In this document: positions 1 through 59,498 of the stretch, piece after piece
Layout of the letters: the number at the start of each line of letters is the position of its first letter
Numbering within the stretch: position 1 is the first letter of the stretch
IMG/VR virus record: IMGVR_UViG_3300037071_001110
Coordinates: 1-59,498 of that record
Source of the DNA: a virus
Length of the DNA: 59,498 nucleotides
Reading direction: 5' to 3' (one strand)
Made by a program: the position numbers and the translations under genes
Notes under the pieces: model-generated
Seen by the model: the letters and a program-made list of their open reading frames with translations, nothing else
Told to the model about the DNA's origin: nothing
Database searches by the model: none

Positions 1-7
1 AGGAGGA

Positions 8-40
8 TTTTCCCCCAGTATCGTACGCGAACTGCCTGCA
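8..40. repeat. 33-bp direct repeat, left copy
   Basis: A 33-bp sequence beginning TTTTCCCCCAGTATCGTACG is repeated exactly at 59460-59492. The flanks differ: seven bases lie outside it on the left, six on the right, and the sequences diverge just after the repeat. It may be an assembly overlap of a circular or circularly permuted genome with ragged ends, or a true short terminal or regulatory repeat. Sequence alone does not decide. Confidence 0.9.
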
Positions 41-300
41 CCTGAACTATGGCACTGGATTTCACCCATGCACACGTACGCGCGAACGTTCGTACACTGG
101 ATTGCCCCCTAAATCACGAACATAGCAGTACGCGATCCCCTATTTCAGTGCCAAAACATCCCTCCTACGCGCGAGGGCGGGCGGGTCACTGTCCCTGCAG
201 GACTCTATCGCGCGAGAAAACCCATCGCCACGCACACCACGCGAACGTACTCTCAAGTTTACAGTATAAAAGTTTGATATAGACTTCTCCTACGCGAGAC
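20..300. repeat. Degenerate TACGCG-centred repeat array at left end
   Basis: The first 300 bases contain no convincing gene. They hold about seven copies of a loose unit built around TACGCG or CGCGA (near 25, 77, 130, 167, 206, 239 and 291), several preceded by TTTC/TTGC-CCC and followed by CACTGG or CACTGTCC. Spacing is about 35-52 bases. Such arrays next to terminase genes can be terminase recognition sites or replication iterons. The role here is inferred from position only. Confidence 0.5.
258..285 (+). promoter_or_regulatory. Rightward promoter, TTTACA-N16-TAGACT
   Basis: The -35 box TTTACA (258-263) is separated by 16 bases from the -10 box TAGACT (280-285). It would start transcription near 292 and read through the second promoter into the gene at 389. 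The -10 has the TAnnnT form shared by every other promoter candidate in this window. Confidence 0.5.
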
Positions 301-353
301 TACCCAGCCACGTAGGCCGCCCGTCCGCGCGTAAGGGGCAACATATGCAACGC

Positions 354-382
354 TTTACTTCGCAACCTCCCCACGCTATACT
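354..382 (+). promoter_or_regulatory. Promoter for a leaderless gene, TTTACT-N17-TATACT
   Basis: A -35 box TTTACT (354-359), an exact 17-base spacer and a near-consensus -10 box TATACT (377-382) end six bases before the ATG at 389. A normal start site would fall on or next to that ATG, so the message should be leaderless. No Shine-Dalgarno sequence could fit. Confidence 0.75.
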
Positions 383-388
383 TACTCC

Positions 389-1159
389 ATGGCTAGGAAA
401 ACCAGGCGTGAGAAGATGATCCACAGCGACTCTATTCACATAGGGCAGCTGAAGGTGACGCATGGGAATGACTATGCACTTTGGGACTATGAGCTGAAGC
501 CCATGGCTCGTCCCAAGCCGGACATGCATACCATTACGACGGCGATTTACATGGGTGATGACGGGCTTGGGTATGCAACACTAACCGTCGCTGGGAAGAA
601 CAAGAAGCTAGAGAGGGCAGTTGTCTACACATATAGGGGCAGGCTCAAGAAGGCCGCTCTCCATCTGATCCAGCACACAGAGGGACATCCTCTGTTTTTG
701 CCGGACCCTCTTGCCACTACCCCTACCAAGCACAACGTAGTTCACGGATCTGCCCGGTTCAGTTCGCGGAGTCACACGAGACTCGCTCGTGCCCTCAAGA
801 ACAACCCGGAGAACTACATCCAGTGGCTCGACCAACAAGACGAAGCCGAGGGAGGTTGGAAGTACTGGATCGAGCGGGCTCCGACTCCTGAGCAGACAGA
901 CTTCCTGATGTACAAGGTATGGCAGCGGAAGAACCCGACCAAGAGGATCTATCAGCCCCTCCAATGGACGGCACTAAGCAGGCTTGAGGACCCGCCCTTC
1001 CCGACTGAGGACTTGTTTGGGTACCCGTCAGTCACGGGGATAACCGCTGGCAGATACGCCTACATCATGGGTCTGCTCCTCCTGCTCCGTAGCGGTCACT
1101 TGCAGGAGAAGCCAAACTACTTTGACCGATTGGACAAACTGGAGGATGCCAAGAAATGA
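389..1159 (+). CDS. Unknown protein, leaderless, 256 aa
   Basis: I do not recognise this protein. It is basic at the N-terminus (KTRREK), soluble, with no membrane segment and no motif I can name. The start at 389 is fixed by the promoter six bases upstream, which implies leaderless translation. It is the first of three genes joined by 4-bp or 1-bp overlaps that end in a RuvC-like nuclease. A role in early takeover or in DNA processing before packaging would suit the position, but nothing in the protein shows it. Confidence 0.75.
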   Translation: MARKTRREKMIHSDSIHIGQLKVTHGNDYALWDYELKPMARPKPDMHTITTAIYMGDDGLGYATLTVAGKNKKLERAVVYTYRGRLKKAALHLIQHTEGHPLFLPDPLATTPTKHNVVHGSARFSSRSHTRLARALKNNPENYIQWLDQQDEAEGGWKYWIERAPTPEQTDFLMYKVWQRKNPTKRIYQPLQWTALSRLEDPPFPTEDLFGYPSVTGITAGRYAYIMGLLLLLRSGHLQEKPNYFDRLDKLEDAKK

Positions 1160-1368
1160 GAACGACGACAAATGAGATACTGGCCAACGTCCTTCGGAGC
1201 CAAGACGGCTCGCGGATGGCAGAAGTGTACCGGCTGACGTACGAGGACGGAACCATCCACTTCCAATCCCGCGCGTACGAACAAGTCCCTGAGGGGGTTG
1301 ACGAGACGGCGACCTACCACCTTGCGGTCGAGTCCGCCCGCGCTTGGATTGACAAGGTGGACAACTAG
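1156..1368 (+). CDS. Small unknown protein, 70 aa
   Basis: This short acidic protein overlaps the gene upstream by an ATGA junction and the gene downstream by a TAGTG junction, so it is translationally coupled on both sides. It has no cysteine cluster, membrane segment or recognisable domain. The tight overlaps and sensible composition are the reasons to believe it is real. Confidence 0.7.
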   Translation: MRTTTNEILANVLRSQDGSRMAEVYRLTYEDGTIHFQSRAYEQVPEGVDETATYHLAVESARAWIDKVDN

Positions 1369-1985
1369 TGAGAGCGGCGATCATGAGTATTGACCCGGGT
1401 AACACAACCGGGATCACATTTTGGATCCTCGACAGCGAGAAGAAGCCGCCCTGGATCGCCCGGTCCCACCTACAGATCACGGACTACAAACCCCGCAACA
1501 AGGAGCACTTCTTAGCTCCTTACGTGCGCCAGGCCCGGACCCTCAACCGGCTGTGGCGAGCGTTCCGGGATACAGCGTTCTACGAGCACTCGATCCCTCA
1601 CCTGAACCACTACCTCGTTGTTGAGGACTACCTCCCCGGCCCCTCCTCAGGCACTGGCGGCCGAAAGGCTCTCGCTCCAATCTATATCTCCGCTGCGTTC
1701 GAGGGGATGAGGAAGGCCGAGCAAGAATGGTACGAACACCTTGGCTTCGGACCCTCTCACAGCCCTGCTATCCACTGGGCGCAACCCTCTGAGAAGTCGA
1801 TGGTTACCAACGAGCACCTGAAGCTCAGCGGGTTGTACATAATAGGGCAAGAACATGCCCGCGACGCCACACGGCACGCTGTAGTTCAGGCAAGGAAGCT
1901 TGGATTCCGAGGCATTGTTAGGAAACGTACGAGGCCCGTAAAGACAGTCGATTTGACGGCCCTCCTCCCGAAGCCGGTCGCCTAG
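1368..1985 (+). CDS. RuvC-like RNase H-fold nuclease
   Basis: The N-terminus carries the classic RuvC strand-one motif SIDPGNTTGIT, with the first catalytic Asp around residue 9. A second acidic strand follows (LVVEDYLPG, near residue 87), and the C-terminal part has HARDATRHA, matching the DAxxH/DAxxxA helix that carries the last acidic residue of RuvC-type resolvases. The protein is 205 aa, normal for phage resolvases. It probably cuts branched DNA before packaging, in keeping with its place just upstream of the terminase genes. GTG at 1368 overlaps the previous stop and has an AAGGTGG upstream. ATG at 1383 is the alternative start. Confidence 0.8.
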   Translation: MRAAIMSIDPGNTTGITFWILDSEKKPPWIARSHLQITDYKPRNKEHFLAPYVRQARTLNRLWRAFRDTAFYEHSIPHLNHYLVVEDYLPGPSSGTGGRKALAPIYISAAFEGMRKAEQEWYEHLGFGPSHSPAIHWAQPSEKSMVTNEHLKLSGLYIIGQEHARDATRHAVVQARKLGFRGIVRKRTRPVKTVDLTALLPKPVA

Positions 1986-2014
1986 CGGGTTTTCAGTGGC
2001 CCGAAATGCGCCCC

Positions 2015-2043
2015 TTTACGCGAGGCTTGCGATAGGGTAGACT
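2015..2043 (+). promoter_or_regulatory. Late-operon promoter with overlapping palindrome
   Basis: TTTACG (2015-2020), a 17-base spacer and TAGACT (2038-2043) form a plus-strand promoter just before the packaging genes. The -10 box sits inside a perfect inverted repeat, GGGTAG-ACTC-CTACCC, which would suit an operator. The predicted start site is around 2050, very close to the first in-frame near-cognate start of the next gene. Confidence 0.55.
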
Positions 2044-2051
2044 CCCTACCC

Positions 2052-2681
2052 ATCGGGTTCACGGACTACAAATCCCGCACGAAGAAGCTCTACAGGGCCA
2101 AGTGCGACGCCCCCAAAGATCGAGGGGGCAAGTGTACCCGGCCCGCAGGAGAGGGCACTAGCCATCTTGGGACGGGGTTCTGTCACCGACACGGCGGCGA
2201 GCCCCACCAGTCGCTAACCCGGGCAGGAGCGGCACTAGCGCCGATGGGGACAACCCGCCCCGTCGCTCGCCCCGACCAGCCGGTCCAGATCGAGCCGCAC
2301 AACGCGGCACTCTGGGCCATCTGGATGACAGCAGGCGAGGTCGCCTACTACAACGCGCTGATTGAGGAGACGCTGGCCGACGACGACGGCGACTCCAAGG
2401 ACATCCGCGATCTCATCAAGGAGCGGCGGGCCGCGCTCAGAGAAATGCGGCAGGCGTCCAACGAGGCGATGCGTTCAGGCTTGTCCGAGAGCCACCTCCG
2501 GATGGTCGAGCGGATGGCGGGCATTGTCGGGGATGCCATCATAGAGGTCACGGATCGCCTTCGCTTGACGGAGCGGCAGCGCGAGTCTCTGCCCCGCATT
2601 CTGGAGGAAGTGCTCGGCCGGATGGAGGTCGGCGGCGACCCTGCCGCTCAGATCCAGCACGCTGAGAACATCGCGGCATAA
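2052..2681 (+). CDS. Zinc-motif protein, small terminase candidate
   Basis: The open frame starts after a stop at 1983-1985. The first ATG (2244) would give 145 aa, but it would cut off a clearly coding region with the phage motif CDAPKDRGGKC...HLGTGFCHRHGGE (2103-2205), a C-x9-C...C-x2-H zinc-knuckle-like module common at the start of phage proteins next to terminases. I therefore extend the gene to an ATC at 2052, the only near-cognate codon close to the predicted start site. That gives 209 aa. The rest is helical and charged. It lies directly upstream of terL with overlapping stop and start, so a small-terminase role is likely but inferred. Confidence 0.6.
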   Translation: MGFTDYKSRTKKLYRAKCDAPKDRGGKCTRPAGEGTSHLGTGFCHRHGGEPHQSLTRAGAALAPMGTTRPVARPDQPVQIEPHNAALWAIWMTAGEVAYYNALIEETLADDDGDSKDIRDLIKERRAALREMRQASNEAMRSGLSESHLRMVERMAGIVGDAIIEVTDRLRLTERQRESLPRILEEVLGRMEVGGDPAAQIQHAENIAA

Positions 2682-4201
2682 TGGCCTACCGCAATCAGCA
2701 GAGGCAGGAGCGGGCCGCGACAGACATGGCGACCGCTCCGATTGGCGCGCTCGGCTCGGGGGTTGCCGACCACGTCATTGCTCGGATGTTCCCCAAGGAC
2801 TCTCCCTACATGGACAGTCCGATCACCTGGGTCCGTGACCGCCTCGGTGAGTTCATGTGGTCGAAGCAAAGGTCCATCAGTCGAGCCGTCAACAGGGAAC
2901 GCTATGTAGCGGTGCCCTCTTGCCATGACAGTGGTAAGAGCTACACGGCGTCCCGGCTATGTTGTTGGTGGATCGACGCCCACCCGCCAGGGCAGGCGTT
3001 CGTGGTCACGACTGCCCCAACGGCGCATCAGGTCGATGCGATCCTTTGGCGGGAAATAGGCAGGGCTCACCGCAAGGGTGGCCTCGTCGGCCGGGTCACT
3101 TTGGACGCGAAGTGGCGGCTGGGTCCTGCCTATGGGGACGAGTTGGTGGCGTACGGGCGCAAGCCTGCCGACTACGACCCGGAGGCATTCCAGGGAATCC
3201 ACCAGCTGTACGTCCTGGTCGTGATCGACGAGGCCAACGGGGTTCCCAAGATCCTGTACGACGCGGTGGACACTCTGGTGACGAACCGGAATGCAAGGAT
3301 GCTGGCGATTGGCAACCCGGACTCACCAACCAGTCACTTCGCCCAGATCTGCCGCAGGGGGTCAGGCTGGAAGGTGATTCACATCGATGGGTTGAAGACT
3401 CCCAACTTCACCAACGAGAAGGTTCCTGCGGAGCTTCACGACCTGCTGCTCTCCAAGGAGTGGGTCGAGGAGCGCAGGTTGAGGTGGGGCGAGGGATCGC
3501 CTCTTTGGCAGTCGAAGGTACGTGGCCAGTTCCCATCTATGGGCGAGGATTGCCTCATCCAGCCCGAATGGTGGGACAAGGCCGTCGAGCGCAGCCTGTC
3601 CCCCGAGGGCCACTCCGGGCAGTTTGGAGTGGATATCGCACGGTTTGGTGAGGACCGGACGATGTGCTACAGGTATCGCGCAGGCCATCTACGTCGTGCG
3701 TGGAGCATGCACCATGCCGATACGATGGAGACGGCCAACCGGGTGGCGGTTGACCTCGTGAGGCACCGTGGTCTCGTTCCTGCCGTCGTGGACGAGACAG
3801 GGGTCGGTGCTGGAGTGGTTGACCGCCTCCGGGAAATGGGTCACAGCGTGATCGGCTTCACGTCCGCGCGATCCGCGGGCAACACGCTATATGCGAATCT
3901 GCGCTCAGAGGCATACTGGCACTTCCGCGAGTTGTTCGAGTTCGGGCAAATCGACGTGGACCCGAACGACGACGAGCTCATGTCACAGCTGACGAGCATG
4001 AAGTGGCGGGTCAACCGTCGCGGGCAGATCGAGGTCGAGAGCAAAGAGGACTACATGAAGCGGCTCCGGACGCATAGCCCGGACGCTGGCGACGGAGCGA
4101 TGATGGCCGCTTGGACGGGTCTGGAGCTTGACACTAGCGTCCTAGACCACGCTGCCGACGAACCCGCGATCATGCACGATCTGCTTGAGGCGGTCTGGTG
4201 A
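2681..4201 (+). CDS. terL: Terminase large subunit
   Basis: This is the ATP-driven DNA packaging motor and headful/cos nuclease (506 aa, normal size). The N-terminal ATPase shows a Walker A variant SCHDSGKS near residues 83-90 and Walker B VVIDEA near 179. The C-terminal RNase H-like nuclease shows GVDIARFGEDRT (Asp near 319), VVDETG (near 369) and a final DAGDGA (near 468), the three acidic positions expected. The start ATG overlaps the previous stop (TAATG), and the end overlaps the portal gene by GTGA. Confidence 0.97.
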   Translation: MAYRNQQRQERAATDMATAPIGALGSGVADHVIARMFPKDSPYMDSPITWVRDRLGEFMWSKQRSISRAVNRERYVAVPSCHDSGKSYTASRLCCWWIDAHPPGQAFVVTTAPTAHQVDAILWREIGRAHRKGGLVGRVTLDAKWRLGPAYGDELVAYGRKPADYDPEAFQGIHQLYVLVVIDEANGVPKILYDAVDTLVTNRNARMLAIGNPDSPTSHFAQICRRGSGWKVIHIDGLKTPNFTNEKVPAELHDLLLSKEWVEERRLRWGEGSPLWQSKVRGQFPSMGEDCLIQPEWWDKAVERSLSPEGHSGQFGVDIARFGEDRTMCYRYRAGHLRRAWSMHHADTMETANRVAVDLVRHRGLVPAVVDETGVGAGVVDRLREMGHSVIGFTSARSAGNTLYANLRSEAYWHFRELFEFGQIDVDPNDDELMSQLTSMKWRVNRRGQIEVESKEDYMKRLRTHSPDAGDGAMMAAWTGLELDTSVLDHAADEPAIMHDLLEAVW

Positions 4202-6297
4202 GTACCAAGCCGACCACCGAGCTTGGATACGTCCACGCTGACGAGAGCGTCAACAACATCCCGGGGATCTTCAAGGTCCCTGACTGGGGTGACTGGAACA
4301 TCGACGCCGGTGAGTACGTCGCCGCGCTCAAATGGCCCCAGAGCATCAGCACCTTCACGAAGATGCGGTCTGACCCACAGGTCGAGGGGCTGCTCCGGGG
4401 CATGACATTGCCGATCCGAAGATTCACTTGGTTGCTTGAGCCGGGTGGATCCAAGATCACGAATGATGTCGCGCAGGACCTCCACTTGCCCATCAAGGGC
4501 CGGAAGCGGATGCCGAAGGACCGCCGGAACAGGTTTAACTGGGACAGGTTCCTTCAGGCTTGCATGCTCTTCTTGCCCTACGGCCACATGTTCTGGGAGA
4601 AGGATGGTGTCATCGAGGATGACGTTTGGCGCCTCGACGCGCTGAGCGAGCGGATGCCTGAGTCGATCAACTCGATCAAAATCGACCGCCAGGGGATGCT
4701 CGAATGGATCAAGCAAAATGAAGGATATGAGCCCCCAAAGATCGAGCTTGCGCGTCTCGTCCCGTTCGCCTTTGAGCGTGAGGGTGCAAACTGGTTTGGC
4801 CGTAGCTTGCTACGAAGCGCCTACCAGCCCTGGCTCCTCAAAGACCGTTTGCTTCGTGTGGATGCCATCCGACACGAGCGGAACGGGATGGGTATCCCCA
4901 TCGTTGGGCTCCCAGAGCGAGCCACCGAGGAGCAACGTCAGGCAGCTGCAAAGCTAGCCTCGCAGTACGCGGCAGGGATGGCCTCGGGAGGCGCTCTACC
5001 ATTCGGCATGTCCCTGGAACTCGTCGGCGTCACAGGAACGGTGAGCGATGTCCTTGCATCCATTCGGTATCACGACGAAGCGATGGCAAAGCTCATGCTC
5101 CAGATGTTTACCCAACTCGGGGGTGGCGGGGATACGACGGGATCAAAGGCCTTGGGTGAGGTCTTTGTTAAGTTCTTCTCGCAAGCGCAGGACGCGGTAG
5201 CCGACTTCATCGCAGACACGCTGAACGAGTTCCTGCTGATCCCGTGGACAGAATGGAACTACGGCGAGGATGAGCAGCCGCCCAAGATCATCTTCACGCG
5301 CGACGAGGACCCAGAGCTTTCTGCCCACGAACTCGCTCAGATGGTCGGGCAGAACATCATCACGGTCGACACGGAGCTTGAGAACTTCCTCCGGGACAAG
5401 TACGGCCTGATTCAGCTCAAGGGGGAGCGCCCTGACCCGCAAGACTTTGGACTCCCGCCCGCTGACGGCAGCCCCGACACGCCGCCGGAGGGGCAGCCCA
5501 ACGAGAATGTCAATCAGCCGCCCGCCACCCGTCCCGCGAGCGACAAGCAGGCATCCTCAGGCGTTCTGGATCTCAAGACTCGCTTCCGTCGCCAGATGAC
5601 GATGGTCGAGGCTGCGTCCGGCGCAGACTTCGATCGTCTCCAACGCGAGTGGGAGGAGGCTGTCAGAGTAGCCGTAGCCATCTTCGGACCAGTCCGCGCA
5701 GCGCAGATTGAAGAGTTAGCCCTGGCCGCAGGCGAAGCAAAAACGGTCGAGGGGCTGGCCAAGATTTCGGCCACTCCAGGAGGTGAAGATGACCTAGCCG
5801 AACTCCTCAGCAAGGTGGCAACGTCGGGTACGGATGCTGCCCTCGGCGAGTTGCTGGTTCAGGGGAAGCAACTACCCCGTCCAGGCGAACTCTCGATGAG
5901 AGGCCAGGCGACGGCAACCGTGGGCATCATTGCAAGGTCCCTAGGAGCGTCCGCATCGCGCGTCGCTGCGAACAGCGGAACGGGACAAACCGCGAGTGAT
6001 GCGGTACGCTCCTGGGGGAGCAAGCTCAGTGACGCCTACCTTGAGGAGACACTAGGGTCTGCTCTTACTTCGGCGCAAAACGCTGGGCGCTACGCGGTCT
6101 ATGGGCAGGACGCGGGTAGCTTCCACGTCTACGCGAGCGAGATCATGGACGCAAATACCTGCACCTTCTGCGCCCAGAATGACGGCAAGCAGTACGTCTC
6201 CATGGAGGAGGGCCTCGCTGACTATCCGACCGGGCAGTACGTCGGATGTGTCGCAGGTCCACGCTGTCGAGGGACGCTGATCTTTGTCACCCGATGA
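4198..6297 (+). CDS. Portal protein fused to a MuF-type head morphogenesis domain
   Basis: The 699-aa product combines two usual head genes. The first ~430 residues resemble the Mu gp29 (DUF935) portal family, with the TTGSKALGEVF...FIPW-type region near 320-370. A Pro-rich linker (~residues 425-460) follows. The C-terminal part is helical and ends in a MuF-like minor-head motif with CTFCAQNDG and a final GPRCRGTLIFV (about residues 640-699). The portal forms the dodecameric ring for DNA entry, and MuF proteins line or sit near it. The GTG start overlaps the terL stop. Whether the product is cleaved cannot be seen. Confidence 0.85.
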   Translation: MSTKPTTELGYVHADESVNNIPGIFKVPDWGDWNIDAGEYVAALKWPQSISTFTKMRSDPQVEGLLRGMTLPIRRFTWLLEPGGSKITNDVAQDLHLPIKGRKRMPKDRRNRFNWDRFLQACMLFLPYGHMFWEKDGVIEDDVWRLDALSERMPESINSIKIDRQGMLEWIKQNEGYEPPKIELARLVPFAFEREGANWFGRSLLRSAYQPWLLKDRLLRVDAIRHERNGMGIPIVGLPERATEEQRQAAAKLASQYAAGMASGGALPFGMSLELVGVTGTVSDVLASIRYHDEAMAKLMLQMFTQLGGGGDTTGSKALGEVFVKFFSQAQDAVADFIADTLNEFLLIPWTEWNYGEDEQPPKIIFTRDEDPELSAHELAQMVGQNIITVDTELENFLRDKYGLIQLKGERPDPQDFGLPPADGSPDTPPEGQPNENVNQPPATRPASDKQASSGVLDLKTRFRRQMTMVEAASGADFDRLQREWEEAVRVAVAIFGPVRAAQIEELALAAGEAKTVEGLAKISATPGGEDDLAELLSKVATSGTDAALGELLVQGKQLPRPGELSMRGQATATVGIIARSLGASASRVAANSGTGQTASDAVRSWGSKLSDAYLEETLGSALTSAQNAGRYAVYGQDAGSFHVYASEIMDANTCTFCAQNDGKQYVSMEEGLADYPTGQYVGCVAGPRCRGTLIFVTR

Positions 6298-7048
6298 GCT
6301 CACCTTCGGATCACTATTCTCCGGAATCGGGGGCATGGACTTGGGACTCGTTATGGCCGGATGGGTTCCCAAATGGCTATGCGAGTCGGACGGATTCTGC
6401 CGCAGAATCCTTAGCGAGCGGTTTGACGCCCCCATATACAAAGACGTGGGTGAGGTTCATCAGCCCCCGCTCGTCACTCTCCTCGTACTCTCCCCACCCT
6501 GTCAGTTCGTTTCGCGTGCCCATCGTAACAACCCGCTCGGTGATGGCACAGACGATGGTTGGATGTGGATGCGGGCCATTGAAGTGGTTCGCGAGATACG
6601 ACCTCGATTCGTGCTCTTGGAGAGTGTTCCAGGGCTTCTTGACTGGCATTTTGGAGCGGTACTCGGGGCGCTGGCCGAGAGCGGGTATGATGCGGAATGG
6701 GACTGCATACCAGCGGGATACCTTGGCGCCCCTCACCAGCGTGATAGAGTCTACCTCGTGGCCTACCCCAGTGGCCTCGGATGCCATGCGCATGGGGTTC
6801 TCCGAGGCGGCTTTGAAGAAGTATTACAGCAAAAGGAAGAAACTTGGGGGAGCGGACATCGCCGAGGTACTAGCGGCAGAGTACGCAGATGGCCTCACCC
6901 CAGGGTTCTCCGAGTGGCTGATGGGGTTGCCAGCGGGATGGACCAGGACAGGGTCAAAGCGATCGGCAATGCAGTTGTACCCCGAGTCGCTCAATGGCTC
7001 GGTGAACGGATCAAGCAAACGCTCCAAGAGGAGGCGGTAGCGGCATGA
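6284..7048 (+). CDS. DNA (cytosine-5) methyltransferase
   Basis: The protein carries the C5-methyltransferase motifs in order: SAM-binding FSGIGG (residues 12-17), catalytic PPCQ (Cys73), a variant of the ENV motif reading LESVPG (Glu113), QRDRVYLVAY (152-161) and the C-terminal GNAVVP (228-233). At 254 aa it is short, leaving a target-recognition region of only ~60 residues. It probably methylates phage DNA to evade host restriction, as no partner endonuclease is nearby. It starts at TTG 6284 inside the end of the portal gene and ends in a 4-bp overlap with the next gene, so it is embedded in the late operon. Confidence 0.9.
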   Translation: MSPDELTFGSLFSGIGGMDLGLVMAGWVPKWLCESDGFCRRILSERFDAPIYKDVGEVHQPPLVTLLVLSPPCQFVSRAHRNNPLGDGTDDGWMWMRAIEVVREIRPRFVLLESVPGLLDWHFGAVLGALAESGYDAEWDCIPAGYLGAPHQRDRVYLVAYPSGLGCHAHGVLRGGFEEVLQQKEETWGSGHRRGTSGRVRRWPHPRVLRVADGVASGMDQDRVKAIGNAVVPRVAQWLGERIKQTLQEEAVAA

Positions 7049-7329
7049 GCACCCAGACCGGAATCCCACCCCTACACACGCGCATGCCGCAGGTGGAGCC
7101 CTACGGTCCGTTCAAGGCGGGCGACCCCGTGAGCTTCATCTTCGACAGCAAGGGTGCGAACATCAGGACCAGTCTCGATGGTGGTGTCTGGTCTCCCGCC
7201 TTCGCATCCCCGTTGACGGTCAACCTCGGATCGTCCCTTGACCCCGGTCCGCACTACATCCGGGCCAAGGCCGAGAAGGGTGCCCAGTCCTCTCTGATCT
7301 CGGAGTGGAAGTTCTACATCAAGCCATGA
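7045..7329 (+). CDS. Small beta-rich protein, Ig-like
   Basis: The 94-aa protein has the strand pattern of a small Ig/fibronectin-like domain: VSFIFDS...IRTSLDGGVWSP...SPLTV...LDPGPHYIRAKAEKG. Such folds occur as virion decorations that bind weakly to cell-surface carbohydrate. There is no signal peptide or membrane segment. It overlaps both neighbours by 4 bp and lies between the methyltransferase and the protease, so a virion role is likely but unproven. Confidence 0.65.
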   Translation: MSTQTGIPPLHTRMPQVEPYGPFKAGDPVSFIFDSKGANIRTSLDGGVWSPAFASPLTVNLGSSLDPGPHYIRAKAEKGAQSSLISEWKFYIKP

Positions 7330-7580
7330 CCGAGAAAGCCTCCACTCCAGATTCAATCTTCTTCCCCGCTGTTCTCAAGGGTGTGGAGATTGACGGCAAT
7401 CGCGTCGTACTCATGATGTTTGTGTACGCTGCGACGCAGGAGCAGATGGATGCCCTAGGGCTAGAGTACGGGGCGATCCTTGAGCCTGGCCCGGCCCTCA
7501 ATTGCTCCATCGAGTTCCCTGAGCCTGCCGATCCCCCTCCTGGCCAAGTTCCTCCTCCCGAGGCTGAACACAAAGAATGA
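7326..7580 (+). CDS. Small unknown protein, 84 aa
   Basis: The start is placed at ATG 7326, which overlaps the previous stop as ATGA. A start at 7305 would overlap the upstream gene by 25 bases for no gain. The protein is acidic, with a hydrophobic stretch RVVLMMFVYA too short and too interrupted to be a sure membrane helix, and a Pro-rich tail. The family is unknown. Confidence 0.65.
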   Translation: MTEKASTPDSIFFPAVLKGVEIDGNRVVLMMFVYAATQEQMDALGLEYGAILEPGPALNCSIEFPEPADPPPGQVPPPEAEHKE

Positions 7581-8974
7581 CTCTCGTTACCGTCCAAAAT
7601 GTACCCATTTGCGCCACCGGGGTGGAGTACATGCTCTCGACGGGTCCTGCCACCTTCACGGAGCAGGATCTGAGGGACGCCTGTTCACTCGCCAACGACG
7701 ACCCAACTTACCGAACCCCTCGTCTAAAGTTGGGCCACGTTGCTGGTGGGTGGCAGGCGTCAGACGGTACGGACTCTGGCGAGCCCGCGTTCGGGCAGTT
7801 CTCCAATCTTCGTGTCGGCAACTACGGCCAAGAGCTATTTGCCGACATCATCAATGTTCCCGATTGGCTCGCGGGAATCCTGCCCTCTGCCTACCCGTCT
7901 CGATCAATCGAGGGGCAGCAGGGCTACAAGTCGAACGCCGGCAAGACGTACGGCCTCGCGATAGATGCGGTGGCCCTACTTGGCGTCGAAATGCCTGGAG
8001 TCGCATCACTAGACGATCTTCAGGCGATCCTCACGAACCCAGAGGTGACGGTGACGGAGGAAGGCAATTTCCAAATCGCTGCTGCCAGGGGCGTGAGGGC
8101 GCAAGTCGATGTTGACTTCGTCAGGCGGCAGGCGTACGAGCAGGTTGCCACCGGTGATCGCTACTGGTGGTGGATCCGGTCGGTGCGCATCGACCCCAAC
8201 GAGCTCATCATGGAGGACGAGGAATCCGGTGAGTTGTACCGGGTCCCGTTCACCGCAGATGGGAATGATGTGACGTTCGCGGAGGCCATCAAGGTCTACG
8301 AGCAGTTCACGGACGCCCCATCAGAAGAGCAGGAGCCGATCGCAGCAAGCTCCTGGAAGACAGCGGCCCAGAGCCGACCAAGCACGAGAGGAGGTCGAAT
8401 GACACCGAAGGAACTCCGGGCCGCAATCGGTCTGCCGGAGTCCGCCTCTGATGAAGAGGTCAAGGAGCGTCTGAAGACTCTCAAGGCTGACGACGGGACA
8501 GAGGCACCGCCTCCCCCGGCGCCAGACCCCGATGAGGAGTCCGAGGACGAGGATGAGGGTGACGACGGAGACACGGAGACGGAAACCCCGCCTGCCGAGC
8601 CCGCCGCCCCCTCAACCACGACCGTGGACGCCGCCGCCTTCCGGCAGCTTCAGGAGGATGCCCGTCTGGGTCGCGAGGCCCGCGAGCAGCAGATCACGGC
8701 AAGGCGGAAGGGGAGGGTCAAGGCGGCCATCGCGGCCGGCAAGATCCCGCCCTCGCGCCGCGAACACTACGAGAAGCTCATGTCCGCCGACGAGGAAGGC
8801 ACCGCAGCACTCCTGGACGAACTCCAGGCCGGTGTGATCCCCGTCGAGTTGGTCGGTCAGGCGACCGTCGATGCCGGCGTCTCCGGTCACGACGACTCCT
8901 ACCCGGTCAGCTGGCTCTCCCCGGATGAGCGGGCGAGGGTCAACGCGGCACGGAAGCAGGAGGTCGTGTCGTGA
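7577..8974 (+). CDS. Capsid maturation protease with C-terminal scaffold (Mu gpI-like)
   Basis: The 465-aa protein has the plan of Mu protein I. The N-terminal protease region (~residues 1-165) carries RLKLGHVAGG, GEPAFGQFSNLRV, FADIINVPDWLA and YPSRSIEG, the landmarks of that family. The C-terminal third is acidic and helical (DPDEESEDEDEGDD near 315-330, then helices to about 450), as in a scaffold. It should build and then digest the inner core of the prohead. An internal start at 8399 would make the scaffold alone. Confidence 0.8.
   Translation: MTLVTVQNVPICATGVEYMLSTGPATFTEQDLRDACSLANDDPTYRTPRLKLGHVAGGWQASDGTDSGEPAFGQFSNLRVGNYGQELFADIINVPDWLAGILPSAYPSRSIEGQQGYKSNAGKTYGLAIDAVALLGVEMPGVASLDDLQAILTNPEVTVTEEGNFQIAAARGVRAQVDVDFVRRQAYEQVATGDRYWWWIRSVRIDPNELIMEDEESGELYRVPFTADGNDVTFAEAIKVYEQFTDAPSEEQEPIAASSWKTAAQSRPSTRGGRMTPKELRAAIGLPESASDEEVKERLKTLKADDGTEAPPPPAPDPDEESEDEDEGDDGDTETETPPAEPAAPSTTTVDAAAFRQLQEDARLGREAREQQITARRKGRVKAAIAAGKIPPSRREHYEKLMSADEEGTAALLDELQAGVIPVELVGQATVDAGVSGHDDSYPVSWLSPDERARVNAARKQEVVS
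8399..8974 (+). CDS. Internal in-frame scaffold protein (Nu3/gpZ-like)
   Basis: Inside the protease gene and in the same frame, ATG 8399 is preceded by a near-perfect ribosome binding site (GAGAGGAGGTCGA). This would give a 191-aa acidic, helical protein that matches the scaffold portion exactly. Phage lambda (C/Nu3) and Mu (I/Z) make scaffolds this way. The strength of the binding site in the middle of a gene is direct sequence evidence; expression is inferred. Confidence 0.65.
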   Translation: MTPKELRAAIGLPESASDEEVKERLKTLKADDGTEAPPPPAPDPDEESEDEDEGDDGDTETETPPAEPAAPSTTTVDAAAFRQLQEDARLGREAREQQITARRKGRVKAAIAAGKIPPSRREHYEKLMSADEEGTAALLDELQAGVIPVELVGQATVDAGVSGHDDSYPVSWLSPDERARVNAARKQEVVS

Positions 8975-9402
8975 GCAACCTGAACCAACTCGTCCCATAC
9001 TTCGAGCCCGGGGCAGAAATCACGGCGCAGGCGTCCGTGGCCCTTCTCGGGATGCGGTGTGTCGTGATCGACCCCGCCAAGACGAACTTCCAGTCTCAGG
9101 CGGACCTCAGCGGCACTTCCGACGACTCCAACGTGTGGGTCAAGAAGCCTGCCGCCGGTGCGCACATCTTCGGCGTCGCCGGGTGGGACTGCGCGATCAA
9201 CAAGTTCGTCACGATCTTCCGTGGTCCGGGCATGTGCGTTCCGATCAAGGCGGCGGCAGCCGCGGCACTCGCACCAGGCGTCGAAGTCGAGACAGACGCC
9301 AACGGTGAGGTCGTCGCGCTGACGACCGGCAAGGCGGTCGGCATGAACATGCGAAACTTCTCAGCGGGCGCGAACAACTTCGCCGCCGTGCTGCTCTACT
9401 AG
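8971..9402 (+). CDS. Head decoration protein (DUF2190-like)
   Basis: This 143-aa protein lies between scaffold and capsid, the usual place for a decoration protein. Its form matches: a beta-rich, Gly/Ala-rich domain with a run of Ala (AAAAAALAPGVEVETDANGEV), typical of DUF2190 and gpD-like proteins that stabilise capsids after expansion. GTG at 8971 overlaps the protease stop and has AGGAGG seven bases upstream. Confidence 0.7.
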   Translation: MSNLNQLVPYFEPGAEITAQASVALLGMRCVVIDPAKTNFQSQADLSGTSDDSNVWVKKPAAGAHIFGVAGWDCAINKFVTIFRGPGMCVPIKAAAAAALAPGVEVETDANGEVVALTTGKAVGMNMRNFSAGANNFAAVLLY

Positions 9403-9413
9403 GAGGAGGTGAA

Positions 9414-10367
9414 ATGACTCAGATTCTTGATCGGGGAGGTCGCGTGATTCGCGCGGCAACTCCCCAGACTTCCTCCTCCGCATACCCGCTCGGGCCACCG
9501 ACCATCGGTGCCGACGGGACGATCAGCGTCGAGAACATGCTCGAACAGCCGACGCGGATCACGCGGATGATCCAGGACATGTCGCTCCAACGCTGGCTAC
9601 TGGACATCATCTTCACGTCAGCAGGCGGGGTGACGGGTGGCGCTGTCATCTACGACGTGCCGGACGAGAACGACATCTACTCGGACCGTGACGTTCAGCG
9701 GGTTCAGCCCGGCAGTGAGTACCCGATCGTTACGTCGAGCATGCCCATCCCCAAGATGGCGGAAGTCGAGAAGTGGGGTGGGAAGGTCTTCATCACGGAC
9801 GAGGCGAGGGACAGAAACTCCTCCGCCAAGTTCACGATGGAGATCAGGAAGCTGACGAACACGATCGTTCGGAAGCTCAACCAGGTGGCCGTGGTCGTCG
9901 TGAACGCCAACTTCACGAGCTACCCGACCCACGTGGTCCCCGGGAACAACTGGACGAACGTCAACATCCAGGGCACATCCCCGACTCCGCTGGCGCAGCA
10001 GCCCATCGCTGACTTCGCCAAGATCCAGCTGCTGGAGGATCAGGAGGAGTTGGGCAACAACGTCAACTACATCATCCTGAACCCGCAGGAGGCGTACCGA
10101 CTCGGGCTGATCTACGGACAGGACTGGGAAGCCGTCCTGAACCTGTACTACCCGGCCGGTCACTACGTCAGCAACCGTCAGCCCGCCGGGACGGCGCTCG
10201 TGTTCGAGGCAGGCAACGTCGGTGAGCTGCGGGTCGAGAAGCCCCTCGGCACCGAGACGTGGCGTGAGGAGAAGACAGAGCGCACCTGGGTCCAGGCGAG
10301 CGTGCGGCCGGTCATGTACGTGACCAACCCGTTCGCGACCTGGAAGCTGACCGGGCTGGCGGGGTGA
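9414..10367 (+). CDS. Major capsid protein, HK97 fold
   Basis: The 317-aa protein resembles Mu-type major heads. It has an N-terminal arm, VEKWGGKVFITDEARDRN and KLTNTIVRKLNQVAV (the long helix region, about 115-165), LNPQEAYRLGLIYG, and a C-terminal VMYVTNPFATWKLTG. A perfect AGGAGGTGA sits immediately upstream of ATG 9414, as expected for the most highly translated structural gene. It follows the decoration gene with an 11-base gap. Confidence 0.88.
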   Translation: MTQILDRGGRVIRAATPQTSSSAYPLGPPTIGADGTISVENMLEQPTRITRMIQDMSLQRWLLDIIFTSAGGVTGGAVIYDVPDENDIYSDRDVQRVQPGSEYPIVTSSMPIPKMAEVEKWGGKVFITDEARDRNSSAKFTMEIRKLTNTIVRKLNQVAVVVVNANFTSYPTHVVPGNNWTNVNIQGTSPTPLAQQPIADFAKIQLLEDQEELGNNVNYIILNPQEAYRLGLIYGQDWEAVLNLYYPAGHYVSNRQPAGTALVFEAGNVGELRVEKPLGTETWREEKTERTWVQASVRPVMYVTNPFATWKLTGLAG

Positions 10368-10371
10368 TCGC

Positions 10372-10845
10372 ATGAGCAGCGATGCACCCAACCTGGCCAA
10401 CGAAGCACAGCCCGTGGAGGAGCCTCAGTTCTCCGAGGGTGACGAGGTTCGCGTCAAGGGCGGGATGTACACCAGGCACTTGAAGGATGAGGATGGCAAT
10501 CCGACCGTGGAGGACTTCAAGCACGGGGAGCTTCTCACGCTCACCGAGGCTGACGCAGAACGGTCCGACGCCAACCTCATCTTCGAGGACCCTGACGCTG
10601 CCGAGGCTCGGGAGGCTGAGGCAGAAGCCGCCACGGAGGGCGCGGCCACCGTCGAGGAGGAGCAGCCCGACTACGACGAGTTGGCGGCGCAGCTGGAGGG
10701 CATGACCGTCGCACAGGCGCAGGAGTACCTGAGTGACGCCACGTTCACCGACGCGACGCTGGAGGCTGCCCTGGAGGCCGAGTCGAACGGGCAGAACCGC
10801 TCGTCGCTCAAGGCCTGGATCCAGGAGCAGCTGGAGGCATCATGA
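10372..10845 (+). CDS. Acidic head-associated protein, unknown
   Basis: The 157-aa acidic protein has an N-terminal KOW/SH3-like stretch (EGDEVRVKGGMYTRHL...HGELLTLTEAD) and a long Glu/Ala-rich middle. Its helical C-terminus (YDELAAQLEGMTVAQAQEYL...SLKAWIQEQLEAS) looks like a small SAP/HeH-type helical domain. It sits between capsid and adaptor genes, so it may be a head completion protein. Function not known. Confidence 0.65.
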   Translation: MSSDAPNLANEAQPVEEPQFSEGDEVRVKGGMYTRHLKDEDGNPTVEDFKHGELLTLTEADAERSDANLIFEDPDAAEAREAEAEAATEGAATVEEEQPDYDELAAQLEGMTVAQAQEYLSDATFTDATLEAALEAESNGQNRSSLKAWIQEQLEAS

Positions 10846-11492
10846 GCACAACGGTCCCAACAGCGGCACTGCGGACCCCCTTCGGGTCGGCATTTGCCAT
10901 CGAGCAGTTTGGGACCGGCTACCCTGGCTGGGTGGCGACCCCATACTCGGTCGCTACCCTGCTCAGGGCTAGGACCAAAGACTCCAACGGTCAGGAACTC
11001 GGCTACTGGAGTGACGAGACTCGGCCGACGATCAACCAGGTCTTGGAGTACATCAGGTTGGCCTGCGGGGAGCTACTGCTCTGCACTGGGGCGTGGCTCC
11101 CGCCGCAGCTATGGATGCTCAGTGAGCACGTCATTGCACTGAAGACGGCGCTGCTCATTGAGCTTGCCTACTGGCCCGAGCAGATCATGACGGACCAGTC
11201 GTCATACCTGGAACTCAAAAAGCTCTTTGATGCCGACTCACGCGTACTTTGCGAAGCGGCAAGCCAGTTCCGGCCTGAGGACTTGCCGGACCCGAATGTT
11301 GGACTTGGGGACACGTCGGTCCCCTTGTATTATTTCGGGGATGGGTCTGCGTGTTGTCAGGCGCCTCGGATCGTGTACGATCCAACGACCGAGCGCACGA
11401 TGGTCTGGGGAGGCCGCGTTAGCGAGCTACCCTTGGCCTACTACACGACCGACGATCACCTGCGTCCCATCGTGGTGAACAAGATCAGCTGA
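10842..11492 (+). CDS. Head-tail adaptor candidate
   Basis: The 216-aa protein follows the capsid block and precedes the tail completion protein, where portal-binding adaptors (DUF1320/gp6-like) are found. The middle is a helical bundle (INQVLEYIRLACGELLL...IALKTALLIELAYWPEQ...SSYLELKKLFD), which is the adaptor pattern. Similarity to a named family is only by form and position. It overlaps the small gene at 11492 by the TGATG junction. Confidence 0.6.
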   Translation: MSTTVPTAALRTPFGSAFAIEQFGTGYPGWVATPYSVATLLRARTKDSNGQELGYWSDETRPTINQVLEYIRLACGELLLCTGAWLPPQLWMLSEHVIALKTALLIELAYWPEQIMTDQSSYLELKKLFDADSRVLCEAASQFRPEDLPDPNVGLGDTSVPLYYFGDGSACCQAPRIVYDPTTERTMVWGGRVSELPLAYYTTDDHLRPIVVNKIS

Positions 11493-11581
11493 TGCGAATC
11501 GACACCGCCCTAATCTCAATCTTGATGGCCCTGATGATCTTAGCTATGGTCATCGCGGCCGCATGGGCGGGTTCTCTCTGA
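11492..11581 (+). CDS. 29-aa single-pass membrane peptide
   Basis: A tiny frame is locked between two neighbours by TGATG overlaps on both sides. It encodes five polar residues followed by one hydrophobic helix (LISILMALMILAMVIAAAWAG). Membrane peptides inside head-completion genes are unusual, and its role is unknown. The two coupled junctions argue that it is translated. Confidence 0.6.
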   Translation: MRIDTALISILMALMILAMVIAAAWAGSL

Positions 11582-12075
11582 TGACCGCTTCCTACCACAT
11601 CGGCATCATGAACCAGGCGGATGTTGGCAAGACCTACGAGCGCATCATCAATCGTGGGCGGAACCTGCGGCCGTACTTCTTGGCGGTCACTCGTGACTTC
11701 CGGCAGATGATGGTCCTCCAGTTCAGCTCAGAGGGGGTCTTTCTGCTAGGGCATCGGTGGCGTCAGCTGTCCGAGAGGACGATCAAAAACAAGGCCAAGC
11801 TTGGGCAAGACCCTCGTATCCTCCACGCCACCCGTCGGATGCGCAAGAGCTTCACGACAGGTGTTGAGGGATACCGAGTGGTCACGAGGGATAGCCTCAC
11901 CATCGACTCCGAGGTTCCATACGCGGGTCTACACCAGACCGGCTATCGGAGTCGATCAGGGTCCTTGGTCCCGAAGCGCCAGATCGTTAGGATCAGGCAG
12001 AAGGATGCGACGCGGTGGGGCAGGATGTACGTCGCATGGATGGTTCACGGGCGGATCATTAGGGAGCAGCTATGA
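11581..12075 (+). CDS. Tail completion / virion morphogenesis protein (Mu gpG-like)
   Basis: The 164-aa product resembles the Phage_tail_S/virion morphogenesis family. It shows a basic helical N-terminal half (LRPYFLAVTRDFRQMMVLQFSSEG), a basic RATRRMRKSF-like segment, and the diagnostic VPYAGLHQTG followed by VPKRQIVRI. The family finishes the head-proximal end of the tail or head before joining. ATG 11581 is preferred over 11563 because it overlaps the stop of the membrane peptide. Confidence 0.75.
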   Translation: MTASYHIGIMNQADVGKTYERIINRGRNLRPYFLAVTRDFRQMMVLQFSSEGVFLLGHRWRQLSERTIKNKAKLGQDPRILHATRRMRKSFTTGVEGYRVVTRDSLTIDSEVPYAGLHQTGYRSRSGSLVPKRQIVRIRQKDATRWGRMYVAWMVHGRIIREQL

Positions 12076-12716
12076 GGGAGTTCACCCCTCATACTCTCCC
12101 TACCGTCATCACCGGCATCGATGTCGAGCAGGCGGTCTATGAAACTCTGAAGCCACGGCTCGACTACTACATGCCACAGCTTGGCTATCCGCCGATCAGG
12201 GCGTGGGTGTTCACCGCTGAGTTTGACAAGTTTCCCGAGGATCAGGTCCCTGTGATGAACATCCAGGTTCCTAACCTCTTTGACGAGCCCACTAAGCTCC
12301 AGATGATGTACATCGCCCGGTGGGCGGTGATCTGTGAGGCGTACGTCTCGGCCAAGACCGAGGCGGACACTCGCAAGATGGCGCGTGACATTGGCGCGCT
12401 AGTGCGAGCAACGCTCGTACAAGAACCGGGGCTCCACGGCTTCGCAAGAGCCGTCGATTGGGTAGGCGAGAACTACACACAGTTGCCTCCAATCGAGCGT
12501 CGGAGCAAGGCCACTGCTGAGATCAGCTTCGTCGTTGAGGTTGGTGAAGCAGTATCCACCTATGAGCTTCCATACATGCCTGAGGGGCCGCCGCCAACAC
12601 CGGGGCCGCTTGCGCAGGAGGCGGAAGCTGAGGTGGACGTTACGCCCAAACCAGTAGTCTGGACACAAAAGGGGCGTCCGGGTGTGCTGGTGAATACAGA
12701 GGGAGGTGATGAGTGA
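12072..12716 (+). CDS. Tail terminator / neck protein candidate
   Basis: The 214-aa protein directly precedes the sheath gene, with overlaps on both sides. Its first ~160 residues alternate helix and strand as in tail terminators (VEQAVYETLKPRLDYY...VPVMNIQVPN...RWAVICEAYVSA...RKMARDIGALVRATL...ATAEISFVVEV). A Pro-rich tail follows. Assignment rests on gene order plus fold pattern. Confidence 0.6.
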   Translation: MREFTPHTLPTVITGIDVEQAVYETLKPRLDYYMPQLGYPPIRAWVFTAEFDKFPEDQVPVMNIQVPNLFDEPTKLQMMYIARWAVICEAYVSAKTEADTRKMARDIGALVRATLVQEPGLHGFARAVDWVGENYTQLPPIERRSKATAEISFVVEVGEAVSTYELPYMPEGPPPTPGPLAQEAEAEVDVTPKPVVWTQKGRPGVLVNTEGGDE

Positions 12717-14143
12717 GACCAGGAGTGGAAGTCACGGTTCAGGACGCAGTTCCTGCCCGTTCAGCCCCCACAGATGTTGACACCTGGTTCGCAGTCGGCG
12801 TCACAGAGAAGGGCGGTGCTGAGCCCAATCTGGTTCGGTCGATGGCAGACTTCGAGCGCATCTACGGATCGCGTGCGTCGTACGCCACGACCTTCTGGGA
12901 CAGCATGGACGCCTACTTCCGTGAGGGAGGCGGCAAGGCGTGGGTGGCTCGGGTTCTGGATGCGACGGCCGTAGAGGCCAGTCTCACGATCGGAACCTGG
13001 ACCAAGGTGACGGCGAACGGCGCTGGTACTTGGGGCAACGCTCTCAAGGTTGGCACCGTTGCGGGCGTCGGGGCAGGCTCGGTCCAGGTGGTCGTTCAGG
13101 ACGCGGCGAGTGCTCTGCTCGAAATGTCGCCGGAGTTCACGACCAAGCCCGACCTCCTTGCGTGGGAGGGGCAGTACGTCCACATTGTGGACACGACCCC
13201 CGCAGACGTGACGATGCCGCCGGTAACGGCGCCAGCGTCGATGACCGGCGGTGTGTTCACCTCAGCCAGCGTGGTCGAAGCCGACTACATCAAGGCCCTA
13301 AGCACGTTGGGCCTCAATCTCGGGCCGGGCCAGGTCAGCATCCCTGGGATCACAACCTCCACGGGGCACAAGGCGATCCTTGCGCACGCGGCACAGAAGA
13401 ACCGCGTGGCGATCCTCGATGCTCCGGACAACTCGACCGCCGCCGGGCTGATCTCGGCCGTGACGGCGATCCGTCAGGATGTCAACGCACGCTACGGTGC
13501 GATGTTCGCCCCTCGGGTGATCATCCCTGGCGTCGTGCCGAACACCGTGCGGGAGATTCCGTACAGCCCCATCCAGGCTGGCCTGATCTCTCGGTCCTTC
13601 GAGCAACTACAGCCCGCCGCTGGCGTCAACGGCATCAGCCGGATCGGGCTCGCGGTCAAGTACGAGTGGACCGACGTGGAGAGGCAGCAGCTGAACGAGG
13701 GCGGTGTGGACATCGTCCGCAACATGGACAACACGATCCGCACCTATGGCTACCGGACCCTCGTGGACCCGGTCAAGCTTCCGGCGTGGGTGCAGCTGAA
13801 CACGACGCGGATCGTCATGGCCGTGAAGGCCCAGGCCGAGGTCGCTGCGGAGAGTCACGTGTTCCGCAACATCGACGGCAAGGGCATTGAGATCGCCTCG
13901 CTCCACGGCGACCTCGTGGCCATCTGTGTCCAGTTCTACAACCAGAACGCGCTCTACGGTTCCAAGCCGGACGAGGCATTCGCTGTGGACACGGGCTCGG
14001 CGGTCAACACGCCGGAGTCCATCGCCAGGGGTGAGCTTCGCGCAAACGTCATGCTCAGGACCTCCCCGTTCAGCGAGTTGGTCGTCATCAACATCATCAA
14101 GGTGCCACTGCCCTCGACGGGCGTGGACGCCAGCCTGGTCTGA
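12713..14143 (+). CDS. Tail sheath protein
   Basis: The 476-aa protein has the sheath-family plan: N-terminal PGVEVTVQDAVPARSAPTDVDTWFAVGVTEKG, a central Ala/Gly-rich domain, and the conserved C-terminal part (GLISRSFEQLQPAAGVNGISRIGLA, VDIVRNMDNTIRTYGYRTL, RGELRANVML). Sheath subunits contract to drive the tube through the cell wall, so the phage has a contractile tail. The GTG start follows GGGAGGTGATGA. Confidence 0.9.
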   Translation: MRPGVEVTVQDAVPARSAPTDVDTWFAVGVTEKGGAEPNLVRSMADFERIYGSRASYATTFWDSMDAYFREGGGKAWVARVLDATAVEASLTIGTWTKVTANGAGTWGNALKVGTVAGVGAGSVQVVVQDAASALLEMSPEFTTKPDLLAWEGQYVHIVDTTPADVTMPPVTAPASMTGGVFTSASVVEADYIKALSTLGLNLGPGQVSIPGITTSTGHKAILAHAAQKNRVAILDAPDNSTAAGLISAVTAIRQDVNARYGAMFAPRVIIPGVVPNTVREIPYSPIQAGLISRSFEQLQPAAGVNGISRIGLAVKYEWTDVERQQLNEGGVDIVRNMDNTIRTYGYRTLVDPVKLPAWVQLNTTRIVMAVKAQAEVAAESHVFRNIDGKGIEIASLHGDLVAICVQFYNQNALYGSKPDEAFAVDTGSAVNTPESIARGELRANVMLRTSPFSELVVINIIKVPLPSTGVDASLV

Positions 14144-14146
14144 CCT

Positions 14147-14644
14147 ATGGCGTTCGCAACCTACCCCGAACTGCTTGCCGCTCTCCCGGACAACAACGTC
14201 GGGCTGATCGATGCGAGCGACGTACGCGCAATAGCAGAAATGCTCGTCCCTTCGTGGGTCATGGTTCGGGGGCAGGATGTCACGCTCAATCTGGAGCAGG
14301 GCGTTGAGCTGGACTTCCCGGCAATCCCGATCCATGCGGCCTCGGAGGATGACTGGAGCCCAGACACCCTGGTGACCTACGAGTCTGCCGTTCACCGGAT
14401 TGCCGAGTTCCGTGCTCTGATCAGAGGAGACGCGGATGTGTCATACCGCCTCAACTCTCTGGCTGGAGTTCTATGCGAGGCATCTGGTACGGAGGTCAGC
14501 ATGTCGGCGCTGACCCCCATTCTACCCGGAGACGCACTTTGGTTCTCCGTGTTACAAGACTCACAGCCGACGATGACCCTGAACATCGATCAAGTCCAGT
14601 TGGACGGCGTGGCGTTCTTGCTCAAGCCCGCCGCAACTCCCTGA
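14147..14644 (+). CDS. Unknown tail protein between sheath and tube
   Basis: The 165-aa protein is placed between sheath and tube. It is mostly beta-strand with one helical stretch (DVRAIAEMLVP), and has no named motif. The C-terminal ~100 residues (YESAVHRIAEFRALIRGDADVSYRLNS...) suggest a small beta-barrel. A tail or neck structural role is inferred from place alone. Confidence 0.6.
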   Translation: MAFATYPELLAALPDNNVGLIDASDVRAIAEMLVPSWVMVRGQDVTLNLEQGVELDFPAIPIHAASEDDWSPDTLVTYESAVHRIAEFRALIRGDADVSYRLNSLAGVLCEASGTEVSMSALTPILPGDALWFSVLQDSQPTMTLNIDQVQLDGVAFLLKPAATP

Positions 14645-14656
14645 GGAGGTTAGCGC

Positions 14657-15073
14657 ATGAGCCGCGCAGACCAGTACGCTGTCCTCGTCACCATTGATGG
14701 CGTGGACACCGGGATCTGGGACAAGCTCAGCGGCGGAGAAGTTGACTCCGAGGAACTGAAGTACAAGCCGGGTGGTATGGCTCGTCAGATCAGTCTCGGC
14801 GGTTCCGTCAACGTGGGCAACGTCACAGTCTCCCGACTCTATGACCTCGCCCGTGATCACATGCGCCTCGGCACGTGGATCGCAGGAGTGGGCAGGTCGC
14901 GAGTCATCATCAAGAAGCAGCCGCTGGATCTCAACGCCGTTGCCTTCGGGCCTCCGGTCACCTACACGGGGATTCTCAAGATGGTCACCCCGCCTGAGGT
15001 GGACTCGGAAGCCACGGACGCCGCGCTCGTTGAGCTGGAAGTGACCACGGACGGCGAAGTGACGGTGATCTGA
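14657..15073 (+). CDS. Tail tube protein
   Basis: The 138-aa protein follows the sheath region and precedes the chaperones, the conserved place for a contractile-tail tube protein. It has the short beta-barrel size and pattern (YAVLVTIDGVDTGIWDKLSGGEVDSEELKYKPGG with the family-typical 'KxxPG', then VTVSRLYD and TYTGILKMVTPPE). GAGGAGGTTAGCGC precedes ATG 14657. Confidence 0.8.
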   Translation: MSRADQYAVLVTIDGVDTGIWDKLSGGEVDSEELKYKPGGMARQISLGGSVNVGNVTVSRLYDLARDHMRLGTWIAGVGRSRVIIKKQPLDLNAVAFGPPVTYTGILKMVTPPEVDSEATDAALVELEVTTDGEVTVI

Positions 15074-15591
15074 TGGAGGACTTCGACCAGGGGGCCGAGG
15101 CCACCAAGCAGCCGGTCTCAAATGAGATCGAGCGCCTGCGTGAACTCCGTCGAGGCATCACCGAGAACAGAACTGTCGACATCGAGGTTCCCGGATACCA
15201 CAATCTGCTGGTGGCCCGTTACCGCCTGCTGGATTGGAAGACAGTCCGGGGAATCGTCAAGCGGTTGGAGGGGCGGAACAATCAGTCTGAGTCGGAAATG
15301 CTCGCTCAGATGGACACCATCGCGTCCGCGTGCGTCGAGCTACTCCTCCGCAAAGACGACGGCTCCTTGGTCGGAATGGACGATGACTACGGTCCCGTCC
15401 GCTACGACAGGCAGCTGTGCAAGATCCTTGAGCTACCCGAGCCTGCGACGGCGCGAGAGGCAATCGTCTCTCTGTTCGTGAGCGACATGGCCATCGTCGG
15501 ACACCACGCGAAGCTCATCACGTGGATGCAGGGCGAGCAGGAAGAAGTGGATGAGGAGTTCCTGGGGGAATCTCTGGGGCAGCTTCCATAG
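15073..15591 (+). CDS. Tail assembly chaperone, unshifted (G-like)
   Basis: The 172-aa protein begins at an ATG that shares its A with the tube-gene TGA stop. It is acidic and helical (CVELLLRKDDGSL, REAIVSLFVSDMAIVGHHAKLITWMQGEQEEVDEE), typical of the first tail chaperone that coats the tape measure. Near its end is a slippery run CTGGGGGAA at 15562-15570. A -1 shift there extends the protein. Confidence 0.78.
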   Translation: MEDFDQGAEATKQPVSNEIERLRELRRGITENRTVDIEVPGYHNLLVARYRLLDWKTVRGIVKRLEGRNNQSESEMLAQMDTIASACVELLLRKDDGSLVGMDDDYGPVRYDRQLCKILELPEPATAREAIVSLFVSDMAIVGHHAKLITWMQGEQEEVDEEFLGESLGQLP

Positions 15592-15779
15592 AGAATGCTG
15601 CCCGAGCCGCTATCCTTGGACTCGATCCGTTCAGGGTTTTGAGGGCTAGCCCGGATGATGCTCTAGTCGTCCGGGCAATGCTCTCTAAGGCAGACGAGAT
15701 CCACCTTGCCTACCAGAAGCGTCAAGCAGTTCTGATCGGTAACGAAATCGCAAGAATCTTGAAGAGGATGTTTGGTTAG
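15073..15779 (+). CDS. Tail assembly chaperone, -1 frameshift product (GT-like)
   Basis: At GGGGGA (15564-15569) a -1 shift moves ribosomes into a frame open to the TAG at 15777-15779. It adds about 70 residues reading GISGAASIENAARAAILGLD...KADEIHLAYQKRQAVLIGNE...RILKRMFG. This extension is a normal helical protein sequence and fills the otherwise empty gap before the tape measure gene, which starts in the stop (TAGTG). Programmed -1 frameshifting between sheath/tube and tape measure genes is known throughout tailed phages. Confidence 0.75.
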
Positions 15780-18040
15780 TGGCCACGACTGAACAAATCT
15801 TAATCACCGAGAAGATTCTTGGTCACAACAAGATGCTGACTCAGCTGGGTCAGTCTCGCGCCGCTCTGCGAAAGACTGCTGCCGCTGCGACGGCCACCGG
15901 CACTGCTGCGGATAGCGCGGCCAAGAAGGGCCGCAAGTCGATGGGCATGATGAGTCGCGTCATGCTCGGCCTCCGCTCGATCTGGCTGACCGCCTCGGTG
16001 ACGGCAGCCTTCGCTCTTGCTCGATCTGCAGCATCAGCCATCGGCTTTGAGAAGACACTGCGCGAGGCAGCCTCTGTCGCGAGCAAGCACGGGGTTGTGA
16101 TCCAGAAGGATTACGAGGCGATGGCGGATGCAGCTTTCAATGCCGCTGAGAGGACAAAGTTCAGCAATGCTGAGGCGGCGTCGGCGCTCGGTGAGCTAGC
16201 AGCCTCCGGGTTCAACACCAAGGAGTCCATCGACTCCCTGCAGGGCACTTTGTATCTCGCGCAGGCAACTAACACGGACTTGACTGAGTCTGCCAAGTAC
16301 CAGGCCGCGACCATCAACCAGTTCGGACTAGAGGCTAAGGATGCTGGACGAGTGGCCGATGTGTTCACTCAGGCGATCAACAAGTCCGCTCTCAAGATGG
16401 ATGACCTCGGCTACTCCATGAAGTACGTCGGCCCTGTCGCCAAGGGTCTTGGTAGTAGCCTGACGGATACGGTCGGCACTCTTGCCGCTCTAAGCAACGT
16501 TGGTATCAAGGGCAGCCAGGCCGGCACCTCACTACGCGCGGGTATGTTGCGCCTCGCGGCCCCGACCAAGATGGTCAGGAGGGGCCTCGACAAGATGAAC
16601 GCTTCGGCCAAGGACTTCTATGGGCCGAAGGGCTTGCTCCCGCTACCCAAGTTGATCGACAAGATGAGGGAGAAGACAAAGGGCCTCTCCGTCATCAACA
16701 AGAAGGCCGCCATTGCTCAGATCGTCGGTCGTGAGGCTTCATCGGCGTGGATCGCCCTCCTCGACATGGCGCCAGGCAAGATCGAAAAGATGGTCAAGGC
16801 GGTCGACAAGTCCAGAGGCATGGCGAAGAAGGTTGCGCAGGACCAGCAGAAGACAGTCGGGGCGCAGCTGGAGCGGATCCAAGGTATCTTCGAGTCCCTC
16901 ATCGGTCGTTGGCTTCTAGCGAACTCTGGACAGCTTCAAGAGTGGCTGTCGTCCTTCGCCGATGGACTGAAGTCTCTTGCCGACCCTGCCTCAAATGCCG
17001 GGAAGTTCATCCGCACTTTTGGAGAGACTCTAAAGCAGATTCTCCGGATTGGTGGCAAGCTAGTCCAAGGCTTTGCGGGGCCGTTGGCAATAGCCTTTGT
17101 CGGGATCTACTACGCCTTGAAGGTGCTGAACCCAGTCCTTGAGTTCTTGGGCGATCACATGGATGTCATCGCTCCTATCCTTCTGGGCTTCATCGGCGGA
17201 TTTGCGGCTTGGAAGTTGATCTCGAAGGGGACAACGGCAATCAAGGGAATGAGCACAGCGGTCAAGGGCCTCGGGACTGCATTCAAGACTTCGATGAAGG
17301 GCACGATCATTGGGATCATCGTTGCCCTCGTCTACTTGTTCATCGAACTGTATCAGAACAACGAGACGTTCCGCAAAGCGGTACAAGCGACCATGGCTTG
17401 GATCATCATGGCCGGTCAGAAGGTTGTTTCCGCCTTCGTTTGGATTAAGGACACGGCTGTGATAGTGTGGGACTGGATCAAGGCTCACTGGCCGCTTCTG
17501 CTCGCGATCCTCTTTGGCCCATTCGGTCTTGCGACGTTGAAGATCATCGAAAACTGGGGCAAGATCAAGAACTTCTTCATCAACCTGCCAGGCAAGATCG
17601 GCGGGTGGCTCGCCAGCTTGCCCGGGCTCCTCTATGAGTGGGGCAAGAGAGCCGGGACGGCACTGATCAATGCTATCGCGAGCGCGATCAGGGCGGCCCC
17701 TGGCGCGATCTTCGATGCCGTCAAGTCGGCAGTTGAAGGGATTAGCATCGGCGGCTTTGATGTCGGTAGCGATCTCATGAGCTTGGCCGACCGCGCGACA
17801 CCGGGTGCCTCTGGTGGATTGGTCAATACGAGCGGTAGGTTCTTGGTCGGAGAGCAGGGGCCTGAACTCATCAACTTGCCGACCGGGTCACGGATAGTGC
17901 CGAATGAAGCCATAGCTGCCTCTGTCGGCAATTGGAGTAGTGGTGGTGGGCTAAACATCACTGTTCCGCTCATCGTAGATGGTAGGCAAATCGCGGAAGC
18001 GAATCACAAGGCCAGTCTCCAGAGAGCCGCGAGGCGATAG
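15779..18040 (+). CDS. Tape measure protein
   Basis: The 753-aa protein is the longest in the tail block and lies just after the chaperones. It shows the TP901-type core (FEKTLREAASVASKHGV, AAFNAAERTKFSNAEAASALGELAASGF, NVGIKGSQAGTSLRAGMLRL) and hydrophobic segments near 60-85, 425-485 and 515-535. At about 1.5 angstrom per residue it would set a tail near 110 nm. The C-terminal ~80 residues are Gly-rich (GGLVNTSGRFLVGEQGPEL), as is common. Confidence 0.9.
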   Translation: MATTEQILITEKILGHNKMLTQLGQSRAALRKTAAAATATGTAADSAAKKGRKSMGMMSRVMLGLRSIWLTASVTAAFALARSAASAIGFEKTLREAASVASKHGVVIQKDYEAMADAAFNAAERTKFSNAEAASALGELAASGFNTKESIDSLQGTLYLAQATNTDLTESAKYQAATINQFGLEAKDAGRVADVFTQAINKSALKMDDLGYSMKYVGPVAKGLGSSLTDTVGTLAALSNVGIKGSQAGTSLRAGMLRLAAPTKMVRRGLDKMNASAKDFYGPKGLLPLPKLIDKMREKTKGLSVINKKAAIAQIVGREASSAWIALLDMAPGKIEKMVKAVDKSRGMAKKVAQDQQKTVGAQLERIQGIFESLIGRWLLANSGQLQEWLSSFADGLKSLADPASNAGKFIRTFGETLKQILRIGGKLVQGFAGPLAIAFVGIYYALKVLNPVLEFLGDHMDVIAPILLGFIGGFAAWKLISKGTTAIKGMSTAVKGLGTAFKTSMKGTIIGIIVALVYLFIELYQNNETFRKAVQATMAWIIMAGQKVVSAFVWIKDTAVIVWDWIKAHWPLLLAILFGPFGLATLKIIENWGKIKNFFINLPGKIGGWLASLPGLLYEWGKRAGTALINAIASAIRAAPGAIFDAVKSAVEGISIGGFDVGSDLMSLADRATPGASGGLVNTSGRFLVGEQGPELINLPTGSRIVPNEAIAASVGNWSSGGGLNITVPLIVDGRQIAEANHKASLQRAARR

Positions 18041-18790
18041 ATGCCAGCCAGACAGCCCAAACCGCGTCCGGTCCCGATGCGTCGGCCCGCGCCACCGCCG
18101 ACCTTCAAATCTATCGACACGAGCCCGCGTTGGAAGAACTACCCATTCTCCGGCGGCGATCCGTCCCAACAGGGCAGGATTGTGATTCAGTCCGCCTTTG
18201 GAGTCGCGGTCGAGTGCTGGCTTGACGAGTCGATGCCGACAATCTCCGGTGGCGAGGGGATCTACGACGAGATTGAGCGCCCGAAGCGCAAGGCTGCGAT
18301 CCACTGGAATGGATCAAACCTCCTCCGTATGACGGTTGGCTGCATTCTCGACCGATTCACCACCAACCAATCCATCGAGCCGGAGATTGCTAAGGTTGAG
18401 ATGCTGCCCAAGTCGCGCGGGCCTATTGGGACGCCGCCTCCTCCCGTGAGGATTGCCGGTCCGGTTCCGCACCAGCACACAATCTGGTTCGTGGAGTCCA
18501 TCGAGTGGGGCGACTCGATTTGGGATGGGGTCGTAAGGCAGCGTCAGCAGTTCACTTTGAACTTGGTCGAGAGGATGGAACTCAACGTCGCGCTGAAGAG
18601 GCAGGTCAAGCCGGTGACCGGCAAGTACGGGACCTACCATCTCAAGAAGGGCGAGACGCTCAAAGAGGTCGCCAAGAAGAAGCTTGGCAGTGCATCAAAG
18701 TGGACCCTTTTGAGGAACAAGAACGGCAAGAGGTTCTTGAAGAATGAGGGCCACGCGGTCGGTACGATTGTGAAGTACCCGACCTCATGA
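18041..18790 (+). CDS. LysM-containing baseplate protein (gp53-like)
   Basis: The 249-aa protein has a beta-rich N-terminal domain and a C-terminal LysM-like domain (GTYHLKKGETLKEVAKKKLGSASKWTLLRNKNGK..., about residues 195-247). This arrangement is found in T4 gp53/P2 gpX-like baseplate proteins, where the LysM joins the hub to the wedges rather than binding peptidoglycan. It starts right after the tape measure stop. Confidence 0.75.
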   Translation: MPARQPKPRPVPMRRPAPPPTFKSIDTSPRWKNYPFSGGDPSQQGRIVIQSAFGVAVECWLDESMPTISGGEGIYDEIERPKRKAAIHWNGSNLLRMTVGCILDRFTTNQSIEPEIAKVEMLPKSRGPIGTPPPPVRIAGPVPHQHTIWFVESIEWGDSIWDGVVRQRQQFTLNLVERMELNVALKRQVKPVTGKYGTYHLKKGETLKEVAKKKLGSASKWTLLRNKNGKRFLKNEGHAVGTIVKYPTS

Positions 18791-20769
18791 GCCCGCAGTC
18801 AGTTGAGAAGGACCTCCGTTATGACACGCTCCTAGAGAGTGTTTGGATCGGTGGCACAAAGAAGTTCTCTGTCGACTTGATCCATGCCGTGACGGAGGCG
18901 ACGGTTGAGTACAGCATAGAGGCTGCCTCGACCCTCAACTTGACGATCTTCGATCCCAAGCGTGAGCTGCTCAAGAGCGGCGAGCTTCAGCCGGGGCTCC
19001 GCGCTCGGATTGTAATGCAGCAGACGACGAAGTATGACGTGTTCGCCCTCACTGCGATTGGGAAGTCCGGTGACACCCTCTCGCTCACCTTTGAAGATGA
19101 GGTTGTCTTCCGGCTAAGGCAGATGAAGGGGTTCAAGAAGGCAGCACGGTCGAAAGTCACACGCGCGATGTTCATCAAGTCGCTCGTGGACGAACTTCGC
19201 CCGGCAGTGCGGTTCTTCAGTCCTGAGCTAAAGCAGACGCAGCCGATATACACCGGGGCCGAGGGCGGTTCGCTCCAAGATACGGCCCCGGCAGGGACGG
19301 CAGGCTCCGGCTTTGACGAGATAATCAAGATCAAGGGTAAGGCTGCGAGCGCAGAACAGAAGAAGAACCTCGCCACGATCATCGATGTCGGGACGAACAT
19401 CAGCGCGACGGTGCCGTGCATTGAGGCTTGTATCTGTGCCTGCATCGAGGAGTCCTCATGCGTCAATCTTGGGCCTCACACTGACACAGACGGCCTGACC
19501 GTCAGCGGTATCCTTCAACAGAAGAATGATTGGCCGGGAGACGCTCGCAATGTCGCGAACGCGGCCAACAACTTCTACCAGAATGCGCCGAACGCGGGCG
19601 GGGCCATCAAGGTCCACACTGTCTATCCGGAGCGACCGCCATACTGGATCGCGTGCGAGGTTCAGCGCAATCACTCTTGGCGGTCAAGTCGTCCCTCCAC
19701 TATGGGGGATGACTCATACGGTCGGTGGTCAACGGAGGCACGTCGGATTTGGGAAGCGTACCTCGGTAAGCCCGACAGGTACCGGGGCAGTAATAAGATC
19801 AACGGTGACGGTACCGTCAACCGGGCGCGAGGAGCAAGCTCCTCCGGTGCCTACGAGTTCAGTCGTGGTGGTACGACTGCCGGTGGCGATCAAGACGAGG
19901 ATAGCTGGACGGCAATCCAGCGTCTCGCGGGCGAGGTCGGTTGGCGAGCTTTTGTGTACCGAGGCATCGTCACCTACGTTTCCGACAACTGGCTTATGGG
20001 CCGTGAATCCTTCGCCATGCTTGACGAGCTACACCCGGCCGTCAACACGATTGACTTCAACATTGAGGCGAACACGATCGACGGGCTCAACATTAGCGAT
20101 GTGAGTCTAAGCGTGTTCGCTGATACATTTGAGGCTCGGCCCGGTCGCGTGATTCTCATCACAGGCCTCGGTGTTGTCATGCGAAACATCCGTTGGCTAG
20201 TCTCCAACTTCAACCGGAGCTTCTTCAGCCCGGTCGGGTCAATGACTCTGGTCGCTCCGACTCTCAAGCTCTACGAGCCATCGACATCTGGTAAGTCAGG
20301 GGTCGGTGGCAACCAGCCTCTCCTCGGTGCCAATACACGCAGGGGTCGTATTGTTGAGCTTGCTCGGCGCGAGGCCAAGCGTGGGCCCAATGTTTACACC
20401 TACGGCGGCAATCGTCCGGTCCCGTCGAGCTTCAATCATGACAAGATTATCGCCGACTGCTCATCGTGGGTTGAGATGCTCTATCACGAAGCGGGTTGCC
20501 CGTCTCCCTCGGGCGGCAACTTCACCGGCTCCGGGAACACGGACACGCAGATCGCGAAGGGCAAGAAGGTTGGGAACCCGGCTCCTGGCGACCTTATCTT
20601 CTACGGCAGTGGCGGTGACCCGAGCCACGTTGAGGTAGTCCTCGACAACAACGACTGTGCCGGGTTCGGTAGTCAAGGTGGTCCGTGGATTCATAAGGGC
20701 GGTACCAAGAACTACCGCTCCAGCGAGCGGATTGGCTACTACACCTACAGCTTCTTGGATCAGTCATGA
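18787..20769 (+). CDS. Baseplate hub with C-terminal NlpC/P60 peptidase
   Basis: The 660-aa protein begins like gp27/gpD hub proteins (YSIEAASTLNLTIFDPKRELLKSGELQPGLRARI, then a long beta-rich middle). It ends in an NlpC/P60 cysteine peptidase: RIVELARREAKRGPNVYTYGG, the nucleophile in IIADCSSWVEMLY (Cys near 558) and GDPSHVEVVLD (His near 613). The spike hub therefore probably carries the enzyme that opens peptidoglycan during DNA entry. It overlaps the genes on both sides. Confidence 0.8.
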   Translation: MSPQSVEKDLRYDTLLESVWIGGTKKFSVDLIHAVTEATVEYSIEAASTLNLTIFDPKRELLKSGELQPGLRARIVMQQTTKYDVFALTAIGKSGDTLSLTFEDEVVFRLRQMKGFKKAARSKVTRAMFIKSLVDELRPAVRFFSPELKQTQPIYTGAEGGSLQDTAPAGTAGSGFDEIIKIKGKAASAEQKKNLATIIDVGTNISATVPCIEACICACIEESSCVNLGPHTDTDGLTVSGILQQKNDWPGDARNVANAANNFYQNAPNAGGAIKVHTVYPERPPYWIACEVQRNHSWRSSRPSTMGDDSYGRWSTEARRIWEAYLGKPDRYRGSNKINGDGTVNRARGASSSGAYEFSRGGTTAGGDQDEDSWTAIQRLAGEVGWRAFVYRGIVTYVSDNWLMGRESFAMLDELHPAVNTIDFNIEANTIDGLNISDVSLSVFADTFEARPGRVILITGLGVVMRNIRWLVSNFNRSFFSPVGSMTLVAPTLKLYEPSTSGKSGVGGNQPLLGANTRRGRIVELARREAKRGPNVYTYGGNRPVPSSFNHDKIIADCSSWVEMLYHEAGCPSPSGGNFTGSGNTDTQIAKGKKVGNPAPGDLIFYGSGGDPSHVEVVLDNNDCAGFGSQGGPWIHKGGTKNYRSSERIGYYTYSFLDQS

Positions 20770-22115
20770 GTACGCTCGCAGACTACGGCCACAAGAAGCC
20801 GCACCCGTATCACCAGATGGATCGTCCGGTGGACATCGTGATTCGGAAATTGGTCACAACCAACACCTACACCTTCACGATCCCGACCATCGACGGCGGC
20901 AAGAACGAGTTTGGTCCGGGGATCGGCCCGCCCGGGTTGGCAGCTAAGCATAAGGCGGCAGCGGTCCAGACTCTTGAGGGCGAGTGGTGGATCATCGAGC
21001 CGCGAGTTGCCGGTGGCGGTGGTACTGCTGGCCCTCCCGGTCCTCCTGGTCCTACGGGTCCACAAGGTCCTGCTGGTCCAACCGGCTCGACTGGTCCGCA
21101 AGGTCCGACCGGCGCCACCGGTGCGACTGGTCCTCCCGGAGCTACCGGCGCTGCCGGGGCGGCGGGTGATCAGTGGTATAGCGGCACAGGCGCTCCGACC
21201 TCCGGTGTGGGGATTGACGGAGATTGGTACATCGACTCTACCACTGGCAACTACTATGAGAAGGTCGGCGGATCTTGGGTCCTTCGCGGGAGTCTCAAAG
21301 GTCCGGCCGGTGCTCAAGGTCCAGCCGGTCCCACGGGGGCGACTGGCCCAACAGGTCCTCCTGGAACGGTCTATGACTCTGATCAGGTCGGTACCGTGAA
21401 GGCTTGGACCAGCACGACGATCCCGACAAACTGGATGCTCTCTGATGGGCGACAGTTGGACAAGACGCTCTACCCGCAGTTGCTCGCCGTTCTTGGCGAG
21501 TCCCCGGTTGGCAAGGTCACCCTACCGGATCTGACCAACAAGTTCCTCTACGGTGCGAACGCTGCCATGTCGGACCTAAAGACAGCTGGTGGTACAGCAA
21601 CAGAGACGTTGGCTCTAACACAGATCCCCGCGCACGATCACGGGGCCGTCGGTGATCACAGCCACACCGCAGGGACCGGGAATGCAGGTGGTCACGCCCA
21701 CAACCAGAATGTGATGATCTCGGGAAGGGCGACCGGAGCACTCGGTGGCGAGGGTCACATGTTTGACACGGACCAATTTGCTCCGAACGGTGTACGTGCT
21801 AATATTGTGGGCGTTGGCGATCACGCGCACACCGTGACCGTCAACAACGGTGGTGCTCACACGCACACTTCGGTCGGTGGCGGACTCTCGCACAACAACC
21901 TTCCGCCGTACGTCAAGCTCGCTTGGATCATCAAGGTGGAGGGGCCGATGATCGACGCGGGCGGCGCTCTTGTTGGACCTCCCGGCCCCACAGGCCCGAC
22001 TGGTCCTACCGGCGCTACTGGTCCCACTGGTGCCACTGGTCCACAGGGGCCGCAAGGAGTATCCGGGGCAGGCGCCGGTGGTTGGCCTAGAATCATGACG
22101 ACGATGGGGGCATAG
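20766..22115 (+). CDS. Collagen-like tail fibre with collar domain
   Basis: The 449-aa fibre has a short N-terminal attachment region, then Gly-X-Y repeats (~residues 84-140, 180-200 and again at 405-440). A microcystin-dependent/tail-collar domain follows ([37 protein letters not shown]) with a His-rich tip ([34 protein letters not shown]) that probably binds metal, as in T4 fibre tips. It is probably trimeric and receptor-facing. Confidence 0.85.
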
Positions 22116-22450
22116 TGGCTGACGCCTGCAAAATCCTCGGGTTGGGGAGTCCGATCACACCCGGCCAGGTTCTTGATGGCTACGTTTGCCCGTCTGCCAA
22201 GTACGCGGTAGTCTCATCGATCCTTGTGTGCAACAGAAACGTGACAACGGCGACCTTCCGCATCGCAGTGGTCAAGGGCGGGATTGCTACGGCTCCCGAT
22301 CACTACATCTACTACGATCTGCCGATCCTCGGGAATGACACCTTTGTTGCAACAATCGGGATCACACTCGCCACTGGCGATGTGGTTCGTTGGAGCACCG
22401 GGGCTGCTGGTCTGAACTTCCACCTTTACGGTGTGGAGTCCGACGTATGA
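22115..22450 (+). CDS. Small beta-sandwich tail protein
   Basis: The 111-aa protein is beta-rich (YAVVSSILVCNRNVTTATFRIAVVKGG...HYIYYDLPILGNDTFVATIGITLATGDVVRW). The same kind of protein is often found beside tail fibre genes in phages of Gram-positive and cyanobacterial hosts. It has no enzyme motif. It is coupled to the fibre gene (TAGTG) and to the next gene (ATGA). A tail tip or fibre accessory role is likely. Confidence 0.7.
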   Translation: MADACKILGLGSPITPGQVLDGYVCPSAKYAVVSSILVCNRNVTTATFRIAVVKGGIATAPDHYIYYDLPILGNDTFVATIGITLATGDVVRWSTGAAGLNFHLYGVESDV

Positions 22451-22995
22451 GTCAAGGGCCTATCCTGCGACGAGGGTTTACCAATCCTCCGCTTGTCGCG
22501 ACTCTGCCGACTAACCCGGCAGACGGCGACGAGTGCTACTACTTGGCAGATGCAACGAATGGTGTTATCTGGCACTTGCGTTACCGCTCGGGCGCGAGCA
22601 TCTACAAGTGGGAAGTCCTCGGCGGATCACCGTTGCGGGGATCGGCTGCGATGTCTCTTGCGATTACGACAACGTACTCCGGCACCGCGCCGGTCTTGAC
22701 TCTACCGCTGGCCGGGGACTACGACTTGACTTCAGGCGGGGCTGGTGCTGGAGGCGGTGCCTCGATCTACATGGGGATCGGATTCGCGCTCGGGGCAGCA
22801 GCAGTAGACGGTAACTACGCAACCTCCATTGCTCCGCCCGCTAGCGGGCTTGGCCTCAGCTTCCCCGATTTGACGAGGCGCAAGACTGGCATCACGGCCG
22901 GTACAGTGATGACCGGCAAGGCGGCGATCCTCGTCTCCGGTACAGGGACTATCAACAATATCTCTCTTGCTGCTATGCCTGTGAGGGTGGGATGA
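22447..22995 (+). CDS. Receptor-binding candidate 1 of 3 (shared YKW module)
   Basis: This 182-aa protein opens with a ~47-residue module, PPLVATLPTNPADGDECYYL...GVIWHLRYRSGAS-IYKWEVLGGSP, that recurs in the next two genes. A beta-rich, Gly/Ala-rich C-terminal domain unlike its neighbours follows. ATG 22447 overlaps the previous stop as ATGA, so a longer form from 22390 is not needed. The module probably docks the protein on the tail and the variable domain meets the cell surface; this is inferred from the pattern. Confidence 0.7.
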   Translation: MSQGPILRRGFTNPPLVATLPTNPADGDECYYLADATNGVIWHLRYRSGASIYKWEVLGGSPLRGSAAMSLAITTTYSGTAPVLTLPLAGDYDLTSGGAGAGGGASIYMGIGFALGAAAVDGNYATSIAPPASGLGLSFPDLTRRKTGITAGTVMTGKAAILVSGTGTINNISLAAMPVRVG

Positions 22996-23549
22996 GCCAG
23001 GGAGGAACATCAGCAGCGGCTCTTTGGACACCACCGCCACTGGTCACGAGTTTGCCCGCGAACCCGGTTGACGGGCGGGAAGTGTACTATGTTGCGGATG
23101 CTGCGAACGGGATCATCTGGCATCTGCGTTATCGGGCGGCCAACCCGTCTGCGTACAAGTGGGAGTATATCGGTGGACCGCCGATGGAAACTACGGCCAG
23201 CGCAAGGTTCACCACATCATCGACGGCGCCCGTGCTCGTCACGGGTGGCCCTACGATCACATTCCCGCTTAGTGGTATTTGGGACATGACGATCCTAACG
23301 TGGGCGGCGTCGAATATCGGCAACGGCGGGATCTACTTTGAGCTCGTCAACCCGGCCATCACGGTCGCGGCCGTTGGCTATTGGTATCACACGATCACGA
23401 ATGTCCACACCCATACTCTAGGGGAGACTCAACGTAACTCGCTTGGCGCGGTGGCTGGCCAAGCATGGGCGCTGCGAATGTGTGTCGATCAGTCCTCGGC
23501 TTTTGTTGATCTTCGCTACTTGCGAATTGTCCCGGTGGCAGTCGGATGA
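22992..23549 (+). CDS. Receptor-binding candidate 2 of 3 (shared YKW module)
   Basis: The 185-aa protein repeats the module near its N-terminus (TPPPLVTSLPANPVDGREVYYVADAANGIIWHLRYRA...YKWEYIGGPP). It then carries a different C-terminal beta domain (ITFPLSGIWDMTILTWAAS...AVGYWYHTITNVHTHTLGE). It is coupled at both ends by ATGA overlaps. The gene seems to be a duplicate of 22447-22995 whose distal half has been replaced or has diverged. Confidence 0.7.
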   Translation: MSQGGTSAAALWTPPPLVTSLPANPVDGREVYYVADAANGIIWHLRYRAANPSAYKWEYIGGPPMETTASARFTTSSTAPVLVTGGPTITFPLSGIWDMTILTWAASNIGNGGIYFELVNPAITVAAVGYWYHTITNVHTHTLGETQRNSLGAVAGQAWALRMCVDQSSAFVDLRYLRIVPVAVG

Positions 23550-24496
23550 CTCAGACTTACGCCATTCCAGATACTCTGTACGCGCTGGCGACAGCGGGCC
23601 TCGACCCAGCCCGCGTGAAGGTGTTGTGGACCGACGCGCAGGGGCCACTTCCCCTCTCGCAGAGTGTCAACATCGAGCGTCCGAATCAATTATGGTTGCT
23701 CGCGGGGTCAGGGTTCCGTGGGGCGGCAGGTGAAGCAGGCGTCCAGCTGAACTTCGACGGTGTGCCGACTCTCACATCCAGGCTGTTCTTCAACAATGCA
23801 AACGTCCACCAGGCGTTTGTGCCCGCTGTGATCAAGACGGCACTCGGCATTGGGAATCATACTATTGCGTTGACGGCTTATAGTTCACTGACGACCGGGA
23901 CTGACGATAAGTTCACGGTACTCCTCATCGAGTTGGATACGATCCAGCAGCTTGTTCCGATGCTGACCATGCCGCCTGTTGTGTCGGTCTTGCCGACGAG
24001 CCCTGTTGACGGGCAGGAGTGCTACTTCCAGAACGCCGCGATGCTCGCAGACGGGATCAAGTGGCACCTGAAGTACAACGCCTCATCTTCGTCGCCGTAC
24101 AAGTGGGAGTTCTTGGGTGGCTCTCCTATTCACAAGGTTGACATAGGTGCGGTCAACGCCACGCCCGTCAACACATGGACGACCTATGTGCCTTCCATCG
24201 TGGCGCCACTCGCCGGTGAGTACCGAGTGGGGTTTGCCGGTTGGTGGGTGCACACGACGACGCAGGGCCTCTCGTACACCTGGGTGGGCTTCAATGGTGC
24301 AAACGGCCCGGCTGAATGCTACTCGCCCGTCTTGTGTGAGACTTGGGCGGTGGGTCAAGCAAGGTCCAGCTATGGCGAGACGAGGGGCGTCATCACGGCT
24401 GCTGGTCAAACTATCGCGTGGATGTTCTACGTCAACCAGGGCAACATGAGCACTCAGCATCGTGCGCTTACCGTGTGGCCGATAAGATGCGGTTAG
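23546..24496 (+). CDS. Receptor-binding candidate 3 of 3 (module in the middle)
   Basis: The 316-aa protein has an extra N-terminal domain of about 135 residues (AIPDTLYALATAGLDPARVKVLW...GNHTIALTAYSSLT). Then comes the shared module (PPVVSVLPTSPVDGQECYF...GIKWHLKYNASSSSPYKWEFLGGSP), and a third beta-rich C-terminal domain. Architecture therefore differs from its two neighbours while the module is kept. It probably completes a set of alternative or co-assembled adhesins. Confidence 0.7.
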   Translation: MTQTYAIPDTLYALATAGLDPARVKVLWTDAQGPLPLSQSVNIERPNQLWLLAGSGFRGAAGEAGVQLNFDGVPTLTSRLFFNNANVHQAFVPAVIKTALGIGNHTIALTAYSSLTTGTDDKFTVLLIELDTIQQLVPMLTMPPVVSVLPTSPVDGQECYFQNAAMLADGIKWHLKYNASSSSPYKWEFLGGSPIHKVDIGAVNATPVNTWTTYVPSIVAPLAGEYRVGFAGWWVHTTTQGLSYTWVGFNGANGPAECYSPVLCETWAVGQARSSYGETRGVITAAGQTIAWMFYVNQGNMSTQHRALTVWPIRCG

Positions 24497-24503
24497 GAGA
24501 GGC

Positions 24504-24833
24504 ATGAAAGACATCCCACATTTCGATCTGCCCTTTGCCTTCACAGGACCTGGCGGACACGTGAACTGCATCGAGCAGGACACGGTGAACGACGTGGCCG
24601 TTTGCGTCGAGGCGATCTGTCGTACGCGCCCGATGATGCGGCTAGAGATAGACGACTTCGGCATCCCTGACCCGACCTTCCTTGCCGGTGGTGCTGAGCC
24701 TGATGTCCTCCTCCGGTTGATCCAGGAGCAGGAGCCTCGCGTGACGGCTCTCATCGAGGAGGACTGGGACTTCCTGACCTACACGCAGGAGCTAGCCCTG
24801 AACATATCGCAGGAGGACCCGTATGGCGATTAA
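24504..24833 (+). CDS. Baseplate wedge protein, gp25/GpW-like
   Basis: The 109-aa protein has the size and motifs of the gp25-like lysozyme family (NCIEQDTVNDVAVCVEAICRTRPMMRLEIDDFGIPDPTFL, then DVLLRLIQEQEPRV). The family forms the core of contractile baseplate wedges and is normally followed by gpJ, as here. GAGAGGC precedes ATG 24504. Confidence 0.8.
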   Translation: MKDIPHFDLPFAFTGPGGHVNCIEQDTVNDVAVCVEAICRTRPMMRLEIDDFGIPDPTFLAGGAEPDVLLRLIQEQEPRVTALIEEDWDFLTYTQELALNISQEDPYGD

Positions 24834-26061
24834 CGTCAACACTGGTTTTGACCCGGTCGATCTGGCGGCAGCCGGTCGGTACATCCGTGTTCCCATCGAG
24901 ACGGACCCACAGGCTCTCCTCGACCAGATGTACACGTACATCCAGGACCGTGTTCCTGGGTGGGCACCGGCGGACGGGAACTTGGACGTCTGGATCATGC
25001 AGGCGCTCGCGGATGTAGCGGCAGATCTGACCCTCTACGCCTCTGATGTCCCGGATGACATCTTCAGATACTTCGGCGAGTACATCGTCGGGGTCCAGAT
25101 GAAGCTCGCGACCTACTCAACCTTCACAGCGGCGTGGACTGCCGAGGACGCGCTGGGCCACACGATCCCGGCCGGGACGCAGGTTGCTGTGCGTCGCCCG
25201 GACGGAGAGTTGGAGGGCTTTGCGACAGTAGTGGATGCCGATATCCCGATTGGCTCAACAGTCGCAAACAACGTACTTGCCACCGCGATTGAGCCGGGTG
25301 CATCGGCTGACGCCCTTAGCATCGAGGCGGGGCAGATCACGGTGATCGACGCTCTCCCGTGGGTTGTCTCGATCGTGGGAGTCGGGACGACTCAGGGCGG
25401 ATCTGATGGGGAAACAGAAGAGGAGTACATGGACCGACTTGTGGCGGAAATCCGCCTCATGTCACCGCGTCCGATCCTCCCCGTTGACTTCGGCGTCATG
25501 GCTCAGAAGGTAGAGGGCGTGGATCGCGCGTGGCCCGTCAATCTCTGGAGTCTGCCCCTCGGGACCGGCAACCACGAGAAGTGCATCACTGTGACGGTGG
25601 CCAATGCGAACGGTGACCCGGTGAGTGGGGCAGTGTTGACAGATGTTGACACCTACCTCCAGAGTCTCCGGGAAGTCAACTTCCTTGTCTACGTCACGAA
25701 CCCGACCTACCAGAACGTGAACGTCACCTATGCCGTGACCTCCTATCCCAATCGGAGCGCGGCCGAGGTTCAGGCCGAGGTCGAGGCGGCGGTGCGGGCC
25801 TACATTAGTCCGAAGGATTGGGGCTCGGTGAGGATCGCATCGACTGACGTGCCAGCGGTCTACCGTCAGCAGAACGTCGTGCGATACAACGATGTGATCG
25901 CGGTGATCGACAACGTGCTCAGCGTGGACTTCATCACGGACCTGAAGCTCAACGGAGCGGCGGCGGATGTCACCCTGACCTTCGCGGGGGCAGGGACCAG
26001 CCCGGTCGTTCTGCCGAAGATCGGCACGATCAGCGGCGTGGCTACGGTGCCGCCGGCATGA
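24823..26061 (+). CDS. Baseplate wedge protein J-like
   Basis: The 412-aa protein matches the baseplate J family: an N-terminal helical region, GHTIPAGTQVAVRRPDGELEGFAT, and the hallmark GGSDGETEEEYMDRLVAEIR near residues 190-210. It forms wedge ring contacts with the gp25-like and gpI-like proteins that flank it. It overlaps the upstream gene by 11 bases and the downstream gene by ATGA. Confidence 0.88.
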   Translation: MAINVNTGFDPVDLAAAGRYIRVPIETDPQALLDQMYTYIQDRVPGWAPADGNLDVWIMQALADVAADLTLYASDVPDDIFRYFGEYIVGVQMKLATYSTFTAAWTAEDALGHTIPAGTQVAVRRPDGELEGFATVVDADIPIGSTVANNVLATAIEPGASADALSIEAGQITVIDALPWVVSIVGVGTTQGGSDGETEEEYMDRLVAEIRLMSPRPILPVDFGVMAQKVEGVDRAWPVNLWSLPLGTGNHEKCITVTVANANGDPVSGAVLTDVDTYLQSLREVNFLVYVTNPTYQNVNVTYAVTSYPNRSAAEVQAEVEAAVRAYISPKDWGSVRIASTDVPAVYRQQNVVRYNDVIAVIDNVLSVDFITDLKLNGAAADVTLTFAGAGTSPVVLPKIGTISGVATVPPA

Positions 26062-26627
26062 GCGTCTCCGACCGACTCAAGTTCTCGACCAGGCCGCTCC
26101 AGACGCTGGACCTCGACACATTTGAAGAGGCTCTTGGCGAGTCAATGCAGGAAGTCTGGGACCTTGTGGCGACGGGGAGCAACGGTGAGGTCGGTTGGTC
26201 AGTTCTCCTCGACCCCAAGCGGTGCCCGGACAAGTATCTGCCCTGGCTCGCTCAGGTCGCCGGAGTCCTCACCACCCGACCTGGTGAGACATTTGAGCAC
26301 CTACGGGCGCGGATCATCGACGCCGAGCGATGGGGCAGGGGCACTCCTGACCAACTCTACCACGAGGCGATCCGGCTGGGCTTGACGAGATTCCTACTCC
26401 AAGAACGGACTCCCGGTGGCAACGCTTGGAGCGTGAGGTTCCTCTTTACCATCGATGAGTACGGGGTGGAGAAAGAGGCTGTCTTGGCGGGATACCTTCC
26501 GGCTGGTATCGTTCATGATGTTGGGTATTGGGAGGGAGTCCTCTACCAAGACAGCATTAACCTGGATCAAACGTACAGTGAGCGGCTTACCAGGTGGCCG
26601 ACATACTCCGACGTCAACGTTCCCTGA
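26058..26627 (+). CDS. Baseplate protein I-like
   Basis: The 189-aa protein follows gpJ as in P2-like tails and has the family signature KYLPWLAQVAGVL...RARIIDAERWGRGTPDQLYHEAIR. gpI proteins lock the wedge tips and often anchor fibres, consistent with the collar fibre gene that comes next. Confidence 0.8.
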   Translation: MSVSDRLKFSTRPLQTLDLDTFEEALGESMQEVWDLVATGSNGEVGWSVLLDPKRCPDKYLPWLAQVAGVLTTRPGETFEHLRARIIDAERWGRGTPDQLYHEAIRLGLTRFLLQERTPGGNAWSVRFLFTIDEYGVEKEAVLAGYLPAGIVHDVGYWEGVLYQDSINLDQTYSERLTRWPTYSDVNVP

Positions 26628-26635
26628 GGAGTCTC

Positions 26636-27355
26636 ATGGGCCTAACTACACCGAAGCTAGGTTTGCCGTATCCGGAAACAACTGATCCGGACAACGTCCC
26701 TGCGGACATCAAGGCTCTAGCCGAGAGGCTGGACACCCTTTCCAACGCCGGAACACTTACAATGCCGACCGGAATGATCACTCCGTTCGGTGGACCAATC
26801 GACAAGATTCCGCTCGGATGGATCTTGTGTGACGGGCGAACTGCGGATAGGCTAGGCCAGTCAGCGCTGTTTGCTGTCATCGGGACGCTTTGGGGTGGCG
26901 GTGACGGTACCACGACCTTCAACGTTCCTGACCTCCGGGGCAAGTTCCCGGCAGGAGCATTCGATGTACGGCCGGTTGGTGAGAAGGGAGGGGCCTGGGA
27001 CCACAGTCACGGGGCAGGCTCGTTCGTCTCGCCAGACCACCTTCACTCGATGGCCCACTCCCACTGGATGCAGCACTCGCACGGAGTCTCTATCACGACA
27101 GCGGGTATCCCGGCGGTTGCTGGGTACAACTACAACGCTGCCGTCGTCTCGGGCGGTGGCGGCAACGTCCAGCAGGCGGGTCACCCGCACCCTGCGACTT
27201 CGGGCTCCGGTGGGACGGACACCGGGAACCGGAACAGCACTGACGGTCCGAGCAATCCCAACACCGGGGCTGCGGATCGCGGGCTCGGTGTGACCGGCAC
27301 TTCCGGTACGGCCAACCCTCCGTACGCACTCGTCTCGTACATCATCAAGGCTTAG
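26636..27355 (+). CDS. Second tail-collar fibre protein
   Basis: The 239-aa protein holds a collar domain (GMITPFGGPIDKIPLGWILCDGR..., FNVPDLRGKFPAGAFD) and a His-rich tip (DHSHGAGSF, DHLHSMAHSHWMQHSHG, HPHPATSGSGG). It resembles the C-terminal part of the fibre at 20766 but lacks collagen repeats. ATG 26636 has GAGGAG eight bases upstream and is chosen over 26594, which overlaps gpI. Confidence 0.8.
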   Translation: MGLTTPKLGLPYPETTDPDNVPADIKALAERLDTLSNAGTLTMPTGMITPFGGPIDKIPLGWILCDGRTADRLGQSALFAVIGTLWGGGDGTTTFNVPDLRGKFPAGAFDVRPVGEKGGAWDHSHGAGSFVSPDHLHSMAHSHWMQHSHGVSITTAGIPAVAGYNYNAAVVSGGGGNVQQAGHPHPATSGSGGTDTGNRNSTDGPSNPNTGAADRGLGVTGTSGTANPPYALVSYIIKA

Positions 27356-27362
27356 GAGCGAT

Positions 27363-27539
27363 ATGCGATCCTACTACTTGAGCGTCTCGGCACCAGTAGG
27401 TGAACCGATCTTGACTCACGCTGAGTATGAGACGCAGCTGCGGTCAGCCTTTGAGATCCCTATGGAGGATTTCGTCACGGTCGCGATCATGACAACCATG
27501 CCACTTCCTGACGCTCCAGTCGTGCTCAACGAAGAATGA
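27363..27539 (+). CDS. Small unknown protein, 58 aa
   Basis: A short frame with TAGGAGCGAT just before ATG 27363, ending in an ATGA overlap with the holin-like gene. The sequence (RSYYLSVSAPVGEPILTHAE...) has no membrane segment or known motif. Its place at the start of the lysis region is the only clue. Confidence 0.6.
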   Translation: MRSYYLSVSAPVGEPILTHAEYETQLRSAFEIPMEDFVTVAIMTTMPLPDAPVVLNEE

Positions 27540-27769
27540 GCGAGGAAGGGGACATCCGTGAGCTTCAAGTGGAGGTCAACTACCTGAAGCGTGACCGCGA
27601 TGTCCTCATGGACTTCAAAGAGCAGATCGGTGGACTGATTGTCGAGTACGAAGCTCACGAGCAAAGAAGGGAAACACGAGGGGCACGTCTCCTCCGGTCC
27701 GTAACAATCACAGGTGGAGTAATAGGGATTCTCAGTGCAGTTGGCGTCATCTTTAGCCAAAGCCTTTGA
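27536..27769 (+). CDS. XhlA-like holin or lysis accessory protein
   Basis: The 77-aa protein has a charged coiled-coil N-terminal half ([25 protein letters not shown]) and one C-terminal membrane helix ([18 protein letters not shown]). This is the form of haemolysin XhlA-like proteins, which act with holins in lysis of Gram-positive hosts. It overlaps the genes on both sides. Confidence 0.65.
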
Positions 27770-28439
27770 TGGCTTCTACGCATGGCTTGCAGAACCGAGA
27801 CGTCACCTTGTCGTCACGTCAATCACCGCGTTCCTTTTGGGCATTGGACTCGTCGTGCTAGTTGAACAGATCAACACCAATAAGGACCAAGCGGCGGCGG
27901 ACGTCAAGATTGTGAGCGGGGCCACAGCATTGACCGTCGAGTCGCGTCGGGTCCAATGCGAGCGCGACAACTTCCAGGACCGGACCACCGTTGCGATCTT
28001 GCGGGAGCTTCACGTTGACGTGACGTACGTCCCTGCAGATTGCGATGTATATGCTGAGGAAGGGCGCATCACTTACCCGAGCATCAACATCACAGGTACC
28101 CCAAACAAGCAAGGTCTTCCAGGTACACCCGGATCACCTGGTCTGCCCGGCCCCTCGGGCGAACCAGGTCTACCTGGAGCAGCAGGGGCAGTTGGGCCTC
28201 CGGGGCCGCCAGGTCCCACAGGTCCCGCCGGACCACCCGGCGAATCAATCACGGGTCCGCAAGGACCTCCAGGAGAGACAGGCCCACAGGGTGCGAAGGG
28301 TGAGCAAGGCTCGCCCGGATCATCTGGTGCCGACTCAACTGTCCCTGGTCCGCCAGGGCCTCCCGGTCCGACAGGACCGGCCGGACCACAAGGACCGCAG
28401 GGCATACCGGGATTCGTCCCGCCCGTTGCGGTTCCCTGA
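27735..28439 (+). CDS. Membrane-anchored collagen-like protein
   Basis: The 234-aa protein has one N-terminal membrane helix ([18 protein letters not shown], ~residues 26-43). About 70 residues then presumably lie outside, with two Cys (CERDN, DCDVY). The rest is nearly unbroken Gly-X-Y repeats (~residues 127-228) rich in Pro. It could display a collagen-like rod on the host surface. GTG 27735 lies 35 bases inside the previous gene, and a later start is possible. Confidence 0.75.
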
Positions 28440-28465
28440 TCAAACAACACCCTCAGGGGGTATCA

Positions 28466-29002
28466 GTGAAGCGATTGCTCGTCGGACTAGTAGCGGCAGG
28501 CTCGCTGCTTGGGTTCGGAATCTCCCAAGCATCAGCAGCCGCGCCCAGCCTCACCACGGAGACGAACACCACCACGGTGAACTTCTTCTCCACCAACGTC
28601 ATCACGGCGAACTGCCCACCCGGCAGCCTCGCGGTCGGTGGCGGATGGTCCGTGTCCCAGCTACCGCTCGCGCAGCCGTTCATCCAGGAGTCCCGCCCGT
28701 CTGCGGGGAACCAGGGGTGGACCGTGCGCTCGCGCAACGTGGGCATCTTCGCATACGACCTCACGGCGTACGCGCAGTGCCTCTCCATCGACGTGACGCA
28801 GGGTCCGCCCGGCCCGCAGGGTCCGGCAGGGCCTCCCGGTCCGTCCAACGGTCTGCCCGGTCCGGCTGGCCCGCAGGGTCCGATCGGTCCCGCAGGTCCG
28901 AAGGGTGACACCGGTGCCCAGGGCATCCAGGGCATCCAGGGCCTCCGTGGCCCGCGCGGCTTCAGGGGCCTCCGTGGCCTCCGAGTGCTAGTTCGTAGGT
29001 AG
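28466..29002 (+). CDS. Secreted collagen-like protein 1
   Basis: The 178-aa protein begins with a clear signal peptide ([23 protein letters not shown], cleavage likely after ASA near residue 24). A small domain with [16 protein letters not shown]...AYAQCLSI follows, a pattern seen in secreted actinobacterial proteins with two conserved Cys. Gly-X-Y repeats (~112-160) and a basic tail of RGLRG repeats complete it. The GTG start follows AGGGGGTATCA. A secreted, not virion, product is inferred. Confidence 0.75.
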
Positions 29003-29015
29003 TCCAATCGGGATC

Positions 29016-29045
29016 GGTAGGGTCAGGATTCGGCCTGGCCCTACC
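29016..29045 (+). terminator. Hairpin between secreted-protein genes
   Basis: An inverted repeat, GGTAGGGTCAGG...CCTGGCCCTACC (one mismatch, 6-base loop), lies in the 64-base gap between the two secreted collagen-like genes. It lacks a T-run, so it is a weak terminator, a processing site or a message stabiliser. Confidence 0.45.
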
Positions 29046-29066
29046 ATCCCACTTCAGGGGGTTCAA

Positions 29067-29831
29067 ATGAAAGTGTTCGCAGTCACCGTCCTTTTGGCGC
29101 TGATAGGCGCCGGGGCGGCATTAGCGGGACCGCCACCTGATCACGGTGGCACGCCGTGCGCAAACGGCAACCCGACCGACCTCTGTGACAACAACAAGGT
29201 GGTCGTGACCCAAGAGCCGCCCGGCGAGAACTGTGTCGCCGGTGGCCTCAAGGTCGTCGTCATTCACGGCAAGGTTGACCCTGTCCCTGTCCTTCACGAC
29301 ACAGTGGCGTTCCCCGACGCTGCCCCGCCTCCGACGGGCAGTAAGCCCACGCCTCCCGAGGACCAGCCGGATGAGACGTTCTTCGTCTGCAACGGCATCC
29401 CGGGTCCGCCTGGGCCTGCGGGGCCTCCCGGTCCGCAAGGACCTCCCGGGCCTGCCGGTCCTCCTGGGACAGCAGGTGCCCCGGGTACGCCCTCCAACCC
29501 GATCGTGACCCCGCCGGTCTGCCACTCCTCGACGCGCATTGGCGTTCGCATGTTCCTGCCTCGACGCCTCGGGCTCTTCAACGTCGTCAACCTTCGCATC
29601 CAGAAGAGCAACAGCCCGGTTGTTCGGTTCAACGGGCCTCTGCGGGTCCGCGACACCCGGCCGAGCAGCAAGGTCCAGGGGCGGTTCATCTTCGTCCCGC
29701 TCCGTGACCGCAACTGCGGTTCCTACCTCCTCACAGTCAGCCACGGACCGGCAGCGCAGGTCGAGCCGCTGATCCAGATCTGGCAGATCACGGGCCGGTT
29801 CGGCCTCAAGCGGACGACAATCACAGGGTAG
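29067..29831 (+). CDS. Secreted collagen-like protein 2
   Basis: The 254-aa protein starts with a signal peptide ([20 protein letters not shown]). It has a Cys-containing N-terminal domain (~20-115), a short collagen stretch ([19 protein letters not shown], about 112-145) and a basic beta-rich C-terminal domain with [18 protein letters not shown]...[11 protein letters not shown]. The AGGGGGTTCAA upstream matches that of the preceding gene. It sits immediately before the endolysin. Confidence 0.75.
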
Positions 29832-29836
29832 GTGAT

Positions 29837-30613
29837 ATGAGTACCTACGCCCAGAAGGCTTGTGACATCGCCGAAGGACAAATCGGCATTCACGAGTCGC
29901 CGTGGGGAAGCAACAAGGGTGGCTGCGAGAAGTACCAGAAGCCCTGGGGCTCGTGGATGATCGGCGAGCCCTGGTGCGGAGCGTTCGTTGCCTGGGTTTG
30001 GGAGCAGGCGGATATGGATGGGATGGGTCTTGCCGACCCCTCGACGGCGACAATGTGTAACATCGCCAACAAGGGTCACAAGTGCTCGGCTCGCCCGATG
30101 GCCGCGTTCGTCAATTGCGGCACGCATACCGGCCTGCTCCACACGAACCTCGGGAACAACGTTTGGAAGTGCATCGAGGGGAACTCCAACGATCAGGTTC
30201 GGTGGGTCCAGCGGAACATCGGTGGCTTGACGATCTACGCGCCGCCAGAGATCAAGAACAACAAGCCAATGGAGCCTCCCACCCAGACCTGGTACTACGT
30301 CGAGGATGTCCACCAGCACGGAGTGCGCGAGTTCGGTGGCTGGTCCTCAGCGAAGGGCAGGGATGAGAAGCTCGCGGGCATGGACGACCCGGGGCATTAC
30401 CGGAAGTTCAAGCGCGAGTACCCCTCCAAGAAGTCGCCGTACTTCTTTGAGGACCCCAGCAAGTCCGAGAGGTACTACGGTGGGTGGACTTCCAAGAAGG
30501 GCCGAGACGACTCGCTCAAGGCTCTGGAGGAGCAGTACGACCGAACCATGCGCCCGTTCTCCGTCAACAAGAAGGTGAGCAGCGGCGGTGGCGAACCCGG
30601 CAAGGAAACCTGA
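29837..30613 (+). CDS. Endolysin, CHAP-type with C-terminal repeats
   Basis: The 258-aa protein has a CHAP/NlpC-like N-terminal domain: IAEGQIGIHESPWGSNKG, then EPWCGAFVAWVWEQA with the likely nucleophile Cys47, and CGTHTGLLHTN with the likely catalytic His97. Two related ~30-residue units near 150-185 and 205-235, each with GGW(S/T)S-KGRD, probably bind the cell wall. There is no signal peptide, so release would depend on a holin. It cuts peptidoglycan at the end of infection. Confidence 0.8.
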   Translation: MSTYAQKACDIAEGQIGIHESPWGSNKGGCEKYQKPWGSWMIGEPWCGAFVAWVWEQADMDGMGLADPSTATMCNIANKGHKCSARPMAAFVNCGTHTGLLHTNLGNNVWKCIEGNSNDQVRWVQRNIGGLTIYAPPEIKNNKPMEPPTQTWYYVEDVHQHGVREFGGWSSAKGRDEKLAGMDDPGHYRKFKREYPSKKSPYFFEDPSKSERYYGGWTSKKGRDDSLKALEEQYDRTMRPFSVNKKVSSGGGEPGKET

Positions 30614-30625
30614 GAGGAGAGCCCT

Positions 30626-30790
30626 ATGGGCGAGGAAGTTGTTGAGGCAGAGAATCCGCAACTCGCGTTCGCAATCATCGATGAGACCGGACAGCCAGTT
30701 GCCGAACCCCTCCCCACCAAGCCCCTCGACATCAGCCCCGAGAGGATGGAGGCACTACAGAAGGAAGCTCAGGAGGCTGAGGAGCGATAG
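30626..30790 (+). CDS. Small acidic protein, 54 aa
   Basis: A short frame with AGAGGAGAGCCCT before ATG 30626. The product is acidic (many Glu) with a helical C-terminus (ERMEALQKEAQEAEE) and no membrane segment. It sits between the endolysin and a membrane peptide. Function unknown. Confidence 0.55.
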   Translation: MGEEVVEAENPQLAFAIIDETGQPVAEPLPTKPLDISPERMEALQKEAQEAEER

Positions 30791-30812
30791 GCTAGACAAG
30801 GCCCTTCTCTTC

Positions 30813-30929
30813 ATGATCCTGATCGCGGTGACCGGGGTAGCAATCTCCGAAGTTGATGGTCTACGATCTGCCCTGGTGTTCCTATCCATCGCCGGCCTCA
30901 TCTGGGGCGCCTGGCTAGTCATTCCGTAG
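30813..30929 (+). CDS. Small two-helix membrane protein, holin candidate
   Basis: From ATG 30813 the 38-aa frame encodes two hydrophobic stretches (MILIAVTGVAISEV and ALVFLSIAGLIWGAWLVIP) around a short DGLRS loop. The open frame continues upstream with a plausible start of the first helix (DKALLF), so the true start may be earlier and non-canonical. Lying just after the endolysin, it is a reasonable holin candidate. Confidence 0.45.
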   Translation: MILIAVTGVAISEVDGLRSALVFLSIAGLIWGAWLVIP

Positions 30930-30937
30930 GAGGAGCA

Positions 30938-31093
30938 GTGGCGGAGAAGGACAAGGAAACGACTGAGGAGTCCACCCGGCTCAGCAAGGCCGAGAAGGAC
31001 GCCCAGCAGGAGAACCTGGACGACGATCAGAAGGAAGCTCTGAAGGCGTACAACGAACGGCAGAAGCAGCTGAAGGAAATCGGCGCCATCTGA
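30938..31093 (+). CDS. Small charged helical protein, 51 aa
   Basis: GTG 30938 has a strong TAGGAGGAGCA upstream. The product is almost entirely charged helix (RLSKAEKDAQQENLDDDQK...NERQKQLKEIG), with no other feature. Its stop overlaps the HNH gene start (TGATG). Confidence 0.6.
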   Translation: MAEKDKETTEESTRLSKAEKDAQQENLDDDQKEALKAYNERQKQLKEIGAI

Positions 31094-31527
31094 TGACGTT
31101 CGAGCAGCGACTGTGGCGGCGGGTTGGACGAGGAGGAGAGAATGACTGCTGGCCGGTTACGACAGGCCGAGCCGTCATCATGCTCGACGGGAAGAACAGG
31201 AAGATGTCCCACTTCGTCTGCCAGTGGTTCCATGGGGACCCGCCGTCACAATCCTGCATCGTTCTTCATTCGTGCGATAACACCGTCTGCCTAAACTGGC
31301 GTCACCTCTCGTGGGGGACTCACGCGATGAACATGCGAGAGGCGAGCGACCGGGGCAGACTCATCACGAAGCGCCCGATCAGACGGAGACTGACCGCCGA
31401 AGATGTCAAGTTAATCCGCGAGCTATTGGCGGGCGGAACGAGCGGCAGAAGCATAGCCGCTCATTTTGATATCTCGGACAGGATGGTCCGGAAGATCAAA
31501 AACCGAGAGGCCTGGGCACAGGTCTGA
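31093..31527 (+). CDS. HNH homing-type endonuclease
   Basis: The 144-aa protein has a compact HNH domain: YDG-like DGKNRKMSHFV, then LHSCDNTVCLNWRHLSWGTHAMNMRE, with the H, N and H positions of phage HNH enzymes. A C-terminal helix-turn-helix (EDVKLIRELLAGGTSGRSIAAHFDISDRMVRKIKN) probably binds the target. It is the last rightward gene and may be a mobile intronless homing gene. Confidence 0.85.
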   Translation: MTFEQRLWRRVGRGGENDCWPVTTGRAVIMLDGKNRKMSHFVCQWFHGDPPSQSCIVLHSCDNTVCLNWRHLSWGTHAMNMREASDRGRLITKRPIRRRLTAEDVKLIRELLAGGTSGRSIAAHFDISDRMVRKIKNREAWAQV

Positions 31528-31561
31528 CGCAAGGGGCTGATACGGGACAGCCCTGGACAAT

Positions 31562-31599
31562 GAGCGGTCGGGATTCTGAGCCCCCTTGCCCGGCCGCTC
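31562..31599. terminator. Terminator hairpin after the rightward operon
   Basis: GAGCGGTCGGG (31562-31572) pairs with CCCGGCCGCTC (31589-31599) across a 16-base loop, inside a wider pairing of GCAAGGGGCT with AGCCCCCTTGC. It lies 35 bases after the last rightward gene, in the gap between converging operons. No T-run follows. Confidence 0.5.
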
Positions 31600-31706
31600 C
31601 GTCCACTTGCCACCCCAGCAAGCTGCGAAAAAGCCGCTCGTAGCGGACAGGCAGGTCCCCCTAGGGTCGCCGGTGGGCGCCGGATTCCGTTATCAAGCCG
31701 TTTAAC

Positions 31707-31800
31707 CCCCGCCGTAGCGGCCTAGACGGCTGTCCCGGTCCCGGGAGGGCTAGAGCCCCTACCCCTAACTGGAAATCGGTTCTAGGCCGATACGGCGGGG
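31707..31800. repeat. 20-bp inverted repeat between converging operons
   Basis: Two 20-base arms, CCCCGCCGTAGCGGCCTAGA and its near-perfect complement at 31781-31800 (one mismatch), enclose 54 bases that contain further GC-rich hairpins (GTCCCGGTCCCGGGA). It ends just before the stop of the last leftward gene at 31805. It could stop transcription from both sides. Part of the arm is repeated at 50227-50310. Confidence 0.6.
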
Positions 31801-31804
31801 TCCA

Positions 31805-32146
31805 TCAAGCGGCCTTCCCGCGCTTCAACTTCTTGATCCCGGCCCTTTTGCGGTCGCTCTCGACGTGTTCCCAGATTGTTCGGTGATTCCTGGCCTTATC
31901 GGCAGGGGGTCCCCCGCCGTCACTGGAGAGCTTGCAGTACCCCTCGTATGTCCGGACCTGGAGGTTGTCGACCTCCTCCGGGTCCAAGTGTTGGTAGGGA
32001 TCTCGTTGGGTGTGAGCGGCGAAGGACATCTCATCCTCCTCCCCTGTTGAGGGTCCCTCTACGAAACACAGGTCGCATTGGACGCAGTGCGACCCGCAGT
32101 AGTTGGCGGGGATCTGTCGATCGTCGTACAGGTCCTCACGCGGCAT
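31805..32146 (-). CDS. Unknown protein with CxxC pair, 113 aa
   Basis: ATG 32146 is chosen because AAGGAGG lies ten bases upstream on the minus strand. The protein has YCGSHCVQCDLCF near its N-terminus, a probable metal knuckle, and a basic C-terminal tail (RKRAGIKKLKRGKAA). It is the last gene of the leftward block and ends at the inverted-repeat terminator. Function unknown. Confidence 0.6.
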   Translation of the reverse strand: MPREDLYDDRQIPANYCGSHCVQCDLCFVEGPSTGEEDEMSFAAHTQRDPYQHLDPEEVDNLQVRTYEGYCKLSSDGGGPPADKARNHRTIWEHVESDRKRAGIKKLKRGKAA

Positions 32147-32384
32147 CGGGGCCGTCCTCCTTGATGGGGTTATCCTCCTTGAACTTTTCTGCCGCATCTT
32201 GGTGCCGTCTGAAGCAGTGGGTGAGGCGGCTCCGAGTCTCTGTCAGGGATGCATTGAGACCGGGGCAACTGAACACTGCCCCGAGTGCCTCAGACCGGAC
32301 CTTGTCGATAGCCGCGATGCATTCAATCAGTGGCGCGATCTGCTTCTCCATCCCTTCGATGGTAGCTCGGATGTCTTCGTTCAT
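32136..32384 (-). CDS. Small helical protein, 82 aa
   Basis: ATG 32384 follows GAAAGGGACAAA. The product is a charged helical protein (MNEDIRATIEGMEKQIAPLIECIAAIDKVRSE...LTETRSRLTHCFRRHQDAAEKF), possibly coiled coil. It is served by its own promoter and a long structured leader upstream. No known family. Confidence 0.6.
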   Translation of the reverse strand: MNEDIRATIEGMEKQIAPLIECIAAIDKVRSEALGAVFSCPGLNASLTETRSRLTHCFRRHQDAAEKFKEDNPIKEDGPDAA

Positions 32385-32404
32385 TTTGTCCCTTTCATGA
32401 GAAA

Positions 32405-32525
32405 GGCCGAGCCTGGGAGCCTCAGGTGGAAGGGAAAGGGCATAACCCTCCAGCAACTGATAGCTTTAACCCAGGCCCGGCCGACCACGAGGCGGTGGTA
32501 CCCCCGTGGACCTGTACCCGCCTCG
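32405..32525 (-). ncRNA. Structured 5' leader upstream of 32384
   Basis: Between the promoter at 32532-32560 and ATG 32384 lie ~145 bases without a gene. The RNA can form CGAGGCGG/CCGCCTCG (32488-32495 with 32518-32525), extended by GGTAC/GTACC. A second helix of 13 positions pairs 32405-32417 with 32470-32482 (one mismatch). This is much more structure than an ordinary leader and may be a cis-regulatory RNA. I do not recognise the class. Confidence 0.45.
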
Positions 32526-32531
32526 CTCCGG

Positions 32532-32560
32532 ACGATACCGGAGTTCAACGGGAAAGTCTA
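32532..32560 (-). promoter_or_regulatory. Minus promoter TAGACT-N17-TATCGT
   Basis: Read on the minus strand, -35 TAGACT (32555-32560) and -10 TATCGT (32532-32537) are 17 bases apart. The TAG of the -35 box is the stop codon of the gene at 32558-32761. It belongs to the recurring promoter family of this genome. Confidence 0.6.
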
Positions 32561-32761
32561 GTCCTTCATTTCCTCACGAGGGGGCCAATTCCACTCTGGG
32601 TCCCTCTCGCGGAACTTCTTGTTGATCGCCTCCTCTAGCTCCATGTCGGCGATGCGGTGATTGAGACGAATGATCTTCTGCTGTTGACTTCTGACGAGGT
32701 ACCAAAGGTACCCGAGAGCGCCAATCACGAGGATCGAGAGAATGAACGCGGTTGTAGTCAA
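32558..32761 (-). CDS. Single-pass membrane protein, 67 aa
   Basis: The protein has an N-terminal membrane helix (AFILSILVIGALGYLWYLV) and a cytoplasmic helical tail (QQQKIIRLNHRIADMELEEAI). The TTG start overlaps the stop of the gene upstream (ATTGAC). Its stop codon is part of the next promoter. Role unknown; possibly a membrane-located superinfection or lysis-control factor, which is a guess. Confidence 0.6.
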   Translation of the reverse strand: MTTTAFILSILVIGALGYLWYLVRSQQQKIIRLNHRIADMELEEAINKKFRERDPEWNWPPREEMKD

Positions 32762-33057
32762 TGCGTATGCTTGAACTCCATGATGTCTTTGACGGCCTCA
32801 TTCGCGATCGACCATGCCGCGTACGAGGAGTTGCACCCCTTGTGATTGCAACTCTCGAAGTTCAGGCAGACCTTGCCCTCGTGTTCATCAATTGAGGAGA
32901 GGGCAGCCATCATCCGGTTGTTCTCCCAGATGAGGGCGCGGACGTACGGGACCCACGGTTCGTGCTGCCGCTCCTCTAGGATCTTCATGAGGGCGGTCGT
33001 TGGCAACTCCTCAGGCTGGGCATCCTTGCCCAACCGCTGGATCTTGCGAGAACTCAC
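32758..33057 (-). CDS. Unknown protein, 99 aa
   Basis: A soluble protein with a helical core (TALMKILEERQHEPWVPYVRALIWENNRMM) and Cys/His residues near its end (CLNFESCNHKGCNSSY) that may bind a metal. The GTG start is coupled to the upstream stop (GTGA). No family recognised. Confidence 0.6.
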   Translation of the reverse strand: MSSRKIQRLGKDAQPEELPTTALMKILEERQHEPWVPYVRALIWENNRMMAALSSIDEHEGKVCLNFESCNHKGCNSSYAAWSIANEAVKDIMEFKHTH

Positions 33058-33245
33058 TTGGAGGGCTTCTCTCCGTACAACGCCACCCGCTCAGCCTGGA
33101 GTCGTCCGACCGCTCGCCTCGCGGCAGCCTTCTGGTGCGACGTCAGAAGCGGAAATGGCTTCTCCTCGATGATCAGTACAGCGAGCGTCTCGCGCTCAAA
33201 GTCTGAGAGGGTGTACGGACCCTCGACCACCCATCTGGTAGTCAT
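33054..33245 (-). CDS. Small unknown protein, 63 aa
   Basis: A basic 63-aa protein (TLSDFERETLAVLIIEEKPFPLLTSHQKAAARRAVGRLQAE), mostly helical. It is coupled to both neighbours by 4-bp overlaps. No motif recognised. Confidence 0.6.
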   Translation of the reverse strand: MTTRWVVEGPYTLSDFERETLAVLIIEEKPFPLLTSHQKAAARRAVGRLQAERVALYGEKPSK

Positions 33246-33499
33246 GACCGAGGCGATGGCTCGTCGCCGTACATGACGTCGTCCAGGTGGGTAAACACCG
33301 GCCGCTCAACGTAGTCGTTGAGGTGGCGACGGATGTTCGTTCCCAGGTGGGTGGCCTCGCGGCGCTCCTGTCCGTCGCCGAAGGCGGCCAGCGCGTCCAC
33401 GATCATCCTCCAGGCTCCCACCGTCAAAGGCGGGTGCATGAGAACGAGGCGCGGGTCCTCATACTCGTCCGGAGCCTTATCGAACATGTTGGAAGGCAA
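33242..33499 (-). CDS. Unknown protein, 85 aa
   Basis: The first gene after the structured leader. TTG 33499 has AGGAGG four bases upstream; ATG 33487 is the alternative. The sequence (EDPRLVLMHPPLTVGAWRMIVDALAAFGDGQERREATHLGTNIRRHL) suggests a small helical protein. If the leader is a switch, this gene and the three after it are its targets. Confidence 0.6.
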   Translation of the reverse strand: MPSNMFDKAPDEYEDPRLVLMHPPLTVGAWRMIVDALAAFGDGQERREATHLGTNIRRHLNDYVERPVFTHLDDVMYGDEPSPRS

Positions 33500-33528
33500 T
33501 TGTCCTCCTAGCCCTTTTTCAGATAGTT

Positions 33529-33640
33529 GTCGGAGCGAGGAGGGTCAGCGTTCGGTTCAACCCACTGGTGGGAAAGAAAGCACCGGCGGGCCGACACCTG
33601 CCTTTCGGTACAGATGACGCTCCCGTCCCCCGCTCCGACC
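33529..33640 (-). ncRNA. Candidate cis-regulatory RNA leader
   Basis: The predicted transcript starts at 33639-33640, exactly at the 5' strand of a perfect 9-bp helix (minus-strand GTCGGAGCG pairing with CGCTCCGAC, 33631-33639 with 33529-33537). Inside it, GGG-AGCGU can pair with ACGCU-GA-CCC. One arm is CAUCUG-UA-CC-GAAA-GG-CAGGUG, a stem capped by a GNRA tetraloop, and another is UCGG...CCGA enclosing CCCA-CCAG-UGGG. The whole is a closed multi-branched RNA of ~110 nt, followed by a ribosome binding site. This is riboswitch-like architecture, but I cannot match it to a known class. Confidence 0.5.
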
Positions 33641-33645
33641 TACCT

Positions 33646-33674
33646 ATCTTAGCGAACCGCAATACGAGAGTCTA
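33646..33674 (-). promoter_or_regulatory. Minus promoter TAGACT-N17-TAAGAT
   Basis: On the minus strand, -35 TAGACT (33669-33674) and -10 TAAGAT (33646-33651) have a 17-base spacer containing ATTGCGG. The start site would coincide with the first base pair of the structured leader. The -35 box includes the TAG stop of the HNH gene. Confidence 0.7.
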
Positions 33675-33917
33675 GGACTGCGGCCTAAGTCTATCCCATC
33701 TGCCTTTCAGGTGGTGCCGAGCGTGACAACTATTGTGAGATGACGCGAGGTTCTCCTCGCTGTTGTCGAAGTGATTGTGATTGCGGTGATGGATAGTTAG
33801 GCCGTCCAACTTCTTCGTAGTCCACCAAATCTCCCCTCCACAGAACTCGCAGATCCATGGAGGGGAGGGGTGGAAGCCGAAGAACGCTATGCGGTGTTCA
33901 AGTTGTCTTTTTGCCAA
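33672..33917 (-). CDS. HNH endonuclease, small
   Basis: The 81-aa protein is a minimal HNH domain: CEFCGGE (zinc pair), LTIHHRNHNHFDNSEENLASSH and CHARHH. It probably acts as a free-standing homing or nicking enzyme. It starts at TTG within the end of thyX (20-base overlap) and ends in the -35 box of the next promoter. Confidence 0.75.
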   Translation of the reverse strand: MAKRQLEHRIAFFGFHPSPPWICEFCGGEIWWTTKKLDGLTIHHRNHNHFDNSEENLASSHNSCHARHHLKGRWDRLRPQS

Positions 33918-34803
33918 TCTCGTGATGCTCCGAGCGGAAGGTTCGGTTGTCCTCTCGCGCCCACCTGAACGGGCAGAACCCCTCGACCTTTTCCCATCCC
34001 TGGAAGGTGCACTTGTGCCCGCCGTACTCCTCGGGGCCAGAGGTCGTCTCGCAGGAAATCTTGATGTACCGCTCTAGCCAGGGGTACTGCTCGGACAGGA
34101 TCGTTCCCATCCGTCGGAACACGTCTCTGATCTCCCACTGGAAGAGCGAGCAGGCGCGGTAGGCGTAGACAGCTAGGAACTCCCGCACCGGGTACTCGCA
34201 CATGATGAAGGTCGTAGTGCCTTCCGGCAGAATGAACCGCGCGTCCTGGTACGCGATGTCCTCCTCGACCGCCATCTGGTAGGCGCGGTGGCACTGGTAG
34301 ATGGCCTCGAACCACTGGCGCCGGAGATTTGGCGTTCCCCGGTAGACGGACTCTGGCATCCGGCACTCGGGCCAACTGCCCATATCCGAGGCTCGCTGGC
34401 TCTGCTGGTGGAAGGCGGCGCGTCGGCTCCGGACCAGCTGGTGAGTACAGGTCCGGCTAACGCCAGATACGGCGAACACTACCACCTGGGTCTCTAGGGC
34501 AGTCTGTAGACCGCCCTTGAGCATTTCCTCCCAGTCGTCGCCGTAGTCGGGCAGTCCGTCGCTGAGATCGACGCCCTTGGTCGCGCGGACCGCCATTGAG
34601 AGCGTCCGCTTGAAGGCTTCCTCGTCAATCCCTTGGACTAGCTCGATCAACACGCCGTCGTTCCCGACCTGGACCATATTGTTGTCCAGAGGGGACTTGT
34701 GATCGTGAAGTTGGAACGACCGCTTGTTGAACGGCCCGTCCCCGAGCAGCGGGTCGTAGAACCCGCCCATCTCAAAGGCGTCCCTGCTAGTTGGCTGTTC
34801 CAT
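33898..34803 (-). CDS. thyX: Flavin-dependent thymidylate synthase ThyX
   Basis: The 301-aa protein makes dTMP from dUMP with FAD, NADPH and methylene-tetrahydrofolate. It has the ThyX signature in a variant form, THQLVRSRRAAFHQQSQRAS (around residue 120-140; the family motif is RHRxxSxNExSxR). It also has the distal ARFILPEGTTTFIMCE...FQWEIRDV block, with the residues that bind dUMP and FAD. ATG 34803 follows AGAAGG. It lies in the replication operon and probably secures dTTP for phage DNA synthesis. Confidence 0.92.
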   Translation of the reverse strand: MEQPTSRDAFEMGGFYDPLLGDGPFNKRSFQLHDHKSPLDNNMVQVGNDGVLIELVQGIDEEAFKRTLSMAVRATKGVDLSDGLPDYGDDWEEMLKGGLQTALETQVVVFAVSGVSRTCTHQLVRSRRAAFHQQSQRASDMGSWPECRMPESVYRGTPNLRRQWFEAIYQCHRAYQMAVEEDIAYQDARFILPEGTTTFIMCEYPVREFLAVYAYRACSLFQWEIRDVFRRMGTILSEQYPWLERYIKISCETTSGPEEYGGHKCTFQGWEKVEGFCPFRWAREDNRTFRSEHHEIGKKTT

Positions 34804-34998
34804 TCACAACCTTCTTTCGTATCCGCATCGTCGACACGTTTTGCCAGTTCCGTCCTTCCGGATCCACCACCCCTGATCGTGAGGACAGGCCCAGGCTATG
34901 ATCTTGCCGGTTCCGTCGCACATCTCACAGTCCCATTGGTAGGCTTCGTCTTCCATCTGTCCGGTACCCCGGCAATTGTGACAGTCGATTCTCTTCAT
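34804..34998 (-). CDS. DnaJ-type zinc-knuckle protein, 64 aa
   Basis: The protein is three Cys pairs: CHNCRGTGQ, CEMCDGTGK (both CxxCxGxG, as in the DnaJ zinc domain) and CRRCGYERR. It lies between dnaE and thyX, overlapping the dnaE stop as ATGA. It may be a protein-binding or nucleic-acid-binding adaptor; related small proteins recur at 53-54.7 kb. Confidence 0.75.
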   Translation of the reverse strand: MKRIDCHNCRGTGQMEDEAYQWDCEMCDGTGKIIAWACPHDQGWWIRKDGTGKTCRRCGYERRL

Positions 34999-37900
34999 CA
35001 GTCCTCTAGGTCCAGGACCCAGAAGCGGTGGACATTGACTGCCCGCGCGTTTCTGTAGCCCGGCTTCGTCCCCATGATGAGGATAGGGTCGGTCCCGAGT
35101 TCAAGTCCCCATAGAGCATCCTTCATTCGGGGGTAGGACCAACGGTTGATATAGAAGCTCACTATCTCGCTGCCATCCGTTCCCGTAAGAATCATCCACT
35201 CATTTAGGTGAGGGTCCTTTACCTGTTCAGGGTCAAGCTCTACCCCTGTACGGGCGCGGTTGATCTCGTAGATGTCCCTAAGGTTGCGGTGCAGCCCGAT
35301 CCCAAGCCACACAACCTTAGTGTTCTCCCCGCGTTCATAGGGAACCTGTTCGGACGTGTGGGTGGGATAGGGTAGGGCTAGTCTACGGATCGCGGTTTTG
35401 GAAGTCGAGAGGAGCAGATCGAGAGTGTCCAGTCCGAACGGATCATCGCTCGTCGCAAACTCCTCAATCTTCTCATAGGTCTTTGGACCGATCCCCTTAA
35501 TGCCCATCAGTTGGCTCCAGCGGGTGAACCCTGCCGCGTCTCGGGCAGTGACGATCTGATTCGCCATCTTGTCCCCGATCCCGGGAACTTGGCTGAAGCC
35601 AGCCCTAATCCTCCCAGGCTTCCCCCTCTCCCATGTCACTCCAGAGCGTTTGATAGAAGGTGGTTGAATCTGGATATCGCGGAGCCTCGCGTCGCGCATC
35701 AGGTTTGTGTGACGATCGACCTTGATCTTTCCGCCCATCCCGGAGGTCTGCCCGCGAGGCATCTTTGCGAGAGCGGCGGCGTAGAATGCTTCCGGCTGAT
35801 GAACCCTGAACCACTGCGACCAGTACCCAAGCATCGAGTAGCTCACGCAATGTGCGTAGTTGAAGGCGTAGGACCCTGATGTAATGCACAGGCCCCAGAC
35901 GGCTTTGGCCTCCTCCTCGCTCATTCCGTGGGACTTTGCGCCTTCCCAGAAGGTGGTCCACTGCCTGTTGAACTCGGCGTCTCCGAGTTTGCGGCTGATG
36001 ATACGGCGGATGTATGCTGCGTGGGTCCACGAGAACTTTCCAATCTCTCGGACGATTCTGAGGATCTGCTCCTGGTAGATCACTTGGTACTTCGTGTGAT
36101 GTGTGATCCCCTCTAGGAGCGGGTGCTGAACCTCGGGCTTCTTCAACCCCCGTTTAATGTCGATGTACTCGGAGGAGGCTCCGTTGTGGAGAGGCCCGGG
36201 GCGGCTAAGAGCATTGACATCACAAAGTTCATTGAAGTCGTCGGGTCGAAGGGCACCGTTAACGGATCGCATCGAACGTCCCTCGAACTGGAAGATCCCT
36301 GTGACCTCGTTTTTGCGAAACGCGTCAATAACGAGGGGGTCATCCAAGGGGATGTCGTATAGATCGCTAACTGCCATATCCACCTGGCGACATGCCTCTG
36401 CGAGCATCGTGACGGTTGAAAGACCCAAGAAGTCCAGCTTGAGTAGACCTTGCCGTTCGGCATCGTATTTGTCCATCGATACCACAGTCCGACGTTCTCC
36501 ATTGATCTCCCTCTCCAGCACGGCAGTAACGTCGGTGATCGGTCCGTTCGACACGACCAGTCCGGCAGCGTGTACGCCAAACCCCTTGACGTTACCCTCT
36601 AGCTCCATCGCCTTGGCGAGCGACGGGTACTCCTCAAAGACCTCGCGGGCGTTGGGGAAATACTCGACGGTGTCCATGATGGTCGCGCTCGCTCGCAGGT
36701 CGCCGGAGGACCGCTCAATGAGCATGTCCTTGATCTCCTCGACCTTGAACTTCGGGATCTTGTGAACCCGAGCGATGTCGTCTAGCGCGAGCTTCGCTTT
36801 GTAGGTGGTGAAGGTCCCGATGTTGTTGACGCATTCTGCCCCATACTTCGATACAAGGTAGTCGCGGACCTCACCGCGTCTCTCGCTATCAAAGTCGAGG
36901 TCAATGTCCGGGAGGTCTTCACGCGTGACGTCAATGAAACGCTCAAAGACCAGGTTCGGGAACAGAAGCGGATTGACTTCCGTGATGCGTAGTAGGTAAC
37001 ATATAAGAGAGGCCGCTGCTGAACCTCTAGCCGGTCCAACCGCGATTTGATGATTCTTAGCCCATCTGACAGCGTCGGACACGACGAGGAAGTAGTCAAC
37101 GAAGTCCTTGGTGGTGATGATTCGTCGTTCCTTCTTGAGCTGTCGTCTGGCCTCTCGCTTCTGCTCGGAGGAGAGTCTGTCGAATCCACGGTAATGCCAC
37201 CCCCTTTCGATCCATTGGTCGAATAGTGCTTCGGAGTCTTTGGTCGGGTACCTGATCTGCGGCAGCTTCGGGAGCGCCACTGTACAATCTTGTGCTATCG
37301 CCTCAGTGTTAAGAATCGCTTCAACAGCTTGGCGATGAGTAAGACCAGTCCGACGTAGGCGACGATAGATAGCACGATCACTAGCAGGAGGAGCCAGAGC
37401 GGCATGGTATCCCCAGTCGCGTGCCTGATCCTCCAACGACTGCTTTCCGCCGCCTCGGACATTGTGAAGGATTTGCTGCATTTCACGTTCACTAACATCG
37501 GTGTAGTGAACGTCTAAAGTGGCCACGAGTGGGATGCCAAGTTCTCTGGCGATCCTCGCAAGCTGAGGATTAGCTCGACACGTCGCTTCAAGTTCTGGGA
37601 ATGCTTGGACCTCAATGAAGTACGAACCATTAAGGCTGTCCCGGAATCGTCTAGCAACTGACTTTGCGCGAGTGTAACTTGCATCTGCGGGTGCAATGTT
37701 TTTGCCGCCCATAAGCGAAGTGAATAGGAGCGACCCTTGGCATCCGCTGAGAACGACCAACCCCTGGTGGTGGTCAGCAAGCATCCGGCCACTTGCAGTC
37801 GGCTCATAATAGAATCCTTCTGAGTATGTCCGGGATACAAGCTGGAGTAGATTTCTGTACCCTCGTTGATCCCTAGCCAGGATAGTGAGATGGTTCTTCC

Positions 37901-38273
37901 TCTGAGTACGCCTTTCCTCATCAACGTCTCCTGTGTAGAGTTCCACCCCATAGATAGGCTTCACCCCGTGCTTCTCTGCTGCCTTCTCTAGCCTGACGTG
38001 TGAGGCTACGTTCCCATGCTCCGTAAGCGCGAGCGCCGACATGTTCAGTTCTTCGATCTTCGTCACGTGCGCTTCGGGTAGCTGGAACCCGTCAAGATAG
38101 GAAAATGTGCTGTGGTGATGCAATGAAACGAAATGTTGCCGTGTCCGGTTATGCTTCCGTGATCTGTGCCGAACAACCAGGGGTACGTCCGCATGTTTGA
38201 ACGTCCGGAATGACGAGTCATCCAGATTATGGGCGCTCAGTGCGCGCTTATGCGGAAGTCCCGCCGGACTCAT
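34998..38273 (-). CDS. dnaE: DNA polymerase III alpha subunit (DnaE-type)
   Basis: The 1091-aa C-family polymerase is the phage replicase. After a ~48-residue basic extension comes a PHP domain (LHHHSTFSYLDG, ALTEHGN, GVELY, NHLTILARD). The palm has PDIDLDFDSERR (Asp near 456) and RGSAAASLICYL. The fingers/thumb region includes GIFQFEGRSMRS and YQEQILRIVREIGKFSWTHA, and a helix-hairpin-helix (MGIKGIGPKTYEKI) lies near 930. The C-terminal part is short. No separate proofreading subunit is seen, so the PHP domain may supply the exonuclease. Confidence 0.93.
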   Translation of the reverse strand: MSPAGLPHKRALSAHNLDDSSFRTFKHADVPLVVRHRSRKHNRTRQHFVSLHHHSTFSYLDGFQLPEAHVTKIEELNMSALALTEHGNVASHVRLEKAAEKHGVKPIYGVELYTGDVDEERRTQRKNHLTILARDQRGYRNLLQLVSRTYSEGFYYEPTASGRMLADHHQGLVVLSGCQGSLLFTSLMGGKNIAPADASYTRAKSVARRFRDSLNGSYFIEVQAFPELEATCRANPQLARIARELGIPLVATLDVHYTDVSEREMQQILHNVRGGGKQSLEDQARDWGYHAALAPPASDRAIYRRLRRTGLTHRQAVEAILNTEAIAQDCTVALPKLPQIRYPTKDSEALFDQWIERGWHYRGFDRLSSEQKREARRQLKKERRIITTKDFVDYFLVVSDAVRWAKNHQIAVGPARGSAAASLICYLLRITEVNPLLFPNLVFERFIDVTREDLPDIDLDFDSERRGEVRDYLVSKYGAECVNNIGTFTTYKAKLALDDIARVHKIPKFKVEEIKDMLIERSSGDLRASATIMDTVEYFPNAREVFEEYPSLAKAMELEGNVKGFGVHAAGLVVSNGPITDVTAVLEREINGERRTVVSMDKYDAERQGLLKLDFLGLSTVTMLAEACRQVDMAVSDLYDIPLDDPLVIDAFRKNEVTGIFQFEGRSMRSVNGALRPDDFNELCDVNALSRPGPLHNGASSEYIDIKRGLKKPEVQHPLLEGITHHTKYQVIYQEQILRIVREIGKFSWTHAAYIRRIISRKLGDAEFNRQWTTFWEGAKSHGMSEEEAKAVWGLCITSGSYAFNYAHCVSYSMLGYWSQWFRVHQPEAFYAAALAKMPRGQTSGMGGKIKVDRHTNLMRDARLRDIQIQPPSIKRSGVTWERGKPGRIRAGFSQVPGIGDKMANQIVTARDAAGFTRWSQLMGIKGIGPKTYEKIEEFATSDDPFGLDTLDLLLSTSKTAIRRLALPYPTHTSEQVPYERGENTKVVWLGIGLHRNLRDIYEINRARTGVELDPEQVKDPHLNEWMILTGTDGSEIVSFYINRWSYPRMKDALWGLELGTDPILIMGTKPGYRNARAVNVHRFWVLDLED

Positions 38274-38569
38274 TCCATGGCCTCCAACCGGCGGACCAGG
38301 AACGCCGAGTAGTTGATCAAGTCGAGCGCGTTGTCGATCGCGGCCTCCGTGTTCCCGGTCTCAGCGGCAGCCTTGACCCTTGCTGCCTTCGATGTGATAT
38401 GGAGAAGTGCATCCTCCAAGGGATACTCTGCCCACGCGTCTCCGTAGGTGTTGTACCTCTCCAGGTAAATCCCCCAAGCCTTATCGAACACGTCGCTGTG
38501 AGTATCGAGGGCAGCGACCTTGCGCATTTCCGCTAGCTGGTCCTCGCTATACTGTGGCGTATCGGGCAC
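38270..38569 (-). CDS. MazG/DUF1599-like nucleotide-pool protein
   Basis: The 99-aa product from GTG 38569 (GGAGG six bases upstream) resembles DUF1599 proteins related to MazG: FDKAWGIYLERYNTYGDAW, then a helix ending ITSKAARVKAA, and LDLINYSAFLVRRLEAME. These proteins are linked to nucleotide hydrolysis or modification in phages. An upstream start at 38638 would overlap the HAD gene heavily. It overlaps dnaE as ATGA. Confidence 0.65.
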   Translation of the reverse strand: MPDTPQYSEDQLAEMRKVAALDTHSDVFDKAWGIYLERYNTYGDAWAEYPLEDALLHITSKAARVKAAAETGNTEAAIDNALDLINYSAFLVRRLEAME

Positions 38570-39212
38570 GCCAGACCTCCGCTCGCTCGGTGAGGATATC
38601 CGTCGCTGCGTACAGACTTGGGATCGCCGGTCGGTCAACGTCTCGATTCCAAACGTTCCGGATCAACACGGGCACCTTGACTCCGAACTCTTGCACCGCG
38701 AGGTCATACATCTCATAGAGGTCATCTATGACCATAATGACTCGCTCGCGGTCTACCCGGTCTGCCAATTGGGCATACTTGTCATCATCGTAGAGCAGAC
38801 CTCGGTATCCGTTCAAACCGTTGTGCTCCAGCCAGAAGCGGGTATCCGGGTCAATGTTGTCGAGTCGCTGGTACGGTCGCGTTGTGCACAGCCAGACCTC
38901 GACACCCAACTTTTTCGCCGTTCGCAGTAAGGCTGGCGCTCCTGCCCGAATAGGCTGGGAACGCTTCTGAGCGCCTTGGCGGTAAGCAAGCTTGATATCC
39001 CGCCAAGTATACTCGCTGATCCCGAGCTTGCTACAGACAAACTCTCGGAACGAGTAGGTGCCGGTGTAGTCCTTGGGGAACAAGACACTCTCACCAGAGC
39101 CAACGTAGGCTTCCGCAAACCGGGCAAAGTGGCCGTGATAATCAGCCAGCGTACCGTCAATGTCGAGGGCGAGGATCGGATGAACAGTATGGCTACAGTT
39201 TGAGCACCTCAT
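38547..39212 (-). CDS. HAD-superfamily phosphatase (nucleotidase-like)
   Basis: The 221-aa protein has the HAD motifs: ALDIDGTLADYHGH (Asp17/Asp19), LCTTRP (motif II) and MVIDDLYEM (motif IV). It also carries MRCSNCSH at the start, a possible metal pair. ATG 39212 overlaps the upstream stop. It probably removes phosphate from nucleotides, shifting the dNTP pool along with the MazG-like protein and ThyX. Confidence 0.82.
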   Translation of the reverse strand: MRCSNCSHTVHPILALDIDGTLADYHGHFARFAEAYVGSGESVLFPKDYTGTYSFREFVCSKLGISEYTWRDIKLAYRQGAQKRSQPIRAGAPALLRTAKKLGVEVWLCTTRPYQRLDNIDPDTRFWLEHNGLNGYRGLLYDDDKYAQLADRVDRERVIMVIDDLYEMYDLAVQEFGVKVPVLIRNVWNRDVDRPAIPSLYAATDILTERAEVWRARYATV

Positions 39213-39958
39213 ACTGTGAAGTACCTCAACGTCTCGATGTAAGCCTCGTGCGAAAGTACGTCCCTCTGCCACTTGCCGTTCCTTCCCGCCGGCATGACGT
39301 TCGTCCGCCAGCAGTCGCAGTTGTTCGCTTGGGGTTTGGCGAACGGGTGCCCGTAGCTCCGCTCTGATCCTTGGACGTACTCTCTGTGAGCGATCCCTTG
39401 GATGTTCGACGCTCTGTGCCAGGGGTAGTTGGGCAGCCCGTTATAGATGATCGTGTTCTTCGGAACGATCTGACCGTCCACCTGCTCAATCTCAACCATG
39501 CGGGTCGTGAAGTCGTGCCGACCCTTACAGATTGCCATCTTGGGCAGGGTATTGATCACCAGGTCGAACTTATCCAAGAGGCGATCAACGGTCGGAACTC
39601 CGATGTCATTGACGTGGTTTATCTTCTGGATGTACATGTGCCAGAGAAGATCGTATGTTTCCTTCAGATCCCATGCTGGGCGGGTTTCCTCTTCCCATCT
39701 GCTCCAGGAGGATGGATGGTGCTCGTTTCCGTAGACCTTCCTAGTATACTCCTCGCCGGTGCCCCATTTCTCGAATCTGATTCGGAAATCTGGCTCGTCG
39801 GCCGTCAGCCCTTCAATTGGGATATGAAGGTACTGTGCACCCGCTATGATGCTCTTCTTCACGCGCGAGAAGATCATATAGTTTTGCCTCGTCCGGTCCA
39901 GAGCGTAGGCTGCGAGGAGCCCCGCCGGTCCGCAACCGAGCACTGCTACTCTAGCCAC
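39209..39958 (-). CDS. FAD/NAD(P)-binding oxidoreductase-like protein
   Basis: The 249-aa protein starts with a Rossmann dinucleotide motif, VAVLGCGPAGLLAAYALDRT, typical of FAD-binding enzymes. The remainder (HHPSSWSRWEEETRPAWDL, DLVINTLPKMAICKGRHDFTT) resembles the shortened phage flavoproteins found in actinophages. The substrate is unknown. Its place beside HAD, MazG-like and ThyX genes suggests nucleotide or base chemistry, but that is inference. Confidence 0.7.
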   Translation of the reverse strand: MARVAVLGCGPAGLLAAYALDRTRQNYMIFSRVKKSIIAGAQYLHIPIEGLTADEPDFRIRFEKWGTGEEYTRKVYGNEHHPSSWSRWEEETRPAWDLKETYDLLWHMYIQKINHVNDIGVPTVDRLLDKFDLVINTLPKMAICKGRHDFTTRMVEIEQVDGQIVPKNTIIYNGLPNYPWHRASNIQGIAHREYVQGSERSYGHPFAKPQANNCDCWRTNVMPAGRNGKWQRDVLSHEAYIETLRYFTV

Positions 39959-42704
39959 CCATTTCCTTTCTGTGAGTCTCCATAATGATCTCTCGGAAAG
40001 CCGGATTGATGATGTGGTTACCTCCAGTTGATCGGATCGCTGACAATCCGTTAAGTTGGCTGATCTTTTCGTTTGTGGCCCCGTAGTCCCCGATTGCCGA
40101 TTCTAGCTCCCTGGTTGTAAACATTCCACCCGGGATATCAATCAGGAAGTTGAGCAAGTTCCTAGTCCCAAGCAAGATTTCTACGAGGACATCAGCAGAG
40201 TCTCTAGTCCGTTGCTCTTCGTGATGCGTCTTGTCACCCATCATCTTGAAGCCGAAGTTTGGAGCGCCGTAGACGATATCAATAATCTTCTCGGCCGTCA
40301 AGACGTGCTCGCGCTTTACGATCAGCTGATCTCCATCATCAGTTGAGAAGAGTCGAGCAGCTACCGATACTGACATTCGCGCGATCTTGACCCAAGAGTC
40401 ATTGCTGATCAAGAGAGGTGGATTATCCGGGTAGACATCGCTGAACCTACTTTGGACTTCACGCACTGTCCGTTCGGCCCCGTCGTCCCAGATCACTTGC
40501 GACTCTTTCCTTGTCCACGCCCACTGTACCAAGTCTGAGCAATCTTGACTGTCGTGCTTAGGTTCGCCAGAGATAGGCTTTTTGCTAGTTCTCTCCAACG
40601 GCACGTCGTCGGACCTAAGCGTAGTTGCCATGTCGAATCTTGCGATGTCCTCTCGCGTTCCGATCAGCTCAGCGATAGCCCTGGCGCCATAAAGGAAGTT
40701 CGACATGTCAGTATGTTCGGCCCGAGGGTTCCCCATCCAGATCATCCGAACTCTTGCTAGCGTCTCGTCTCCAGCGATCTTTTGGACTGAGGCGATTCCA
40801 GATGATCGCGCGTTCGACATCTGAGCAATGTGATCCTTACTCAGATGGCTGACCTCATCCAGAACTACGAGACGAGCATCATTAGCAGGAATAACTCCCC
40901 ATGTGATATTCCAATCGCCCTTTACTTGCTGGGCTCCTCCATATAGCCCCGCGAAGGATGCCCCTTCACAGACTGCTATCTCCCCTGCCTGATAGTGGCC
41001 CTTTAGCCTATTGGCGATATTGGACTTGCCAGTCCGGGTATCTCCAATGACGAGAAGTTCCATCCACCCCCGCGTCACAAGTTGCCCTTCAAAATTGAAC
41101 TTCAAGACTGAGTGCCACACCATGTCCATCAGGATGTGAAGGTTCGGACGCTCATAGATCCGCGTCACGTGATGCGACATATCCCGAGCAATCTCACGAA
41201 GCTTGGCATACGGAGTTTGCCCCTTCCTCGGTTGGAAGGTACGCTTGAGGGCATCGACCCGCTCCCTCGGCAGTTGCATTCCCCAATCTACCTTCCGTAC
41301 CTCTTGGAACCCGGATGCCAAGAACTCCGTCTCTTGGGTACGCGGGTTCGGGTGTGGAGCCCCGGTCATCTGGGCAGTAGCGTTGCTCGGTAGATTGGAG
41401 TGTCCTATTACCGTCAACGCTACGAAGTTCATGTTGGGCGAGTGACCGTTAAGGTTCGACAACTCTGGCTTAACAAAGACTGTCTCAATGCTGTGATATT
41501 CGGCAATCGTGGGCTTAACGTCGCATTTGGCCGGAACCCCGGCAATCCTTCTCAACATCTTGATAACTTCATCGTCTCTAGCATTCATCAATTTGAAGCT
41601 AACAGGATCGTTAGCCTCAATCTCAATCTCTCCGCCCTTGTGGTCGAACGGGCAATGTGGGCATATAGATTCAGGGGAGCATTCAAACTTGACCCTACGC
41701 GGGATGAAGTATTTCTTGTCGGACTTTCCGCGCACGCTGCCGGTAAACCGCAACATCTGCCCTACATTGGCAGCGCGGATCACTTCCGTAATGTCGGCGT
41801 TTTCTCTGACCGCTTTTGGAGGCTCGCGATTGACGAGCGGGAGCGCCCGTCGCATCAGCCCCTTCATCTTGCCGCGCTTGCCAGGGTGGTCGTTCCAGAA
41901 GTCAGTTAGGTCCTTGCCATTCTTATCCGTCAGCGGGTACGGGAGAACCAGTTCAAGAACCTTCTCAGCAATCTCTTTAAGGTGAGAAGCCACAATGGCA
42001 TTTCCGCGCTCTCCTGCCTCGTCGCGATCGTGACAGACGTAGACAGCCTTGCCTTCAAAGTAACGGTTCCATCCGTCCTTCCATTCACGGGCGGACCCGG
42101 TGCGCGTGATAGCCGGGAACCCGTTTTGGATCGAGGCGAGTGCGTCGAGTTCACCTTCGCAAATGATGATCTCATATGGCATATTGTCTACAATTGCCGC
42201 CGGATAGAGCACGGCCATAGCGTGCCCTTTGACGGACCAAATCTTGCGGCCCGTCTTTGCGCCTGGGTTATAGGTCCGGACGTTGATGAGAACGCCCTCG
42301 CGGTTGTAGACCGGGATCTTGTAGTACCGGCCATCGAACCCGAGATTGTACTCTGCTATCGTATCCCGGTTGAGTCCGCGGAGACTTGTGAACCTTTCCA
42401 GGGCTCGCTCGTCTGTGAGCAACCGAACATTCCATTGGGAGATTAGGTCCTCATGAGGCAGCCTATCAGCCTCGCGGCTCGGGTCCAAAGCGGGACCTCC
42501 TACCCATTCATCCTTCCTTCTCAGAAGTTGACGCAGGGAGAGGCCGCCGCAACGGAAGCAGTTGAAGACCTCCTTCTTGACGTTAAGCGACGCACTTCGC
42601 TTTTCGTCTGGATGGAGCGGGCAGTGCAGCGCCCATTCGCCGTCACTTCCAGGCTCGTCGCCTATGAGATAGGGACGCAAGGGCGCAAGTCGGGGGTACC
42701 TCAT
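39951..42704 (-). CDS. Primase fused to an MCM-like helicase
   Basis: The 917-aa protein has three parts. A CHC2-type zinc site (CPLH at 28-31, CFRC at 49-52) leads into a DnaG-like TOPRIM (IICEGELDAL, Glu near 183; VCHDRDEAGERG). A middle region of OB-fold type carries its own zinc cluster (CSPESICPHCPFDHKGGE, near 345). The C-terminal AAA+ motor has Walker A VIGDTRTGKS (~549-558), Walker B LVVLDEVSHL (~608), the MCM-style sensor stretch GIASVQKIAGDETLARVRMIWMGNPR in pieces, and a winged C-terminus. It should unwind and prime the fork. MCM-type motors are archaeal/eukaryotic in origin and uncommon in phages. Confidence 0.82.
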   Translation of the reverse strand: MRYPRLAPLRPYLIGDEPGSDGEWALHCPLHPDEKRSASLNVKKEVFNCFRCGGLSLRQLLRRKDEWVGGPALDPSREADRLPHEDLISQWNVRLLTDERALERFTSLRGLNRDTIAEYNLGFDGRYYKIPVYNREGVLINVRTYNPGAKTGRKIWSVKGHAMAVLYPAAIVDNMPYEIIICEGELDALASIQNGFPAITRTGSAREWKDGWNRYFEGKAVYVCHDRDEAGERGNAIVASHLKEIAEKVLELVLPYPLTDKNGKDLTDFWNDHPGKRGKMKGLMRRALPLVNREPPKAVRENADITEVIRAANVGQMLRFTGSVRGKSDKKYFIPRRVKFECSPESICPHCPFDHKGGEIEIEANDPVSFKLMNARDDEVIKMLRRIAGVPAKCDVKPTIAEYHSIETVFVKPELSNLNGHSPNMNFVALTVIGHSNLPSNATAQMTGAPHPNPRTQETEFLASGFQEVRKVDWGMQLPRERVDALKRTFQPRKGQTPYAKLREIARDMSHHVTRIYERPNLHILMDMVWHSVLKFNFEGQLVTRGWMELLVIGDTRTGKSNIANRLKGHYQAGEIAVCEGASFAGLYGGAQQVKGDWNITWGVIPANDARLVVLDEVSHLSKDHIAQMSNARSSGIASVQKIAGDETLARVRMIWMGNPRAEHTDMSNFLYGARAIAELIGTREDIARFDMATTLRSDDVPLERTSKKPISGEPKHDSQDCSDLVQWAWTRKESQVIWDDGAERTVREVQSRFSDVYPDNPPLLISNDSWVKIARMSVSVAARLFSTDDGDQLIVKREHVLTAEKIIDIVYGAPNFGFKMMGDKTHHEEQRTRDSADVLVEILLGTRNLLNFLIDIPGGMFTTRELESAIGDYGATNEKISQLNGLSAIRSTGGNHIINPAFREIIMETHRKEMGG

Positions 42705-42771
42705 GACTTGCTCCTAAGAGAGTGGGCTGGGAGCGGGACTGGGTGTTGCCCCGCCCCCTGCCCCTAGCGGA

Positions 42772-43500
42772 TCAGAACGGGTCTTCAGCCGAAGTGTCGT
42801 CCTTCTCCAGCCTCTTGATGAGGAGCTTCTTGCTGCCCTTGGTCGGGAGGCCGCGCGACTCCAACTCCTCCTTGAGCTCGTTCAGAGCCCACTCGTTGTA
42901 GTCCTCAGCCTCGTCGTCCTCATCTTCGTCCTCATCCTCCTCGTCCTCGTCCTCATCTTCGTCCTCGTCCTCATCCTCCTCGTCCTCGTCATCCTCGTCG
43001 TCGTCCTTGGCCTTGGCCTTGGGCGAGATTGCCTTCCCCTTCTTGGCCTTCGCCTTGGGAGTCTCCTCCTCCTCATCCTCGTCGTCGTCGTCCTCGATGT
43101 CCTCCTCGTCCTCGTCCAACTCCTCCTCGTCCAGCGCATCCAGGTTCAGGAAGCGGTTGATCCGCGCCCTGTACGCGCCCTCCCAGGAGTCGCCGACGAC
43201 GACGATGCCCAGCTCCTTGCCGGCGAGCTTGTCGGTGTCGAGCGTGCCCTTTGCCCGCAGCCCAAGCGCGTCGGTGAACTCGCGAAACTTCCACTTGCTC
43301 GCCTCGCCCATGTGGACGTAGGCCCAGACCCTGCCGCCGCCGAACCGCTTGTGGTCGATGACCTCGGCCGTGACTTCGATGTCGTTCTTGCCATCGGTGT
43401 CGCGACGGTTTGCCGAGACGATGCGGGCCTTGTAGATCCCGGGCTGAGGCTGTTCGCCCCCGGCCTCGACATCGCTCACGTCATAACGTACCTTTGCCAC
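42772..43500 (-). CDS. ssDNA-binding-like protein with acidic tail and SAP domain
   Basis: The 242-aa protein has an N-terminal OB-like domain (PGIYKARIVSANRRDTDGKNDIEVTAEVI, DUF669-like, ~1-118) and an Asp/Glu tract of ~85 residues broken by a Lys-rich patch. A C-terminal SAP-like helix pair follows (ALNELKEELESRGLPTKGSKKLLIKRL). Acidic tails are usual in SSBs and recruit partners; a terminal SAP domain is not. The GTG start follows AGGGGGTTCA. It sits between primase-helicase and recombinase. Confidence 0.7.
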   Translation of the reverse strand: MAKVRYDVSDVEAGGEQPQPGIYKARIVSANRRDTDGKNDIEVTAEVIDHKRFGGGRVWAYVHMGEASKWKFREFTDALGLRAKGTLDTDKLAGKELGIVVVGDSWEGAYRARINRFLNLDALDEEELDEDEEDIEDDDDEDEEEETPKAKAKKGKAISPKAKAKDDDEDDEDEEDEDEDEDEDEDEEDEDEDEDDEAEDYNEWALNELKEELESRGLPTKGSKKLLIKRLEKDDTSAEDPF

Positions 43501-43508
43501 TGAACCCC

Positions 43509-44267
43509 CTACTGGTTGTCCCCATAGATGAGATCGAGCATTTTGGGGATGGTCGGATAGTTCATCTTTCCGCCCGGCAAGGCTCCGAACTGGTCCTTGC
43601 CGTACGCTCTGTCACCCTCGTCTGTGTAGATCGTCCGGATCATCTTGCCAGACTTCTTGTTCTTCCGAACGTCCATATAGGCGACGATGTTCATATAGCC
43701 GCAGATCTTCGGGGACATGTTCCTCCCCTGGATGTACGGCATCAGCATGTTGAACCCGCCGTCGTCAAAGGGATCATCCACATCGGTGGGGTGAGCTGTT
43801 ATCCCGAAGTGGAAGGCTTCCATCCCTACAATGTGACGGACCCACTGCCCGAGACGGAACATGTTGACCCCGTACTCGGCGCGGTCCAGGCCGTACTCTT
43901 TGCGTGATGGTTTCTTCTCAATGACCCCGGCCCAGATGTCATCGAGACCAGTGTCCTGGAATAGCGAGATTGAGTCTAGCCAGACCCAATCCCAATCTCT
44001 GCCCTGAGTCTCGCGGAGATACTCCAGAGCCTCGAACATCTTGGTCCAGTCGCGGACGACCCACTCCTTGACCCCCGTCTCTCTGATGGAGTCGGTATGG
44101 TCAATCGGCGGGCGGATGATGAGAGTCCGCTCTGGATCAGGGGCAGTCCCGATGAAGCGAGTCTTGCCTACTCCGGGGTTCCCGTAGAGCATGATGTTGA
44201 TCTTCCCGGAGGAGCCCACCGTTTGGATATCGGAGGGCAGTGGAGACTTCTTGCGACGGACGGCCAT
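43509..44267 (-). CDS. Sak4-like RecA-fold ATPase
   Basis: The 252-aa protein has Walker A YGNPGVGKT (29-36) and Walker B WVWLDSISLF (~94), the plan of Sak4/AAA_24 phage recombinases. Sak4 proteins anneal single strands, usually working with an SSB and a nuclease; both are its neighbours here. Its own promoter lies at 44312-44340. Confidence 0.8.
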   Translation of the reverse strand: MAVRRKKSPLPSDIQTVGSSGKINIMLYGNPGVGKTRFIGTAPDPERTLIIRPPIDHTDSIRETGVKEWVVRDWTKMFEALEYLRETQGRDWDWVWLDSISLFQDTGLDDIWAGVIEKKPSRKEYGLDRAEYGVNMFRLGQWVRHIVGMEAFHFGITAHPTDVDDPFDDGGFNMLMPYIQGRNMSPKICGYMNIVAYMDVRKNKKSGKMIRTIYTDEGDRAYGKDQFGALPGGKMNYPTIPKMLDLIYGDNQ

Positions 44268-44311
44268 AGACTATACAGCTTTCTAACGGTTGCGGATTCG
44301 GGGTAGGCTCT

Positions 44312-44340
44312 AGGGTACTCCCGCGCGTTACGCAAGTCTC
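44312..44340 (-). promoter_or_regulatory. Minus promoter GAGACT-N17-TACCCT
   Basis: GAGACT (44335-44340) and TACCCT (44312-44317) are separated by 17 bases and point to the Sak4-like gene. Downstream, CCGCAACCGTTAGAA (44281-44295 region) also occurs near 50240, so the initial transcribed region may carry an operator. Confidence 0.55.
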
Positions 44341-44380
44341 CTAGGGCCGGATAGGGCTTGTAGACGGATTGATCTTCCGG

Positions 44381-45343
44381 CTATTTACCCTCGTGGAGAA
44401 TCTCATATGGGCTATACTGATCCACGACATCGAACGCGGCGCGGAGCAGTAGCTCATAGTCTCCGCCCGTTTCGTGGAGTTCGCAGGGATCGGAGAACGG
44501 GCAGGTCGCACAGTTGAAGTTCGACGGAGACTTGTAGATGGGACGCTCGCCCTTCCGCAACTCCTCCATCTCATGGTACTGGGCGACGATCCGCCGCCGG
44601 ATGTTCATGCGGTCCTTCCGGTCTCTGTAGACTGGGACGCGCTTGAAGAGAGGGTTCGGTTGCCGTTTGGAAACCGTCCCGTCCTTGTTGAGCGCGAGCC
44701 CCTCCTCGTTGGTCCGCCGGTCGTCTGGCATACCTTTGCGGAGGAAGGTGTAGAGGATTCCCCGGAGTTGGTCGTTCTCCCCGAGGAGCCCGTTCATCCT
44801 CAGCCACACCGGCGCAAACGCCCAGTAGCTACCGGCCTGCTCGTCTAGCGGCAGATGCCGATCCCAGAACTGTGCGGCCGTCTTCCATTCCTTCAGAAGC
44901 AGCTGCCCGGTTAGCCGGTCCCGCCAAACCCCGTCGAACGTACCAACGTACGTGAGCCCTTTGATTACCCGTACTGCGAAAGTCTGCTCGCTCGTTATGA
45001 CCTCGAACTGATCATCCTCCCCGAACTCCTCAACAAAGGCCGTCAGGAGGGCAGTGCCTAGCTCTCCCGCCTCTTGCCATTTCCCGTCCTCATCGCGGAA
45101 GCCTATCGACTCCTGCTCTCTGAGTTCGGCGGCATAGAGGAACTGGAAGGATTCCGCCGGATGCGGTCCTCGCTTCTTGCCGGGCGGGTAGCGTAGCTCC
45201 AGCGCCTTGTGAACGAGGCTCCCGAAGCGCAGATGGGGAGACTCTTGCTTCGGTCGGAGGTTTCTGTTATACGCCCAATGCCACTTTTGCTTACATGTGG
45301 TGAAGGTCGTCCGCTCGGAGGTACGCAGTGTGGTCGGCATCAC
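44381..45343 (-). CDS. RecB/Cas4-like exonuclease with Fe-S cluster
   Basis: The 320-aa protein has a PD-(D/E)XK nuclease core: GSLVHKALE (His45), YVGTFDGVW (Asp137), LLLKEWKTA (Glu152, Lys154) and EQAGSYWAF (Q-Y motif). Four Cys are placed for a 4Fe-4S cluster: Cys17 (TTCKQKW) and the late FNCATCPFSDPC (near 278-287). It probably chews DNA ends for annealing by the Sak4-like protein. GTG 45343 or ATG 45340 may be the start. Confidence 0.85.
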   Translation of the reverse strand: MMPTTLRTSERTTFTTCKQKWHWAYNRNLRPKQESPHLRFGSLVHKALELRYPPGKKRGPHPAESFQFLYAAELREQESIGFRDEDGKWQEAGELGTALLTAFVEEFGEDDQFEVITSEQTFAVRVIKGLTYVGTFDGVWRDRLTGQLLLKEWKTAAQFWDRHLPLDEQAGSYWAFAPVWLRMNGLLGENDQLRGILYTFLRKGMPDDRRTNEEGLALNKDGTVSKRQPNPLFKRVPVYRDRKDRMNIRRRIVAQYHEMEELRKGERPIYKSPSNFNCATCPFSDPCELHETGGDYELLLRAAFDVVDQYSPYEILHEGK

Positions 45344-45388
45344 CCTTTGCCTAGCCCTTTTTTGGTCACGGTGGGAGTCGAGAGGGGT

Positions 45389-45417
45389 ACTCTACCCTAG
45401 ATCAAGTCTCCCGTAAA
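45389..45417 (-). promoter_or_regulatory. Minus promoter TTTACG-N17-TAGAGT with palindrome
   Basis: TTTACG (45412-45417) and TAGAGT (45389-45394) are 17 bases apart, upstream of the exonuclease gene. The -10 box lies in the palindrome GGGTA-GAG-TACCC, similar to the one on the late promoter near 2036. The leader then holds AAAAAAGGGCTAGG, shared with the leaders at 33.5 and 47.4 kb. Confidence 0.5.
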
Positions 45418-45422
45418 GGCCC

Positions 45423-45608
45423 TCAATGATCCGGATTTTCCGGAAACTCCGTTTGGAGAAACTCCTCAACCTTCTTTTCAGCTTCAGCCTTTGATCTGCT
45501 TCTTTGCTTCTTAGTAGGCGGCAGACACTCAACATGGCACTCGCGGCCGTACCGATCCTCGGCAGCTTCCTCGAAGTCAAGTTCAAAGTCGCAATAGGGA
45601 CACACCAA
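45423..45608 (-). CDS. Zinc-finger protein, 61 aa or longer
   Basis: From TTG 45608 the protein has LVCPYCDFELDF and ECHVECLPP, a CxxC...CxxxC/H metal site, then a Lys/Glu-rich helix. No ribosome binding site precedes the TTG. The frame stays open upstream with a basic, credible sequence (HYGKHSKKPRLAPGRPKRN) to the helicase gene, but without ATG, GTG or TTG. The true start is therefore uncertain. Confidence 0.55.
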   Translation of the reverse strand: MVCPYCDFELDFEEAAEDRYGRECHVECLPPTKKQRSRSKAEAEKKVEEFLQTEFPENPDH

Positions 45609-45714
45609 AAGATGGTCCGACGGGCGCGGCTTGCGGTCCTTGCGGAAGTTGCGCTTTGGCCTCCCCGGCGCAAGGCGGGGCTTCTTGGAGTGCTTCCCGT
45701 AATGTGAGCTTCGG

Positions 45715-47436
45715 TCAGCCGTGGATGATTCCCTTCCTCCGTAGCTCCAAGATGTTGCGGTTAATCATCGCCTTGTCGAAGTTCACTCCGGCGATATACT
45801 GCTCGATCGAGTTGTTGCTCCGGTACTTGTAGACCGTAACGTTGTGGACGCGAGAGACGCGATGGATCCGATCCTCTAGTTGCTCCTGATCGTCGGGTGT
45901 CCAGGTTTCGTCCAAGATGTGAATCGAGTCAGCCTGGTCAAGCGTGATTGCGACGCCGCCCGCCGTTGTGACGATCACCATAACTCTGGGACCGTCCTTC
46001 TCTTGGAAGCTACGGACGATCTCAGTGCGGTCCTTCGGCTTGACGTCGCCCGAGATCAACACTACGGGTATCCCGCACTCCTCCAGGTACCGAGCGACCA
46101 TATTCGCGACGCTCTTGAACTGTGAGGCGACGACCGCTTGCGCGTCGCCGGTTGGGTCGTCGGGGTCAATCCCGCGTTCCGCCAGCCGGTCGAGGAGCGC
46201 CGGCAGCTTCCCACTATCCGTCGTCGGCGCAACGTTCCCAGCGATGATGTCGCACCTGGCGTCCGCGAACTGCTTTAGCCGAGTATACAGAGCGAGGATG
46301 TTCGTCGCACTGAGGTGCTCCTCGTCTATTTGAATCTCGTAGCGGGTCGCCATAGCGTCGTAGAACTTGGCCTGCTTCTTCGTCATATCGCACCAAACGT
46401 CAACGTACGTCTTTGGCGGGAGGTCAGGAGCGACCTCATCCTTCGTACGCCGTACCATATACGGTCGGAGCGTTTGATAGAAGGCGTCCTCCTTGCCCTC
46501 CTGAATCCCTCGGATATCCCAACCGAACCCGTTGTTGGAGGTAACGAGCCATTCCTTGGCCCAGTTCCACTTATTCGAGAACGAGTGAGGATCGAGGAAG
46601 TGAAGTGCCGACCACAGCTTGATGGGCTTACCGCCCACTGGTGTTCCGCTTAGGCAGTAGCGTCGCTTCGCCTTGAGCTTGAACGCTCTGGTCGAGAACT
46701 TCGTCTTGCTGTTGGAGAGTCCCGCCTTGTGGAACTCGTCGATGGTAACCGAGGTCCAATCGACCTCAGTGAGCCACTCGCCGTCCTTGCCTCGAAGGGT
46801 ATCGAAGTTGGTGACGAGCCAGAACGGGATTCCGTTCTTGTACGAATCCGCCGCGATGCGGAGACTCGTATGACGATCCGCGCCTCCCGCGACCAGCACT
46901 ACATGAGGCTGGAAGCGTCGAAGCTCGTAGCTCCACACTGTGTCCAGTGAGGTGAGCGGAGCGATGACCAGATGGGGGCCGTCTAGCATACCGGCCTCGA
47001 TGATGCCTCCGAGCGTCTCGACTGTTTTGCCGAGGCCCGGTTGATTCGCGTTCAACGCGCTGGTCTGCGCGAGGAAGCTGATGTCCGCTCGTTGGTACGT
47101 CCTCGTTGAGACGAGGCCGAACAAATCCGGAGCGAGCGTTGGGAGACGCTCTAGCTGGGCGTCGTCAGCGCCCGCGACCGAGAGCAACTTCTCCTCGGCG
47201 TTGCGCGCGTTCCTTCCCCAAGCCTTCGCTTCATCGGTTAGACGAAGTTGCTCTCCGAAGATGTCTCGTAGCCGACGAGCGTTCCGCATATTCGCGGGTA
47301 TCGTCCAGTGGGGACCGCCTCGGTCCTTGGGGACGAACTTGCGCCCGCTAATCTGCTTTATGGCATCGATCGCAATCGGGTTGTACCCGAACTCGACTTT
47401 GAGCCGAGGGCCGTCGATGTCAACCGTCGCTACCAT
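45715..47436 (-). CDS. SNF2-family helicase with HARP-like N-terminus
   Basis: The 573-aa protein has an N-terminal HARP-like patch (KFVPKDRGGPHWTIPAN), as in SMARCAL1-type annealing helicases. SNF2 motifs follow: QPGLGKT (motif I), VTIDEFHKAG (motif II, DEFH instead of DEAH), CLSGTPVGG (III), VVASQFKSV (IV), VTTAGGVAITLDQAD (V) and EQLEDRIHRVSR (VI). It may remodel forks or recombination intermediates. ATG 47436 with AAAGG five bases upstream is preferred to GTG 47442. Confidence 0.87.
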   Translation of the reverse strand: MVATVDIDGPRLKVEFGYNPIAIDAIKQISGRKFVPKDRGGPHWTIPANMRNARRLRDIFGEQLRLTDEAKAWGRNARNAEEKLLSVAGADDAQLERLPTLAPDLFGLVSTRTYQRADISFLAQTSALNANQPGLGKTVETLGGIIEAGMLDGPHLVIAPLTSLDTVWSYELRRFQPHVVLVAGGADRHTSLRIAADSYKNGIPFWLVTNFDTLRGKDGEWLTEVDWTSVTIDEFHKAGLSNSKTKFSTRAFKLKAKRRYCLSGTPVGGKPIKLWSALHFLDPHSFSNKWNWAKEWLVTSNNGFGWDIRGIQEGKEDAFYQTLRPYMVRRTKDEVAPDLPPKTYVDVWCDMTKKQAKFYDAMATRYEIQIDEEHLSATNILALYTRLKQFADARCDIIAGNVAPTTDSGKLPALLDRLAERGIDPDDPTGDAQAVVASQFKSVANMVARYLEECGIPVVLISGDVKPKDRTEIVRSFQEKDGPRVMVIVTTAGGVAITLDQADSIHILDETWTPDDQEQLEDRIHRVSRVHNVTVYKYRSNNSIEQYIAGVNFDKAMINRNILELRRKGIIHG

Positions 47437-47483
47437 TTCCACCTTTCGTAGCCCTTTTGGGTCGGGGGTCCCGACCTACCTAG

Positions 47484-47512
47484 AGCGTACTCTCTTTCAA
47501 CACGTCCGTCTA
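47484..47512 (-). promoter_or_regulatory. Minus promoter TAGACG-N17-TACGCT
   Basis: TAGACG (47507-47512) and TACGCT (47484-47489), 17 bases apart, drive the SNF2 helicase gene. The transcript would begin with GGTAGGTCGGG-ACC-CCCGACC, a hairpin at its 5' end. The spacer contains CGTGTTGA, as in the promoters near 51.4 and 58.3 kb. Confidence 0.65.
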
Positions 47513-47680
47513 GTATTGTTATGGTTCCCTCGCGGGCGGGCGGGCGGGCATCCGTGGGTGGAAGTCTCGCGTACGGAGAAGTCTTATCAAAATCTTTATC
47601 ACCAGGTAGTGACGTGATTTCAGGTTCTCGCGATAGAGTCCCACTCGGGTGATGACCCGCCCGGCCGCGCCCGCGCGAGG

Positions 47681-48157
47681 CTACTTGGCCTTGGGAACCC
47701 GGATCTCATTCTCCCGTCCCTCTGCCCGGAGTGTCCGCTCCTGGCGCTTTCGCTCGATGGCGACGAGCCTGTAGGACTTCGGCCGATTGGTCCCGGGGAC
47801 CCACTCGATGAATCCCTTGTTCACGAGTCGCTGGATGTCCGAGTTCGCGGCGTTGTTGTCGCTCCCTCGCCACCCGGCGTACAGCTGGACAGTGAAGCGC
47901 CGCACCTTGTACATCCACTCGCGCTTCCGCTCCCAGGTGATGGCCGCCTGTGGCGTCCCCTTCATCCCTAGGCTGCGAACGTCGGGCCGCACGTGATCGC
48001 GCTCGATCCTCAGGAGTTCAATGTCGCTGAGCTTCTCGCGAATGTCGTTCTCCAACTCGCGGATCTGCTCATCGATCTCAAACGCCTTGGTGTAGGCGTC
48101 TACCTCCTCGATGACGGGCTGTCGGCGCTTCTTCTTGCGCCTCGTTTCTACTGCCAT
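47681..48157 (-). CDS. Coiled-coil and winged-helix-like protein, 158 aa
   Basis: ATG 48157 follows AAGGGAGCTCAC. A basic N-terminus (ETRRKKKRRQP) leads to a coiled coil (DEQIRELENDIREKLSDIELLRIERD) and a basic C-terminal domain with a winged-helix look (NSDIQRLVNKGFIEWVPGTNRPKSYRLVAIERKR). It is probably a DNA-binding protein; function unknown. Confidence 0.65.
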   Translation of the reverse strand: MAVETRRKKKRRQPVIEEVDAYTKAFEIDEQIRELENDIREKLSDIELLRIERDHVRPDVRSLGMKGTPQAAITWERKREWMYKVRRFTVQLYAGWRGSDNNAANSDIQRLVNKGFIEWVPGTNRPKSYRLVAIERKRQERTLRAEGRENEIRVPKAK

Positions 48158-48167
48158 GTGAGCTCCC

Positions 48168-48638
48168 TTACCAGGAGCGGCTGGGAGTCCAGTGGGCAGA
48201 CGCCCCACAGACTGACCCGTACCGTTCCTTGGCGTATGCCTTGAACCAGACCATCTGAGTCAAGGGATTTGTGTATGCGTCCTTCCCGTATGCTAACATC
48301 TTGCTACGGGGTAGTGCTTGCCCCAGGCCGTATGCGCCGGACCCGTCGTAGTTCCAGATCCGGTGGTCCCAGGTACCGGCCGTCTCGCCGTTGATGATCT
48401 CGGCGGCGCAACTGAACGACGTTCCGAAGAATGCTCGGGCGAGGTTCTTGTTGCCTTCGGGGGTGGGTTTGAGAATCGGCTTCGCGATCTTGCGTAGGGT
48501 TCGCAACTCCTGTCGTTCCTTCTTGAGTTGCGCTCTGAGCGCTGCGTTTTGCTCGACCACGGTGGGTTGTTCGGTCGAGTAGCTCGCGCCAACGGCCAGA
48601 CCGGCCATAATGGCGAGAACCGCGATCCACTTTGCCAT
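48168..48638 (-). CDS. Membrane-anchored lytic transglycosylase-like protein
   Basis: The 156-aa protein has an N-terminal membrane or signal helix (WIAVLAIMAGLAVGASY) and a short coiled coil. A transglycosylase-like domain follows: FSCAAEIINGETAGTW with the likely catalytic Glu, then DGSGAYGLGQALP, TNPLTQMVWFKAY and RYGSVCGASAHW. It would act outside the membrane on peptidoglycan. It lies far from the late lysis genes in the early block. Confidence 0.75.
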   Translation of the reverse strand: MAKWIAVLAIMAGLAVGASYSTEQPTVVEQNAALRAQLKKERQELRTLRKIAKPILKPTPEGNKNLARAFFGTSFSCAAEIINGETAGTWDHRIWNYDGSGAYGLGQALPRSKMLAYGKDAYTNPLTQMVWFKAYAKERYGSVCGASAHWTPSRSW

Positions 48639-48663
48639 GATTCCTTTCGTTGTTTATGGGACA

Positions 48664-48735
48664 TGGGACGGACGGGACTTGAACCCGTGACGCGACTCGT
48701 TGCCGGAGCCCGCTCTACCACTGAGCTACCGTCCC
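48664..48735 (-). tRNA. tRNA-Cys(GCA)-like, atypical anticodon loop
   Basis: The minus strand folds as a full cloverleaf: acceptor GGGACGG/CCGUCCC (perfect), D stem GCUC/GAGC with loop AGUGGUA, anticodon stem GGCUC/GAGUC, variable loop GCGUC, and T arm ACGGG-UUCAAGU-CCCGU. The discriminator is A (48664) and CCA is not encoded. The anticodon loop is CGGCAAC, giving GCA (Cys) at 34-36, but position 33 is G where U is nearly invariant. It lies between two protein genes with no gap to spare. Confidence 0.75.
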
Positions 48736-48740
48736 TCACT

Positions 48741-48965
48741 TCAGTATGTCTTGTTGATTAGTAGGCACTCGCAGAATGAGAGGCCGTCCTCAACACGGCG
48801 CCCTCGGAAGTTGTAGTCGCGACGCAAGACCTGGAGCGGCGTCGGGATGCCCTTCCTGATCCCGAGGTCTTGGAGCTTTCTACCCCGCTGCTGCCAGAGC
48901 AGCGCGTAGTAGACGCAACGGATCTTGAACTCTCTGATCTGCATAGGTGTATCGTAGACCGTCAA
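48741..48965 (-). CDS. Small unknown protein, 74 aa
   Basis: A basic protein (REFKIRCVYYALLWQQRGRKLQDLGIRKGIP) starting at TTG 48965 in the stop of the gene upstream (TTGA), or at ATG 48944. No motif recognised. It immediately precedes the tRNA in the direction of transcription. Confidence 0.55.
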   Translation of the reverse strand: MTVYDTPMQIREFKIRCVYYALLWQQRGRKLQDLGIRKGIPTPLQVLRRDYNFRGRRVEDGLSFCECLLINKTY

Positions 48966-49435
48966 TGTCCGCCTACTCCTTTGATCTTTCCCCGACGCTT
49001 CATGAGCTTCGGGTTCTTCTTGCCCGTCTTAGGGACGCCTGCCGAGACTAACTTGAGGGGCCGCAGTTGCTTACTTACTGATCGTGTAGACCCGCGTTGC
49101 GGTTTCGCGATCTTGTAATGGACCCTGCCCTTACGCTTGATACGGATCAGCGTCCCCGCTTCATAGAGCGGCTTTAACTTGTACGCGAGCGTCGAGGGCG
49201 AGCAACCGAGTGCCTCGGCTATCTCGGCCGATGTTGGCTCGCCGAGTTTGCGTACGGTATCTCGTACCTGCTCGTTGGAGATCCAGGTGTACCGGCGCTT
49301 TGCGCCCGGCTCGGGCTCCGGGGGCAGGTTTTTGATCTCGTCATCGAGCCAAGCGAGCGTACCGACCATCTCATCGATGTCCTTCATCAAGTCGTTACGC
49401 ATGGCGAGGAGTTCCTCGCGACTGTGTTCACTCAC
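48962..49435 (-). CDS. Winged-helix regulator candidate, 157 aa
   Basis: The product from GTG 49435 has a helical N-terminus and a clear winged helix-turn-helix (QVRDTVRKLGEPTSAEIAEALGCSPSTLAYKLKPLYEAGTLIRIKRKGRVHYKI, about residues 55-110, seen in pieces). A basic tail (GKKNPKLMKRRGKIKG) ends the protein. This form binds DNA, so it may regulate phage or host genes. It is coupled to the SLOG-type gene upstream. Confidence 0.72.
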   Translation of the reverse strand: MSEHSREELLAMRNDLMKDIDEMVGTLAWLDDEIKNLPPEPEPGAKRRYTWISNEQVRDTVRKLGEPTSAEIAEALGCSPSTLAYKLKPLYEAGTLIRIKRKGRVHYKIAKPQRGSTRSVSKQLRPLKLVSAGVPKTGKKNPKLMKRRGKIKGVGGH

Positions 49436-49892
49436 TCGGGTACTCCGTCCACTTCCGCGTCTGGTCGAGCGTAGTAATGACGATACCCTTGTTCGCTTTG
49501 CGAGCCCGCCGGATAGTTGCCCAAGTGCCCGACCCGATGCCGAGTTCCTTGGGGGAGCGCGGGAACGCGAGCAACACGTCGCAGAAAGCAACGAGTGCGT
49601 CGTTCCGCTTCATGTAGGTCGGGCAGGCGACGTACTCCGTGAACTCTACCTCTAGGTCCAAGAGCCCGGTATTCCAAGGGTCATTATCCGGGAAGCAGAT
49701 GCGGTGGTGGGCGCTCGGGATAACCTCAAAGCCGACGATCGCAGCGATCGTATCAATCCCATGAGCGCCGCCGGTCGAGAACTCACTGATCTCAGAGGTA
49801 GAGTGTCGTAGGCTCATCGTGATCATTTGCCGAGCGTACTCGGACTCCAAGGGAGTCGGATCAGATATGCCAGTGACGGAGATTCTCAACAT
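49428..49892 (-). CDS. SLOG/DprA-like Rossmann protein
   Basis: The 154-aa protein has ISVTGISDP at the start, STGGAHGIDTIAAIVGFE in the middle and GIGSGTWATIRRARKANKGIVI near the end. This is the pattern of SLOG/YpsA-like nucleotide-binding folds, which sense or process nucleotide derivatives. It is the first gene after the promoter at 49911-49939 and is coupled to the winged-helix gene. Confidence 0.7.
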   Translation of the reverse strand: MLRISVTGISDPTPLESEYARQMITMSLRHSTSEISEFSTGGAHGIDTIAAIVGFEVIPSAHHRICFPDNDPWNTGLLDLEVEFTEYVACPTYMKRNDALVAFCDVLLAFPRSPKELGIGSGTWATIRRARKANKGIVITTLDQTRKWTEYPSE

Positions 49893-49910
49893 TGGATTCG
49901 TCCTACCCGT

Positions 49911-49939
49911 AGACTACCGAACCGCAATTCGCGAGTCTA
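49911..49939 (-). promoter_or_regulatory. Minus promoter TAGACT-N17-TAGTCT
   Basis: TAGACT (49934-49939) and TAGTCT (49911-49916) with a 17-base spacer (contains ATTGCGG). The -35 box includes the TAG stop of the gene at 49937. It serves the SLOG and winged-helix genes. Confidence 0.7.
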
Positions 49940-50212
49940 GTATTGCGGCCGAACTTTCTTCAGTATGCGACCTGGGAGCCACGCACCGACCTTCCCAGGG
50001 GGAGGGTTGATCCAGACTACCCAAAAGAGGCGCTCCCCTCGCAAGTGGTCCATCATGACGAGCTTCGTGGTGCGAGCGTGATACCCGACCAATGACACAT
50101 TGCCAAGAGAACTCGTCACTGATCGGGTCGGCTCAACAACGGTACCCGGCGGCAATCGCTTGCTCCGGATCCATTTCGCCCGGCGTCTCGGAGGGGCCAC
50201 TCGCTTAGACAA
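49937..50212 (-). CDS. Unknown basic protein, 91 aa
   Basis: A basic protein (RVAPPRRRAKWIRSKRLPPG) whose C-terminal part is beta-rich (SLVGYHARTTKLVMMDHLRGERLFWVVWI), a small barrel-like pattern that may bind nucleic acid. TTG 50212 has GGGGGAG seven bases upstream. No family recognised. Confidence 0.6.
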   Translation of the reverse strand: MSKRVAPPRRRAKWIRSKRLPPGTVVEPTRSVTSSLGNVSLVGYHARTTKLVMMDHLRGERLFWVVWINPPPGKVGAWLPGRILKKVRPQY

Positions 50213-50226
50213 TCTTTTCTCCCCCG

Positions 50227-50310
50227 CCGTAGCGGATTCTAACGGTTGCGGAGGGCGGGGTAGGGGTTAGGACCCTACCTACCCCCGCAAGCCCTTAGAA
50301 TCCGGTACGG
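50227..50310. repeat. Inverted repeat and possible operator
   Basis: CCGTAGCGGATTCTAA (50227-50242) pairs with TTAGAATCCGGTACGG (50295-50310) around a centre with GGGTAGGGGTTAGGACCCTA-type palindromes. CCCCGCCGTAGCGG repeats the arm at 31707, and TTCTAACGGTTGCGGA repeats the sequence near 44281. It lies between the genes at 50312 and 50212. It could be a terminator, an operator or both. Confidence 0.5.
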
Positions 50311-50311
50311 C

Positions 50312-51295
50312 TTACCCCTCAATCTCCCCACCGCCGCCGCGGTTGACCCGCTGCCCGGCCGGTCCGACGATCTCAGCGTCAGTGCCGGCGACCGTACCCT
50401 TGTCGTAGGCCGTCCAGTCGAGGCTGTATTCTTTCGGCTTGGCGACCTTCTTGCCGGGCTTCTTGCGCTCCTCCCGGATCTGGTGGAGGTCGGGGAAGAT
50501 CATGTTGACCTCCGCCTTGACCGCGTCGTAGATGTCCCGGAGAACGATGGCGTACGGGTTGCCGCCTCCCGAGGTCTTTGACTCGTTCCGGTCGTCCATT
50601 TCCCGGAGTCGGGCAGCCACTGTGCTAACGAAGCCAGCGGCGAACGAACGGCGGTGCTTCTGCCAGTTCGGGTACGGCCTTGTGCGGCCGTTCTCGGCTG
50701 CCCAGCCCCGGTAGTCCCGGGTCATCTTGTGCTCGATCTGCTTCGAGTTCTTGCCCCCGGCGTAGCCAGGCCAGAAGATGTTCGCGTCGATCATCCTCCG
50801 CGCGATCTCAGGCCAGGTGATCCCTGCCTGGTGCATCGCCTCAAGGTTCTCGTAGTAGTTGAGTTCCGAGGTTGGCTTCGGGTTCGTCGCCCGCGCCAGC
50901 TGTAGCAGCAGGCTGGTGAAGAGCAGGTCGGCGTAGTCAGCGTCGGCAGGGAAGCCGACGATCGGCATACCCTTGTTCGCGAACTCTGTGTACTTGTCCG
51001 GCACGATGGCTACCCGGCAGTGCTGGTAGACATAGTGCATCAGGTTGTACATCGAGGAACGTACGGCAGGCTCCTGCTCGTAGTCCCAGAACCATGCGAA
51101 GTCGACAAAGCCGAGGAGCGGCTTGACGTCGGCGTCCGCGTGATGAAGCTCGAACTCCTCAATGGCGTACTCCGCCATGAGTTCGTCGGCCTTGTTGCGG
51201 AAGGCATCCGCTTCCTCGGGCGTCACTGCCCGATCGTTCGCCTTCATCAGCAAGGCCCGGACCTTCCGCAGAAGGTCCTCCCTCTTGGTGGTCAT
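50312..51295 (-). CDS. DUF2786-like protein, 327 aa
   Basis: The N-terminus matches DUF2786 (REDLLRKVRALLMKANDRAVTPEEADAFRNKADELMAEY). A domain of ~180 residues follows with a helix-rich core (DYADLLFTSLLLQLARATN...WQKHRRSFAAGFVSTVAARL). Such proteins are widespread in actinophage early regions; their role is unknown. It follows a promoter with a long leader hairpin. Confidence 0.7.
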   Translation of the reverse strand: MTTKREDLLRKVRALLMKANDRAVTPEEADAFRNKADELMAEYAIEEFELHHADADVKPLLGFVDFAWFWDYEQEPAVRSSMYNLMHYVYQHCRVAIVPDKYTEFANKGMPIVGFPADADYADLLFTSLLLQLARATNPKPTSELNYYENLEAMHQAGITWPEIARRMIDANIFWPGYAGGKNSKQIEHKMTRDYRGWAAENGRTRPYPNWQKHRRSFAAGFVSTVAARLREMDDRNESKTSGGGNPYAIVLRDIYDAVKAEVNMIFPDLHQIREERKKPGKKVAKPKEYSLDWTAYDKGTVAGTDAEIVGPAGQRVNRGGGGEIEG

Positions 51296-51323
51296 CTTTG
51301 CCCTTTCCCTTTTTGAACGTGGT

Positions 51324-51367
51324 GGGGAGAGGACCAGGTGAACCCCTTCAACCGTGGCCCTCTCCCC
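51324..51367 (-). promoter_or_regulatory. Leader hairpin upstream of 51295
   Basis: In the leader, minus-strand GGGGAGAGGGCCA (51355-51367) pairs with TGGTCCTCTCCCC (51324-51336), one G-U pair in 13, and the loop can form GGTTGAA/TTCACC. The hairpin sits between promoter and ribosome binding site and could control expression or stability. Confidence 0.45.
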
Positions 51368-51374
51368 TAGGGGT

Positions 51375-51404
51375 ACTCTAGCGTACCCTCAACACGTCCG
51401 TCTA
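51375..51404 (-). promoter_or_regulatory. Minus promoter TAGACG-N18-TAGAGT
   Basis: TAGACG (51399-51404) and TAGAGT (51375-51380) with an 18-base spacer containing CGTGTTGA. It overlaps the end of the zinc-ribbon gene at 51389-51553 and points toward the DUF2786-like gene. Confidence 0.5.
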
Positions 51405-51553
51405 GCCTTGCGACGAATCCGAATCAAACCCTTGCGTCCGTGAGGGTAAGATGCGTTTGGTACGAACGGCTGGCATCTGTAGCAGTAGTTCTTCCTGTTC
51501 CAACCACTGTGTACAAATGCCTGCCGTCCGCAGTTAGCGCAAGGTGAGAGAAC
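51389..51553 (-). CDS. Zinc-ribbon protein without a canonical start
   Basis: On the minus strand a frame ending at TGA 51389-51391 encodes SPCANCGRQAF and NRKNYCYRCQPF (two CxxC pairs 18 residues apart), then a very basic tail (HGRKGLIRIRRKARRTC). This is an obvious zinc ribbon, but no ATG, GTG or TTG lies between it and the previous gene. Here it is drawn from a GTT at 51553 that overlaps the upstream TAG stop. The start is therefore a guess. Confidence 0.55.
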   Translation of the reverse strand, partial: VLSPCANCGRQAFVHSGWNRKNYCYRCQPFVPNASYPHGRKGLIRIRRKARRTC

Positions 51554-52143
51554 TACTTGCGGCGTGCCTTGCCGCGAGGGCGGGACTTGACGGCGACGGG
51601 GGCCTCGTCCTCATCGTCCTCGTCGTCCTCATCCTCGTCCTCGTCCTCCAGGTCCTCGTCATCCTCGTCCTCGTCCTCATCGTCCGGACCGGACTCAGCG
51701 AGGGCCTTCTTGGCCTTCTTGCCCTTCTTGGCCTTCTCAGCCGCCTCCTCAGCGGAGAGCGCGTTGGCCTTGCGGCTGATGACGGCGTCCGGGTCGTCAC
51801 CCTCCAACTCCGCTCCCTCACGGATGAGGTCCATCACGTCCTTCTTGGTGAGGCCGGTGCGCGCGACGAGGCGCTCCCAGCGCACCTTGTTGACGGTCCG
51901 CTCGCGGTACAGCTTCTTGGCGAGACGCTCGCGCGGACCCTTGGTGCTGATCTCCAGGTCCGGGTTGTGCATGACCTCCTGCGCCCACAGGAGTCGGTGC
52001 CCCTTCGCGATGCCGACATCCGCGGCCTCACAGGCCTGGATGATCGACATCTCACGCTCGTTGACCAGCGTGTAGATGTCGGGATCGCCGTTCTCATCCT
52101 TTGGGATGGACGAGCCCTTCTTGCGCTTGCTGGCGACTGCCAT
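51553..52143 (-). CDS. Helical protein with acidic tail, 196 aa
   Basis: ATG 52143 follows GAGGGGGTTCC. The first ~130 residues are helical with a possible helix-turn-helix (EREMSIIQACEAADVGIAKGHRLLWAQEV). Then comes a Lys/Ala patch, an Asp/Glu run of ~35 residues and a basic end (KSRPRGKARRK). The basic-acidic-basic layout suggests a DNA- or protein-binding role. No family recognised. Confidence 0.62.
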   Translation of the reverse strand: MAVASKRKKGSSIPKDENGDPDIYTLVNEREMSIIQACEAADVGIAKGHRLLWAQEVMHNPDLEISTKGPRERLAKKLYRERTVNKVRWERLVARTGLTKKDVMDLIREGAELEGDDPDAVISRKANALSAEEAAEKAKKGKKAKKALAESGPDDEDEDEDDEDLEDEDEDEDDEDDEDEAPVAVKSRPRGKARRK

Positions 52144-52181
52144 GGAACCCCCTCGGGTTTCGGTGTTCGTGTTCGTTAGGT

Positions 52182-52210
52182 ACCCTAGTCCACCGAAACT
52201 GAAAAGTAAA
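52182..52210 (-). promoter_or_regulatory. Minus promoter TTTACT-N17-TAGGGT
   Basis: TTTACT (52205-52210) and TAGGGT (52182-52187) are 17 bases apart, upstream of ATG 52143. The -35 box matches the rightward promoters rather than the TAGACT family. Confidence 0.55.
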
Positions 52211-52254
52211 GGGGTCAAGCTTCTCCCTGGTAATCGCCAGGTTAGCCTCAGTAG

Positions 52255-52473
52255 CTAAATGTCGAAGGTGTCCCACAACTTCGCGCGGTCAACCTTACGG
52301 ACCTCCGCCATGTGGTACATAATCTGCCTCGATCCCGCTGCGACCTCGGCGTACATCAAAATGCCGTCGGCGTCCTTCGCCTCAATGGACTCGGCCAAGG
52401 TCACGTTACTCGCCAACTTGGCAATCTCGGCGAGCTTGTTGAGAAGCTCCATGTCTCTGTCTGTGAAGCTCAT
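52255..52473 (-). CDS. Small helical protein, 72 aa
   Basis: ATG 52473 overlaps the upstream stop as ATGA. The protein is amphipathic helix throughout (DMELLNKLAEIAKLASNVTLAESIEAKDADGILMYAEVAAGSRQ, in part). No known family. Confidence 0.6.
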   Translation of the reverse strand: MSFTDRDMELLNKLAEIAKLASNVTLAESIEAKDADGILMYAEVAAGSRQIMYHMAEVRKVDRAKLWDTFDI

Positions 52474-52703
52474 TGGCGCTTCTCTCCCACTTTGATCCAC
52501 CCGCCGCCGCGTCGCCGCAGGTCGGGCAGGTTGACGGTCGTCTCGCCGTCCCCCTCGCCAAACATGCCGCGCAGCACGGCACACAGCTCGGGATACTCCG
52601 CTCGACTCACTTCACTGCCATCGGTCAGCTTCCACTCACCGCCGTCGTTTGGCGGTGAAGCCGGGGAGTCCCAGATTGTCCCGATGGGTAAGTCGAAGCT
52701 CAC
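52470..52703 (-). CDS. Orphan tail-collar-like domain, 77 aa
   Basis: The protein reads like a minimal collar domain: IGTIWDSPASPP, WKLTDGSEVSRAEYPELCAVLRGMFG and TTVNLPDLRRRGGGWIKVGE. This parallels the fibre proteins at 20766 and 26636 (GWILCDGR, FNVPDLRGKF). It lacks the His-rich tip and is in the early leftward block, not with tail genes. GTG 52703 overlaps the upstream stop (GTGA). Confidence 0.65.
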   Translation of the reverse strand: MSFDLPIGTIWDSPASPPNDGGEWKLTDGSEVSRAEYPELCAVLRGMFGEGDGETTVNLPDLRRRGGGWIKVGEKRQ

Positions 52704-52876
52704 AGGCGCTTCTCCTTGGCTGGTGTCAGTTCATGCACGTAGTCCCGCGATTTGCCGCCACAGTAGGGGCAGGTGAGGGTTACGAGTGCATCCTCCATCC
52801 CCTCGGGGAGCTTGTGCGGCAACGGCACTTCTGACCCGCAGTGAGAGCAGGTGAGGAAATGTTTAGGTTCCTTCAC
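52700..52876 (-). CDS. Zinc-ribbon protein, 58 aa
   Basis: GTG 52876 has GAGGACCCAGC upstream. The product has FLTCSHCGSEVPLP and VTLTCPYCGGKSRDY, two CxxC pairs, and a basic end. It is one of a run of small Cys-rich genes joined by 4-bp overlaps. Confidence 0.7.
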   Translation of the reverse strand: MKEPKHFLTCSHCGSEVPLPHKLPEGMEDALVTLTCPYCGGKSRDYVHELTPAKEKRL

Positions 52877-53007
52877 GCTGGGTCCTCGATGCCGTCCCAC
52901 CCCAGACAGTCACAGTCAGACTCGACACACGCTCCGTAGCCGATGTCCGTGGGGGCGTGGATGTTCATGTTGTGTCCGCAGACCTCGCACTCAAGCGACA
53001 CGATCAT
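52873..53007 (-). CDS. Small Cys-rich protein, 44 aa
   Basis: ATG 53007 lies in the stop of the gene upstream, and the stop overlaps the next GTG (GTGA). The sequence has LECEVCGHNMNIH and ACVESDCDCLGWDG, a likely zinc site resembling a rubredoxin knuckle followed by an acidic Cys cluster. Too short for most gene finders, but coupled on both sides. Confidence 0.65.
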   Translation of the reverse strand: MIVSLECEVCGHNMNIHAPTDIGYGACVESDCDCLGWDGIEDPA

Positions 53008-53261
53008 GTCGTCGGTCCCTCACCCTCGAAGTTGCCCTCGTCGTTCGGGTACTGCGTGTGTCCGCAGCGAACGCAGGTTCGGTAGGTGTAGAACTTCGAC
53101 CAGCGCCAGCCATCCTTGTGCATGCAAGGGTCAAACGGTATCTTGCCCGTGCCCTCGCAGTACTTACAGTCGTAGTTGTTCGCTGCGTCGGCGTCGTCGT
53201 CTGTGACGATGTAGCCCTGCCCGCCGCAGACGTAGCAGTCACGGAGAGGTCTGCTCCCCAC
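53004..53261 (-). CDS. DnaJ-type zinc-knuckle protein, 85 aa
   Basis: The protein has CYVCGGQGYI and CKYCEGTGKI (CxxCxGxG twice) plus CVRCGHTQYPNDEG. It closely parallels the 64-aa protein at 34804. The GTG start overlaps the upstream stop (TAGTG). Confidence 0.72.
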   Translation of the reverse strand: MGSRPLRDCYVCGGQGYIVTDDDADAANNYDCKYCEGTGKIPFDPCMHKDGWRWSKFYTYRTCVRCGHTQYPNDEGNFEGEGPTT

Positions 53262-53560
53262 TAGTCCACCATCCAGTCGTCATCGAGGATCGCGTCGAAG
53301 TCTGTGTATGTCTTCTGGGGGAGGGGGCCGAGGATCTCTTTGAGGGTGCCCGACTCCAGTGCGATCATGTTCACGAAGAACACCGTGAAGCGGTGGTCAT
53401 CCCAGGCTGCCATGATGGCGTGCGACCAGGTGTTGGGGTCGCTCTCGCTTTGCGCGGAGGCGTAGCGGGACGGACGCTTGATGGGGAGGATCGGCCAGTG
53501 CGGCCAGTCCCCCGGAGAGGTCATGAAGTCCAGTTGCTTGTTTCGGTCGGCGGCGTTCAT
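53261..53560 (-). CDS. Unknown protein, 99 aa
   Basis: ATG 53560 overlaps the upstream stop as ATGA. The protein has a beta-alpha pattern (DHRFTVFFVNMIALESGTLKEILGPLPQ) and an acidic end (DFDAILDDDWMVD). No family recognised. Confidence 0.6.
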   Translation of the reverse strand: MNAADRNKQLDFMTSPGDWPHWPILPIKRPSRYASAQSESDPNTWSHAIMAAWDDHRFTVFFVNMIALESGTLKEILGPLPQKTYTDFDAILDDDWMVD

Positions 53561-53898
53561 CAGTTCCGAATCTCCGCGTCCCACCCAAGCTCGTACATGA
53601 TCGCGTCCCACCAGTAGTCGCCCGGGTCAACCTGGAACGCCCACAGCGCCATGGCCCGAGTGTGGAGGTCGATGTACTCGCCCTTCTCCCACCACTGTTC
53701 GCGCCGCGTCTCCTTGGCAGTGAACTTCGTCTCGCACCACGGCGAGCAGAACTCGTCGTTGTAGTGAAGCTCGTAGTTGTCATCCTCGGAGTACGCGCCG
53801 TTGGGGCGAGAGCACTCTCGGCAGAAGTCGAAGTCAGGCGAGCCGACTATCTGTGGCTCGTTGCCGGTGACCCCGGGAGGGTAGTTTGAACGTCCCAT
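53560..53898 (-). CDS. Zinc-site protein, 112 aa
   Basis: ATG 53898 has AAAGGG six bases upstream. The protein has DFCRECSRPNG and FCSPWCETKF, two CxxC/CxxxC pairs, then an aromatic helical part (REQWWEKGEYIDLHTRAMALWAFQ). A weak promoter lies just upstream. Function unknown. Confidence 0.65.
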   Translation of the reverse strand: MGRSNYPPGVTGNEPQIVGSPDFDFCRECSRPNGAYSEDDNYELHYNDEFCSPWCETKFTAKETRREQWWEKGEYIDLHTRAMALWAFQVDPGDYWWDAIMYELGWDAEIRN

Positions 53899-53934
53899 AT
53901 GAGGCCCTTTCATCGTTGGTCGGGAACTACCCTT

Positions 53935-53968
53935 AGAGTAGTCTACGGCAAAACGATTCGCGAGGATT
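53935..53968 (-). promoter_or_regulatory. Weak minus promoter
   Basis: TAGACT (53940-53945) or TACTCT (53935-53940) can serve as -10. The matching -35 (AATCCT, 53963-53968) is poor, though the spacer CGCGAATCGTTTTGCCG resembles the family. It precedes the gene at 53898. Confidence 0.4.
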
Positions 53969-53969
53969 G

Positions 53970-54137
53970 CTAGGTCAGACCAGCTGGTCGGAAGCGGTTG
54001 ATCCACTCGTCCTCGCGGTTGAGCTTCACCACCTCGTTGAGAAGATTCTTGTCATACCACCCCGCCTCGATCTGCTCGGCAGCATAGCGATCCGCGCGAG
54101 GGATGTAGTGATCCGGATTCGTGAACTTAGTGAGCAT
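53970..54137 (-). CDS. Small unknown protein, 55 aa
   Basis: ATG 54137 follows GGAGGCTCATA, a good binding site. The product (KFTNPDHYIPRADRYAAEQIEAGW, then LNEVVKLNREDEWINRF) is charged and helical. It is preceded by one copy of the intergenic ATGATCTCAT element. Real by binding site and composition; function unknown. Confidence 0.6.
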   Translation of the reverse strand: MLTKFTNPDHYIPRADRYAAEQIEAGWYDKNLLNEVVKLNREDEWINRFRPAGLT

Positions 54138-54153
54138 TATGAGCCTCCTGTGG

Positions 54154-54180
54154 ATGATCTCATATGCTATTTGTCCGGAA
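54154..54180. repeat. Intergenic ATGATCTCAT element, copy 1
   Basis: ATGATCTCATATGCTATTTG followed by TCCGGAATTG belongs to a family of six intergenic copies (others at 56786, 57568, 58372, 58421 and 58488). Here it lies just upstream of the gene at 54137 on the minus strand. Confidence 0.6.
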
Positions 54181-54421
54181 TTGTCGAGTCTGGTTGCGTG
54201 TGGAATCGGATGGTTTCCGGATGTATGTAGACGTGACGGCCTGGGCTAATGCGCCACAATCCCTCATCCTCGTCATGGAGGCACGCATAGGCCGGGACCT
54301 CAATGTGCTGATCCTTACTCATGCTTCGCCTGACCGTAACCCAGAGTCTGCCGCTCGCGTCTCTGCGCGACTGAGTGACCTCAAAGTTAGGCGCTGGCAT
54401 TTGTGCGAATCGCTCCCGCAC
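54167..54421 (-). CDS. Unknown protein, 84 aa
   Basis: GTG 54421 has GGAG nine bases upstream; ATG 54400 is the alternative. The product is beta-rich (NFEVTQSRRDASGRLWVTVRRSM...RHVYIHPETIRFH). It overlaps the end of the gene at 54387 by 35 bases. No family recognised. Confidence 0.55.
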   Translation of the reverse strand: MRERFAQMPAPNFEVTQSRRDASGRLWVTVRRSMSKDQHIEVPAYACLHDEDEGLWRISPGRHVYIHPETIRFHTQPDSTIPDK

Positions 54422-54665
54422 CGCTACACTCCAGGCAGTTGAGACCGTCGATGTCGAGCCCGTCGCCCGCGCAATCTGGGCAGACCACCGTGTCAGGGAA
54501 CCTGAGGATGTCGGCGGACTTCTCAGATCTGGCTCTCACCTGGTTGACGATGTAGACCGATCCGTTGACCTCGACTACTGCGTTCTGTAGCTCAATCGCG
54601 TTGGCGATATCGAACGGGCGCTGTTGAGGCCCCGAGTCGAGCCTCAGTTCGATGTTGAATAGCAC
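54387..54665 (-). CDS. Protein with DnaJ-type zinc knuckle, 92 aa
   Basis: The N-terminal half is beta-rich (FNIELRLDSGP, AVVEVNGSVYIVNQVRA). The C-terminal half has CPDCAGDGLDIDG and CLECSGAGAI, a split CxxCxGxG pair like those at 34804 and 53004. The GTG start at 54665 follows a weak promoter. Confidence 0.68.
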   Translation of the reverse strand: MLFNIELRLDSGPQQRPFDIANAIELQNAVVEVNGSVYIVNQVRARSEKSADILRFPDTVVCPDCAGDGLDIDGLNCLECSGAGAIRTNASA

Positions 54666-54713
54666 GTTGTCTTAGCCTCTCTCGCGGTTGCGTAGCGGGG
54701 TAGGGCTACGGGT

Positions 54714-54742
54714 AGCCTACCGTACCGCAATCCGCTAGGGGG
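54714..54742 (-). promoter_or_regulatory. Weak minus promoter and palindromes
   Basis: TAGGCT (54714-54719) fits a -10 with the family spacer (GGATTGCGGTACGG), but the -35 is poor. The region from 54680 repeats the CGGTTGCG...CGGGGTAGGG motif also found near 44290 and 50250, so it may carry an operator. Confidence 0.4.
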
Positions 54743-54778
54743 TTGTCTAGGATTGCGAGGATATTGAATCCCCCGCTC

Positions 54779-54988
54779 CTAGCGCGATCCGCCCTCCGCG
54801 ATGAGCCGTTGCCCCCGGCCGATCCCCAATTGGCAATTGTACTGATTGAAGTGCTCTTGGCAAACGTATGCCCAAGGGCCAGTAGGCAATCTGGCATCGG
54901 CATAAGCTGCCCTGTCCCGCTGGAACGAGAGGCAGATGTCGCAACTGGGGATAACTGCGACGACGACCTCAGTGTGGGGCTCGGCCAT
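54779..54988 (-). CDS. Small zinc-site protein, 69 aa
   Basis: The protein has IPSCDICLSF and YVCQEHFNQYNC, a CxxC...CxxH metal site, in a small soluble protein. ATG 54988 follows the membrane protein gene with a two-base gap. No family recognised. Confidence 0.65.
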   Translation of the reverse strand: MAEPHTEVVVAVIPSCDICLSFQRDRAAYADARLPTGPWAYVCQEHFNQYNCQLGIGRGQRLIAEGGSR

Positions 54989-54990
54989 TG

Positions 54991-55185
54991 CTAGAAGCCC
55001 TTGATGAAGAACCCGAGCGTCAACACAATGAGGGCGAGAAGGATCAACACGCAGATCCCGTAGAGGATCACTTCCATCGTCGTGTTGAAGATCGTCGCCG
55101 CTCTTGTGAACCTGTCGATCGGCTCGGGGGTGACGAAGGATACTGCGAAATTGCCGGGGCTGTCCCCGTTTGTGTAGGTCCGCAC
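54991..55185 (-). CDS. Single-pass membrane protein, 64 aa
   Basis: A C-terminal membrane helix (VILYGICVLILLALIVLTLGFF) follows a polar N-terminal part. GTG 55185 lies just after the stop of the gene upstream. It could be an early membrane effector; function unknown. Confidence 0.62.
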   Translation of the reverse strand: MRTYTNGDSPGNFAVSFVTPEPIDRFTRAATIFNTTMEVILYGICVLILLALIVLTLGFFIKGF

Positions 55186-55189
55186 TTGG

Positions 55190-55417
55190 CTACCTGCCTT
55201 CCCTTATCTCCAGGGTGTTCAACTCGTCCGCCTTGAAGGCGTCAAACTCTGCTTGCGCCTCCTCCAGAGTTTTGTAGTAGACGTTTTGTTGTCCGTACTC
55301 GTCCTCAAAGTTCAGACGGATCGTTCCGTTGAAGTCGCTGTCGTCCGGGTTGTACCACCGCACTCGGCGAGTGAAGCCGGGGCGACGGTTTTGCCAGCTT
55401 TTGTGGATCGACCTCAT
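55190..55417 (-). CDS. Small unknown protein, 75 aa
   Basis: ATG 55417 overlaps the upstream stop (TGATG). The protein is basic at the N-terminus (KSWQNRRPGFTRRVRWYNPDD), then has IRLNFEDEYGQQNVYYKTLEEAQAEF, a strand-helix pattern typical of small phage early proteins. No family named. Confidence 0.62.
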   Translation of the reverse strand: MRSIHKSWQNRRPGFTRRVRWYNPDDSDFNGTIRLNFEDEYGQQNVYYKTLEEAQAEFDAFKADELNTLEIREGR

Positions 55418-55605
55418 CACTCGTCGTCCTCGGCCTCGTCATCGGCCTCATCGGTTGGCGGGTGGGGCTCGACGGAGACGAGGCAGGGCGGGTTGATCAA
55501 ACCCATCGCGTCAACGACGTAGTATGCCGCGTCGGCGTCCTCAGTGAAGACGACGACTGTCTTGGTCGTTCCCTTGCTCTCGATGGTGACGGCGAACTCG
55601 GGCAC
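55417..55605 (-). CDS. Small unknown protein, 62 aa
   Basis: GTG 55605 overlaps the upstream stop (TAGTG). The product (VPEFAVTIESKGTTKTVVVFTEDADAAYYVVDAMG) is a small alpha-beta protein with a strongly acidic end (DEADDEAEDDE). No family named. Confidence 0.62.
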   Translation of the reverse strand: MPEFAVTIESKGTTKTVVVFTEDADAAYYVVDAMGLINPPCLVSVEPHPPTDEADDEAEDDE

Positions 55606-56207
55606 TACCAGCCCCACTTCCCCGCGCAGATCGGGCCGATGCCCCGGGCGCGGCTCTCGTCGTTGGTCAGGGTCCGTCCGCAGATGCCACACTTCCCGAT
55701 GTGGAGGCCGAAGTTCTCAGCCGCTGTCTTCGGGTCCTTGGCGATCTTGTCGAGGGCCGCGACGGGGTTTGCCGCCGGGTACTCACTGTCGGAGGCCAGA
55801 ACGTAGAGCTTCCAACCGCCCCGCTCACCGATCCAGAGCTTGAAGAACGTCAGATCGTTGATCCGCGAGGGCTCGTCCTCGGTGTTGATCGCGTAGCTGC
55901 CTCGGGGGATCTTGACCGTCGGGTTCGTCCCTTGGGTAAGGTAGCCGATGCGAGTCGGCTCCTGCCCAGCGCGCTGCTCCTCGACGTACTGAACGCGGTA
56001 CCCGTTGAAGCGCGGGTTCGGGCTCTGTGAGCCGTTTTGCGTTTGCCGGCGGGGGAGCGACTTGAGGCGGTCGATCCAGCGACCGGCTTGCTCCTTGGTG
56101 AGGTGGGGGAGCCGGGCGAGAGCCTCAGCCTTTTGCTCCTCGCTCACCTCGTGAATGTCGAGGAGGTCCTTGATGTAGGACTCCTGACCTGAGGTAATCG
56201 GGTACAT
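55605..56207 (-). CDS. Protein with DUF6011-like zinc domain, 200 aa
   Basis: The N-terminus (ITSGQESYIKDLLDIHEV...LTKEQAGRWIDRLKSL) and the C-terminal CGICGRTLTNDESRARGIGPICAGKWG match a module widespread in actinophages (DUF6011-type zinc domain). The middle is beta-rich and may bind a ligand or nucleic acid. AAAGGGCAAAGGA precedes ATG 56207. Confidence 0.72.
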   Translation of the reverse strand: MYPITSGQESYIKDLLDIHEVSEEQKAEALARLPHLTKEQAGRWIDRLKSLPRRQTQNGSQSPNPRFNGYRVQYVEEQRAGQEPTRIGYLTQGTNPTVKIPRGSYAINTEDEPSRINDLTFFKLWIGERGGWKLYVLASDSEYPAANPVAALDKIAKDPKTAAENFGLHIGKCGICGRTLTNDESRARGIGPICAGKWGW

Positions 56208-56262
56208 TCCTTTGCCCTTTCCGTTCGTTGCGTTTCGCGCGGTCCGTTCCGCGCGTACCCTT

Positions 56263-56291
56263 AGAGTAGCCTACCGCAACTGTGCAGTCTA
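56263..56291 (-). promoter_or_regulatory. Minus promoter TAGACT-N17-TACTCT
   Basis: TAGACT (56286-56291) and TACTCT (56263-56268) with a 17-base spacer. The -35 box includes the TAG stop of the gene at 56289. It drives the operon starting at 56207. Confidence 0.7.
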
Positions 56292-56489
56292 GTCTTGCTC
56301 CGGAGTTGCTTCTGTGTTCTCGTAGTGGACGGTGTCGCCCTTGCAGATGATCCACGGGCTGTGGCCGAGTACCAACTCGACATCCCGGTGGGAGCGAGCG
56401 ATAATCTTGTCCGTGTTGTGGTTGTCCTGGATGAGTAGGAGCTTGTAGTTCGGGTATGGCTCGATGTGTATGACGATCCCGCTTGGCAT
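56289..56489 (-). CDS. Small unknown protein, 66 aa
   Basis: AAAGGACAAC precedes ATG 56489. The protein is beta-rich (GIVIHIEPYPNYKLLLIQDNHNTDKIIARSHRDVELVLG). It ends within the next promoter. No family named. Confidence 0.62.
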   Translation of the reverse strand: MPSGIVIHIEPYPNYKLLLIQDNHNTDKIIARSHRDVELVLGHSPWIICKGDTVHYENTEATPEQD

Positions 56490-56497
56490 GTTGTCCT

Positions 56498-56713
56498 TTA
56501 GGGGAGGGTGGGGAGCTTGTGGTCCTCGCGCAACAGCTTGCGGAGGTCGTTCGTGATGTCGCCGATGGCCTCGCTCACGATGACGCTGTCCTCGATGTAG
56601 CCGTCGGGGTCCTTCGTGATGAACTCGGCCTCGACCTTGTCGATGACCGCCTGGACATCGTAGGTCTTCACAAGGCAGCTGTCGTTCTCAAACACCATGA
56701 TCGCCGTGATCAT
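56498..56713 (-). CDS. Small acidic protein, 71 aa
   Basis: AAAGGGCGAAGAT precedes ATG 56713. The sequence (KTYDVQAVIDKVEAEFITKDPDGYIEDSVIVSEAIGDITNDLRKLL, in part) is alpha-beta and acidic. It is first after the promoter at 56750. Function unknown. Confidence 0.62.
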   Translation of the reverse strand: MITAIMVFENDSCLVKTYDVQAVIDKVEAEFITKDPDGYIEDSVIVSEAIGDITNDLRKLLREDHKLPTLP

Positions 56714-56749
56714 ATCTTCGCCCTTTCATTTGTGACTCGGCCTACCTAG

Positions 56750-56778
56750 AGCGTACCGGAAAACAATTGTGCAGTCTA
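56750..56778 (-). promoter_or_regulatory. Minus promoter TAGACT-N17-TACGCT
   Basis: TAGACT (56773-56778) and TACGCT (56750-56755) with a 17-base spacer, followed by TCTAGGTAGGCCGAG. It serves the genes at 56713 and 56489. Confidence 0.7.
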
Positions 56779-56785
56779 GTACTGT

Positions 56786-56880
56786 TTGATCTCATATAGT
56801 GCTATGTCCGTAAATGGGAGGGTGGAATGATTCTGAGTGAGGACGTGGCTTTTGCTTAATTGCGTTGCTTAATTGAAGCG
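56786..56880. repeat. Intergenic repeat cassette, copy A
   Basis: The element TTGATCTCAT...GCTATGTCCGTAAATGGG is followed by TTTTGCTTAATTG and GTTGCTTAATTGAAGCGGGAGG. The same order of pieces appears at 57567-57655. No protein frame explains it. It lies just upstream (minus sense) of a family promoter. Confidence 0.6.
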
Positions 56881-56888
56881 GGAGGAGC

Positions 56889-56907
56889 GCGCGATCGCAA
56901 ATCGCGC
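56889..56907 (-). terminator. Hairpin after the gene at 56919
   Basis: GCGCGAT pairs with ATCGCGC around a 5-base loop just past the end of the gene at 56919. There is no U-run, so it is a modest terminator candidate. Confidence 0.45.
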
Positions 56908-56918
56908 TAGTTGTTAGA

Positions 56919-57452
56919 CTACTTGCTACCCTCGTTGTCGAGGATGACGTCGATCAGATCGACCTTGGGCTCGTCGGGCTCGTTGGGCTCGAAGGTCGGC
57001 TGGTGCTGACGGTAGTAGTTGGCCTCGGCCTCCTCAGTCGCGACCCAAGAGTCGTCGATGTACTCGACCAGTCCGAAGGTCTGAAGCTGGTAGAGCTTCC
57101 CCGGAGTGATCCACGCAGGGATCTGGAAGCTCGACTCCCAGACCGTGATGATCTCGCCCTTGCGAGCGAGGAAGTCAACTCGGTCGTTGATTATGTTGGA
57201 GAGCGCCCAGTAGAGCGCGTTGTACGCCTCGTTGTCCGGGTCGTTGTACGGGTTCCTCGGGCCTCTGACCGACTTGGGCAGATCCGGGTAGACCGCGTCA
57301 ATGAGACTCTCGGAGTTGAGATTGTACGCCTCGCCGCTCGCTGCGCGGATGATCCGCTCGTCTATGCGAGCGTCGCCGACGCCGAGTGCGTTGACGGAGG
57401 CGTCCTCCATCCCCGCCTTCTTGAACATATCGTACTTCTTGTAGTCCTCCAC
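56919..57452 (-). CDS. Unknown protein, 177 aa
   Basis: GTG 57452 has GGAGGAACA directly upstream. The product is acidic and helical, with a middle part that could be a winged helix (NIINDRVDFLARKGEIITVWESSFQIP...LYQLQTFGLVEYIDDSWVATEE). It is the only gene of its transcription unit. Function unknown. Confidence 0.65.
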   Translation of the reverse strand: MEDYKKYDMFKKAGMEDASVNALGVGDARIDERIIRAASGEAYNLNSESLIDAVYPDLPKSVRGPRNPYNDPDNEAYNALYWALSNIINDRVDFLARKGEIITVWESSFQIPAWITPGKLYQLQTFGLVEYIDDSWVATEEAEANYYRQHQPTFEPNEPDEPKVDLIDVILDNEGSK

Positions 57453-57494
57453 TGTTCCTCCGTTCGGGTTGCGGTCGGAGTTCGACCTACCTAG

Positions 57495-57523
57495 AGGGTA
57501 GCGGTTCGCAATCGTGCAGTCTA
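57495..57523 (-). promoter_or_regulatory. Minus promoter TAGACT-N17-TACCCT
   Basis: TAGACT (57518-57523) and TACCCT (57495-57500) with a 17-base spacer (ATTGCGAACCGC). The transcript would start TCTAGGTAGGTCG, with GGTCG-AACTC-CGACC forming a small 5' hairpin. Confidence 0.72.
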
Positions 57524-57566
57524 GTTTTGCTTATTGCTTCGGATTGATTTGTTTGTTTGTTTTGTG

Positions 57567-57655
57567 AATGATCTCATATTGCTAGTGTCCGTAAATGGGG
57601 TAGTGCATTGCCGTGATTGTTTTGGGTAAATGGGTTGCGTAATTGAATAGGGAGA
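57567..57655. repeat. Intergenic repeat cassette, copy B
   Basis: ATGATCTCATATTGCTAGTG, then TCCGTAAATGGGG, a T/G-rich stretch, and GGTTGCGTAATTGAATAGGGAG. This matches copy A piece by piece. The ~245 bases between genes at 57452 and 57699 hold this cassette and a promoter but no gene. Confidence 0.6.
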
Positions 57656-57698
57656 GTTGGAAGGAACTTTGTTAGTCCCTTCGTTGTTCGTTAGGTTG

Positions 57699-58070
57699 CT
57701 AGACGCGCCAGGCGGTCCAGCTACCGTCCTCAAAGAGCCGTACTGCGTAGCGGGGGTTCCAGGACGCGGTACTGAATCGGACGCAGAGAACGTTGCCGTC
57801 CGGAATCGCGATCTGCCGCGGAACGCAGCGCCAGAACGGGTCGATGGAGTGGCGGGTAGCGTTGGCGACGGAGCGTTGGAGCTTTCGGAGCCAAGCGGCG
57901 TTGTTGAGGCTCTCGGGGAATGGCCCCGGGGTCGGTGCGATCTTGCCCCGGAGGTAGGTCTGGTAGTTTGGGTTGGGTCCGGGTACTGGGCTGTGGTAGT
58001 ACGGGAGGGCAGTCGTCGCCGTTGAGGCGAGGAGCGCCGCTCCCGTCAGTGTGATGGCGAGAGGCTTCAT
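57699..58070 (-). CDS. Secreted protein, 123 aa
   Basis: A signal peptide (MKPLAITLTGAALLASTATTA) precedes a small domain (WLRKLQRSVANATRHSIDPFWRCVPRQIAIPDGNVLCVRFSTASW) with two Cys that probably form a disulphide. It should be exported from the host. No family recognised. Its start overlaps the previous stop. Confidence 0.65.
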   Translation of the reverse strand: MKPLAITLTGAALLASTATTALPYYHSPVPGPNPNYQTYLRGKIAPTPGPFPESLNNAAWLRKLQRSVANATRHSIDPFWRCVPRQIAIPDGNVLCVRFSTASWNPRYAVRLFEDGSWTAWRV

Positions 58071-58264
58071 CAGCTAGCGACCTGGTGGCCGCATTCGAGG
58101 CGGTAGAGGATGGAGAGGATGGTCCGCTTGTGCTCGTTGTGCCGGACGGTGTTGAGGAGCCCGTTCGACTCCGTGATGAGGCGCTGCGGCCCCTCGGCGA
58201 GCGGACCGCCGGGCTCGCCATTCTCGTAGTAGCAGCACCGACATTCGATCGTAGTTCCGAGCAT
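58070..58264 (-). CDS. Small Cys-containing protein, 64 aa
   Basis: GGAGAGAAAA precedes ATG 58264. The protein has ECRCCYYENGEPGG near its start and LECGHQVAS at the end, which could together bind zinc. It is the first gene of the leftward block. Confidence 0.6.
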   Translation of the reverse strand: MLGTTIECRCCYYENGEPGGPLAEGPQRLITESNGLLNTVRHNEHKRTILSILYRLECGHQVAS

Positions 58265-58315
58265 TTTTCTCTCCGTTCTATGGGGTGGAGGGGAACCGTT
58301 CCCCGCCGAACCCCT

Positions 58316-58344
58316 AGCGTAGCGCGTTTCAACACGGTTCGGGT
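58316..58344 (-). promoter_or_regulatory. Minus promoter candidate upstream of 58264
   Basis: TACGCT (58316-58321) with a family-like spacer (CGTGTTGAAACGCG) but a poor -35 (ACCCGA). It would start the first leftward unit. Confidence 0.45.
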
Positions 58345-58371
58345 ACTGCTTTGATTTGAGTTATTTTGTAA

Positions 58372-58520
58372 ATGATCTCATGGCTAAGTGTCTGCTATTG
58401 AGGGTTCTGTAGTGAGGTGAATGATCTCATGACCTGGTGTCGCCAATTGGGGGTTTTGTTTTCTTTGGTTTTATTGGTTTTGGGTGAATGATCTCATGGC
58501 TTGGTGTCGCGAATTGAGGG
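58372..58520. repeat. Three tandem ATGATCTCAT elements
   Basis: ATGATCTCAT at 58372, 58421 and 58488 is each time followed by GGCT/ACCT-GTGTC and then by AATTGAGGG or ATTGGGGG, spaced 49 and 67 bases. No gene lies here. Repeats in a non-coding region at the head of the leftward genes could be iterons or operators. Confidence 0.6.
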
Positions 58521-58537
58521 TCTTGGGTTGCGCGAGG

Positions 58538-58689
58538 TTCGGGCGACCTAAGTGCGAAGGTTAGGGGTCCCGTACGAGCTCCGTTCGGGCCGGCGAACGT
58601 CGCCGGCGAGGTCGCCCGAAGTTCGGAAGTTCGGCCGACCGAAGTTCGTACGTTAGGAGCTCCGAACGCCGGCGAGTAGGGACCCCTAA
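58538..58689. repeat. Nested perfect inverted repeats, CpG-rich
   Basis: Three perfect inverted repeats are nested or interlaced. TTCGGGCGACCT (58538-58549) pairs with 58609-58620, TTAGGGGTCCC (58561-58571) with 58679-58689, and GCCGGCGA-ACG-TCGCCGGC spans 58589-58607. A GGAGCTCC palindrome also lies here. The stretch is CpG-dense and gene-free. An origin, packaging site or major operator region is possible. Confidence 0.6.
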
Positions 58690-58811
58690 GTTCGCGAACC
58701 GTTCGGCTTAACCGTACGCTAACCTACGGGCGGTAAAGAGGAGTAGACTTCGGGACGAAGGAAAAAGAGGTCGCGAATCGGTCGCGACCCTACGAACGGA
58801 AGGAAGGTCCT

Positions 58812-59351
58812 ATGTCCGAGAAGATTCCCGCCGCGAAGGTTCGGAAGGCGGTCGCGAACTACGTCGCCGGAGCGAAGCTCGGAGAGGTCGCGAAGCTCCT
58901 CGGGATCGCTCCCGAGAAGGCGGAGCGGGTCCTATGGCGGGCGGAGCCGATCTACGCGGACGGGGCGAAGGTTTCGCCGCTTCCGTTCGACCTCTCTACG
59001 CGGGAGGGTCGCGCGGTCGCCGCGTCGGTCGTTTTCGCGCTTCGCGAGGGTCGGCCGCTTCCCGACGGCTACGTCGGCGGGCGGATCGCGTCGGACGCGA
59101 TCGCGCTCCGATACGAGCGGATCGCGTACCGTACGGGTATCGCGCTCGGGACGGTTCGCGACCTCTACGCGATCGCGCGGGACGGCGGCGCGGAGTCGGA
59201 CGAGAAGGCCGGGAAGCCCCGTCCGGAAGCGGTCGCGTACCGGAGCGACTCGTACGTCGGTCGCGGGAGGCGAGGCGAGACGACGCGCGACCTCCGCGCG
59301 ATTCGCGAGGAGGAGGAGGCGAGCGCAGGGGACGAGGAGGCGACCGCGTAG
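58812..59351 (+). CDS. Helix-turn-helix-like protein of unusual composition, 179 aa
   Basis: GGAAGGAAGGTCCT precedes ATG 58812. The first ~45 residues look like a helix-turn-helix (KVRKAVANYVAGAKLGEVAKLLGIAPEKAERVL). The rest is basic helix with an acidic end (REEEEASAGDEEATA). The gene is full of TCG, CGG and GCG codons, unlike all others here, as is the non-coding DNA around it. It is the only rightward gene at this end and, read circularly, is upstream of the terminase block. It may bind the neighbouring repeats (small terminase or regulator). Confidence 0.65.
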   Translation: MSEKIPAAKVRKAVANYVAGAKLGEVAKLLGIAPEKAERVLWRAEPIYADGAKVSPLPFDLSTREGRAVAASVVFALREGRPLPDGYVGGRIASDAIALRYERIAYRTGIALGTVRDLYAIARDGGAESDEKAGKPRPEAVAYRSDSYVGRGRRGETTRDLRAIREEEEASAGDEEATA

Positions 59352-59373
59352 CGTTCGCGAACTAGTCGGCCCG

Positions 59374-59402
59374 CGCGGGAGGGTACGGATACCCTTCCCG
59401 CG
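59374..59402 (+). terminator. Strong hairpin after the gene at 58812
   Basis: CGCGGGAGGGTA pairs with TACCCTTCCCGCG (one bulged base) around a short CGGA loop, 23 bases after the stop codon. There is no T-run. Confidence 0.55.
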
Positions 59403-59459
59403 TAGGGTCCGGCGACCTGTGCCGGCCCGGTAGGAGCGCCTAGGGGACCCGGGTAACGC

Positions 59460-59492
59460 TTTTCCCCCAGTATCGTACGCGAACTGCCTGCA
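59460..59492. repeat. 33-bp direct repeat, right copy
   Basis: Exact copy of positions 8-40. Only six further bases (CTCTC-like, not matching the left side) follow to the end of the window. Confidence 0.9.
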
Positions 59493-59498
59493 TCTCTC

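What the first reader, a model, noticed from the sequence alone, without database searches (positions are those of the whole stretch)
33529..33640. Riboswitch-like structured leader starting exactly at a predicted transcription start
A promoter (TAGACT-N17-TAAGAT) places +1 on the first base of a perfect 9-bp closing helix. Inside are a GNRA-capped arm, a second hairpin arm and a further helix, and the closing helix ends just before the AGGAGG of the next gene. The closed multi-branch shape is typical of riboswitches or other cis-regulatory RNAs. I could not match it to a known class.
Basis: partly seen in the sequence, partly recalled or inferred. Interest (0 to 1): 0.66.

Follow-up and report, generated by a model that had tools for sequence, protein, structure and literature searches.

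The report
Phage mRNA leader with 5'-terminal hairpin
The folded RNA leader is real and begins where transcription is predicted to start, but it is the largest of about six hairpins placed at the same spot after a set of related phage promoters, so it more likely protects or insulates the message than senses a molecule.

Summary
On the minus strand a perfect 9-bp helix (33639-33631 with 33537-33529) closes a branched RNA. It starts 7 nt after the -10 box, ends 19 nt before AGGAGG, and folds better than all 200 shuffles (z -3.7 to -4.3). No Rfam family matches. The riboswitch reading is not supported. Without the closing helix the interior is only weakly better than shuffles (z -1.66, 14/200). 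No homologue was found, so covariation at this locus cannot be tested.

The promoter is one of eight related copies, all on the minus strand and nearly all intergenic. At five of the eight, a perfect helix of 7 bp or more begins exactly 7-8 nt after the -10, which is the expected transcript 5' end; a sixth has 5 bp. Stem sequences and loop sizes (3 to 92 nt) differ. Exchanging 5' segments between copies destroys the pairing (0 of 5000 swaps reach the observed mean).

Best explanation: a phage promoter set whose transcripts begin with a 5'-terminal stem, probably blocking 5'-end-dependent mRNA decay or insulating translation initiation, as ompA-type 5' stem-loops do. The finding is the most elaborate member. 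Function and start sites are inferred, not measured. Rivals: riboswitch, put-like antiterminator, protein-binding or RNase III site.

The parts
33646..33674 (-). promoter TAGACT-N17-TAAGAT, member of a promoter family
   Evidence: pattern scan and position weight matrix
33529..33640 (-). structured 5' leader (whole element)
   Evidence: RNA fold, z -3.7 to -4.3, 0/200 shuffles
33631..33639 (-). 5' strand of the perfect 9-bp closing helix, 7 nt after the -10
   Evidence: sequence and fold
33529..33537 (-). 3' strand of the closing helix
   Evidence: sequence and fold
33595..33616 (-). first arm with CC-GAAA-GG (GNRA) tip
   Evidence: fold and suboptimal structures
33557..33594 (-). second arm, 13 bp with one mismatch and a 10-nt pyrimidine-rich loop
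   Evidence: fold
33504..33509 (-). AGGAGG ribosome-binding site of the next gene
   Evidence: sequence
33242..33499 (-). first downstream gene (85 aa, unknown)
   Evidence: ORF list and codon score; no Pfam or PHROG match
32532..32560 (-). related promoter copy (weakest match); it overlaps the stop codon of the upstream gene
32488..32525 (-). sibling 5'-terminal hairpin, 8 bp, starting 7 nt after the -10
47484..47512 (-). related promoter copy before an SNF2-type helicase gene
47460..47476 (-). sibling hairpin GGUCGGG-ACC-CCCGACC
51375..51404 (-). related promoter copy (18-nt spacer)
51324..51367 (-). sibling hairpin with 9-bp perfect base GGGGAGAGG/CCUCUCCCC, z -4.9
56263..56291 (-). related promoter copy; its first bases overlap the end of the predicted ORF 56289-56489
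56236..56255 (-). sibling hairpin CGCGCGG-AACGGA-CCGCGCG
57495..57523 (-). related promoter copy
57473..57487 (-). sibling hairpin GGUCG-AACUC-CGACC
49911..49939 (-). related promoter copy without a long 5' helix (very short leader before ATG 49892)
56750..56778 (-). related promoter copy without a long 5' helix

Best explanation
This is the 5' untranslated leader of a phage operon driven by one of about eight copies of a phage-specific promoter. Shown by sequence analysis: at most copies the transcribed region begins, at the expected start site, with a perfect stem whose sequence and loop contents vary. Inferred: the stem leaves at most 1-2 unpaired nucleotides at the mRNA 5' end, blocking pyrophosphate removal and 5'-end-dependent RNase entry, and/or it shields the ribosome-binding site from unwanted pairing, so that these messages last longer. 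The leader at 33640 is the largest version: its stem encloses about 92 nt of branched RNA, which may be incidental or may carry an extra role.
For: A pattern search not based on hairpins (TAGAC[TG]-N16-18-TANNNT) gives nine sites. Eight are on the minus strand at or next to intergenic gaps, and five of these eight have a Watson-Crick helix of 7 bp or more starting 7-8 nt after the -10, against a background of 4-6% (gaps). Mean helix length by offset peaks sharply at 8 (6.4 bp, against 3.0-3.9 bp at nearly all offsets outside 7-11). Swapping 5' segments between promoters drops the mean from 6.6 to 4.6, 0 of 5000 reaching it. Six hairpins with different stem sequences fold stably. The interior of the large leader is near chance. 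5'-terminal pairing is established as protective against RNase E in E. coli (PMC3997798, which cites Bouvet and Belasco 1992 and Emory 1992), and UTR structure affects stability in other bacteria (PMC7148126).
Against: No transcript ends or half-lives are known. Two of eight copies lack a long stem. The 33640 leader is much larger than protection needs. Its ribosome-binding site is itself predicted to pair weakly downstream. The host and its RNases are unknown.
Confidence: 0.6

Rival explanations
1. A riboswitch or other ligand- or ion-sensing leader: the branched interior is an aptamer, and the 3' strand of the closing helix (which contains CCUCCU) would pair with AGGAGG when the aptamer is open.
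For: Closed branched shape with a GNRA arm. CCUCCU is perfectly complementary to the AGGAGG, and the forced alternative fold is 7.4 kcal/mol above the minimum.
Against: No Rfam match, no homologues, interior z only -1.66, siblings share the outer stem but not the interior, downstream genes unknown.
Confidence: 0.12
2. A cis-acting antitermination RNA like HK022 put, made just after the phage promoter and binding RNA polymerase.
For: Structured RNA directly downstream of phage promoters of probable early genes; HK022 putL sits just downstream of PL and is a two-stem RNA (PMC9378689).
Against: put RNAs are alike in sequence and have two stems; here the copies differ in number of stems, loop size and sequence.
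Confidence: 0.1
3. A recognition site for a double-strand-specific nuclease (RNase III) or a phage or host RNA-binding protein that controls the operon.
For: Long stems at operon starts; the promoter set suggests a coordinated regulon.
Against: No shared loop or sequence motif among siblings, and short 5-7 bp stems in three copies.
Confidence: 0.1
4. A translated leader peptide (GTG at 33597, 29 codons, stop at the AGGAGG) giving attenuation or translational coupling.
For: Open frame that ends exactly at the ribosome-binding site.
Against: Codon score -0.3 bits lies between coding and non-coding windows; the AAAGG-GTG spacing is only 3 nt.
Confidence: 0.03
5. Chance structure in GC-rich phage DNA next to a genuine promoter.
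For: About 25 of 2970 windows reach a similar z; interior near chance.
Against: Offset peak and swap test across eight promoters.
Confidence: 0.05

Closest known systems
5'-terminal stem-loop mRNA stabilisers (E. coli ompA, papA; from memory also the phage T7 gene 10 leader)
   Same: Stem begins at or within 1-2 nt of the predicted 5' end, stem sequence is variable, ribosome-binding site follows downstream
   Different: Phage promoter set with several different stems; this copy encloses about 92 nt of branched RNA; effect on half-life unmeasured
Bacterial riboswitches (Rfam Cis-reg families)
   Same: Closed branched leader upstream of a ribosome-binding site
   Different: No family match, no conserved aptamer, no homologues, downstream genes unknown
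HK022 put RNA (putL)
   Same: Structured RNA directly after a phage promoter
   Different: put copies are similar two-stem RNAs of about 70 nt; here shape and sequence vary

Membership tests
5'-terminal stem-loop mRNA stabiliser | stem begins within a few nucleotides of the mRNA 5' end | tested here: met
   helix starts 7-8 nt after the -10 in 6 of 8 copies; the start site is predicted, not mapped
5'-terminal stem-loop mRNA stabiliser | pairing matters, not the particular sequence | tested here: met
   different stem sequences each self-complementary; swap test 0/5000
5'-terminal stem-loop mRNA stabiliser | single-stranded ribosome-binding region downstream | tested here: inconclusive
   GGAGG predicted to pair weakly with CUUCC downstream
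5'-terminal stem-loop mRNA stabiliser | lengthens mRNA half-life | not testable with these tools
   needs decay measurements
riboswitch | match to a known class | tested here: not met
   no Rfam hit at gathering threshold or meaningful hit at E 10
riboswitch | conserved aptamer core with covariation in homologues | tested here: inconclusive
   no homologous leader found
riboswitch | alternative fold that controls the ribosome-binding site or a terminator | tested here: inconclusive
   CCUCCU-AGGAGG alternative is 7.4 kcal/mol less stable; no terminator seen
HK022 put antiterminator | two-stem RNA alike between copies | tested here: not met
   sibling leaders differ in number of stems, loop size and sequence
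HK022 put antiterminator | read-through of terminators in cis | not testable with these tools
   needs transcription assay

The most novel reading that the evidence does not exclude
The branched interior of the 33640 leader is a new phage riboswitch or RNA regulator, grafted into the loop of the common 5' stem, that controls the AGGAGG through the CCUCCU in the stem.
Probability: 0.1. Interest if true: 0.7.

Novelty: new member of a known kind. Interest (0 to 1): 0.36.

Why it matters
If right, this phage couples a promoter family to a 5'-terminal stem as a rule, a compact case of transcript protection built into promoters. It offers six natural stems of different sequence for testing 5'-end-dependent mRNA decay. 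It also shows how a riboswitch-like shape can be explained by comparing paralogous leaders in one genome when no homologues exist.

Tried and rejected
Rfam, strict and permissive: nothing. BLAST of the leader in phage records: only chance hits. Two downstream genes, the HNH ORF and terminase as baits in IMG/VR, and the first downstream gene in genome contigs: no close relatives. ThyX bait: six distant relatives, no leader at that place. Single-sequence covariance model R1 on relatives and pattern hits: only the leader itself, its reverse complement and chance-level hits. Loop-sequence pattern CCGAAAGG-N16-24-CTTTCTTTCC: 10 matches, none with a credible model hit. Promoter patterns in IMG/VR: none. 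Leader-peptide reading: codon score inconclusive.

Full report
Observation. The described features are all present on the minus strand: promoter TAGACT-N17-TAAGAT (33674-33646), perfect 9-bp closing helix (33639-33631 with 33537-33529, predicted to extend to 13 bp), a CC-GAAA-GG arm, a second arm of 13 bp with one mismatch, a further helix, and AGGAGG at 33509-33504. The whole folds at about -59 to -60 kcal/mol, better than 200 of 200 dinucleotide shuffles. The opposite strand folds less well against its shuffles (z -2.75).

How unusual is it? A scan of the window in 120-nt windows (step 40) on both strands finds about 25 of 2970 with z at or below -4.3, many inside genes. Folding the interior without the closing helix gives z -1.66, with 14 of 200 shuffles as good. 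So most of the significance comes from the long, precisely placed closing helix, not from the branched interior.

No known class, no homologues. Rfam gives nothing. The related phages found through ThyX are distant: most conserved proteins share roughly 25-64% identity, and they have no counterpart of the leader. A covariance model built from the single sequence finds only itself, its reverse complement and chance-level hits in the window, and nothing credible in relatives or pattern hits. Three viral-contig pattern scans also gave no relative. Covariation at this locus therefore remains untested.

The promoter family. A mismatch search showed that the promoter recurs with a partly conserved spacer and a conserved GGTAGG after the -10. 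A plain pattern (TAGAC[TG]-N16-18-TANNNT) finds nine sites in the window. Eight are on the minus strand, six wholly within gene-call gaps and two (32560 and 56291) overlapping the last three bases of an upstream ORF. Sites lie before genes for an SNF2-type helicase and several unknown proteins.

The 5' stems. After five of these eight promoters a perfect helix of 7 bp or more starts 7 or 8 nt beyond the -10, the expected start of the RNA: 33674 (9 bp), 51404 (9 bp), 32560 (8 bp), 47512 and 56291 (7 bp); 57523 has 5 bp. Random starts reach 7 bp or more in 4-6% of cases. Mean helix length plotted against offset peaks at 8 (6.4 bp) and is 3.0-3.9 bp at nearly all offsets outside 7-11; exchanging 5' segments between promoters removes the effect, 0 of 5000 permutations reaching the observed mean. 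Stem sequences differ between copies, and loops range from 3 nt to about 92 nt. This amounts to compensatory variation among paralogous leaders for the outer stem, but says nothing for the interior of the 33640 leader. Caveats: the 32560 copy is the weakest promoter match, the TAGAC[TG] pattern was loosened after the first copies had been seen, and the eight sites are a small sample.

Mechanism. Inferred: a 5'-terminal stem hides the mRNA 5' end. RNase E is stimulated by accessible 5' monophosphate ends and works poorly on base-paired ends (PMC3997798); 5' UTR stems prolong mRNA life in several bacteria (PMC7148126). A phage that places such stems at the start of its transcripts would lengthen their life or isolate the ribosome-binding site from upstream pairing. 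Neither the start sites nor half-lives were measured, and the host is unknown.

Rivals. A riboswitch remains possible: CCUCCU in the 3' strand of the stem can pair with AGGAGG, at a cost of 7.4 kcal/mol relative to the minimum, but such 6-nt complementarity is not rare and there is no conserved aptamer. A put-like antiterminator shares the position after a phage promoter (PMC9378689), but sibling leaders lack a shared fold. A 29-codon frame ending at the ribosome-binding site has an undecided codon score.

Verdict. A real structured leader with a sound promoter. It is best read as the largest member of a set of promoter-linked 5'-terminal hairpins in this phage, a new instance of a known kind of RNA element. 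Interest is moderate for the set and low for the riboswitch claim.

Noticed in passing
L008 (positions about 15380-19715) and L009 (556-638, 1612-1699, 2572-2650, 7198-7282): A distant relative phage (IMGVR_UViG_3300036846_000361) has 11 paralogous intergenic leaders, each with two hairpins of very different sequence directly before AAAGGAGGGTACC or a near variant and a start codon: a repeated, apparently covarying leader family.
   Followed up: partly
window 33657-33684, 49922-49949, 56761-56788 and other promoter copies: The -35 box is flanked by an inverted repeat (such as CCGCAAT-N13-ATTGCGG or AAACAGT-N13-ATTGTTT) whose arms change together between copies (observed 5.4 against 4.3 matches, 4 of 5000 swaps; register chosen after inspection), perhaps a dimeric regulator's binding site.
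   Followed up: partly
window 49910-49939: The promoter copy here is nearly palindromic (TAGACTCGCGAATTGCGGTTCGGTAGTCTA), so it also scores on the plus strand.
   Followed up: no
window 32385-32526: A second long structured leader (z -3.5) lies about 1 kb downstream on the same strand, after the weakest promoter copy.
   Followed up: partly
window 33672-33917: A short HNH-type ORF (81 aa) overlaps the end of thyX and ends at the promoter; it matches only part of HNH family profiles and may be a remnant.
   Followed up: no
window 50201-50320 and 51139-51538: Very strong folding (z down to -6.8) in the non-coding gaps and gene ends around 50.2 and 51.4 kb, including a long inverted repeat at about 50.2-50.3 kb.
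   Followed up: no
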